A stretch of DNA of 35,196 nt. Origin: Marinospirillum alkaliphilum DSM 21637. Lineage in GTDB: Bacteria; Pseudomonadota; Gammaproteobacteria; Pseudomonadales; Halomonadaceae. The notes under the pieces are model-generated. The model saw only the letters and a program-made list of their open reading frames with translations. It had not been told where the DNA came from and did not search any database. The stretch is from NCBI RefSeq assembly GCF_900119735.1, contig NZ_FPJW01000015.1, positions 1 to 35,196 on the forward strand. The letters are read 5' to 3'. The translations under genes and the position numbers were made by a program. Of the stretch, positions 1 through 35,196 are shown one piece after another; the stretch's first letter is position 1; every line of letters begins with the position of its first letter.

Positions 1-1919
1 ATATTCCGTACCGACTGGGCATTGTGGGCACTGGCATTGGCAATATCCCGCAGTGCAATCACCACCTGGCTGCTGGCGGTTTTCTGCTGTTTGGTCGACA
101 TCGAAATCTGCTGTGCTGCACTGCTGGTCTGACTGGCGGCACGCACCAGTGCACTCAGGTCTTCTGCCGTTGCTGAACTGACCTGCATGCCCGCCTGAAT
201 TGAGGACGATCCCTTCTCCGAAGTGATCACCAAGCGACTGATCGAGTCCTGGATTTCCTGAATCCGGTCTTCAATCTCGCGGGTGGAGTCGGTGACACTG
301 TCGGCCAGACGGCGGATTTCACCGGCCACCACAGAAAAGCGTTTACCAGATTCACCGGCACTGGATGCTTCCAGTGCGGCGTTAAAGGCGATCAGCTTGG
401 TCTGGTCCGCCAGGGTGTTGATCAGGTCCATCACCTTGCTGATCTGTCTGGATTTGGCACCCAGCTCCATGATCTCGTGCAGGCTCTGCTCGTTATCCCG
501 GTGAATTTCCGTCATCTGCTGCTGCAACTGCTGCATGGCATCAGCACCCTTGCGACTGTTGTCCAGCGTCAGGTTGGCCACATCCACCACGGACTGGGAG
601 TGGTCAGCAATCTGGGTGGAAGAAGCGGACAGCTCTTCCATGGTGGAGGTGATTTCCGCCACCGAAGAAGACATCTGCTCCACTGCAGCCGCCATCGACT
701 GGCTGACTTCCTGCTGCAGGTTGTTGTTGCGATTGACCAGGCCAGCGGTATAAGCCAGCCGGTTGGCTGATTCGGTTAAACGGCCGGAACTGCGGAAGAC
801 TTCATGGATGGCCTTGGACAGGCGCTCCAGCAGGCTGTTGGTCTGGCGAGCCAGCTCACCCAGTTCAGCCTGATCATGGGTTTCCAGCCGCTGGGACAGA
901 TCCAGGGTTTCGGTGATATGACCCAGTTGCTGCTGAAAACGCACCAAAGGGCGACTGAGCGAAGTTGCCAGCGGGTAAAGAATCATCAAGCTTAACAACA
1001 CCAGTACCACACCAATCATCAGCGATTGATACAGCTGCTGCTCAATGGGTCCCATAAACTCAGCACGTGGCACTTCAACCACCAGGTAACGCTGGAGATC
1101 AGGAATCCAGATCAGTCCTACAAAAAGATCCTGAGCAGCATGGCGAATCTCTTCCACCACCACATTGCGACTGCCCAGTAAGGAACGCAGCTCTGCCGTG
1201 GCACTCAAGTCACCAATCAAGGCATCCGGTGAACGTACCTCTACAATGCCATCACGGTTGGCCAGTGATGCCCGGCCATTCTTCCCCAGTCGATAATCAC
1301 TGATCATTTCGGCCAGCTGCAGCATGTTGATACCCACCCCGGCAACACTCCAGGGTTCACCAGCGGAATTACGCCCGGTGCTGCTGTAGTTCACAAACAT
1401 CTGCAACTGTTCACCACTGAACTCATTGGAATCCAGATTCAGTTCATAAGGCTGGCCGGTGCCGATGTAGCGGAAATACCAACTGTCATCCGCACTGCTG
1501 CGATGCATCTGTCGACGATTAAGCTGACCATTCTGGTAGTGGTGATAAAAAATCCGCTGACCGTCATTGGCAGCAATGAATACAATGCCTGCATCCAGTT
1601 GACTGTGCACACGGGACATTTCAGCCTGCACATCAGACAGAGCCGATTCCGGCATGCCCTGACGAATCCAGCGCTCCAGATAGGAATTCGCTGCCAGGCT
1701 GCGTGACACCTGCAGGCTGGGTGCCAGACGCAGTGCAACCTCAGCGCCCAGATGCTCCAACTGGCTTGGCAACTCCTGCTGTAACAGGCTCTGCACCCTT
1801 GCCTTGGTGTGAAAATTGGATTGCAGTGAAAGGGAGAACAACATCATCAGCGCCAACAACACGCCAAAAGACACAAAAAGCCTGGAGCGAAGGGACAACC
1901 TGTTCCATGAGGTACGCAT
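1..1919 (-). CDS. Methyl-accepting chemotaxis protein, C-terminus cut by window edge
   Basis: This is an inner-membrane chemoreceptor that would signal through CheA/CheW to the flagellar motor or another Che pathway. Reading from the ATG at 1919 there is a short cytoplasmic N-terminus, a membrane segment near residues 11-30, a periplasmic region of about 260 residues, a second membrane segment near 295-318, a HAMP-like stretch, and the long helical signalling domain. The periplasmic part carries Cache-like features (a FVNYSSTGRN stretch, then GINMLQLAEMISDY). The conserved hairpin tip is clear near residue 500: LADQTKLIAFNAALEASSAG followed by ESGKRFSVVAGEIRRLA. 639 codons are in the window; only the last part of the signalling domain is missing. 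The ligand cannot be read from the sequence; a Cache sensor often binds amino or organic acids. No che gene is adjacent, so it is an orphan receptor. Confidence 0.95.
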   Translation of the reverse strand, partial: MRTSWNRLSLRSRLFVSFGVLLALMMLFSLSLQSNFHTKARVQSLLQQELPSQLEHLGAEVALRLAPSLQVSRSLAANSYLERWIRQGMPESALSDVQAEMSRVHSQLDAGIVFIAANDGQRIFYHHYQNGQLNRRQMHRSSADDSWYFRYIGTGQPYELNLDSNEFSGEQLQMFVNYSSTGRNSAGEPWSVAGVGINMLQLAEMISDYRLGKNGRASLANRDGIVEVRSPDALIGDLSATAELRSLLGSRNVVVEEIRHAAQDLFVGLIWIPDLQRYLVVEVPRAEFMGPIEQQLYQSLMIGVVLVLLSLMILYPLATSLSRPLVRFQQQLGHITETLDLSQRLETHDQAELGELARQTNSLLERLSKAIHEVFRSSGRLTESANRLAYTAGLVNRNNNLQQEVSQSMAAAVEQMSSSVAEITSTMEELSASSTQIADHSQSVVDVANLTLDNSRKGADAMQQLQQQMTEIHRDNEQSLHEIMELGAKSRQISKVMDLINTLADQTKLIAFNAALEASSAGESGKRFSVVAGEIRRLADSVTDSTREIEDRIQEIQDSISRLVITSEKGSSSIQAGMQVSSATAEDLSALVRAASQTSSAAQQISMSTKQQKTASSQVVIALRDIANASAHNAQSVRN

Positions 1920-2072
1920 AATTCAGCCCGGTGGTCAGCAGTTTTTTACATTCTGTTAAACTACCGTTTCAGGCACTGAAAATGCAAGGAGAATATGCGC
2001 TTAATTCACCTCAAAGGCTGCACAAATCAAAGGTAACGGCTAGTTCAGCCAAAAACTGAACCTATGGTACAA

Positions 2073-2094
2073 ACAAAAACCGTCCTTCGCGGGT
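2073..2094 (-). terminator. Weak possible terminator after the PilX-like gene
   Basis: Read on the minus strand just past the PilX-like stop, a short imperfect stem (ACC...GGT with a bulge) is followed by TTTTTGTTTG. A second small inverted repeat, GTTCAG/CTGAAC, lies at 2043-2061 without a T-run. The 1920-2116 gap otherwise shows nothing I recognise. Confidence 0.3.
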
Positions 2095-2116
2095 AAACAG
2101 AATTTAGCTCTTTTGA

Positions 2117-3409
2117 TCAGTAGTAATCATAATCAAGATCTATATCTGTGCGTGGCCTGAACTGGCCGACAGGAGCATAGTCCTGTGTATGAGTAAAACT
2201 TGAATTACCGCTCATTACTATCTGCTTTGCAAATGCCTGCCCAGTGTGATGAGCATTACCACGCAGGTCAAACTCTCCAGAAGGAGCATAAAGCAAACCA
2301 CGCATGTTACTACCAGCCTGAAGCTTAATGGCCGCATTATTATTATTGCCATTAGAAGTTGCTGCACTATTTTCGTGAAAGCTAATACCCACAAATGAGG
2401 GCCAACCACTATCACTCATGCTTCCAGAGTCAGTAACGCTGCTACCTTTAAAGTTAAGACGCCCATCTGCAATGAGAGTAAGGCTACTTCCTGGCATGAT
2501 CGTGATATTTCCTATATCAACATCACCAGCAACATAAAGCACAACATCCCCACCACTAATAGTGACGTTCCCTGTATCTAGACTACTGAGATGCATCACC
2601 TTCATTTCTCTGTCAAAAACTGTCCGCGTAGGCAAAGTAGCAGCATTAATGGTGTGGTTTCCTGATGGCAATACAGAAGCTGCAATACTTGCGATACCAC
2701 TTGCCGTTAAGTTTTGAGCAGCTTTGAGCGGATCTGAACCAAGGTCAGAAGGGGAAAAATCTGTGTTCCTACTTAATGAGTTCCAATGACTACCTACACC
2801 AACTCCAAATCCAGCAGCCCCATAGACATGAGCAGAACCCGCTGAGACACGAAATTCACCTAGAGTTCTGGCAGCATCATTACCAAAGGTATTAATCAAA
2901 TCTCCATCAGATCCATCTGGTGGAACATTTTCAAACATCACATTCAGCCCAAGGCGCTGCAATGCAATGATATTTGAACCATCTTCTGTACCCTGCCAAG
3001 CAGTTACAACCAGAGAAAGTGGCTGGCCATCCAATAAGGCTGCACAGTCAGAATCACCTGCCGATCGAGCCTCATCAAGTCGCCACCAAACTTGTACACC
3101 ATTTTCATCCATATAGCTGTATGCATCAGATGGGAGAATAGCTGCAAAATAACTCTGGCATGCTGATGACAAGTTTGCACCCGTGGCAGCCGAACCCACT
3201 TCCCTTAAAGTAAAAAAACCCTGCTCTGCAGCAGATCGAATAGTGGGTTCCATCATTGCACTCTGCGCAACTCGAGCCTGAACACCAGTAAAATTAATGG
3301 ATGAAACTACTACAGCACTGACAAACAGCATCATCAGTAATGATAGGGCAAGGATAAAACCTTGCTGTGAATTGGCGGCAGACTGACTAGAAGACAGGGA
3401 AGCTCCCAT
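2117..3409 (-). CDS. PilX-like type IV pilus minor-pilin-like protein with beta-rich C-terminal domain
   Basis: The N-terminus resembles PilX/prepilin-like proteins. After a short polar leader the motif QQGFILALSLLMMLFVSAVV starts at residue 15, with the likely prepilin-peptidase cut between Gly17 and Phe18. Glu is absent at mature position 5 (Leu22), as in PilX. A helix with RSAAEQGFFTLREV follows, typical of the pilin alpha-helix. Residues about 270-400 are rich in Gly/Ser/Asn and alternating hydrophobics (VTISGGDVVLYVAGDVDIGN), suggesting a beta-helix or adhesin-like domain. The C-terminus is acidic and tyrosine-rich (DIDLDYDYY). At 430 residues it is over twice the length of a classical PilX. 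No other pil gene is near. The gene is visibly AT-richer than its neighbours, which suggests horizontal acquisition. It could act as a pilus tip or priming pilin, or in a type II secretion-like pseudopilus; that is inference. Confidence 0.7.
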   Translation of the reverse strand: MGASLSSSQSAANSQQGFILALSLLMMLFVSAVVVSSINFTGVQARVAQSAMMEPTIRSAAEQGFFTLREVGSAATGANLSSACQSYFAAILPSDAYSYMDENGVQVWWRLDEARSAGDSDCAALLDGQPLSLVVTAWQGTEDGSNIIALQRLGLNVMFENVPPDGSDGDLINTFGNDAARTLGEFRVSAGSAHVYGAAGFGVGVGSHWNSLSRNTDFSPSDLGSDPLKAAQNLTASGIASIAASVLPSGNHTINAATLPTRTVFDREMKVMHLSSLDTGNVTISGGDVVLYVAGDVDIGNITIMPGSSLTLIADGRLNFKGSSVTDSGSMSDSGWPSFVGISFHENSAATSNGNNNNAAIKLQAGSNMRGLLYAPSGEFDLRGNAHHTGQAFAKQIVMSGNSSFTHTQDYAPVGQFRPRTDIDLDYDYY

Positions 3410-3535
3410 ATTCTTGCACCCTCATTAACACACACAAATTATTTGCAATCTATGACAGCTTTTACACTACTTTATTTGTTACTCACTGAAAAGTTTATTT
3501 GCACCAAAGTAACAGATGCAAAAAACACCCAAAAC

Positions 3536-3575
3536 AAAAACGGCCGCTCAGTCAATGCTGTAAGCGGCCGTTTTT
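3536..3575 (-). terminator. Bidirectional rho-independent terminator downstream of tRNA-Val
   Basis: A perfect 8-bp stem CGGCCGCT (3541-3548) / AGCGGCCG (3563-3570) is flanked by AAAAA on the left and TTTTT on the right, so it can stop transcription in either direction. It lies 11 bases past the 3' end of the minus-strand tRNA. Confidence 0.9.
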
Positions 3576-3586
3576 GCTGGAAATTT

Positions 3587-3663
<77 letters not shown>

Positions 3664-3681
3664 GTGTTTCAACAGGTGCGC

Positions 3682-3709
3682 ATTATAGGTGCACTGCTTT
3701 CAAAAGCAA
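3682..3709 (-). promoter_or_regulatory. Sigma-70 promoter of the tRNA-Val gene
   Basis: On the minus strand TTGCTT (3709-3704) and a perfect TATAAT (3687-3682) are separated by 16 bases. The -10 box is followed by a GC-rich discriminator (GCGC), which is usual for stringently controlled stable-RNA promoters. The mature tRNA begins 18 bases past the -10 box. Confidence 0.7.
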
Positions 3710-3734
3710 GTGTTTTTTGTTTTTTTGTTTAAAG

Positions 3735-4808
3735 TCAGTGCATTGCCTTGCGTGACATGAGCTTTTCAAGCTGCTCCCGGTTCGGCCGGTGGATCACACC
3801 CTTTTCGGTGATCAGTACATCGACCAGGTCCGCTGGCGTCACATCAAACACCGGGTTAACCACGTCAATTTCGGCGGCAATGCGCTGGCCGGCGGCATAA
3901 ACCACTTCTTCAGCACCCCGATCCTCGATTTCAATCAGATCACCACTTTCCAGTTCCATATCAATGGTGCTAGTCGGTGCCACCACCATCAGCCCTGCGC
4001 CGTGGTGCAGTGCCTGAATTGCCAGTTGATAGGTGCCGATCTTGTTGGCGACGTCACCATTGGCGGTGATGCGATCGGCACCCACGACCACCCAACTGAT
4101 GGGTGCCAGTTTCAGTTGATGGGCTGCCGCACTGTCCACATTCAGCTGCGCCGGAATACCTTCCTGCACCAGCTCCCAGGCCGTCAAGCGTGAGCCCTGC
4201 CACCAGGGGCGGGTTTCATTGACGTGCACCTTGTCGATCAACCCCTGCTCCCAGGCTGAACGAATCACACCCAGCGCGGTGCCATAACCCGCCGTGGCCA
4301 GCGCTCCTGCGTTGCAATGGGTCATCACTTCCCGTCCGCGCTCCTGATCAGCGGCAATCACCGCCGCACCCAGCTTGCCCATCAGCAGGTTGGCTTCCAG
4401 ATCAGCCTGATGAATGGCCGTGGCACCGGCCAGCAGTTCAGCAAAAGGATCAGTTGCTGTGGGCAAGCCTTCCACCAGTCGGCGCATCTGTTTCAAAGCC
4501 CAGAAAAGATTCACTGCAGTCGGGCGAGAAGCCGCCAGGGCTGCAAGATCCTTTTCCAGCGTTGTTTTCCAGTCCGCTCCCACCTCAGCAAAGCGCTGCC
4601 GGGCAGCCAGTGCCACCCCATAAGCCGCAGCAATGCCAATGGCCGGAGCACCACGCACCTGCATATCCCGAATGGCCACCACCACCTGCTGCACCTGACT
4701 GCACTCAATCCAGACCTCCTGTTGCGGCAACAGCCGCTGATCCAGTACCAACAGGCATCCATCAGACCAGAGCAGGGGTTTGACCTGGACAGCAGTTTCG
4801 GGTGTCAT
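3735..4808 (-). CDS. mtnA: S-methyl-5-thioribose-1-phosphate isomerase
   Basis: MtnA converts 5-methylthioribose-1-phosphate to methylthioribulose-1-phosphate in the methionine salvage pathway (cytosolic). The 357 residues match the family length. Visible family motifs are [17 protein letters not shown] (52-68), [16 protein letters not shown] with the catalytic Cys165, [19 protein letters not shown] (195-213), and [19 protein letters not shown] with Asp245. The MtnA superfamily also includes archaeal ribose-1,5-bisphosphate isomerase, but length and neighbours favour MtnA. The ATG at 4808 has AAGGA seven bases upstream. It is transcribed divergently from mtaD, whose product feeds the same pathway. 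Confidence 0.95.
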
Positions 4809-4853
4809 TCGTGTATCCTTGTTGTTTCATGATCAATGCATCAGGTTTCATGC

Positions 4854-4876
4854 CTGGCGCATCAGAGGGGCGCCAG
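4854..4876. promoter_or_regulatory. Inverted repeat between divergent mtnA and mtaD
   Basis: CTGGCGC (4854-4860) and GCGCCAG (4870-4876) form a perfect 7-bp inverted repeat with a 9-base spacer, roughly midway between the two start codons. It could be a shared operator or a hairpin in the mtaD leader. I do not recognise it as a known riboswitch. Confidence 0.4.
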
Positions 4877-4920
4877 TATAGGAGCCTGAACCGCAACTGG
4901 AAAGGCCAGATATTCAGCTT

Positions 4921-6279
4921 ATGACTGCACACTCAAGCGAACACCCCACCTCCCTGCTCTGCCCCCAGTGGCTTTTAACAATGGATGAACAGCATCCGGA
5001 TCAGGGATTGCAGCCACTGACGGACCAGGCCGTGGTGCTGGCTGGAGACCGGATTCTGGATGTGCTGCCACTGGATCAGGCCCGACTGCGTTATCCGCAA
5101 CTGCACCCGTTGCCACTGCCTGAGCAGGTGTTATTGCCGGGATTGCACAACCTGCATGGCCATGCTGCCATGAGCCTGTTTCGTGGCATGTCGGATGATC
5201 TGCCATTGATGGAATGGCTGCAGGATCACATCTGGCCGGCGGAAGGCCGCTGGGTGAATCCGGAGTTTGTGCGTTGCGGCACGCAACTGGCGATTGCTGA
5301 AATGCTGCTGAACGGCACCACCTGTTTCAGCGACATGTATTTTTTCCCTGAAGTGATTGCCGAAGTGGCAGCAACCAGTGGCATCCGTGCCCAGGTCTGC
5401 ACGCCAATCATTCAGTTTCCCAATGCCTGGTCCGCCAACCCGGATGAAGCACTCGACAAAACCCTGACACTGCACCAGCAGTACCAGGCACATCCTCTGG
5501 TGCGGGTGGCTTTTGGCCCCCACGCCCCCTATACAGTGGATGATACCACCCTCAACCGCCTGGCCGACCTGAACGCAAGCCTGGAGCTGCGGGTACAGAT
5601 GCACCTGCACGAAACCGCGCATGAAGTGTCTGAGGCCGCAGGCCCTGAAGATAACGGTATAACACCCATTCAGAGAATGGATCAGCTCGGCCTGCTGAAT
5701 GAACACTTTCAGGCAGTGCATGTCACCTGCATCAGTCCGGAAGACATGCAACTGCTGGCAGAACGCGGTGTGACCGTGGTGCACTGCCCCCAGTCCAATC
5801 TGAAGCTGGCCAGTGGCTTCTGTCCGGTGCAGGCATTACAGAATGCCGGTGTCCGCGTGGTGCTGGGCACCGATGGTGCCGCCAGCAACAATGACCTGGA
5901 TCTGTGGTCTGAAATGCAGACAGCAGCCCTGCTGGCCAAAGCTGTGCATCAGGATGCCGCAGCCCTGCCAGCCACCGCAGCATTAAAAATGGTCACTTGT
6001 GATGCTGGCAAGGCTTACAGCGCCAAGCCCTTCACCGGGCAGATTCGCTCCGGTTTTGCCGCTGATCTTTGCAGTCTGAAGCTGGATCAACCGGATTGCT
6101 GGCCTTTGCATCACCTGACATCGCAACTGGTTTATGGCCGCATGGGTGACAAGGTGCAGCAGGTCTGGGTGAACGGACAACAACGGGTGAAGGATGGTAA
6201 ACTGGTCGACATCGACCTGCTGGCCCTGAAAGATCAAGTCCGGGGCTGGCGTGACGCCATTCAGGCCCATCATCCTTGA
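4921..6279 (+). CDS. mtaD: Methylthioadenosine / S-adenosylhomocysteine deaminase-family amidohydrolase (TRZ/ATZ)
   Basis: This cytosolic metal-dependent deaminase of the amidohydrolase superfamily most likely converts 5'-methylthioadenosine (MTA) to methylthioinosine. The 452 residues carry the usual metal ligands: LHGH (His79, His81), HLHET (His228, catalytic Glu231), GPHAPYT (His201) and [15 protein letters not shown] (Asp318). The start at 4921 lacks a strong ribosome site, but a later Met21 would remove the conserved N-terminal strand CPQWLLTMD. It opens a tight operon with ubiG; the ubiG ribosome site overlaps its stop. In Pseudomonas aeruginosa the equivalent gene PA3170 sits in the same order (mtnA, PA3170, ubiG) and acts on MTA. 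Together with mtnA it suggests MTA salvage through methylthioinosine. Activity on S-adenosylhomocysteine or other purines cannot be excluded. Confidence 0.9.
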
Positions 6280-6293
6280 AGGAAATACAACCA

Positions 6294-7013
6294 ATGAGCA
6301 GCGCAGAAACACGCCAGAACGTTGATCAGGGCGAAATCGCCAAGTTCGAAGCCCTGGCATCCCGCTGGTGGGACCCGGAAAGTGAATTCAAGCCCCTGCA
6401 CGACATCAACCCGTTGCGTGCCAACTGGATAGACAAGATGGCTGGCGTGGCTGGTAAAAATGTGGCGGATATCGGTTGCGGCGGCGGCTTGCTGAGCGAA
6501 GCACTGAGCCAGCGTGGCGCCAGTGTCACCGGCATCGACATGGGTGAAGCCCCACTGGCCGTGGCGCGTTTGCACCAACTGGAATCCGGCTTGCAGATCA
6601 ACTACCGGCAGATGACGGCTGAAGCCCTCGCCGAGGAAGCACCGGAAAGTTTTGATGTGGTGACCTGCATGGAAATGCTGGAGCACGTACCAGACCCGGC
6701 GGCGGTGATTCGCGCCTGCGCTCGATTGGTCAAGCCCGGTGGCCAGGTGTTTTTCTCCACCCTGAACCGCAACCCCAAATCCTACCTGTTTGCGATTGTG
6801 GGTGCCGAATACCTGTTGCGCCTGTTGCCACGTGGCACCCATGAATACAGCAAGTTCATCCGTCCTTCGGAAATGGGCCATTGGGTGCGTGATGCCGGAC
6901 TGGATGTGGCAGAACTGATGGGCATGACCTATAACCCACTGAGCCGCCGCTACAAACTGACACCCCACGATGTGGACGTTAATTACCTGATGCGCTGCAC
7001 CCGACCAGAATGA
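6294..7013 (+). CDS. ubiG: Ubiquinone biosynthesis O-methyltransferase UbiG
   Basis: UbiG is the SAM-dependent methyltransferase that performs both O-methylations in ubiquinone synthesis at the inner membrane. The 239-residue product shows the family N-terminus [20 protein letters not shown] (16-35), the SAM-binding glycine loop [10 protein letters not shown] (58-67), [11 protein letters not shown], and the C-terminal [20 protein letters not shown]. The ATG at 6294 is chosen because AAGGAA lies about nine bases upstream; an in-frame Met at 6276 would lie inside the end of mtaD and lacks homology support. The stop overlaps the next start in ATGA. Confidence 0.96.
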
Positions 7014-7753
7014 TGACTCGAAACCTGTTTTTTGCAGCCTTGCCTGCTGCGTTAGTGCTGACACTGGTCGGCTGCAGCGGCCAGGCTGTCCGGGAAGGCA
7101 CTGACAATGCCACCTTCACCGGGCCTGAGCTGCCCTTCCAGGCCCGTGGCAATGAACCACCCTGGCTGCTGCAGATTGATGACCAGGGGCTGATGTTAAG
7201 CCGCGGTTATGATCGTCAGGAGCATCGCTTTGCTCCTTTGCGCCAGCAACCCGATAACACCCAACTGCGTCTGAGTGCAGGTGAGCGTGAGCAGGTCACC
7301 GCATTACTGACACCCGCACTCTGTCATGACTCCATGACCGGCATGCCCTACCCCTGGCAGGTGCAGGTGATCACCGAAGGCGAGCGCTTACAGGGCTGTG
7401 GTGGTGATCCTGTCAGCTTGCTGACTCAGGGAGAATGGATGATTGAAGATATTGCCGGGCGTGGCATCATTGACTCATCCCGCGTAAGCCTCCGTTTCAG
7501 TGCCGATGGACGCATCAGCGGTACCGGCTCATGCAACCGCTACGCTGGCAGTTATCATTTATCCGGTGAAGGCTTGCAAATTGGCCCTCTGCTGGCCACC
7601 AAAATGGCTTGTGCGCCGGCCTTGATGCAACAGGAGCAGACTTTTTTCCGGGTACTGGAAGCAACCAGTGCCTTTGACATCACTCCTGACGGTGCGCTGT
7701 TGCTGCACCAGTATCGGGAACAAACCACACTGAGAGGTTATCTTGGACAGTGA
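7010..7753 (+). CDS. Lipoprotein with COG3650-like domain and META/HslJ domain
   Basis: This is a predicted outer-membrane or periplasmic lipoprotein of 247 residues. The signal peptide ends in a lipobox, LVGC, with the lipidated Cys22. Residues about 40-135 contain [11 protein letters not shown] and a later QGCGGDP, like the small periplasmic COG3650 family. Residues about 140-245 are a META/HslJ domain with [20 protein letters not shown] and [17 protein letters not shown]. HslJ-like domains are linked to envelope stress and novobiocin tolerance in Escherichia coli; the role here is unknown. The ATG overlaps the ubiG stop (ATGA) and its 3' end overlaps the next gene, so it is co-translated. 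A lipoprotein between ubiG and the phosphatase gene differs from the Pseudomonas order I know. Confidence 0.85.
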
Positions 7754-8426
7754 CAGACCCAGGCCGCCTGCTGTGCAGGCGGTGCTTTTTGATCTTGACG
7801 GTACCCTAGTGGATACTGCACCAGATCTCGCCCTGGCACTCAATCGCTTGCTGCTGGAGCAGGGTAAACCGGAACTACCGTTTCACATCATCCGTGATCA
7901 GGTCTCCAATGGTGGCAATGCCCTGATTGAATTAGGTTTTGGTGTAAAGGTCGGTGAGGCGGGTCAGGCCGAACTGCGCCAGCGTTTGCTGGAGCTGTAT
8001 CAGGACAAGGTGGCTGAACACAGCCGCCTGTTCGAAGGACTGGAACAACTGCTGGATCGTTTTGAGCGTCACCCCATCCCCTGGGGTATTGTGACCAACA
8101 AGCCTCGCATCTACACCGATCTGCTGCTGCGGGAACTGCGCCTGAATCCTGGCGTGGTGGTCTGCCCGGAAGATCTCGGGGTCAGTAAACCTGACCCGGC
8201 TCCCCTGCTGTTTGCAGCGCGCCAACTGGCAACACCACCGGAACAATGCCTTTATGTCGGTGACCACCTGAGAGACATCGAAGCAGGACGCCGTGCCGGC
8301 ATGCAGACGCTGGTGGCCGGTTTCGGCTACATCAGTACAGCAGAGAACCCATCACACTGGGGTGCCGATCACCTGGCACACAGCGTGATGGAGTTAAATG
8401 CCTGGGTCATGCAAAAAATCGCATGA
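7743..8426 (+). CDS. mupP: HAD-superfamily phosphatase, Gph/MupP type
   Basis: A cytosolic HAD phosphatase of 227 residues with all four motifs: FDLDGTLVD (nucleophile Asp17, acid Asp19), VTNKP (Thr118), GVSKPDP (Lys149) and VGDHLRDIEAG (Asp174). Position next to ubiG matches Pseudomonas MupP, which removes phosphate from MurNAc-6-phosphate in peptidoglycan recycling; phosphoglycolate phosphatase Gph is the alternative. No ATG is available. A TTG at 7743, preceded by GAGAGG five bases upstream and overlapping the previous gene, is the best start; a GTG at 7773 would leave a more usual N-terminus. The 3' end overlaps the convergent lrgB by 20 bp, leaving no room for a terminator. Confidence 0.85.
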   Translation: MDSDRPRPPAVQAVLFDLDGTLVDTAPDLALALNRLLLEQGKPELPFHIIRDQVSNGGNALIELGFGVKVGEAGQAELRQRLLELYQDKVAEHSRLFEGLEQLLDRFERHPIPWGIVTNKPRIYTDLLLRELRLNPGVVVCPEDLGVSKPDPAPLLFAARQLATPPEQCLYVGDHLRDIEAGRRAGMQTLVAGFGYISTAENPSHWGADHLAHSVMELNAWVMQKIA

Positions 8427-9135
8427 TCAGCGGTATCAGAAAGGCGCTCAACAGGCCGGTCACACCCATTGCCAGACCAGCAAAGGCACCGGCCAGGTTG
8501 CTGTAACTGAAACATTGAGCCGTACCAAAACCATGGGCTGCCAGGCCCATGGCAAATCCCTGTACAGCATGGTCCTTGATTCTCAGCAGCTTAAAAATCG
8601 GTGGACCCAGCACACAACCAATGGCACCGGTGATCAACACGATGCCTGCCGCCAGCGCTGGATAACCACCGATCTGCTCCGCAATCCCCATGGCAATGGG
8701 TGAAGTCACCGACTTGGGTGCCAGCGACAGCAGGGTATCTTCCCGCCCGCCCAGCAAACGCACCAGCAGAATGGTGGACCCCACCGCAGTGAGAATACCC
8801 GCCACACAAGCCAGCATCAGCGGTAGGAATTCGCGTCGAATCCGCTCACGGTGGTCATACAGGGGGACTGCCAATGCCACAATCGCCGGTCCCAGCAGAA
8901 AGTGAATGAACTGAGCCCCTTCAAAATAGGTGCTATAGGGCGTGCCGGTCAGCAACAACAGGCTGACCAGCAGTGCAATGGCCACCAATACCGGATGCAG
9001 AAATGGCGTGCCACCGGCACGGCGATTGACCCACTGCGCCAGCATGAATGCCAGTAATGTCAGCAGCAGGTGCAGCAGCGGGCTGGCCGCCATGTACACC
9101 CACAGGTCCAGAAACGCGTCAGGAACCGGCATCAT
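8407..9135 (-). CDS. lrgB: LrgB/CidB-family membrane protein
   Basis: Integral inner-membrane protein of 242 residues, the usual partner of an LrgA/CidA holin-like protein. These pairs influence murein hydrolase export and autolysis, and a plant relative moves glycolate; the substrate in bacteria is debated. Six or so hydrophobic segments are visible, with the family motifs YSTYFEGAQFIHFLLGPAIV, LAPKSVTSPIAMGIAEQIGG, GAIGCVLGPPIFKLLRI and AMGLAAHGFGTAQCF. Its start overlaps the end of lrgA by 17 bp, so the two are co-translated. Confidence 0.94.
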   Translation of the reverse strand: MMPVPDAFLDLWVYMAASPLLHLLLTLLAFMLAQWVNRRAGGTPFLHPVLVAIALLVSLLLLTGTPYSTYFEGAQFIHFLLGPAIVALAVPLYDHRERIRREFLPLMLACVAGILTAVGSTILLVRLLGGREDTLLSLAPKSVTSPIAMGIAEQIGGYPALAAGIVLITGAIGCVLGPPIFKLLRIKDHAVQGFAMGLAAHGFGTAQCFSYSNLAGAFAGLAMGVTGLLSAFLIPLIMRFFA

Positions 9136-9478
9136 CCATCCCCCAACGCTTGCGCAGAAACTGCAGGACCAGCACGGTGACAGCCAGTGTCAGTGCAGTG
9201 CTGACCACCAGCGTGATCAGAATCACCCACAAATCCTGCTTTAACAGCAGGCCGTGATTGATCAGGCCAACACCGGCCGGCACAAACAGCAGCGGCAGGT
9301 AACGCAACAAGCCTTCGGATGCCTGACGCAGGCTTTCCGGTACTTTTTTCAGCAACAGCACACCAGCCAGCAATAACGCCATACCCAGCACCGGACCCGG
9401 CACGGGCAAACCCGTCAGGCGCACCAGCAGCTCGCCGATCAGTTGAAACAGCAGCAGTGCCGCAAAACCAGCCAACAT
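9119..9478 (-). CDS. lrgA: LrgA/CidA-family holin-like membrane protein
   Basis: Small inner-membrane protein of 119 residues with four hydrophobic segments, ending in a charged tail (FLRKRWGMDDAGS). Family features include FQLIGELLVRLTGLPVPGPV near the N-terminus and LRYLPLLFVPAGVGLINH. It is thought to work with LrgB as a holin-like export or metabolite-transport pair. The ATG at 9478 begins one base after the purU stop. There is no good ribosome site, which suggests translational coupling to purU. A longer reading starting inside purU is not supported by the family N-terminus. Confidence 0.92.
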   Translation of the reverse strand: MLAGFAALLLFQLIGELLVRLTGLPVPGPVLGMALLLAGVLLLKKVPESLRQASEGLLRYLPLLFVPAGVGLINHGLLLKQDLWVILITLVVSTALTLAVTVLVLQFLRKRWGMDDAGS

Positions 9479-9479
9479 C

Positions 9480-10334
9480 TCAGTTAAAAACCACGGTCTT
9501 GTTGCCGTACACCAGTACCCGGTCTTCCAGATGCCAGGCCAGGCCACGCGCCAGTACACTTTTCTCCACATCACGCCCCAGTCGCACCATATCCTGCGCG
9601 GTCTGGCGGTGATTCACCCGCACTGTGTCCTGATCAATGATCGGACCGGCATCCAGCTCTTCGGTGACATAGTGACAGGTGGCACCAATCAGCTTCACAC
9701 CCCGCTCATAAGCCTGGTGGTAAGGTTTGGCACCAGCAAAAGACGGCAGGAAGCTGTGATGAATATTGATGATGCGGTGTGCATACTTGCTGCACAACAC
9801 CGGCGGAATGATCTGCATGTAACGCGCCAGCACCACACAGTCAGCCTTGGCTTCATCAATCAGTCGCTCGATTTCAGCATAGGCTTCCGGTTTGTTGTCT
9901 CTGGTCACCGGCACGCGCACAAAAGGAATGCCATGCCACTCCACCAAATCCCGCAGGTCTTCATGGTTGGAAATCACCAGCGGAATGTCGCAGTCCAGTT
10001 CACCACTCTGCCAGCGGTGCAGCAGATCCACCATGCAGTGGGATTCTTTTGAGCACATCAGCACCACACGTTTTTTTACATCCGAGTCGGTGATGCTCCA
10101 TTCCATCTCGTATTCACGGGCAATGGGACTGAAAGCGGTACGAAATTCATCCAGCCCGAAGGGCAAGGAAGCCGCACGAATCTCGTGGCGCATGAAAAAG
10201 CGATTGGCTTCCAGATCGGAATGATGGTTGGCCTCGGTGATCCAGCCGCCATACATGGCCAGAAAGTTACTGACCTTGGCAACAATGCCCACACGGTCAG
10301 GGCAGGAAATGGTCAGGGTATAAGTACGTTCCAT
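9480..10334 (-). CDS. purU: Formyltetrahydrofolate deformylase
   Basis: PurU hydrolyses 10-formyl-tetrahydrofolate to formate and tetrahydrofolate, supplying formate for PurT and balancing one-carbon pools. The 284-residue protein has an N-terminal ACT domain (YTLTISCPDRVGIVAKVSNF, residues 5-24) and a formyltransferase-fold catalytic domain with Asn190, His192 in IINIHHSFLP and Asp229 in LDAGPIIDQD. The start at 10334 gives the usual length; the same frame stays open far upstream through the antiporter gene, but that is chance. It lies 41 bp after the antiporter stop. A possible -10 box (TATACT, minus strand, 10370-10365) in that gap might give a separate promoter; its -35 is poor. Confidence 0.96.
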   Translation of the reverse strand: MERTYTLTISCPDRVGIVAKVSNFLAMYGGWITEANHHSDLEANRFFMRHEIRAASLPFGLDEFRTAFSPIAREYEMEWSITDSDVKKRVVLMCSKESHCMVDLLHRWQSGELDCDIPLVISNHEDLRDLVEWHGIPFVRVPVTRDNKPEAYAEIERLIDEAKADCVVLARYMQIIPPVLCSKYAHRIINIHHSFLPSFAGAKPYHQAYERGVKLIGATCHYVTEELDAGPIIDQDTVRVNHRQTAQDMVRLGRDVEKSVLARGLAWHLEDRVLVYGNKTVVFN

Positions 10335-10375
10335 CGGAATCTCTGAAGGTCGGGAAAAACCCCTAGTATAACGTT

Positions 10376-13270
10376 TCAACCGATCAGTGAATACGCCAGC
10401 AACCCACCCAGCAACGCCGCCACCCAGGCCAACAACAAACCCATTGCAAACCAGTTTTGCAGCTGCTTTTCCAGACCCGACAAACCGGTATAAAACGGAC
10501 GCTGCCAATGCACCCTGACCCACCGCCACATTCGGCTGTACCAGAACGACTGAGCCACTGCTGATTGACGCGGCGAACCCTGCACCCGCCAGTAACCCAG
10601 CAGCAACAGCAGCGCCACAACAGGCGGCAATGCACCTTTCAAAATGGCCTCGATTGAAAACATCTCTACCTGCAGCTGTGTCTGCGGCCAGAACCAGGCA
10701 TAACCGGCAGCCGACAACACCAGCAAACCCCAGGGCAACAACCAGGCTGGATGTAAACGGGCATCGGCAGTCGGTGGCAACAGCGCCAGCAACCATAACA
10801 GGCGACCCAGCAACAAGCTGGTGATCAGACTGCTGAGCAACAATAACCAGCCCGGCAAACCGGCAGCTGCAAAGCTCACATCCACGCCTTGCTTGACCAG
10901 CATGCCAGCCAACCAGGGCGCACCGGCCAGGGTTAATCCGGCCAGCAATACACCGGCCAGCAGCCAGACCGAATAACCTGCTGGCAGTGTTTTTTTCAAG
11001 CCAACCGCAAGAAACAGGCTGGCTTTAGCCAGGGCATGGGTTGCCGCCAGCAACACCAGACTCAACAAGGCCAGATCACGGGCCTGCTCCTGCAACATCA
11101 AACCGGCACCCAGCAACGCAGTCATCAGGCTCACCTGGCTGACACTGGACCAGGCCAGCAAGGTTTTCGGGTTGGACTGCAACAAACCACGCCACAGGGT
11201 ATAAAAAACCCCGATTAATCCCAGCAGCACCAACACCCACCCCCAACTCTCCAGACCGTCTTGACTGGCATGGATGCGTAAAGCACCCAATACACCGGCC
11301 TTGATCATCAAACCCGACAAAACGGCACTGGCGGGTGTGGGTGCCACCGGGTGCGCCACCGGCAGCCAGAAATGCACACCCAGCGCCCCCGCCTTGATGG
11401 CCAGCGCCAGCCCTATCGCCAGCAAACCAGCAGCAGGCAAGGTTTGTTCAGCCAGCGCAGTGAAGCTGAGCGAAAACCCGGCCAGCAGCCCAATGCCCAG
11501 AAAAAAAGCCAGTTCACCCACCAGGCTCATGCCCAGATAAACCCGACCGGCAGCCAAAGCTTCAGCATGACCCGGCTGAATCACCAACCACCACCCCAGA
11601 AAACTCAACAGGGCAAACACCAGGTAAAAACTCAGCAGGTCCTGCGCAAACAACAACAACAGGTTCAGCAGCCAACCCAGGGTCAGCAACACCAACAATG
11701 GCTTGCCGAGTCGCCAGCCCCACGACAGCAACAGTGCCACCGGCCAGACCAACAACACCGGCAACAGCAACACCTGACCATACCAGTCCAGCGCCGGTGG
11801 CGAAAACAGTTGCCAGCCCGGGCCACCCAGCACCAACACGCCCACCAGCCAGCTGGTCAACGCAGTGAACAGCGCCAGCCAGGACAATAAGCGGACTCGC
11901 CAGCTCACCCCATGCAGGGTTTGCCGCATCACTGCCGGTCGCCAGGCAAACTGCATCACCCGGAACAGATAAACCGCCGTCATCAGTGTTCCCACCAATA
12001 ACAGCATCACCGTCCATCCATCCTGTTGTTGCAGTGCGGCTTGCAGTAACTGCCATTTACCGGCGAAACCGGCTGTCGGCGGTGCACCCAGCAAACTGAT
12101 GCTGGCCAGCACAAATGCCAGCCAGGCCACAGCCAACTGACCACCGCTACCCTGGATCACCCGCAGCCGATCACTGGCAAAATGCAGCATCAACACACCC
12201 GCGACCATAAACAATGCTGCCTTGGCCAGGCCATGAGCCAGCAGAAACATCAGGCTGCCCTGCCCGGCCAGACTCAACCAGGGGTCAGACTGATCATCCA
12301 GCTGCAGGGACAAAAGCATCAGCGCAAAACCCAGTTGCGACAGGGTTGAGTAGGCCAGCACCAGCTTTAAACGCCTTTGCAGCAAGGCCTGCACACCACC
12401 CCACAGCAGGCAAAGGGTTGCCAGCAGGGTAAAAAATGGCTGGGCTGTTTCCAGCAAGGGTAAAAAGGGGCCCAGCCACAAGCGCCACAGCAGGTAGATG
12501 GCCAGCGCAATCACCACCGAAGACAACACCACACTGACCGGTGCCTGAGCCCTGGAGTGCGCTTCCGGCAGCCAGAAATGCAAGGGCACCACGGCCGCCT
12601 TTAATAACAGCCCCAGCGTCATGCAAACGGCTGCCACCTGCATCAATGCACCCTCCTGCAACCTTTCAGGCAACAGCAGCAGATCCAGTACACCGGTCTG
12701 GCCATAAATCAGCGCCACACCCAGCAGGTAAAGCAACGAAGCCAGTAACGACGCCATCAGGTATTGCATGGCAGCCTTGCCTTCGGGGTCATTCCGCGAC
12801 TGGGCCACCAGGCCCACGGCAGTCAGCGTCACCAGCTCAAGGGTCACATAAAGATTAAAAAGGTCGGCTGAAACCACCAGGGCATTCATGCCACCCCAGA
12901 GCAACCACCACAGCGGCCAGAAATAAGCCGAGCCACCCAGTGAAGGGCCAAACAGCCAGGCGGACAATGCCGCAGCAACACTGATCAGGTTGACGGTCAG
13001 CAACAACCAGGCAGCAGCCTGATCCAGCTGCCACTGAATGCCCAGTGGACTCGCCCAACCGCCCAGACTCAGCAACAAGGGTGACTCGGTGATCCCGGTT
13101 CCCGCCTGAAAGCTGACCAGGGTGGCCAGTAACATCACCGGTAAACCCAACCACAACACCACGCCCGGACGCACCAGACGCTGGAAGGACAACAGGGCCA
13201 ATAACAGCGGCCAACTGACCAGCAGGGACAGTGCCAGTGGCCAGCAGGATGACATCAAAATATCAATCAT
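10376..13270 (-). CDS. Fused double proton-antiporter subunit: two MrpD/NuoN-like domains in one polypeptide
   Basis: A 964-residue membrane protein made of two complete proton-translocating antiporter domains in tandem (about residues 1-490 and 500-964). Domain 1 has the TM5 motif ADLFNLYVTLELVTL (Glu145), TM7 Lys224 before PLHFWLPEAHSRAQAPVS, and LAHGLAKAALF (Lys350). Domain 2 has TM7 Lys626 before GVHFWLPVAHPVAPTPAS, TM8 MIKAGV (Lys657) and THALAKASLF (Lys749). Gapless alignment shows Ala255 in domain 1 where domain 2 has Lys657, and Ala553 in domain 2 where domain 1 has Glu145. A polar stretch then a last membrane helix follow domain 2. The start at 13270 overlaps mnhC by 8 bp (ATGATTGA). 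Known MrpD is about 500 residues and single-domain. Likely role: Na+(K+)/H+ exchange within an Mrp-like complex. Confidence 0.93.
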   Translation of the reverse strand: MIDILMSSCWPLALSLLVSWPLLLALLSFQRLVRPGVVLWLGLPVMLLATLVSFQAGTGITESPLLLSLGGWASPLGIQWQLDQAAAWLLLTVNLISVAAALSAWLFGPSLGGSAYFWPLWWLLWGGMNALVVSADLFNLYVTLELVTLTAVGLVAQSRNDPEGKAAMQYLMASLLASLLYLLGVALIYGQTGVLDLLLLPERLQEGALMQVAAVCMTLGLLLKAAVVPLHFWLPEAHSRAQAPVSVVLSSVVIALAIYLLWRLWLGPFLPLLETAQPFFTLLATLCLLWGGVQALLQRRLKLVLAYSTLSQLGFALMLLSLQLDDQSDPWLSLAGQGSLMFLLAHGLAKAALFMVAGVLMLHFASDRLRVIQGSGGQLAVAWLAFVLASISLLGAPPTAGFAGKWQLLQAALQQQDGWTVMLLLVGTLMTAVYLFRVMQFAWRPAVMRQTLHGVSWRVRLLSWLALFTALTSWLVGVLVLGGPGWQLFSPPALDWYGQVLLLPVLLVWPVALLLSWGWRLGKPLLVLLTLGWLLNLLLLFAQDLLSFYLVFALLSFLGWWLVIQPGHAEALAAGRVYLGMSLVGELAFFLGIGLLAGFSLSFTALAEQTLPAAGLLAIGLALAIKAGALGVHFWLPVAHPVAPTPASAVLSGLMIKAGVLGALRIHASQDGLESWGWVLVLLGLIGVFYTLWRGLLQSNPKTLLAWSSVSQVSLMTALLGAGLMLQEQARDLALLSLVLLAATHALAKASLFLAVGLKKTLPAGYSVWLLAGVLLAGLTLAGAPWLAGMLVKQGVDVSFAAAGLPGWLLLLSSLITSLLLGRLLWLLALLPPTADARLHPAWLLPWGLLVLSAAGYAWFWPQTQLQVEMFSIEAILKGALPPVVALLLLLGYWRVQGSPRQSAVAQSFWYSRMWRWVRVHWQRPFYTGLSGLEKQLQNWFAMGLLLAWVAALLGGLLAYSLIG

Positions 13271-13553
13271 GCTGACCCTGCTCCTTTTTGCGTCTGGCTT
13301 CCACACCATGCAGGATCAACGCCAGCGCCACTGCGGTGGTACTGACCGACACCACAATACCGGTCAGCACCATGGCATGAGGCACCGGGTCCAGTGCATC
13401 CGCCTTGCGTGCAACGGCCACCAGCAACAAAAACACGGCACTGCCCAGCACATTGATGGCCAGCAGGCGTCGCAGCAGGTTACCAGCAGTAAACAGACCG
13501 ATCATTGCCAGCCCACACAGGGCCACAGCCAGCAGTGCATAGATGCCGGTCAT
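13263..13553 (-). CDS. mnhC: Mrp-type antiporter subunit C (NuoK-like)
   Basis: A 96-residue inner-membrane protein with three hydrophobic helices, homologous to MnhC/MrpC and complex I NuoK. It shows the family signature DALDPVPHAMVLTGIVVSVS, matching the DPxPQALVLTAIVI pattern of MnhC, and LLRRLLAINVLGSAVFLLLV. The start at 13553 sits in an ATGA overlap with the preceding subunit gene. The C-terminus is highly charged (EARRKKEQGQHD). It presumably docks the antiporter-like domains in the Mrp complex. Confidence 0.92.
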   Translation of the reverse strand: MTGIYALLAVALCGLAMIGLFTAGNLLRRLLAINVLGSAVFLLLVAVARKADALDPVPHAMVLTGIVVSVSTTAVALALILHGVEARRKKEQGQHD

Positions 13554-14473
13554 CGGGCAGGCTCGCCATAGAGATAAAAAGCCATCAGCATCAGGGCAAT
13601 CGACAGGGCCGTACCCACCTCCACCAACAGGATCAGCTCCGCCGCCCAGGCGGGTGGTAGTTGCATGAAGGTGCCAGTCAGCAGCAAACCACCCAGCGCC
13701 AGCAACAAAAACAATGCCAGACCGGCAACCAGCAATAACCGCAACAACCACTGGCGGTCATCACGCTGCATCCAGTCCACCCCACCCGCCAGCAACGTCA
13801 GAATGCCACCGGCACCCAGCACCGCACCGGCAGGAAAAGCGCCGCCCGGAGCATGCGAGCCACGCCATAACAGATAAGCGGCCACCAGCAGAAACACCGG
13901 GTGCAACAGACTGGCCAGGGCCGGTAAACCCGGCAAGCGTTCCGCAGGTGCATGCGGCACCACCGCCGCCCCCAGTGACCAGCTGAAAATCACCGCAGAC
14001 AACATCACCGCCACCTCGAGCAAGGTGTCAAAGCCGCGCAGATTCAGCAATACCGCAGTGACCGGATGCGTCGCACCGGCACGCTCCAGCTCAGCATCCA
14101 CCGCCGCAGCCAGACCCGGTGCGGGCAGATCCCAGACAGCAATACCCAGCCATAAACACACCAACAGCGTTAGAGCCGCAGCACTTAAAAACAATGGAGA
14201 AGTCCAGGGTAAAACCCTGAATGAAGGAGAGTCGGTGTCATCCAGACGCCCCAGGGCCGAAAGAAACAGGGCACCGGTGACACCTGCCCCTATTGCAGCT
14301 TCGGCCAAAGCAATGTCAGGAGCCTGCAGACGTATCCAGACCAGTGAAATCAGCAGCCCGAACACCATGAAACTGACCACACCCCGAAACAGGCTGACAG
14401 CAAACAGGGTTTGCCAGGCCAGCCAGAACACTCCCAGTGCCAGCAGCAGATCAAACAGCAACACCAGCGTCAT
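13550..14473 (-). CDS. Fused MbhD(DUF4040)-MbhE-MnhB antiporter subunit (MrpA C-terminal part plus MrpB)
   Basis: A 307-residue membrane protein combining three modules. Residues 1-80 are a DUF4040/MbhD unit (FGLLISLVWIRLQAPDIALA then EAAIGAGVTGAL). Residues about 135-165 carry the MbhE/MrpA C-terminal motif TAVLLNLRGFDTLLEVAVML. Residues about 185-300 are MnhB-like (WRGSHAPGGAFPAGAVLGAG). The large NuoL-like antiporter half of MrpA is missing, so this is an A'B fusion of the kind seen in Mrp clusters with order E-F-G-A'B-C-D. It overlaps mnhG and mnhC by 4 bp at each end. The missing antiporter half may be compensated by the double-domain subunit downstream. Confidence 0.92.
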   Translation of the reverse strand: MTLVLLFDLLLALGVFWLAWQTLFAVSLFRGVVSFMVFGLLISLVWIRLQAPDIALAEAAIGAGVTGALFLSALGRLDDTDSPSFRVLPWTSPLFLSAAALTLLVCLWLGIAVWDLPAPGLAAAVDAELERAGATHPVTAVLLNLRGFDTLLEVAVMLSAVIFSWSLGAAVVPHAPAERLPGLPALASLLHPVFLLVAAYLLWRGSHAPGGAFPAGAVLGAGGILTLLAGGVDWMQRDDRQWLLRLLLVAGLALFLLLALGGLLLTGTFMQLPPAWAAELILLVEVGTALSIALMLMAFYLYGEPAR

Positions 14474-14814
14474 GGTGCATCCTCACTGTCCAGATGCAGG
14501 GGTTTCTGTTCACCAAGATGGGGTTCAATTCCCGCGGCATAAGCCGTTCCCGCCACCAGCGTGGCACCAATGCTGGATGCCATCAGCATCAACACCCAGA
14601 TCAACAGGTATTTCAGGGCCATTGCCAGACCCGGTGCCTGAAGCGCCAGCCCCATACAGACCAATCCCAACCCCAGGGTATCGGCCTTGGTCAGTGCATG
14701 CAGCCGCGCATAAACATCAGGAAAACGCAGCAAACCCAGGGTTCCAGCCACCAGAAACACAACGCCTGCTGTCACCATCAATTGACTGATCCACAACAGG
14801 ATTTCAGTGATCAT
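14470..14814 (-). CDS. mnhG: Mrp-type antiporter subunit G
   Basis: A 114-residue inner-membrane protein with three hydrophobic helices. The MnhG/PhaG signature RFPDVYARLHALTKADTLGL (31-50) is nearly perfect. The tail is hydrophilic. It overlaps mnhF by 11 bp upstream and the A'B gene by 4 bp (ATGA) downstream, consistent with stoichiometric translation of complex subunits. Confidence 0.94.
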   Translation of the reverse strand: MITEILLWISQLMVTAGVVFLVAGTLGLLRFPDVYARLHALTKADTLGLGLVCMGLALQAPGLAMALKYLLIWVLMLMASSIGATLVAGTAYAAGIEPHLGEQKPLHLDSEDAP

Positions 14815-15127
14815 GGTCGTCTGCCTGCGGCTGGTGTGATGGCTGTTTTTTTGACTGCTGATGACGCTTTAACACCGACCAGGCGCGGGTCGCAAAATTG
14901 GCTACCGCCATCGCCGCCAGCAGGGCAAACAGCAGCGCCACATCCACCAGGGCGTCACTGGCCGTTAGAACACCCAGTATCAAGACCAGTGCCAGACTGG
15001 AGGTGGAAATCAGCTCCACGGCCAACATCCGGTCTGCAGCCGTTAGCCCTTTAAGCACTCGCCACAAACCTACCGCTGCATTCAGCAACAGGATCAGCAT
15101 CAACAGATGGAACAGTGACGGGTTCAC
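14804..15127 (-). CDS. mnhF: Mrp-type antiporter subunit F
   Basis: A 107-residue membrane protein with three helices. ADRMLAVELISTSSLALVLI and LVDVALLFALLAAMAVANFA match MnhF/PhaF. The start is taken as GTG at 15127, overlapping the mnhE stop in GTGA; a longer reading into mnhE adds only polar, non-family residues. A histidine- and aspartate-rich tail (HQPQADDHDH) ends the protein. Confidence 0.9.
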   Translation of the reverse strand: MNPSLFHLLMLILLLNAAVGLWRVLKGLTAADRMLAVELISTSSLALVLILGVLTASDALVDVALLFALLAAMAVANFATRAWSVLKRHQQSKKQPSHQPQADDHDH

Positions 15128-15636
15128 AAGGCTTTCCTGATTGCCGGAGGAACGGGGTGACCGTAAAGATCGGCAACATCCACTTCCAACCGCTGCAAGG
15201 TAGTCAGAGTTGAGGGGCGATAGTTGAGAATGTGAATGTGCAGGCAATCCTGATCCGGCAAGGGACGAAGTGTCAGAGTACCGGGAATCAGGTTGATCAG
15301 GCTGGCCATGAACACCTGGGCTGGCCCTTCAGGAAGGCAACTCCAGGTGTAGTCAACCAACCGGGTGTTAAGGCGGTGTCTTGGGGTGGCTGCCAGTACA
15401 GCCACTTCCCAGCCACCACGTGCACTTAACAGCAGAAAACGAGGGATCAGGCGCAACAGGGGTAACCCGTGCCAGCGCCAGGGGATGCCCGGCAGCACCG
15501 GAGTCACCCAGGCCACCATCAGCACCAGAGGCACCCCCCACCACCAGGCGGTCACCTCACCCTGGGTCAGTATCCACCAGAGCAGTGCAAACAAAACGAC
15601 TCTTGCAGGGTAATACCGCCCGGGGCTGAGGCGCAT
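15124..15636 (-). CDS. mnhE: Mrp-type antiporter subunit E
   Basis: A 170-residue membrane-anchored subunit. Two hydrophobic segments near the N-terminus are followed by a soluble domain with the MnhE motif SLINLIPGTLTLRPL and HIHILNY. The ATG at 15636 has a strong GGAGG five bases upstream and is preferred over a GTG two codons earlier. It is the first gene of the antiporter cluster and starts 27 bp after the yebC-type stop, so the cluster may be transcribed with that gene. Confidence 0.92.
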   Translation of the reverse strand: MRLSPGRYYPARVVLFALLWWILTQGEVTAWWWGVPLVLMVAWVTPVLPGIPWRWHGLPLLRLIPRFLLLSARGGWEVAVLAATPRHRLNTRLVDYTWSCLPEGPAQVFMASLINLIPGTLTLRPLPDQDCLHIHILNYRPSTLTTLQRLEVDVADLYGHPVPPAIRKAL

Positions 15637-15663
15637 AACCACCTCCGATGCTGAATGACACCC

Positions 15664-16380
15664 TTAGCACTGGGCGTTGTGATACACGTTCTGCACATCA
15701 TCCAGATCATTCAACAGATCCAGGAACTTCTCAAACTGAGGCACATCATCACCGCTCAGCTCAGTGATGGTCTGCGGCAGGAACTGAATTTCATCAACAG
15801 CAAAATCAATATCACCAAAGGCTGCCGTCAGTGCGGCTTTGGCCTTGGCGTATTCAGTGTGAGGCGCAAAAACGGTGATCTGGCCGTTTTCATTTTCGAT
15901 GTCCGTGACGTCCACATCGGCTTCCATCAAGGCTTCCAGCACCGGCTCTTCATCATCACCGGCAAAAGCCAGAATGGCACTGTGGTCAAACATGTGGCTG
16001 ACACTGCCCGGTGTGCCAATCTTGCATTTCACCTTGGTGAAACACTGGCGCACATCACCGAAGGTGCGGTTGGGGTTGTCGGTCAGGCAGCTGACAATCA
16101 CCATGCAGTTACCGGGACCAAAACCCTCATAACGGGCAACAGCAAAGTCTTCACCACCGGCACCCTGGGCCTTTTCCAGCGCCTTTTCGATGACGTGACT
16201 GGGCACCTGATCTTTTTTGGCCTTTTCCAGCAGGCCGCGCAAGGTCAGGTTACCGGAAGGATCGGTACCACCGGATTTGGCACAGGCATAAATTTCGCGG
16301 CCGTATTTGCTGTAAATCTTGGTTTTGACAGCAGCGGTTTTGGCCATGGATTCTTTACGGTTCTGAAAAGCGCGACCCAT
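15664..16380 (-). CDS. YebC/PmpR family protein, YeeN type
   Basis: A 238-residue cytosolic protein of the YebC/TACO1 family. It resembles E. coli YeeN more than Yeb[74 protein letters not shown] and the C-terminal [11 protein letters not shown]. YebC proteins were long called transcription regulators and more recently were tied to ribosome stalling relief at proline-rich stretches; which applies to this subgroup is unclear. AGGA seven bases before the ATG supports the start. It heads the long minus-strand run into mnhE. The 295 bp upstream, shared with the divergent EAL gene, shows no clear motif. Confidence 0.93.
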
Positions 16381-16675
16381 CTTGTCATCCTGTTTAAGTG
16401 TCGAAATAAAGGCGCTATTTTATGCGCAGACAGCCCGTTATGCCATCTTAAATACCTGCACCAGCAGCAGGCTTACCCCCAGAATCAGACATACAGGCGC
16501 ACCACAAAGGTGCAAGTGTAGGCTTTACGACAAGTGCTCATCCCTTATTGATGGTTTCTGGCCCTGTTTTTGCATTTCTTCTTGGCACCATGCGCAGCAG
16601 TCATGACTGATCTGCGACAAATCCCTGCAGTGTTGTCCACTCATGGATCATGTTATTTTAAATACAAGGTTAACC

Positions 16676-17917
16676 ATGAAATACATCGAGCTGCCTTTCA
16701 GCCAGATCACAGCCAGCCAGGGTAAAAAAGCTGCAATGAGAATCCACAGCCACTTCCAACCCATTGTCAGCCTGACACACAGGCGGGTGGTGGGTTACGA
16801 GGCACTGCTGCGTGCCGTGAGCGCGGATCAACAACCCTGCTCACCGCTGGAAGCCTTTAATCACGCACTGTTAAATAACCGCGTGCAACAGTTTGACCGC
16901 GAATGCATTGCCAGCCACCTGCTGAATTTCGGGCGCATGCAAACCGAAGACCAGTGGTTGTTCCTGAACCTTCGCAGCGAAACCATCAACCCCACCAACC
17001 AGCGCGCAGATCTGCTGGAAAAATTCCTGCGTCGCCGTGGTCTGGGTACTGAACGCATGGTGCTGGAAATCCTTGAGGATGCTGTGTCCGATCCACTGCA
17101 ACTGCAGGATTTTGTCAGCCATTACAAAGAAGCGGGCTTCCTGATTGCCATTGATGACTTTGGCACCGGTCAGTCCAACTTTGACCGCATCTGGCAACTG
17201 GAACCCCACATCGTCAAGCTGGATCGTTCGATGCTGGTTAATGCCCGCAACAATCCACGCCGTCAGCGCTGGCTGGCACGCTGTGTGGCACTGCTGCGTG
17301 AAACCGGCGCACTGGTTCTGCTGGAAGGTGTGGAAACCGAAGCCGATGCCCTGCTGGCACTGGATAGCGAAGCAGATCTGGCGCAAGGCTTTTATTTTGC
17401 TCGCCCCACCAGTGATGGCCAGTATGATGAGCAGCAGCTATCCCGCTCCATTCAGTCACTGCACCAGCACACCCTGAAAGAACAGCTCAGCCGCCAACAC
17501 AGCCAGTCACGCAAGAAAATTCACCTGCAACAGCTACTGGATCAAACGGTTAAAAGCCTGGAGCAGAACATCGACTTCAACCAGGCCACCTTGCCACTGC
17601 AACAGCATGAAGCCATTGACCGCATCTACCTGCTGGATGCAGCGGGTGTGCAGATTGTTGAAAACCTCAGTACCCGACCGGAAAACACCACCGCAACCTA
17701 TGCGCCGCTCAATCGTGGCGTGGGTGCCTTGTGGGCCAGAAGGGGCTATTTCCGTAGTGCACTGGAACACCCCGGCCAGATGCAGATCTCCGCGCCCTAT
17801 CTGGGCCTGCCGGATGCCACTCTGGATGTCACCCTGTCGGTGGCACTGCGGAGCGGTGATCCATCACGCCTGGTGGTGCTCTGTGCTGACCTTCCTGCCA
17901 GCTGGATGGAAAACTGA
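16676..17917 (+). CDS. EAL-domain c-di-GMP phosphodiesterase with C-terminal Cache/PAS-like sensor (YkuI-like architecture)
   Basis: A 413-residue protein with no membrane helix. The EAL domain (about residues 20-255) keeps the catalytic set: YEALLRA, the Asn in LFLNLRSE, the Glu in VLEILEDA, IAIDDFGTGQSNFDR, VKLDRSM, LLEGVETEAD and AQGFYFARP, so c-di-GMP hydrolysis to pGpG is expected. A helical connector rich in Gln/His leads to a C-terminal alpha/beta domain (IYLLDAAGVQIVENL ... YFRSALEHPGQMQISAPYLG) resembling Cache/PAS folds, as in Bacillus YkuI. AAGG seven bases before the ATG at 16676 favours this start over one 33 bases upstream. It ends 79 bp before the nucleoside phosphorylase-like gene. 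Confidence 0.93.
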   Translation: MKYIELPFSQITASQGKKAAMRIHSHFQPIVSLTHRRVVGYEALLRAVSADQQPCSPLEAFNHALLNNRVQQFDRECIASHLLNFGRMQTEDQWLFLNLRSETINPTNQRADLLEKFLRRRGLGTERMVLEILEDAVSDPLQLQDFVSHYKEAGFLIAIDDFGTGQSNFDRIWQLEPHIVKLDRSMLVNARNNPRRQRWLARCVALLRETGALVLLEGVETEADALLALDSEADLAQGFYFARPTSDGQYDEQQLSRSIQSLHQHTLKEQLSRQHSQSRKKIHLQQLLDQTVKSLEQNIDFNQATLPLQQHEAIDRIYLLDAAGVQIVENLSTRPENTTATYAPLNRGVGALWARRGYFRSALEHPGQMQISAPYLGLPDATLDVTLSVALRSGDPSRLVVLCADLPASWMEN

Positions 17918-17996
17918 TACATTAACCACAACACTTGCCCCTTTGCGGTGCAACTCCTAAGATTGCCTCAAGACCTTCACTTTCAAGGATTTTTGC

Positions 17997-19520
17997 ATGG
18001 CAGTCACACAACCCAGCGACGGTCTGGCCTACCCGCTCAAGCCCGTTCGTCTGGGCATCGACACCCACCAGGAACTGGTGGTTTACCTGCGTCGCAACAG
18101 CCACGTCTGCCGCTCGGAAGGTTTCACTTCCAGCAGCAGGGTGCAAATACGGGTGGGTGAACGCTGGATACTGGCCACCCTCTCGATCATCGACAATGAC
18201 CAACTGCTGCAACCCGGTGAAATGGGGCTGTCCGAATCCGCCTGGAAAAAGCTTGATCCACCACCGGGCAGTGAAGCCCAGGTGCGCCATGCTGACCCGG
18301 TGTTGTCACTCAGCCACCTGCGCCACAAGGTTTATGGTCACCGCCTGAATCAGGAGCAAACCCAGGCCATCATTGATGACATCGTGGCCGGGCGCTATTC
18401 CGATGTGCACCTGTCCAGCTTTGTCACTGCCTGCGCGGGCAACAGTCTGGATCAGGATGAAATCATTGCCCTGACAACCGCGATGCTGAAATCCGGCCGC
18501 AAGCTGGATTGGGGCCATCAGCGGGTGGTTGATAAACATTGTGTGGGTGGCCTGGCCGGCAACCGCACCACACCCATTGTGGTGGCAATCGTAACGGCCT
18601 GTGGCGGCATCATGCCCAAGACCTCTTCACGTGCCATCACCTCACCGGCAGGTACCGCCGATACCATGGCCACCATGGCCCCGGTGAACCTGGATCTGAA
18701 AACCCTGCGCAAGGTGGTCACCGAACACGGCGGCTGTCTGGCCTGGGGTGGTTCGGTTAATCTTTCCCCTGCCGATGATGTGCTGATCCGTGTTGAACGC
18801 ATGCTGGATCTGGACAGTGAAGGCCAGATGGTGGCTTCGGTATTGTCCAAAAAGGCAGCCGCTGGCTCACATCATGTACTCATTGATATCCCCATCGGCC
18901 CTACTGCCAAGGTACGCTCAGAAGAAGCGGCTGACCTGCTCAGTCGCCACCTGATAGAAACCGGCAAGGCACTGGGTTTGGATGTCAAAGTGGTCCGCAC
19001 CGATGGCACCCAGCCGGTCGGTCGTGGCATTGGCCCGGCACTGGAAGCCAAAGACCTGCTGGCAGTACTGCGTAATCAGCCGGAAGCACCGCAGGATCTG
19101 CGTGAACGCGCCTTGTTCCTGGCTGCTGAACTGCTGGAAATGGCCGGACTCTGCGAGCCCGGAAAAGGCCTGCAAAAAGCCACTGAAACCCTGGATTCAG
19201 GTGCGGCCCTGAAAAAGTTCATTGCCATTTGTGATGCCCAGGGCGGTTTTACTGAACCCAACATGGCCCCCTACCAATACAACTGGCAGGCAACCAAAAG
19301 TGGCCGTATCACCGGTATCGACAATCGACAATTGTCACAACTGGCCAAACTGGCCGGGGCACCGGAAGACCCCACCGCTGGTGTCACGCTGGAAGTGAAA
19401 CTGAATACCTCCATCAAACCCGGGCAGTTATTGCTGACCCTGCATGCCGACAGCCCCGGTGAACTCCAGTACGCGGTGGACTTTCTGGAAGCTCACCCGC
19501 AGATGATCGAGATTTCCTGA
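17997..19520 (+). CDS. Thymidine/AMP phosphorylase family protein (long form, AMP-phosphorylase-like)
   Basis: A 507-residue nucleoside phosphorylase-II family enzyme. Unlike E. coli DeoA (440 residues) it has an extra N-terminal domain of about 80 residues, as in archaeal AMP phosphorylases. The key region also looks AMP-phosphorylase-like: VVDKHCVGGLAGNRTT (177-192) and KTSSRAITSPAGTADTM (208-224), where DeoA has KHSTGGVGD and SGRGLGHTGG. Phosphorolysis of a nucleoside 5'-monophosphate to base and ribose-1,5-bisphosphate is therefore plausible; thymidine phosphorolysis is the alternative. It overlaps the PRPP-synthetase-like gene by one base (TGATG), so the products likely act in one salvage route. 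Confidence 0.9.
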   Translation: MAVTQPSDGLAYPLKPVRLGIDTHQELVVYLRRNSHVCRSEGFTSSSRVQIRVGERWILATLSIIDNDQLLQPGEMGLSESAWKKLDPPPGSEAQVRHADPVLSLSHLRHKVYGHRLNQEQTQAIIDDIVAGRYSDVHLSSFVTACAGNSLDQDEIIALTTAMLKSGRKLDWGHQRVVDKHCVGGLAGNRTTPIVVAIVTACGGIMPKTSSRAITSPAGTADTMATMAPVNLDLKTLRKVVTEHGGCLAWGGSVNLSPADDVLIRVERMLDLDSEGQMVASVLSKKAAAGSHHVLIDIPIGPTAKVRSEEAADLLSRHLIETGKALGLDVKVVRTDGTQPVGRGIGPALEAKDLLAVLRNQPEAPQDLRERALFLAAELLEMAGLCEPGKGLQKATETLDSGAALKKFIAICDAQGGFTEPNMAPYQYNWQATKSGRITGIDNRQLSQLAKLAGAPEDPTAGVTLEVKLNTSIKPGQLLLTLHADSPGELQYAVDFLEAHPQMIEIS

Positions 19521-20446
19521 TGAAACAACCGCTAGTGCTTAATCTGGATGCCCTGTTCGAGCAACAGGGACAACCAGCCTCCACTCTGGCCAAGGCTTTG
19601 GCCGAACAGCTGCAGGCTGAAATCGGAACCCTGGATTATCGCCAGTTTCCTGATGGAGAAAGTTACCTGCGTGTTGACAGCCCGGTCGGTGGTCGTGATT
19701 GCCTGGTGGTCTGCAGCCTGCATGACCCCAACCCACGTTTTCTACCGCTGATTTTTGCTGCTGAAGTACTGCGGGAACTGGGTGCCAGTCGCATCGCGCT
19801 GGTTGCACCCTATCTGTGTTACATGCGTCAGGACAAACGCTTCCAGGCCGGCGAATGCATCACTTCACGTCATTTTGCCGCACTGATCTCACGCAGCTTT
19901 GATTTTCTGATCACGGTGGATCCACACCTGCACCGTTATCAAAGCCTGGATGAAATTTACGGCATCCCCAGCCTGGCACTGACCTCAGCCGCCAGTGTGG
20001 CTCGCTGGCTGCAGCAAACCGTCAAAAAACCCCTGCTGCTGGGCCCGGACAGTGAAAGTGAACAATGGGTGGCACAGGTGGCACAATTGGCCAACGCACC
20101 CTTTGAAGTACTGGAAAAGGTACGCAGCGGTGATCTGGATGTAGCGGTTTCCGTACCCCATGTGCAGCAGTACCTGGATCACACCCCGGTACTGGTGGAT
20201 GACATCATCTCCAGTGGCCGCACCCTGTTGCAAACTGTGGAGCACCTGCAAAAAGCCGGTATGAAACCAGCCATCTGCATTGGCACACACGGCCTGTTTA
20301 GTGCGGGTGCCTGGGAACTGCTGCAACAGGCACACACCAGTGCCGTGGTCACCAGCAACTCGGTGCCTCATCCATCCAATGCCATTGATCTGGCACCAGC
20401 GCTGGCGGAAGGTCTGCAGCAATGGCTGGAGCACAAAACAGCATGA
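19520..20446 (+). CDS. Ribose-phosphate pyrophosphokinase homologue (PRPP synthetase-like)
   Basis: A 308-residue cytosolic type I phosphoribosyltransferase-fold protein of the PRPP synthetase family. Visible features are QFPDGESYLRV (42-52), the ATP/flexible region APYLCYMRQDKRFQAGE (96-112), the catalytic VDPHLHRY (133-140) and the PRPP-binding loop PVLVDDIISSGRT (223-235). It is divergent from housekeeping Prs (which reads PYFGYARQDRK and DDMIDTGGT) and is coupled by overlap to an AMP-phosphorylase-like gene. I infer it is a second, specialised enzyme rather than the cell's main PRPP source. It could regenerate PRPP from a salvage-derived sugar phosphate. It overlaps the EVE gene by 4 bp. 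Confidence 0.88.
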   Translation: MKQPLVLNLDALFEQQGQPASTLAKALAEQLQAEIGTLDYRQFPDGESYLRVDSPVGGRDCLVVCSLHDPNPRFLPLIFAAEVLRELGASRIALVAPYLCYMRQDKRFQAGECITSRHFAALISRSFDFLITVDPHLHRYQSLDEIYGIPSLALTSAASVARWLQQTVKKPLLLGPDSESEQWVAQVAQLANAPFEVLEKVRSGDLDVAVSVPHVQQYLDHTPVLVDDIISSGRTLLQTVEHLQKAGMKPAICIGTHGLFSAGAWELLQQAHTSAVVTSNSVPHPSNAIDLAPALAEGLQQWLEHKTA

Positions 20447-20904
20447 ACACCTGGCTGATGAAAAGTGAGCCGGACGAATGCGGCATCGATGACTTTGTGG
20501 CAGCCCCTGACACGCCCATTCGCTGGGATGGAGTCCGTAATTACCAGGCGCGCAATTTCATGCAACAGATGCAGTTGGGTGATCAGGTGTTTCTTTACCA
20601 TTCCAGCTGCAAGGATATCGGCATTGCCGGGTTGATACGTGTTTGCCGCACGGCCTACCCCGACCCAACCCAGTTTGACCCCGAATCCCACTACCACGAT
20701 GCCAGAAGCACTCAGGACAAACCTCGCTGGCAAGCCGTGGATCTGGTGCTGGAAAAAAAGTTTGCCGCCCTGCTGCCGCTGGAAATCCTGAAACAACTGC
20801 CAGAATTGGCTGACTGCCCTTTAGTCAAAAAGGGCAATCGCCTGTCGGTGATGCCGATCAGCACCACCGAAGCAGCAGCCATCCTGGCCGCCTCAAAGGA
20901 ATAG
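20443..20904 (+). CDS. EVE-domain protein (thymocyte nuclear protein 1-like)
   Basis: A 153-residue single-domain EVE (PUA-like) protein with the family features MNTWLMKSEPDECGIDDF, WDGVRNYQARNFM, GDQVFLYHSSCKDIGIAGL and the C-terminal GNRLSVMPIS. EVE/ASCH-like domains bind modified bases in DNA or RNA; the bacterial role is not settled. The ATG at 20443 overlaps the stop of the PRPP-synthetase-like gene (ATGA), and a slightly longer reading is not supported. Its 3' end overlaps the convergent transporter gene by 12 bp. Confidence 0.93.
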   Translation: MNTWLMKSEPDECGIDDFVAAPDTPIRWDGVRNYQARNFMQQMQLGDQVFLYHSSCKDIGIAGLIRVCRTAYPDPTQFDPESHYHDARSTQDKPRWQAVDLVLEKKFAALLPLEILKQLPELADCPLVKKGNRLSVMPISTTEAAAILAASKE

Positions 20905-22221
20905 AGCGATGGCCGCAGCAAGCACCAGCGTTGGCCAGGCCATCAGCGTCACCCAGCCACCATTCACGATCATCGACCGCTGACTGACCTTGCCACTGCC
21001 AAAAATAATGGCGTTGGGCGGTGTTGCCACCGGCAGCAGGAAAGCGCAGGAGCAGGCCACCGCCACCATCACGGCAACCACCACCGGATTGATGTCCGGT
21101 GTCATGCCGATGAACAGCGGAATCAACAATGCCGCACTGGCGGTATTACTGGCCACTTCGGTCAGCGCCATGGCAAAAATCACCATAATGGCCAACACCA
21201 GCAACGCTGGCAGCAGTGCAAAACCACCACCCAGCAGGGCTGCCAGCCAGGCACCCGCACCACTGGTCGACAGGGCTGCACTCAGCGTGATGCCGCCACC
21301 AAACAGCAACAACACCCCCCAGTCGGCACTTTTTTCAATTTCGCGCCAACTGGCCAGTCCGAAGGTATGTAAAAGCAATAAAGCCAGCAGTGCCACCGCA
21401 GCATCATAACCCTGGCTTATACCCACAGCCTTACCGAGGGGGGCACCAAAAACCCACAGTGCCACTGTCAGCAGAAACACCAGCAGCATGCCGGTATGAG
21501 ATCGGCTCCAGGCCATTTCCACTTCCAGCACACTCACTTCAGCCTTCAGCGCCGGTTTCAATGCCTTGCGCAGTACCAGATCCATCATCGGTAACAACAC
21601 CAACGCCAACGGCAGGCCCCACATCAGCCACTGGCCGAAACTGATACCCACTGCCGCCGCTGCTATGGCATTGGGCGGACTGCCCACCAGCGTACCGATA
21701 CCACCAATATTGGCGCTGAAGGCCACCCCCAGCAGCACATACAGCCAGGTTGCACGGTAGCGCTCATAATCCAGCGGTGCCAGCAAACCCAGTGCCAGCG
21801 GCAACATCATCGCTGCGGTGGCGGTATTACTGATCCACATCGACAACAATGCTGTCAGTGCAAACAACCAGCGTGCAGCTCGCCCCACCTCACCTCCGGC
21901 ACGGCGCATCACCCAGGCCGCCATCCAGCGATCCAGCCCTTGCTGACGCAAACCGGCGGCCAGGGCAAAACCACCCAGAAACAGGAAAATGATTGGATCA
22001 GAAAAATGCGACAGGGCTTGCGGCAAGGTGAAAATGCCGGTCACCGCCGCCAGAAAGGGCACCAGCAGTGCCGTGACACTGACATGCAGGGCTTCAGTCA
22101 GCCACAACCAGGCAATCACCACCAGCAAGGCCAGCCCGGCTGCTATCTTGTCATCCAGCGGGGCAAAAAAACGTATGGCCAGAAAAGCACACAAGGCCAG
22201 CAAGCAATGAACAAGGCGCAC
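20893..22221 (-). CDS. DASS/SLC13-family sodium:anion symporter
   Basis: A 442-residue inner-membrane transporter with about eleven or twelve hydrophobic segments. Both SNT signature repeats are present, SMWISNTATAAMMLPLAL and LTEVASNTASAALLIPLF, together with GTLVGSPPNAIAA and LLPVATPPNAIIFGSG, which line the Na+ and substrate sites in VcINDY-type carriers. Likely substrates are C4-dicarboxylates, though sulfate or other anions are possible. The GTG at 22221 is preferred because AGGAG lies five bases upstream; another GTG lies six codons earlier. It is divergent from mqo across about 230 bp, and a dicarboxylate importer beside a malate oxidase makes metabolic sense. Confidence 0.9.
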   Translation of the reverse strand: MRLVHCLLALCAFLAIRFFAPLDDKIAAGLALLVVIAWLWLTEALHVSVTALLVPFLAAVTGIFTLPQALSHFSDPIIFLFLGGFALAAGLRQQGLDRWMAAWVMRRAGGEVGRAARWLFALTALLSMWISNTATAAMMLPLALGLLAPLDYERYRATWLYVLLGVAFSANIGGIGTLVGSPPNAIAAAAVGISFGQWLMWGLPLALVLLPMMDLVLRKALKPALKAEVSVLEVEMAWSRSHTGMLLVFLLTVALWVFGAPLGKAVGISQGYDAAVALLALLLLHTFGLASWREIEKSADWGVLLLFGGGITLSAALSTSGAGAWLAALLGGGFALLPALLVLAIMVIFAMALTEVASNTASAALLIPLFIGMTPDINPVVVAVMVAVACSCAFLLPVATPPNAIIFGSGKVSQRSMIVNGGWVTLMAWPTLVLAAAIALFL

Positions 22222-22378
22222 AACAACTCCTGATTCCACATGAAAAAATGCTGTGAATTCTAGCCTTTAGTCTTATTTCATGCAGGAAAAAATTGCAGCA
22301 AAACGTAACGCAGTCGCGAAACAGGCGAAACTTGCAGCCTAAATTGATGTCATAACCCCTGTTTATGGCCTATTCCAC

Positions 22379-22416
22379 TATAGGTGGATTGATTGTCGCA
22401 GGGGTCCACCTATAAT
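22379..22416 (+). promoter_or_regulatory. Promoter of mqo embedded in a 10-bp inverted repeat (putative operator)
   Basis: TTGATT (22389-22394) and a perfect TATAAT (22411-22416) with a 16-base spacer form a sigma-70 promoter about 30 bases before the mqo start region. The perfect inverted repeat TATAGGTGGA (22379-22388) / TCCACCTATA (22405-22414) flanks the -35 box and overlaps the -10 box, the classical geometry of a repressor operator. Which regulator binds is unknown. Confidence 0.75.
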
Positions 22417-22451
22417 CGCGACCAGAATAAACTGGACGGGGTAACATTTAG

Positions 22452-23972
22452 ATGACAGCAAAGAAAGTGGATGTGCTGCTGGTTGGTGCCGGAGCCATGA
22501 GCTCAACACTCGGTACCCTCCTGAAGCAACTGGATCCCTCCCTTACCATTGCGATGGTTGAGCGCCTTGATCAGGTCGCTCAGGAAAGCACTGATGCCCT
22601 AAACAATGCTGGTACCGGTCATGCTGCCTACTGCGAGCTGAACTACACACCAGTCAAAGCGGATGGCAGCATTGATACCACCAAGGCCTTCAACATCAAC
22701 TCAGCGTTTGAGGTCAGCCTGCAACTCTGGTCTTACCTGGTTGAAGAAGGTGCTCTGCCAGAACCTACCCGTTTCATCAACACAGCGCCACACTGCAGCT
22801 TTGTCTGGGGCGATGAAAACGTTGATTTCCTGCGCAAGCGTTATGAAACACTGCGCCAGCATCACCTGTTCAGTGACATGGAATACAGCGAAGACCCGGC
22901 TGTCATCAACCAGTGGATGCCACTGGTGATGCAAAACCGCAAGCCCGGTGAAAAAGTTGCTGCAAGCCGTGTAGCCTATGGCTCAGACGTCAACTTCGGC
23001 GAACTGAGTCGTGCCATGGTCAGCACCCTGCAACAGCAGGAAGGTTTTGATCTTTACCTGAATACCCAGGTTGAAGACCTTGACCAGCAAAAAGACAAGA
23101 GCTGGCAAGTCAGTCTGAAAGATCACAATAACGGCAAGCGTCTGAGCATCAATGCCCGCTTTGTATTTATCGGTGCCGGTGGTGCCGCCCTGACACTGCT
23201 GCAGAAATCCGGCATCAGTGAAGGCAAGGGTTACGGCGGTTTCCCCGTCAGCGGCCAGTGGCTGATCTGCAACAAGCCGGAAATCATCGAACAGCACCAC
23301 GCCAAGGTCTATGGCAAGCCGCCTTTAGGCGCGCCGCCCATGTCCGTACCGCACCTGGACACCCGCGTGATCAATGGTAAAAAAGCCCTGCTGTTCGGAC
23401 CCTTTGCCGGTTTCACCACCCGCTTCCTGAAAAAGGGCTCCATCCTGGATCTGCCCTTCTCCATCCGCCCCAACAACCTGCGCCCACTGATGTCTGTTGG
23501 CATCAACAACATGGATCTGACCCGCTACCTGATCAGCGAGTCACTGCAGTCTCATGAAGCCCGTGTTGCCTCACTGCGCAAGTTCTTCCCGGATGCCAAA
23601 GAAAGCGACTGGCAGCTGTCCATTGCCGGTCAGCGTGTACAGATCATCAAGAAGGATGAAAAAGGCGGTGGCAAGCTGGAGTTTGGTACCGAGGTGATTG
23701 TTTCTTCCGACAAGACCATCTCTGCGCTGCTGGGTGCCTCTCCAGGTGCCTCCACTGCCGCCCAGGCCATGCTGAGCGTGATTGAACGCGCCATGCCGCA
23801 ACTGCTGGAAGGTGAAGGCAGCGAACGCATTCGTCGCATGATTCCTTCTTACAAGCAATCACTGATCGACAATGCTGAACTGCTGAAAACCGTGCGTGAG
23901 CGCACCCTGCGGGTACTGCAACTGGGCGAAACCCAGGAAGAAGCACCCAGGCAGGCCATTAACAGCAACTGA
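22452..23972 (+). CDS. mqo: Malate:quinone oxidoreductase
   Basis: Mqo is the FAD-dependent membrane-associated enzyme that oxidises malate to oxaloacetate and reduces ubiquinone, replacing or assisting malate dehydrogenase in the TCA cycle. The 506 residues match family length. The dinucleotide-binding motif VDVLLVGAGAMSSTLGTLL (6-24) is followed by ALNNAGTGHAAYCELNYTP, a hallmark of Mqo. RVAYGSDVNFGELSRAM, FVFIGAGGAALTLLQKSG and LFGPFAGFTTRFLK are further family motifs. GGGG lies about eleven bases before the ATG. It is monocistronic, with its own promoter and a strong terminator. Confidence 0.97.
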   Translation: MTAKKVDVLLVGAGAMSSTLGTLLKQLDPSLTIAMVERLDQVAQESTDALNNAGTGHAAYCELNYTPVKADGSIDTTKAFNINSAFEVSLQLWSYLVEEGALPEPTRFINTAPHCSFVWGDENVDFLRKRYETLRQHHLFSDMEYSEDPAVINQWMPLVMQNRKPGEKVAASRVAYGSDVNFGELSRAMVSTLQQQEGFDLYLNTQVEDLDQQKDKSWQVSLKDHNNGKRLSINARFVFIGAGGAALTLLQKSGISEGKGYGGFPVSGQWLICNKPEIIEQHHAKVYGKPPLGAPPMSVPHLDTRVINGKKALLFGPFAGFTTRFLKKGSILDLPFSIRPNNLRPLMSVGINNMDLTRYLISESLQSHEARVASLRKFFPDAKESDWQLSIAGQRVQIIKKDEKGGGKLEFGTEVIVSSDKTISALLGASPGASTAAQAMLSVIERAMPQLLEGEGSERIRRMIPSYKQSLIDNAELLKTVRERTLRVLQLGETQEEAPRQAINSN

Positions 23973-23989
23973 GTTAACCGCGCCAATAA

Positions 23990-24017
23990 GAAAACCCGCC
24001 GACTCAGGCGGGTTTTC
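23990..24017. terminator. Rho-independent terminator between convergent mqo and dcd
   Basis: Perfect 11-bp stem GAAAACCCGCC / GGCGGGTTTTC around the loop GACTCA. The A-rich left arm and T-rich right arm let it serve both strands. Confidence 0.93.
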
Positions 24018-24070
24018 TGTTTCTGCATCAGAGCAACAAAGCAGCCAGGCCATATTACCGGCAGCTCCGA

Positions 24071-24637
24071 TCAGGTGCGCGGCAGCGTCACTCCGGTCTG
24101 CCCCTGATACTTGCCACCCCGGTCCTTGTAAGACACATCACAGATTTCATCACCGCCAAAAAACAGCATCTGTGCCACCCCCTCGTTGGCATAAATCACT
24201 GCCGGCAGTGGTGTGGTATTGGAAAACTCCAGGGTCACATGCCCTTCCCACTCAGGCTCCAGCGGGGTGACATTCACAATGATGCCACAACGGGCATAGG
24301 TGCTCTTGCCCAGACACACCACCAGCACATCCCGAGGAATGCGGAAATACTCCACCGTACGCGCCAGTGCAAAAGAATTGGGTGGAATGATGCAGCGGTC
24401 ACCCTTCACTTCCACAAAGCTTTTGTCATCAAAATTCTTCGGATCAACAATGCTGGAATTGATGTTGGTGAAGATCTTGAATTCATCGGCACAACGCACG
24501 TCATAACCATAACTGGACGTACCGTAGGAAATGATCTTGTGGCCGTCCGCTTCACGCACCTGACCCGCTTCAAAAGGCTCGATCATGCCTTTTTCCCGTG
24601 ACATCCTGCGTATCCAGTGATCCGATTTGATGCTCAT
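24071..24637 (-). CDS. dcd: dCTP deaminase
   Basis: Dcd deaminates dCTP to dUTP, feeding dTMP synthesis. The 188-residue product shows [19 protein letters not shown] (35-53), [19 protein letters not shown] (110-128) and the catalytic Glu137 in [13 protein letters not shown], followed by GVAQMLFF and [12 protein letters not shown] at the C-terminus. Length matches the homotrimeric enterobacterial enzyme. The ATG has GGGAG upstream. It is convergent with mqo, separated by the shared terminator, and divergent from the exonuclease gene. Confidence 0.97.
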
Positions 24638-24738
24638 GTTGCTCCCCGAAAGGCAATGAGTGAATCCCGTAAAAAAATCCGCCCTATTCTAGCAGATCAA
24701 AGCTGCTAAAATCCTTGCTTTTGCTACAAGGCCAAGTC

Positions 24739-25554
24739 ATGAAAATCATCAGCTTCAACATCAACAGCCTGCGCGCCCGCCTGCACCAGCTCGAAGCACT
24801 GATCAACAAACACCAGCCGGACGTGATTGCCCTGCAGGAAACCAAGGTCAACGATCCGGATTTTCCACTGGCCGACGTTGAAGCCCTGGGGTATCACGTC
24901 GATTTTCACGGGCAGAAAACCCACTATGGCGTGGCAACCCTCTCCAGAGTTGCACCCACGCGGGTACAAAAGGGTTTCCCGACAGACGATGAAACCGCTC
25001 AGCGTCGCCTGATCATCACCGAACACACCTGCCCGGATGGCCAGCCGCTGACCCTGATCAACGGTTATTTCCCCCAGGGTGAAAGCATCAAGCACGAAGT
25101 GAAGTTTCCGGCCAAACGCCGCTTTTATGCCGACCTGCAACAATTGCTGGAAAGCAGTTATACACCGGAGCAGCGGGTGCTGGTGGTGGGTGATTTCAAC
25201 ATCTCCACCACTGATCTGGACATTGGTATCGGTGAAGCCAACCGGGTGCGCTGGTTAAAAACCGGCAAAACCAGTTTCCAACCGGAAGAACGCGAATGGA
25301 TGCAGCGCCTGCTGGACTGGGGACTGATCGACAGCTACCGCCAGCAAAACCCAGACAGTACTGAGTTTTACAGCTGGTTTGATTACCGCAGCAAGGGCTT
25401 TGAAGACGATCCCAAACGTGGTCTGCGCATTGACCTGCTGTTGGCCAGCACAGCCCTGGCACCCTTGTGTGTGGAAACCGGCATCGACTATGACATTCGC
25501 GGCATGGACAAACCCTCGGACCATGCCCCGGTGTGGAGCCGTTTCCAGTTCTGA
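24739..25554 (+). CDS. xthA: Exonuclease III-family AP endonuclease
   Basis: A 271-residue Mg-dependent exonuclease/AP endonuclease of the exonuclease III family used in base-excision repair. All catalytic motifs are visible: ALQETKV (Glu34), [18 protein letters not shown] (Asp152, Asn154), [11 protein letters not shown] (Asp232) and [12 protein letters not shown] (Asp261, His262). The ATG at 24739 has AAGG about seven bases upstream; an earlier in-frame start would add eight non-family residues. Its stop overlaps the next start by one base (TGATG). Confidence 0.94.
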
Positions 25555-26780
25555 TGAACACCATCACACCAGACTGGGCAGAACGCTGGGAACAGCTGGA
25601 TGCCTGGCTGCATCAACACCAGGTGTTGTGGCACAGCCAGCCTTTCAGCACCCCCGAACCGGAGTGGGCTGACCATCATCCGGCGCTGGCCGCCTGGCTG
25701 GAACAACTCGATGACATCAGCTGCCAGCAGCATGAACAACAGCCGGATGCATTGATTGACCCCTTGAGCAGGTGGCTGCCCAGCCTGACTCAGTATCAGG
25801 CATTGCTGGCGGTACCCGTAATGGAAGGCCCGGATTGCAGTCTGCCGGAAAGCCTTGCCAAGGCCATGCCGGGGCGCAAACGCCAACAGGCCGGTGCGTT
25901 TGTTGGTGCCCTGCTGCCCCTGCAGAGTTCGGTGTTTGACTGGTGTTGTGGCAGTGGTCATCTGGCGCGTACCTTAATCAACACCCCAGCCCCGCACACA
26001 CCCGGCAGCGTTACCGGGCTGGAATGGGATCAAGCCCTGGTGCAGAAGGGTAATCAGCTGGCCAGGGCTTCCGGTGATGCGGTACAGATCAAGCAGCAGG
26101 ATGTCATGCAGCTGGGCGATTTCTGGCCGTTGGAGCCCCACGGAGTCGCTTTGCATGCCTGTGGTGACCTGCACCGCCAGCTGATTCGTCAGGCCATCAA
26201 CCAACACCTGCCACGCCTGAGCTTTTCGCCCTGCTGTTATCACCTGACCTGCCTGCCGCAATGGCAGCCACTTTCCAGGCAGGCTCAGAACAGCCTGCTG
26301 AAAGGATTGGATCGCCAGTTGTTACGCCTGGCCGTGCAGGAAACCGTCACCGCACCGGAGCGTGTCACCCGTCAGCGCCATCAACTGAATCTCTGGCGAC
26401 TGGCTTTTGATGGCCTGCAACGCCAGCTGCGTGGGCAGGATCGCTACCTGCCACTGCCTTCGGTTTCACCTACCCTGCTGCAAGGCAGTTTCACTGATTT
26501 TTGCCGCTGGGCAGCCAATGAAAAACAACTGGAACTGCCCACAGTCATTGATGAACAAAACTGGCTGGCGTATGGCAAAAAACGCCTGCAACAGGTGCAG
26601 CGCCATGAACTGCTGCGCCACCTGTTTCGTCGTCCGCTGGAACTCTGGCTGGTACTGGATTATGTACTGGCCTTGCAGGAAACAGGTTATCAGGTCAGGC
26701 TTGGCACCTTCTGCGACCGCCAGCTGACACCACGCAACCTGTTGATTGATGCAAAGTTTCCTGACAACAACCCGCTTTGA
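25554..26780 (+). CDS. SAM-dependent methyltransferase-like protein (Methyltransf_32 / METTL25-RRNAD1 type)
   Basis: A 408-residue cytosolic protein. The SAM site is FDWCCGSGHLART (128-140), followed by GLEWD, ALHACGDLH (200-208) and LSFSPCCYHLTC (222-233). The pairing of a CGDLH motif with a CCYH motif is typical of the Methyltransf_32 family that includes eukaryotic METTL25/RRNAD1. The N-terminal 120 and C-terminal 150 residues are Trp- and Gln-rich and lack motifs I recognise. The substrate is unknown; tRNA, rRNA or a small molecule are all possible. It is translationally coupled to the exonuclease III gene. No terminator is evident after it. Confidence 0.8.
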   Translation: MNTITPDWAERWEQLDAWLHQHQVLWHSQPFSTPEPEWADHHPALAAWLEQLDDISCQQHEQQPDALIDPLSRWLPSLTQYQALLAVPVMEGPDCSLPESLAKAMPGRKRQQAGAFVGALLPLQSSVFDWCCGSGHLARTLINTPAPHTPGSVTGLEWDQALVQKGNQLARASGDAVQIKQQDVMQLGDFWPLEPHGVALHACGDLHRQLIRQAINQHLPRLSFSPCCYHLTCLPQWQPLSRQAQNSLLKGLDRQLLRLAVQETVTAPERVTRQRHQLNLWRLAFDGLQRQLRGQDRYLPLPSVSPTLLQGSFTDFCRWAANEKQLELPTVIDEQNWLAYGKKRLQQVQRHELLRHLFRRPLELWLVLDYVLALQETGYQVRLGTFCDRQLTPRNLLIDAKFPDNNPL

Positions 26781-26840
26781 AAGCAGAAGTCAGCGAATAC
26801 TGACAATATAAACAGTATGTATTAATAGCCAGTTGCCTAT

Positions 26841-26999
26841 ATGCAACAGGACGACCTGCTGTTTTCCATCCATTGCCGCGCACCCTTGCAGCGTGCTGAT
26901 GAGTACCAGCCCATCTTTCAGGGCATCCTGGACAGCCTGCGCCTGATCCTGCTGTCAGAAGACCGACCAGCCACACTCGCCCTGAAACAGGTCATCTGA
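26841..26999 (+). pseudogene. C-terminal remnant of a DcrB/DUF1795-like protein (copy 1)
   Basis: A 52-codon reading frame (MQQDDLLFSIHCRAPLQRAD...) has no convincing upstream part: the preceding 60 bases contain stop codons in this frame. Its ADEYQPIFQGILDSLRL aligns with AEQHLPLFHQMLEQLRF at the end of the next remnant, so it looks like the last strand and helix of a related domain that has lost its N-terminal three quarters. The DcrB/Mog1-fold assignment is tentative. Confidence 0.5.
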
Positions 27000-27406
27000 C
27001 CCACAGCACCACAAGGCTTTCAGCCTGGCTGCCGGAAGGCTGGACACCCATCGAAGAAAAACCGGAAACCCTGTGATTTTACGGCCCGGCATCAGCCGAT
27101 CATGCCGGTTACCAACCCACCTTCAGCATCACCCTGGCCGAACCCCAGGACTACAGCGATGGCTGGTTGCAGCGCATGGTGGACGAGCGCGTGGATCAAC
27201 TGCAAGATGCTGCCGACTACCAACTGCTGGATTATCGCTGGCAAGCCGACGATGATCATTACTTTCACCTGCTGCAGGTATTCATCCGCAGCGGTTATCG
27301 CAACTTCTACCTGATCAACGTAGCCACCCTGGAACCCCTGGCAGAACAACACCTGCCACTGTTTCACCAGATGCTCGAACAACTGAGGTTTTTACCGAGC
27401 CACTGA
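26996..27406 (+). pseudogene. DcrB/DUF1795-like gene broken by a nonsense codon and lost start (copy 2)
   Basis: Read in one frame from 26996 the sequence gives LTHSTTRLSAWLPEGWTPIE..., then TGA at 27074-27076, then FYGPASADHAGYQPTFSITL and on to ...LEQLRFLPSH at 27406. Restoring the TGA to CGA (Arg) would give one protein of about 136 residues with an LPEGW N-terminus and a C-terminal helix, like small DcrB/EagR/Mog1-fold proteins. The first codon is CTG and overlaps the previous remnant in CTGA, which looks like a mutated ATGA. A residual translation could begin at TTG 27167. The family call is tentative; the interrupted frame is directly visible. Confidence 0.6.
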
Positions 27407-27411
27407 CCTGG

Positions 27412-27876
27412 CTACAACCAGCGGCGCACCCGGTGCATGTAGTCAGCAAAAGGAGCACCAAACAATTTCAGCAGCGCCTGCTCTTCGGGATGGATCTGAA
27501 AGCGGCTCAGATACTGGCAAAACACTGGGATCAACAGGTAACCACTCAGCACCGACCACCAGGCAGCAACACCCAGCAGAGACACAGCCATGCCCAGATA
27601 CATGGGATTGCGGGTGTATTTAAAAATTCCTGAATTAACCACACAGCTGGCCTGATGTGGCAGCAAGGGGTTCACTGTGGTCTGTGCCCGACGGAACTCC
27701 AGCACACCCATCAGGGCAATGACACCACCAACCACAAACAACAATACCGCCAGCCCCTGATGACCACGAAACGTCAGTTGCAACAAGGGCAAAACCTGTG
27801 AAACCAGCCAGATCAACAGGGCAAAAACCAACCAAACCGCCACGGGCGGCACCTTCAATTCCAGTTTCTGCAGCAT
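27412..27876 (-). CDS. Isoprenylcysteine carboxyl methyltransferase-like (ICMT/PEMT family) membrane protein
   Basis: A 154-residue integral membrane protein with about four hydrophobic segments. The C-terminal half has the ICMT/PEMT signature: GIFKYTRNPMYLGMAVSLLG, then FQIHPEEQALLKLFG and PFADYMHRVRRWL. Bacterial members are SAM-dependent methyltransferases of mostly unknown substrate; lipids or isoprenoid thiols are possible. The ATG at 27876 has a perfect AAGGAG six bases upstream, which is preferred to a TTG five codons earlier. It follows the small gene at 27888-28106 by 11 bp, so they may form an operon. Confidence 0.88.
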   Translation of the reverse strand: MLQKLELKVPPVAVWLVFALLIWLVSQVLPLLQLTFRGHQGLAVLLFVVGGVIALMGVLEFRRAQTTVNPLLPHQASCVVNSGIFKYTRNPMYLGMAVSLLGVAAWWSVLSGYLLIPVFCQYLSRFQIHPEEQALLKLFGAPFADYMHRVRRWL

Positions 27877-27887
27877 AAAAAGCTCCT

Positions 27888-28106
27888 TCAAAGCTCCGCC
27901 TCAACCATACTTTTGATTTTCAAGGCCTTTTCAAAGTGATCTAGCTTATGGGTTTTTATCCACCAGGTTGCAGCTTCCATCAATAGCTCAGGGTTATCAT
28001 TTTTATTGGCAAAAAATGCGTAAAAGGAAACACCAACTGATTCACCTTTAGCCACTATTTTTTTATCACAGACTGTGATTATTTTTTCACGCAAAGTACT
28101 TCTCAT
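27888..28106 (-). CDS. Small conserved-looking hypothetical protein
   Basis: A 72-residue soluble protein starting MRSTLREKIITVCDKKIVAK, with GVSFYAFFANKNDNPELLME and ATWWIKTHKLDHFEKALKIK. It has the look of a small conserved domain of unknown function (possibly the DUF6500 family), but I cannot assign a role. The gene is AT-richer than the neighbouring genes and has no good ribosome site. It lies 11 bp upstream of the ICMT-like gene on the same strand. Confidence 0.65.
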   Translation of the reverse strand: MRSTLREKIITVCDKKIVAKGESVGVSFYAFFANKNDNPELLMEAATWWIKTHKLDHFEKALKIKSMVEAEL

Positions 28107-28147
28107 TCGCCCATTCCATTACGCTGTTGTAATCAGCAAAGGCATTA

Positions 28148-28675
28148 TTAAGCCATTGCTTGTGCCTCTTTGTATTCACCAACCGAAGCCTGGATCACTG
28201 TCCGTGCAGTGATGGCTTCTTGCTCGTTTCGGGTTTCCACCACCAGCACAACATGACCATTGGCAATGGCATCAGCAACCAGATCTGAAAACCAGCCTTT
28301 TTTATTGCCTTCACCTGCCGTGGCACCCGCTGCAACCCCGATCAGACCACCAATACTTGCCCCCCAGCCCAGTAACATCAAAGGCGCAACTACCGGACTG
28401 GCAACAAACAGCGTCAAACTTGTCGCTGCCAGGGCAACACTACCGAGTGCGCCAACGCCAGTGCCCACTGCAGTACCAATTGCTCCATCCACCAACATGT
28501 CCTGCAGTGCACCATCACTCTTCACTTCCTCTGCCGGAGAAGAGGAAGTGGAACCGGTGACAAAGATTTTCATTTGTACGCGGGGCAAACCCTGGCTGAC
28601 AAGAGTGGCGAGTGTGCTTTCAGCTTCTTCGCGCTGGGCAAAAAAACCGGATACGTGATGAAGGTATGCATTCAT
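28148..28675 (-). CDS. Glycine-zipper membrane protein with stress-protein-like N-terminus
   Basis: A 175-residue protein. Residues 1-40 (HHVSGFFAQREEAESTLATL) resemble the start of general-stress proteins of the GsiB/17M type, an alpha-beta unit. Residues about 60-125 are a Gly/Ala-rich hydrophobic hairpin with GxxxG repeats (GAIGTAVGTGVGALG and GASIGGLIGVAAGATAG), a glycine-zipper. The C-terminal part (GHVVLVVETRNEQEAITART) completes the soluble domain. AGGAGA six bases before the ATG supports the start. Function unknown; such proteins are often induced under envelope or osmotic stress. The next 143 bp to the VOC remnant show no gene. Confidence 0.85.
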   Translation of the reverse strand: MNAYLHHVSGFFAQREEAESTLATLVSQGLPRVQMKIFVTGSTSSSPAEEVKSDGALQDMLVDGAIGTAVGTGVGALGSVALAATSLTLFVASPVVAPLMLLGWGASIGGLIGVAAGATAGEGNKKGWFSDLVADAIANGHVVLVVETRNEQEAITARTVIQASVGEYKEAQAMA

Positions 28676-28818
28676 GATCTTTCTCCTGATAACGATCCGT
28701 GCAAGACGGATAAGCCACCAGTTTCAATATCAGATGCAAACGCGTCTGTACGACACCCCACTCAAAAAAATCTCAAGTCCTTGCCTTTCATTGAATTCAC
28801 TTCGGTTTTCCTGAATGA

Positions 28819-29021
28819 TTACTTTCTGCTCAAATCCATGCGTGAATTATCAGGCAAAAGCATGGGATTCCAGACCACTTCCCACAGATGCCCGTCAGGA
28901 TCCTGGAAATATCTCCCCAGAAGGTTTCATGCGGCAGTTTCACCACCACTGCTCCGGCAACCTCTGCCTGAGCCATCCATTCATCCACCCCAAGGGTAAT
29001 CACAGAAATACGGGGCTTCAT
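28819..29021 (-). pseudogene. VOC/glyoxalase-family pseudogene with internal deletion and frameshift
   Basis: The frame opens with MKPRISVITLGVDEW, a textbook N-terminus of the VOC (glyoxalase/bleomycin-resistance) family, then jumps at once to MAQAEVAGAVVVKLPHETFW, which belongs in the last third of such proteins. After FWG the family ending continues only in another frame: RYFQDPDGHLWEVVWNPM, then LLPDNSRMDLSRK and a stop at 28819. So about 70-75 residues are missing near the N-terminus and a further one-base slip is present. The start overlaps the ABM gene stop (ATGA), so it was once the last gene of that operon. Confidence 0.88.
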
Positions 29022-29341
29022 GTCGTGGCACCATAATCCCGTTCAACTTTTGCAATTCTGGTCTTGAAGCTGGAATACCAGACCTGATGCCCCATTTGCT
29101 GAGCCACCTGATGCTCAGCATTGGCTTTCCAGCGCTGAATCGACTCAAGATCAGACCAGTAGGAAACAGTGATACCCACCCCTTCACGGGCTGACTCAAA
29201 ACCCAGAAAACCGGGTTGCTCCGCTGCCAGAGCCACCATTTTTCTGGACATGGCATCATAACCCTTGTCCCCTTCTGTTCTCAGGGAGGTGAAAATCACT
29301 GCGTAATAAGGGGGTTCGGGGGTGTTTGCTATCAGCGGCAT
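29018..29341 (-). CDS. Antibiotic biosynthesis monooxygenase (ABM) domain protein
   Basis: A 107-residue ferredoxin-like dimeric fold protein. Features are PPYYAVIFTSLRTEGDKGYD, MVALAAEQPGFLGFESAREG, ITVSYWSDLESIQRWKANAE and HQVAQQMGHQVWYSSFKTRI, matching the YqjZ-like ABM group. Such proteins are small oxygenases, heme-binding or quinone-related enzymes; the substrate cannot be inferred. The ATG at 29341 has GAGG six bases upstream and begins two bases after the previous stop. Confidence 0.92.
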   Translation of the reverse strand: MPLIANTPEPPYYAVIFTSLRTEGDKGYDAMSRKMVALAAEQPGFLGFESAREGVGITVSYWSDLESIQRWKANAEHQVAQQMGHQVWYSSFKTRIAKVERDYGATT

Positions 29342-29343
29342 TC

Positions 29344-30423
29344 TCAACCTCGTTTCAGCCAGTGCATCTGTTTATAGTTCATTAAAACCACTCCAGCCAG
29401 ACTGATCGTGAGTAACCAGAGAAAATCACCACCCAGCAGAAACCCCAGGCTGTAAATCGGTACGGTGAACAGCAGGCTGATCCAGAAATACAGGCGGTTT
29501 TTTCCCAGTAGCAGGTACAAGGGAACCACCAGGCCGTAAAACAACAAAAACGTCTTGTAGATCAGTTCGGTCAGCGGCAGGTCAAGCCAGGGCACCACCA
29601 CCAGCACTCCAAAATTCAGCAAACCGATCAGCAGTAGCAGATAAAAACCACCCAGTCCCAGACTTACGCGCCAGGAAGCCGCTTGCAGGCATTGTGACTC
29701 CTTCAGGTGCAGCGCCGTAGTGAAAGCTGTTTGCAGGATAATAAAAGCCACCAGCGGCCAGACAACACCAACCGAAACCGGCTCTCCAGCCACCAGACGG
29801 GCCAGATCACGGCTGTAAAACAGCACAAAAACCAGCAGCACCAGAAAAAACACCCCAAACCCCAACCCAAAGCTCAAGCGAGGATTCGGGCTCTGCTGCC
29901 AGGCACGGTGAAAGGTTAAATCCAGATAAGGTGACAGGATAAATCCCAGAGCCAAGGGCAAAAGAGTATGCCACCAGCCGGGTTGCAACACCCCGGACGG
30001 CAGTTCAGGGCCGCTCGTCAGATACTGGCCTGCCAGCAGCATCGACAGCAGAAACACCCCGGTTGCCACCCAGGTGATCAGCCGATCTGCCCGATAAAAC
30101 ATCACCACCAGCGCCAGCATCACCAACAACAGCCACCAACCCAGCAATGCACTGATCCAGACGACAAAAAACAGCTGAAACGCAAGGGTGACCCGTGAAA
30201 ACAACTTCAGCATCAAAGAATGGGATGCCAGAAAGACCTGCTGGCGTTGTTGGTTCATCACCCAGCCGAATGCAGCCGCTCCCAGCACATTGGACAGGGC
30301 AAAAACAGCCAGGCTGATCCAGCCATAATCCCGCAGCAGCAGCATCGGCAGAAAAGCACCAATGCACCACAGCCAGGATGAGGCCAGATAAAAGGCATAC
30401 AACAGTGACTTAGGCACCTTCAC
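29344..30423 (-). CDS. Hypothetical polytopic membrane protein
   Basis: A 359-residue protein with about ten hydrophobic segments and very few polar loops. I do not recognise the family. Conserved-looking stretches are LLRDYGWISLAVFALSNVLG, AAAFGWVMNQQRQQVF and LGFILSPYLDLTFHRAW. The start is GTG at 30423, overlapping the stop of the hotdog gene (GTGA), and its stop is two bases before the ABM start, so the three genes are co-translated. A transporter or membrane sensor role is possible but unproven. Confidence 0.85.
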   Translation of the reverse strand: MKVPKSLLYAFYLASSWLWCIGAFLPMLLLRDYGWISLAVFALSNVLGAAAFGWVMNQQRQQVFLASHSLMLKLFSRVTLAFQLFFVVWISALLGWWLLLVMLALVVMFYRADRLITWVATGVFLLSMLLAGQYLTSGPELPSGVLQPGWWHTLLPLALGFILSPYLDLTFHRAWQQSPNPRLSFGLGFGVFFLVLLVFVLFYSRDLARLVAGEPVSVGVVWPLVAFIILQTAFTTALHLKESQCLQAASWRVSLGLGGFYLLLLIGLLNFGVLVVVPWLDLPLTELIYKTFLLFYGLVVPLYLLLGKNRLYFWISLLFTVPIYSLGFLLGGDFLWLLTISLAGVVLMNYKQMHWLKRG

Positions 30424-30920
30424 TCCCCGACCGGCCAGACCTTAAAACCGATCTTGCCCGAACCGATGCGTTTGCCCGTGGTGGTTTTTGAAGTGGCCCG
30501 ATACACCTTGATGGTCAGGTCCACCATGAACTTGCCACCGGCCGCCCGCTTCTTTTCAAGCTCTACCTGGTCCAGCTCCACCTTGTAAATCACCGGATCA
30601 GTGCTTGGCAGCAAAAAGTTATATTCCAGATGGGTGCACACCATCCGGTACTCACCCTGGGTCAACATGAATACACAAGCACCTGCCGCCAGCTCACTGT
30701 GAGCCAGAATGGCTGCACCCGACTGGCTGCCATACCAGTTGGTGTTAAAGCGGTTTCTGGGCAGGTAGGCGTAAAAATCAGCCGGATCGTAATTCACCTT
30801 CAACCTGCTGCGGGCAAGAAAAGGCATAAAAATCAAGGCCAGCAACTGATGTGCAAAAGCACTTTTCATGGTGAGCTTGTTGAGCCTGATTTCCCAGGCG
30901 GGCGGCAAGGCCAGAGGCAT
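30420..30920 (-). CDS. DUF4442-type hotdog-fold protein
   Basis: A 166-residue soluble protein resembling DUF4442 hotdog/thioesterase-like proteins: VNYDPADFYAYLPRNRFNTN, a central helix AILAHSELAAGACVFML, and YRMVCTHLEYNFLLPS followed by VELDQVELEKKRAAGGKFMV and GKIGFKVWPVGE. Acyl-CoA thioesterase activity is possible; active-site residues cannot be assigned by eye. AGGA eight bases before the ATG supports the start. It is the first gene of the hotdog-membrane protein-ABM-VOC operon. Confidence 0.8.
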   Translation of the reverse strand: MPLALPPAWEIRLNKLTMKSAFAHQLLALIFMPFLARSRLKVNYDPADFYAYLPRNRFNTNWYGSQSGAAILAHSELAAGACVFMLTQGEYRMVCTHLEYNFLLPSTDPVIYKVELDQVELEKKRAAGGKFMVDLTIKVYRATSKTTTGKRIGSGKIGFKVWPVGE

Positions 30921-31012
30921 GAATGCATCCTGTTGATGTCAGCAAAAACAACAATCTACCACGCCGGTCAAGGTGTATGGCACCCAACAACAGGCTCTGT
31001 TTCTTGACCAAA

Positions 31013-31061
31013 ATACCTACAGATACCAATATATAATATATGACGGTATCAATGCAGGTAT
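31013..31061 (+). promoter_or_regulatory. Four-half-site operator and AT-rich promoter of parDE
   Basis: Symmetric half-sites ATACCT (31013-31018) and GATACC (31022-31027) face GGTATC (31045-31050) and AGGTAT (31056-31061) across an AT-rich core containing TATAAT (31032-31037). TTGACC at 31004-31009 could be a -35 box, though its distance to the best -10 is not ideal. The layout fits autorepression by an RHH antitoxin that binds several half-sites cooperatively. Confidence 0.65.
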
Positions 31062-31066
31062 AAAGC

Positions 31067-31309
31067 ATGGCTAAAAACACTAGCATTACTCTTGGCGATC
31101 ACTTCGAAAGCTTTGTTACCCAGCAAGTACAAAGTGGCCGTTACGGTTCCACAAGTGAAGTTATCCGCTCGGCTCTGCGTTTACTTGAAAACCAGGAAGC
31201 CAGACTGGAAACACTCAGACGACTGCTTGTTGAAGGTGAACAGAGTGGAGTGGCTGACTACGACCTGAATAGTTTCATCAATGAACTTGATAGTGAAGCT
31301 ATGAGATGA
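31067..31309 (+). CDS. parD: ParD-family antitoxin
   Basis: An 80-residue type II antitoxin. The N-terminal ribbon-helix-helix (SITLGDHFESFVTQQVQSGR, YGSTSEVIRSALRLLE) binds DNA and represses the operon. The C-terminal tail (SGVADYDLNSFINELDSEAM) should wrap and neutralise ParE. It overlaps the toxin start by 4 bp (ATGA). The region is AT-richer than the neighbouring operons, in keeping with a mobile toxin-antitoxin module. Confidence 0.95.
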   Translation: MAKNTSITLGDHFESFVTQQVQSGRYGSTSEVIRSALRLLENQEARLETLRRLLVEGEQSGVADYDLNSFINELDSEAMR

Positions 31310-31593
31310 AGCCTTTTGTGCTGACACAAGCAGCCCAAAACGACTTACGGGAAATAGCTCTGTTCACTCAGCGCCGCTGGGGTAAAGACCAGAGAAACGC
31401 TTATTTAAAACAACTTGATGACACTTTCTGGCTGTTGGCAGAAAATCCTGATATCGGGAAGTCATGTGATGAAATTCGCCAGAGTTATCGCAAATTTCCG
31501 CAAGGTAGCCACATCATATTTTTCCAGCAAATCAACAGCCATCAGATCAAAATAGTTCGGATATTACACAAGAGCATGGATGTGAACCTGTGA
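31306..31593 (+). CDS. parE: ParE-family toxin
   Basis: A 95-residue RelE/ParE superfamily toxin. ParE proteins poison DNA gyrase. Family features are LTQAAQNDLREIALFTQRRW, GKDQRNAYLKQLDDTFWLLA, NPDIGKSCDEIRQSYRKFPQ, GSHIIFFQQ and IKIVRILHKSMD. The length and the conserved R-K-F-P-x-G-S-H-I and V-R-I-L-H segments are intact, so it is probably functional. It converges on the RHH gene, 36 bp away. Confidence 0.95.
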   Translation: MKPFVLTQAAQNDLREIALFTQRRWGKDQRNAYLKQLDDTFWLLAENPDIGKSCDEIRQSYRKFPQGSHIIFFQQINSHQIKIVRILHKSMDVNL

Positions 31594-31629
31594 CTTAATG
31601 CATAAAAAAGTTGCAGTCTTTCTCTTCAA

Positions 31630-31983
31630 TCAATGATGTTTTCGGTTTCTTTCCCGCTGCAGGATGTCTGAGGCATTGAGTGAGGCGATGGTAATGCCTT
31701 TGTCGGTGGGGATTTCACCCTGAAGTTGCAGGTTGAGGTAGCGCAGGGCACAGACGCGCAGGAAGGAGGTGAAGTTGCCAAGGTCGTGCCCGACATCTAT
31801 GGATTCGTGGTACAGGCGGGTGATGAGTTGAGGGGTGTTCATGCCATCGCGCTGGGCAATGTTTTCCAGAATGTGCCAGAAGGCATTTTCCATGCGAATG
31901 CTGGTGACCATGCCGTCAATGCGCAATGAGTGGGTTGCGCTTTTCCAGAGTTCCGGGTCGGCATTGATGAAGAGCTGACACAT
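31630..31983 (-). CDS. Ribbon-helix-helix (RHH_4) domain protein
   Basis: A 117-residue protein with the RHH_4 signature: THSLRIDGMVTSIRMENAFW, HILENIAQRDGMNTPQLITR, LYHESIDVG, and GNFTSFLRVCALRYLNLQLQ. Family members are small DNA-binding-like proteins often encoded beside oxidoreductases or sulfotransferases. The ATG at 31983 has AGGAGGGG four bases upstream; a longer reading into the DJ-1 gene is a shadow. It is 22 bp downstream of the DJ-1 gene and likely co-transcribed. Confidence 0.88.
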   Translation of the reverse strand: MCQLFINADPELWKSATHSLRIDGMVTSIRMENAFWHILENIAQRDGMNTPQLITRLYHESIDVGHDLGNFTSFLRVCALRYLNLQLQGEIPTDKGITIASLNASDILQRERNRKHH

Positions 31984-32005
31984 GACACCCCTCCTGTTGT
32001 GCAGG

Positions 32006-32569
32006 TTATTGCAGCAGTTGCTGGAACTGCGCCAGCCAGTCCGGATGCGCTGGCCAGGCCGGTGCGGTGACCAGTTTGCCATCGGTGACGGCCTTGTCGA
32101 CGGCGATATCGGCATAACGGGCACCACTGAGTTCCACTTCCGGGCGGCAGGCCGGATAGGCCGAGCAGTGTTTTCCTTCCAGAACTTTAGCAGCTGCCAG
32201 CAATTGTGCACCATGACAGATGGCGGCCACGGGTTTGTCGGCTTCAAAGAAGTGTTGCACCATGCGGATCACATCCGGGTTGAGGCGCAGGTATTCCGGT
32301 GCACGACCACCGGGGATCACTAGTGCATCATAGTCACTGGCCTTGATGTCACTGAAGCTGGCGTTGAGGGTGAAGCGATGGCCGGGTTTTTCGCTGTAGG
32401 TCTGGTCGCCTTCAAAGTCATGAATGGCGGTGGCTACGCTGTCGCCGGCCTTTTTGTCGGGGCAGACGGCGTGCACCTGGTGTCCGAACGCCTGCAATGC
32501 CTGAAACGGCACCATGGTTTCGTAGTCTTCGGTGAAGTCGCCTGTGATCATCAGAATTTTCTTGCTCAT
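32006..32569 (-). CDS. DJ-1/PfpI family protein
   Basis: A 187-residue single-domain DJ-1/PfpI (glutamine amidotransferase-like) protein. The nucleophile elbow is [13 protein letters not shown] with Cys118-His119, and an acidic residue from [10 protein letters not shown] (Glu14 or nearby) would complete the site. [17 protein letters not shown] is typical. Members act as glyoxalase III/deglycase, chaperone-like or amidase-like proteins, usually in carbonyl or oxidative stress; the exact activity is unknown. AGGAG eight bases before the ATG supports the start. Confidence 0.92.
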
Positions 32570-32652
32570 GTCCGGGTCTCCTGTTGTTGTTCTACCCGGA
32601 TCAAGCCTGCCACAGGGTTTCTGGGCAGTGGTATTAGGTGATTACTACCTGC

Positions 32653-34035
32653 TTAATTTTTCAGCAGGCGGGCACGGAAGTTTCTGCCCTTGAGTTTGCC
32701 TTCGGTCAGGAGTTGCAGTGCCGTTTTTGCCAGTTTGCGTTCCACTGCCACAAAAGAGCGGCGGTCAGTGACCTGGATCTTGCCGATCTGATCGCCCTGA
32801 AGCTGTTGGCTCGCGGTCAGTGCACCCAGGATGTCGCCAGGACGCAGTTTGTCTTTTTTACCACCATCAATCAGCAGGGTTTGCATGGCTGCCGGTGCCG
32901 GGTGGGTATGCAGCGCAGAGGGTTCCGGCAGGTCTTCCGGAATGATCGGCTGTTGCAGGTAGTCACTCAGGGCATCCAGCCGGAAGCTTTCAGCATCACT
33001 GAACAGGGTGCAGGCAACACCCTGTTCCCCTGCCCGTCCGGTTCGGCCGACACGGTGTACATGCACTTCCGGGTCCAGCGACAGCTGGTAGTTGAACACG
33101 GCATCCAGTGCGGCAATGTCGAGCCCACGTGCGGCCACGTCGGTGGCCACCAGAAGGCTGATGCTTTTATTGGCAAACTGAATCAGGGTCTGATCACGGT
33201 CTTTCTGTTCCATGTCGCCGTGCAGAGCCTGAGCACTGAATCCAGCCCGACTGAGGGCATCGGCCACCTCCTGGGTTTCCTTGCGGGTCGTGCAGAACAC
33301 CACGCTGGAAACAGGTGCAAAGTGCAGCAACAGCAGCTGCAGGGCATCCAGACGCTGTTTTTCACTCTGCAGGCGATAGAAGTGCTGACGAATGCTGCTG
33401 GCATCGTGGGCGCTTTCCACAGTGATGCGCTCTGGCTCACGTAGCAGTCGCGCGGAGAGACTGGCAATCTTTTCCGGGAAGGTGGCACTGAACAGCAGCG
33501 TCTGACGTGCTTTCGGCAACTGCTCAACGATGGCATCCAGAGTGTCCTGAAAACCCATGTCGAGCATGCGGTCGGCTTCATCCAGTACCAGCAGATTGAC
33601 CTGAGCCAGTTGCAGGTTGCCCTTGCGCAGGTGGTCATCGATCCGCCCCGGTGTACCCACAATAATGTGAGCACCGTGCTCCAGAGATTGTGCTTGCGGA
33701 CCAAACGGCTGACCACCACAAAGGGTCAGCACCTTGACGTTGTGCATACCCCGCGCCAGGCGACGGATTTCACCGGCCACCTGATCGGCCAGCTCACGGG
33801 TTGGGCAAAGCACCAGCGACTGGATGCAGAAACGTTCCACTTCCAGCCTGTGCAACAACCCCAGTCCAAAGGCGGCTGTTTTACCGGAACCTGTCTTCGC
33901 CTGAGCAATCACATCCTTACCCTGCAACACAGATGGCAAGGCTTCTGCCTGAATCGGCGTCATGCTGGTGTAACCGAGGGTGTTCAGGTTGCTCAGCAGT
34001 TCAGGGCGCAGCGGCAGGGTGTCAAAGGCAGTCAA
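32653..34035 (-). CDS. dbpA: ATP-dependent RNA helicase DbpA
   Basis: DbpA is the DEAD-box helicase that binds hairpin 92 of 23S rRNA and acts in large-subunit assembly. The 460-residue protein has the Q motif (GYTSMTPIQAEALP), AKTGSGKT (46-53), PTRELADQV, DEAD (152-155), SAT (183-185), HGDMEQKDRDQ, VATDVAARGLDI and HRVGRTGRAG. The C-terminal RRM-like DbpA domain (about 385-460) is present, with LRPGDILGALTAS. The start is TTG at 34035: the N-terminus MTAFDTLPL matches E. coli DbpA MTAFSTL, there is no in-frame ATG before an upstream stop, and the ribosome site is poor. Confidence 0.96.
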   Translation of the reverse strand: MTAFDTLPLRPELLSNLNTLGYTSMTPIQAEALPSVLQGKDVIAQAKTGSGKTAAFGLGLLHRLEVERFCIQSLVLCPTRELADQVAGEIRRLARGMHNVKVLTLCGGQPFGPQAQSLEHGAHIIVGTPGRIDDHLRKGNLQLAQVNLLVLDEADRMLDMGFQDTLDAIVEQLPKARQTLLFSATFPEKIASLSARLLREPERITVESAHDASSIRQHFYRLQSEKQRLDALQLLLLHFAPVSSVVFCTTRKETQEVADALSRAGFSAQALHGDMEQKDRDQTLIQFANKSISLLVATDVAARGLDIAALDAVFNYQLSLDPEVHVHRVGRTGRAGEQGVACTLFSDAESFRLDALSDYLQQPIIPEDLPEPSALHTHPAPAAMQTLLIDGGKKDKLRPGDILGALTASQQLQGDQIGKIQVTDRRSFVAVERKLAKTALQLLTEGKLKGRNFRARLLKN

Positions 34036-34113
34036 GGGCGTATCCGGCAGTCATCAGGGAAAGGGCGCGAGGGTAGCATAAAATGCCACTATCCGATAAG
34101 GATTTACTGCGAT

Positions 34114-34641
34114 CTAACGAGCCAGCTCCAATAGTCTGCTCTGCAAACCAGGATCCAACTGTGTCATTTCACGGGCAATATTCAATTGCATGGTTGCCTG
34201 AGCTATATCCTGAATTGGTTGTTCGACCCTTTTGTTCTGCTTTTCCTGAAACCATTGTAAAACGCTGGATAAGTGCCAGATGGCTGTTGATCCGGAATGG
34301 ATCGGTGCAGGAAAAGACTGGCTGTGTGCCAGCATGAGTTTTCGTATGCTCTGACGTGAAACGCCCATCACTATAGCAATGTCTGACAAACCAACCAGAT
34401 CCGGTGTGGCTTCAGTCAGCCTAACACCTGGGATGGCCTGCTTTACATCTTCCAGTGCCGAGAACACAGCATTAAAAGCTGTGTCAGCCTCTCGGGAGAA
34501 CTGTAGAGCAATCCGGCCTTTTATCCCTACACCAATCATTGCATCATCACAACCCGCAGCACCAAGCTGTTCAATGTAATCAGCCGCATCCTGTTCCAGC
34601 TCAGGTAGTGCAAACTTCAGCGTAAAATCAAACACGGCCAT
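34114..34641 (-). CDS. HTH DNA-binding protein, likely antitoxin/regulator of the upstream small gene
   Basis: A 175-residue protein with an N-terminal alpha/beta part (AVFDFTLKFALPELEQDAAD, AAGCDDAMIGVGIKGRIALQ) and a central helix-turn-helix of MerR/AlpA appearance (LVGLSDIAIVMGVSRQSIRK then LMLAHSQSFPAPIHSG and AIWHLSSVLQWF). The C-terminal helix ends in LDPGLQSRLLELAR. The ATG at 34641 follows the stop of the frameshifted small gene by four bases; a longer reading upstream is a shadow. The arrangement and the palindromic promoter 300 bases upstream suggest it autoregulates the pair and may act as an antitoxin-like partner. I do not know a characterised homologue. Confidence 0.82.
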   Translation of the reverse strand: MAVFDFTLKFALPELEQDAADYIEQLGAAGCDDAMIGVGIKGRIALQFSREADTAFNAVFSALEDVKQAIPGVRLTEATPDLVGLSDIAIVMGVSRQSIRKLMLAHSQSFPAPIHSGSTAIWHLSSVLQWFQEKQNKRVEQPIQDIAQATMQLNIAREMTQLDPGLQSRLLELAR

Positions 34642-34645
34642 GGTG

Positions 34646-34907
34646 TTAACCTTTCTTTCTGCTGGTTGAAGAGTAAATGCAGTGATCCACGATACGCTGT
34701 ATCTGGCGAGCATGGTTCTGTGGATTGCGAGGTGTACTCCATATCGATGCAATACAAAATTCGCCACAACGGCAATCACTGGCATTGTATGGACAGTAAA
34801 TTTTGCCCCAGGCAATGACTGCCACCCGTTATGACATGCCATCCATGTGCCTCAGCGTAATGTAATGCAGCCTGTATTTCTTTATTAGGATGAGACTTCC
34901 GTGTCAT
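34646..34907 (-). pseudogene. Small Cys-rich putative toxin-like gene with a one-base frameshift
   Basis: From ATG 34907 the frame reads MTRKSHPNKEIQAALHYAEA, HGWHVITGGSH, then leaves frame and soon stops. Removing one T (plus-strand AA at 34814-34815) gives AWGKIYCPYNASDCRCGEFC, then IASIWSTPRNPQNHARQIQR and IVDHCIYSSTSRKKG ending at TAA 34646. The restored protein has 86 residues, with a HicA-like N-terminal helix-strand (a helical start, then GW and GGSH) and a cysteine-rich centre (CPYNASDCRCGEFC). It lies directly upstream of an HTH protein gene, like a toxin-antitoxin pair. The interruption could be a true mutation, programmed frameshifting or a sequencing error; sense on both sides of the slip argues that it is recent. 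Confidence 0.75.
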
Positions 34908-34924
34908 TACATCATGTCCTCTTT

Positions 34925-34962
34925 AGTCTAGAAAGCCAACAAAAAGTTGTCAAATGACAACT
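34925..34962 (-). promoter_or_regulatory. Near-consensus promoter with palindromic operator over the -35 box
   Basis: On the minus strand TTGACA (34953-34948), a 17-base spacer and TAGACT (34930-34925) form an excellent sigma-70 promoter. A perfect 18-bp palindrome AGTTGTC-AAAT-GACAACT (34945-34962) covers the -35 box. The expected transcript starts only about ten bases before the ATG at 34907. The layout indicates strong but repressible expression, probably autoregulation by the HTH protein. Confidence 0.85.
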
Positions 34963-35047
34963 AACGCTCAAAATCAGCCATTTCAATACAACACCTCCTT
35001 GTCAGATATTTATCATTTTCAAAGAGGATGCTTTCATTTTGCAATAA

Positions 35048-35075
35048 AAAAGACCAGCACGATGGCTGGTCTTTT
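35048..35075. terminator. Rho-independent terminator downstream of etfA
   Basis: Perfect 11-bp stem AAAAGACCAGC / GCTGGTCTTTT around the loop ACGATG, about 25 bases past the etfA stop. The A- and T-rich ends allow action in both directions. Confidence 0.92.
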
Positions 35076-35099
35076 GGGTTACCGCAGGGCTGTTTCAGC

Positions 35100-35196
35100 T
35101 TAGAGCTGTTGTTCCAGCGCCGGTACGGCTTCGAACAGGTCTGCCACCAGGCCGTAGTCTGCCACCTGGAAGATCGGGGCTTCTTCGTCCTTGTTG
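35100..35196 (-). CDS. etfA: Electron transfer flavoprotein alpha subunit, C-terminal end only
   Basis: The last 32 codons of a minus-strand gene run in from the right edge: [20 protein letters not shown] then [11 protein letters not shown] and TAA. This is the highly conserved EtfA C-terminus, which contacts FAD; EtfAB carries electrons from acyl-CoA and other dehydrogenases to ETF-quinone oxidoreductase. The gene start lies outside the window. Confidence 0.93.

Follow-up and report, generated by a model that had tools for sequence, protein, structure and literature searches.

Two antiporter-type domains are encoded by a single gene of Marinospirillum alkaliphilum DSM 21637, in a 35,196-nt stretch of DNA analysed as a whole (the window). 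A preliminary description of this gene observed that each half lacks a charged residue kept by the other, and proposed that the fused halves had become subfunctionalised and translocate ions only as a pair. The question raised by the locus is whether such a division of labour came with the fusion. We find that the fused protein is a conserved asymmetric, rewired pair whose asymmetry was not produced by the fusion; the ion-pump operon of this Marinospirillum bacterium and of some relatives encodes, as one protein, what are elsewhere two distinct proton-channel subunits. Coordinates are collected in Table 1.

Table 1. Fused antiporter gene, its key residues and the neighbouring operon genes (window positions)
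Feature	Position	Strand	Remarks
Fused D1-D3 antiporter subunit, 964 aa	10376..13270	-	start ATG at 13270
D1 half, residues 1-486, MrpD/NuoN-like	11813..13270	-	PF00361, 2.4e-47; groups with MrpD/NuoN (SH-aLRT 96)
D3 half, residues 487-964	10376..11812	-	PF00361, 3.1e-23; D3 clade (SH-aLRT 100)
D1 Glu145	12836..12838	-	TM5 acid retained
D1 Lys224	12599..12601	-	TM7 Lys
D1 Arg240	12551..12553	-	between TM7 and TM8
D1 Ala255	12506..12508	-	at TM8 Lys position (NuoM K265; NuoL T260)
D1 His346	12233-12235	-	NuoL His338
D1 Lys350	12221..12223	-	aligns with NuoL Lys342
D1 Lys405	12056..12058	-	TM12 Lys
D3 Ala553	11612..11614	-	at TM5 Glu position
D3 Glu586	11513..11515	-	TM6, aligns with NuoL Asp178; putative ion-pair partner of Lys626
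D3 Lys626	11393..11395	-	TM7 Lys
D3 Lys657	11300..11302	-	TM8 Lys
D3 Lys749	11024..11026	-	NuoL K342 position
D3 Lys793	10892-10894	-	TM12 Lys
MrpC/NuoK-like subunit	13263..13751	-	ORF as listed; PF00420 at residues 71-148
MbhD+MnhB subunit	13550..14473	-	in place of MrpA C-terminus and MrpB; PF13244, PF04039
MrpG-like subunit	14470..14814	-	PF03334
MrpF-like subunit	14804..15247	-	ORF as listed; PF04066 at residues 71-119
MrpE-like subunit	15124..15642	-	PF01899

The two antiporter domains do lie in one uninterrupted frame (10376-13309, minus strand), which holds two PF00361 stretches and no stop. Both belong to this family, with scores of 162.0 bits (D1) and 82.9 bits (D3) against the curated cut-off of 21.5. 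The ATG taken as start is preceded by AAGGAG and lies close to the starts fitting the two nearest relatives; an alternative ATG upstream, at 13309, would give 977 aa. The same fusion, with no internal stop, was found in 26 of the 275 genomes of the family, three of them single-contig genomes (G074, G092, G264); two of the 26 match only in part, namely G123 and G139, the latter located at the end of a contig. Merging of two genes by assembly or annotation, named in the preliminary description as a possible refutation, is refuted by this recurrence; nothing was found in its favour, and the codons at the junction are under purifying constraint (dN 0.51 and dS 1.76, the latter near saturation, for the window vs L063), so that we hold it to be next to impossible. 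A scan of genome contigs returned only two Marinospirillum relatives; a search of plasmids returned no record covering 80% of the fused protein.

The fused gene encodes the sole antiporter-type subunit of a six-gene, MrpA-less, MBH-like Mrp operon. Operons of this type have the order E-F-G-MbhD/MnhB-C-D1-D2-D3; D2 is missing from the window operon. Relatives have three-subunit D1-D2-D3 operons, and the same genome has one as well, on contig C19. The B-, C-, E-, F- and G-type subunits of canonical Mrp are all represented (PF04039, PF00420, PF01899, PF04066 and PF03334, respectively); the true start of the C gene is probably further downstream than listed, near 13560. There is no MrpA gene in the operon, and PF00662 was not found in either half at E ≤ 0.01; three MrpA-sized frames are located elsewhere in the genome. 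No hydrogenase or redox module was detected among the ten ORFs scanned for domains, and window genes that lie outside the operon recur in at most two of 13 loci. The cation-site histidine of MrpC is given as His37 in PMC7419157; at the column that we infer to correspond to it, the C protein has Ser in 13 of 14 operons of this type (window included) and Ala in the remaining one (L160), while the canonical MrpC of the same genome (L008) has His.

The halves derive from two distinct subunits of such an operon that existed already before they were joined. In a quick domain tree, D1, D2 and D3 form separate clades, D1 joining MrpD/NuoN and D3 standing apart from NuoL/MrpA. An internal duplication was ruled out, since unfused orthologues exist for either half and each falls in a clade of its own. 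The 26 fused rows form one clade (support 99) and, together with two unfused D1+D3 operons (G664 and G1005), a clade of 28 (support 100) that lies within the three-subunit rows. Both trees come from fast searches and have SH-aLRT support alone, and the domain tree has long NuoL/M/N branches. The window has all the features that delimit the D1-D3 clade: a residue other than Lys on D1 TM8, one other than Glu on D3 TM5, an acid on D3 TM6 and a D2-less operon.

Counts given below refer to two sets. The 134 loci with D1 were reduced to 104 by removal of duplicates: 72 with D1 before D2, 26 fused, five with D1 before D3 and one in which D1 is followed by nothing. The 72 D1s include three distant rows (L055, L056, L058) that are left out of the 69 referred to as three-subunit D1s. 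Most D1 rows were recruited by a model of three fused proteins (E ≤ 1e-60), with two to three candidates scored per genome, and the sample leans to near relatives. The D3 set has 84 members; 15 duplicates and locus-end D3s were removed, hence 25 rather than 26 fused proteins in it, and L060 is not part of it.

The residue assignments proposed for both halves stood up to alignment with NuoL and NuoM, and E145, K224, A255, K350, A553, K626, K657 and K749 were all confirmed codon by codon. In profile-profile alignments, D3 A553 matches D1 E145 and E144 of both NuoM and NuoL; D3 K657 matches D1 A255 and NuoM K265; and D1 A255 matches NuoM K265 and NuoL T260. The register is not shifted at the TM5 site, as an Asp nine residues ahead of it is common to D1, D3 and NuoM. 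The TM6 acid of D3 (E586) and the TM12 lysines of both halves (K405, K793) were not mentioned in the preliminary description. AlphaFold2 models were poor: the mean pLDDT was 38.6 for the whole protein (three alignment rows) and 52.6 for D3 alone (six rows), too weak for distances. Therefore the line-up of modules and the K626-E586 pair considered below rest on alignment. A Foldseek search with the weak D3 model, to which we give no weight as evidence, was headed by ND5; most of its matches are antiporter chains of complex I and Mrp, at TM-scores of ~0.3-0.4.

None of the 84 D3s, fused or unfused, has the TM5 Glu, and 54 of them come from three-subunit operons; on TM6, all 84 have Glu or Asp where NuoL has Asp178, a column with Ser/Gly in D1, D2, MrpA, MrpD, NuoM and NuoN. 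The TM7 Lys is present in 83 of 84. As the TM5 Glu is missing whether or not D3 is fused, this change predates the fusion, and the sequences do not support its being part of a subfunctionalisation of the fused pair. Nor do they support a loss of the ion-pair acid from D3: the seemingly lost charge appears on the neighbouring helix, and by this comparison the pump looks rewired, not halved.

By hydropathy, the D3 half starts at about TM3 and ends with TM15 and TM16, which are separated by a less hydrophobic stretch; about two N-terminal D3 helices are absent at the join. From the D1 TM12 Lys to D3 TM5 there are 143-160 residues in 25 fused proteins; the two unfused pairs have 85+128 and 91+139 residues, which are upper bounds because the D3 starts are unsure. 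The D3 tail, poorly conserved and only moderately amphipathic, is 163-181 residues long in 30 D2-less operons; the median is 192 for the 54 operons with three subunits, and tails of the D2-less type are ~24 residues shorter. Eight of the 54 tails have merely 78-121 residues and three more (167, 174, 174) are inside the D2-less range. A Mann-Whitney test with the eight tails of ≤121 excluded gave p = 1.9e-12, a value that ignores relatedness, the D2-less rows being two groups by descent. The shorter tails in D2-less operons suggest a lateral-helix ruler.

On D1 TM8, Lys is found in 70 of the 72 D1s with D2 next to them; in two three-subunit D1s the residue is Met or Thr. The fused proteins have Ala (24) or Gly (2) there and Ala, Ser or Thr at the D3 TM5 site, in all 26 cases; a homologue with both residues in both halves was not encountered among them. 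Ala is also present in the unfused operons G664 and G1005, so the asymmetry did not come with the fusion. Loss of the TM8 Lys extends over the whole clade of 28 D2-less operons, two of them unfused, and reads as a single event on the tree. Absence of D2 does not force this loss: three operons outside the clade (G1260, G1332, G1165), with no D2 in the stretches fetched, keep Lys. D1 is not deprived of a central Lys either, as K350, at the NuoL K342 position, is invariant together with H346 in 26/26 fused proteins and 69/69 three-subunit D1s. Position 240 is basic in 25 of the 26 fused proteins, in both unfused operons of the clade and in three of 69 three-subunit D1s. We do not claim that Arg240 compensates for the TM8 residue: in the two three-subunit D1s that lack the TM8 Lys, residue 240 is Gln (L142) and Ser (L150), and L045, L146 and L147 combine a basic residue there with the TM8 Lys.

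How, then, did the pattern arise? If fusion had subfunctionalised the halves, each would lack a residue kept by the other and ions would move only through the pair. The asymmetry itself is real in 26/26 fused proteins. Moreover, D3s of D2-less operons have Lys at TM7, TM11 and TM12 in 30 of 30 cases, 29 of which also have the TM8 Lys; among the 54 three-subunit D3s, by contrast, 12 lack at least one of the TM8, TM11 and TM12 lysines (four of the 12 having a gap at TM12), as if D3 became indispensable only once D2 was gone. However, fusion as the origin of the asymmetry does not hold: the D3 change is common to all unfused D3s examined and accompanied by the TM6 acid, the D1 change is already present in unfused operons, and isolated complex I antiporter modules are reported to conduct protons alone (PMC11496545). 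We consider this explanation improbable.

Neutral drift under redundancy, with two candidate central lysines in D1 (TM8, TM11) and a second acid in D3 so that one of either kind could be lost, would leave mechanism and stoichiometry unaffected. The invariance of K350 and H346, the Thr at the TM8 site of E. coli NuoL and the repeated loss of charges in three-subunit D3s agree with it. Still, drift seems unlikely, as the lost D1 site stays small and neutral (Ala/Gly) although fused proteins of other genera have only ~41-50% identity to the window protein, and position 240 is basic in 27/28 members of the clade, albeit also in the three D1s that keep Lys.

We find it fairly probable that, in this fusion of pre-existing subunits, D1 acts as coupler and relay and D3 as a distal proton module with the TM6 pair, moving fewer protons per cation. 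Related operons have D1, D2 and D3 behind C; operons of the clade are D2-less, with D1 and D3 joined in one family. Loss of about two N-terminal D3 helices at the join would preserve the orientation of D3, and the modules would line up as C-D1-D3, like NuoK-N-(M)-L. D1 would sit at the cation site; it retains TM5 Glu and TM7 Lys, the coupling pair, as well as the TM12 Lys. Since none of Lys, His, Asp and Glu occurs on its TM8, its TM8 connection to the cytoplasm would be lost, and D1 would mainly couple and relay via K350/K405. This accords with a description of the TMH8 Lys as link to the cytoplasm and of Glu5/Lys7/Lys12 as coupling points (PMC7419157). In the distal D3, K626 may pair with Glu586 as NuoL K229 does with D178 (3.3 Å apart in a cryo-EM structure; PMC13324432), and K657 would be the main proton route. 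A point against this scheme is that in isolated complex I modules a Glu-to-Gln exchange in the ion pair reportedly lowers the lateral proton-transfer barrier instead of blocking transfer (PMC11496545), which makes the pair a gate, not a path. For each cation, the fused complex would be expected to transport fewer protons than either canonical Mrp or complexes with three such subunits.

A more general and rather doubtful idea is that Mrp-type complexes change gear by the number of complete modules in a row, the H+/cation ratio following the count and the D3 lateral stretch being about one module width shorter without D2. If so, there would be three modules in E-F-G-AB-C-D1-D2-D3, two in canonical Mrp and effectively one in the D1-D3 clade, where D1 would only couple and D3, its ion pair moved to TM6, would pass the proton. 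Because three-module and fused operons are present in the same genome, a single organism would suffice to test this law by direct comparison of coupling ratio and module number. Coupling between antiporter-like modules, and which residues are indispensable for it, are disputed in Mrp and complex I; the D3 family with its TM6 acid in place of the TM5 Glu (84/84), D1 without TM8 Lys (28/28 in the clade) and the covalent two-module unit constitute a natural experiment.

The fused system shares with canonical Mrp (CPA3) of groups 1 and 2 (6z16, 7qru, 7d3u) the B, C, E, F and G subunits, an MrpD-type domain and the key positions of the proposed Glu5/Lys7/Lys12 coupling points. It differs in having no MrpA antiporter module (the counterpart of the MrpA C-terminus stands alone, as an MbhD fused with MnhB), a single chain with two D-type domains, a D1 without TM8 Lys, the D3 acid on TM6 and a C subunit without the MrpC His. 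The stand-alone MbhD-type subunit is a likeness to the MBH/MBS module (6cfw), whose chain 6cfw_H is the closest PDB match of the fused protein; unlike MBH/MBS, the ten scanned ORFs beside the fused gene include no hydrogenase or redox gene. Group 3 Mrp operons with duplicated D (mrpCDCDEFGBB, mrpCD1D2EFGAB; PMC5703873) also have more than one D gene; operons of the fused type are ordered E-F-G-AB-C-D and have distinct D types, two of them fused. The NuoK-N-M-L arm of complex I resembles the putative linear row behind the K/C subunit, and D3 is like NuoL in its TM6 acid and in two last hydrophobic helices set apart; in contrast to complex I, the fused system has no redox arm, and D3 does not group with NuoL/MrpA in the tree and has no acid directly after the TM12 Lys, where NuoL has D400.

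The gene under study is the last of a six-gene operon, E-F-G-(MbhD+MnhB)-C-fusion, in which no MrpA large subunit gene was found. The start at 13270 (964 aa) is preferable to that at 13309, because AAGGAG lies upstream of it and the probable starts in the two closest relatives are nearby. The named relatives are Marinospirillum contigs; the matching genomes, G003 and G004, are listed under the same genus as the window genome. All residue numbers given for the fused protein in the preliminary description proved correct on checking. It had also placed alanines at two key charged sites, A255 (TM8) in the first half and A553 (TM5) in the second; both are at these sites, since in profile-profile alignments A553 aligns with E144 of NuoL and NuoM, K626 with NuoL K229, K657 with NuoM K265, and A255 with NuoM K265 and NuoL T260, and no alignment shift was detected.

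Coordinates of the features discussed
Feature	Position	Strand	Remarks
Open frame	10376-13309	minus	977 codons; two Proton_antipo_M stretches
C gene	13263-13751	minus	Ser at the canonical MrpC His column
Frame of 791 aa	L182:6979-9351		consecutive MrpE-, MrpF- and D1-like stretches; fusion or assembly problem

Operons of relatives carry three distinct antiporter-type subunits in the order D1-D2-D3; D2 and D3 either have a gene each or share a frame (G019, G047, G053, G422, G177 and G185). The window protein joins D1 (first half) to D3 (second half), and its operon has no D2. In an 86-row tree D1, D2 and D3 each formed one clade (SH-aLRT support 100; this and the following values are from quick tree searches); D1 grouped with MrpD/NuoN (96) and D3 was separate from all others. 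The D1-D3 fusion was present in 26 of 275 family genomes. No match covering both halves was found outside the family in genome samples of the order (390), class (369) and phylum (398) at E <= 1e-60 or of another class (289) at E <= 1e-50, samples which overlap and include some family members. The 26 fused rows formed one clade (99). With the two D2-less operons in which D1 and D3 are unfused (G664 and G1005), they made up a clade of 28 rows (100) that branches from within the three-subunit rows. From this topology, D2 is best regarded as lost, with D1 and D3 fused later and only once. The operon family also contains another type of module fusion, the D2+D3 frame of ~1080 aa in six genomes (L046, L047, L048, L162, L163 and L165); four related D3s (L048, L163-L165) have Ala at TM8.

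Among 84 distinct D3 sequences (54 from three-subunit operons, 5 unfused without D2 and 25 fused), none has Glu at the TM5 site (A 49, T 20, S 14, V 1), all have an acid in a TM6 column (E 78, D 6) and 83 keep the TM7 Lys. Ser occupies the TM6 column in 25 D1 and three MrpD, and Gly in 19 D2 and three MrpA (MrpA and MrpD from the window genome); NuoM/NuoN have Gly/Ser there, and NuoL has Asp178. The D3 'loss' at TM5 thus looks like a relocation of the acid to TM6, and it is older than the fusion. In D2-less operons D3 has the TM7, TM11 and TM12 Lys in 30/30 and the TM8 Lys in 29/30 cases, as if it were indispensable there; 12 of the 54 three-subunit D3s are without at least one of the TM8, TM11 and TM12 Lys (four of the 12 have a gap at TM12). 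In some three-subunit operons (L177, L240, L241, L247, L250 and L253) most key lysines of D3 are gone, apparently leaving a structural remnant.

The TM8 Lys of D1 is present in 70 of 72 D1 that precede D2 (the other two have Met and Thr). Fused proteins have Ala (24) or Gly (2), and the unfused D2-less operons of G664 and G1005 have Ala; this loss is younger than the D3 TM5 change. Absence of D2 allows the loss without forcing it, since D1 of G1260, G1332 and G1165, where D2 was likewise not seen in the stretches fetched, keeps Lys. These three (L179-L181) are a separate group of D2-less operons; D3 of L181 has Asn at TM8. The preliminary description was confirmed as an observation and partly supported in its interpretation: the residue pattern, with Ala/Gly in every fused D1, agrees with the proposed asymmetry of the halves, but the D3 TM5 change is not tied to the fusion, as unfused D3s share it.

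Between the D1 TM12 Lys and the D3 TM5 site there are 143-160 residues in 25 fused proteins, vs 85+128 and 91+139 in two unfused pairs, the second numbers being upper bounds (D3 starts are unsure). By hydropathy, the D1 part of the fusion has 15 segments, of which one is weak, and segments matching D3 TM3-TM4-TM5 come straight after them; the unfused D1 of G1005 has 14. Loss of two helices at the join would preserve the D3 orientation.

The D3 tail (TM12 Lys to stop) is a possible ruler. It has 163-181 residues (median 168) in 30 D2-less operons and a median of 192 in the 54 three-subunit ones (167-212, excluding eight of <=121). The difference of about 24 residues would, as a helix, be some 36 A long, close to the width of one module. 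The D1 tree places G1260, G1332 and G1165 outside the fusion clade, and their tails count 167, 168 and 167 residues; for three three-subunit operons from the class sampled around G1165 (L257-L259) the lengths are 207, 198 and 209. Against a ruler stand the eight short three-subunit tails, three others inside the D2-less range and the poor conservation of the stretch. In MrpA, helix HL between TM15 and TM16 braces the complex, similar to complex I (PMC7419157).

PF00361 matches at 11 places in the window genome (3.1 Mb, 22 contigs, completeness 100% per genome table): contigs C10 and C11 together have three frames of MrpA size and three of MrpD size, C19 has three places and the window two, with none remaining for complex I NuoL/M/N. 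C19 carries a three-subunit operon, E-F-G-AB-C-D1-D2-D3. Apparently five Mrp-type operons (C6, C10, C11 and C19) share this one genome. Among 14 C proteins of the window operon type, 13 have Ser and that of L160 has Ala at the column that is His in the window genome's own canonical MrpC; their cation site may differ. In the literature searched, with subscription journals thinly covered, we found no description of such a D-D fusion or TM6 relocation.

In E. coli NuoL, Lys229 forms a double ion pair, at 3.3 A with Asp178 and at 4.8 A with Glu144 (PMC13324432; K229/D178 also in PMC9271201); of these two arms, D3 would have kept that of Asp178 and given up that of Glu144. The ion pair is probably a gate rather than a carrier, because Glu-to-Gln replacement lowers the proton-transfer barrier in isolated modules (PMC11496545). 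The proton route proposed for NuoL uses His254, Lys342, His334, His338 and Lys399 (PMC13324432), and its TM8 Lys site is Thr. His346 and Lys350 of D1, at the His338 and Lys342 positions, are kept in all 26 fused rows and in all 69 rows from three-subunit operons. In the window D1 no His was found at the place of His254 and the TM8 Lys is gone, so Lys, His, Asp and Glu are all absent from TM8. The Mrp model couples Glu5/Lys7 of one module to Lys12 of its neighbour, with Lys8 as cytoplasm link and MrpD Glu5 beside the cation (PMC7419157). By this model D1 would still have E145/K224 for coupling to the cation and K350 and K405 as relay lysines, minus the TM8 exit; in D3, which retains K657, the principal route for protons would persist, with K626-E586, opposite D1 K405, as its gate. 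Two modules admit two protons per cycle in the Mrp model (PMC7419157); the fused complex would be expected to translocate a smaller number of protons for each cation than complexes with two or three complete modules.
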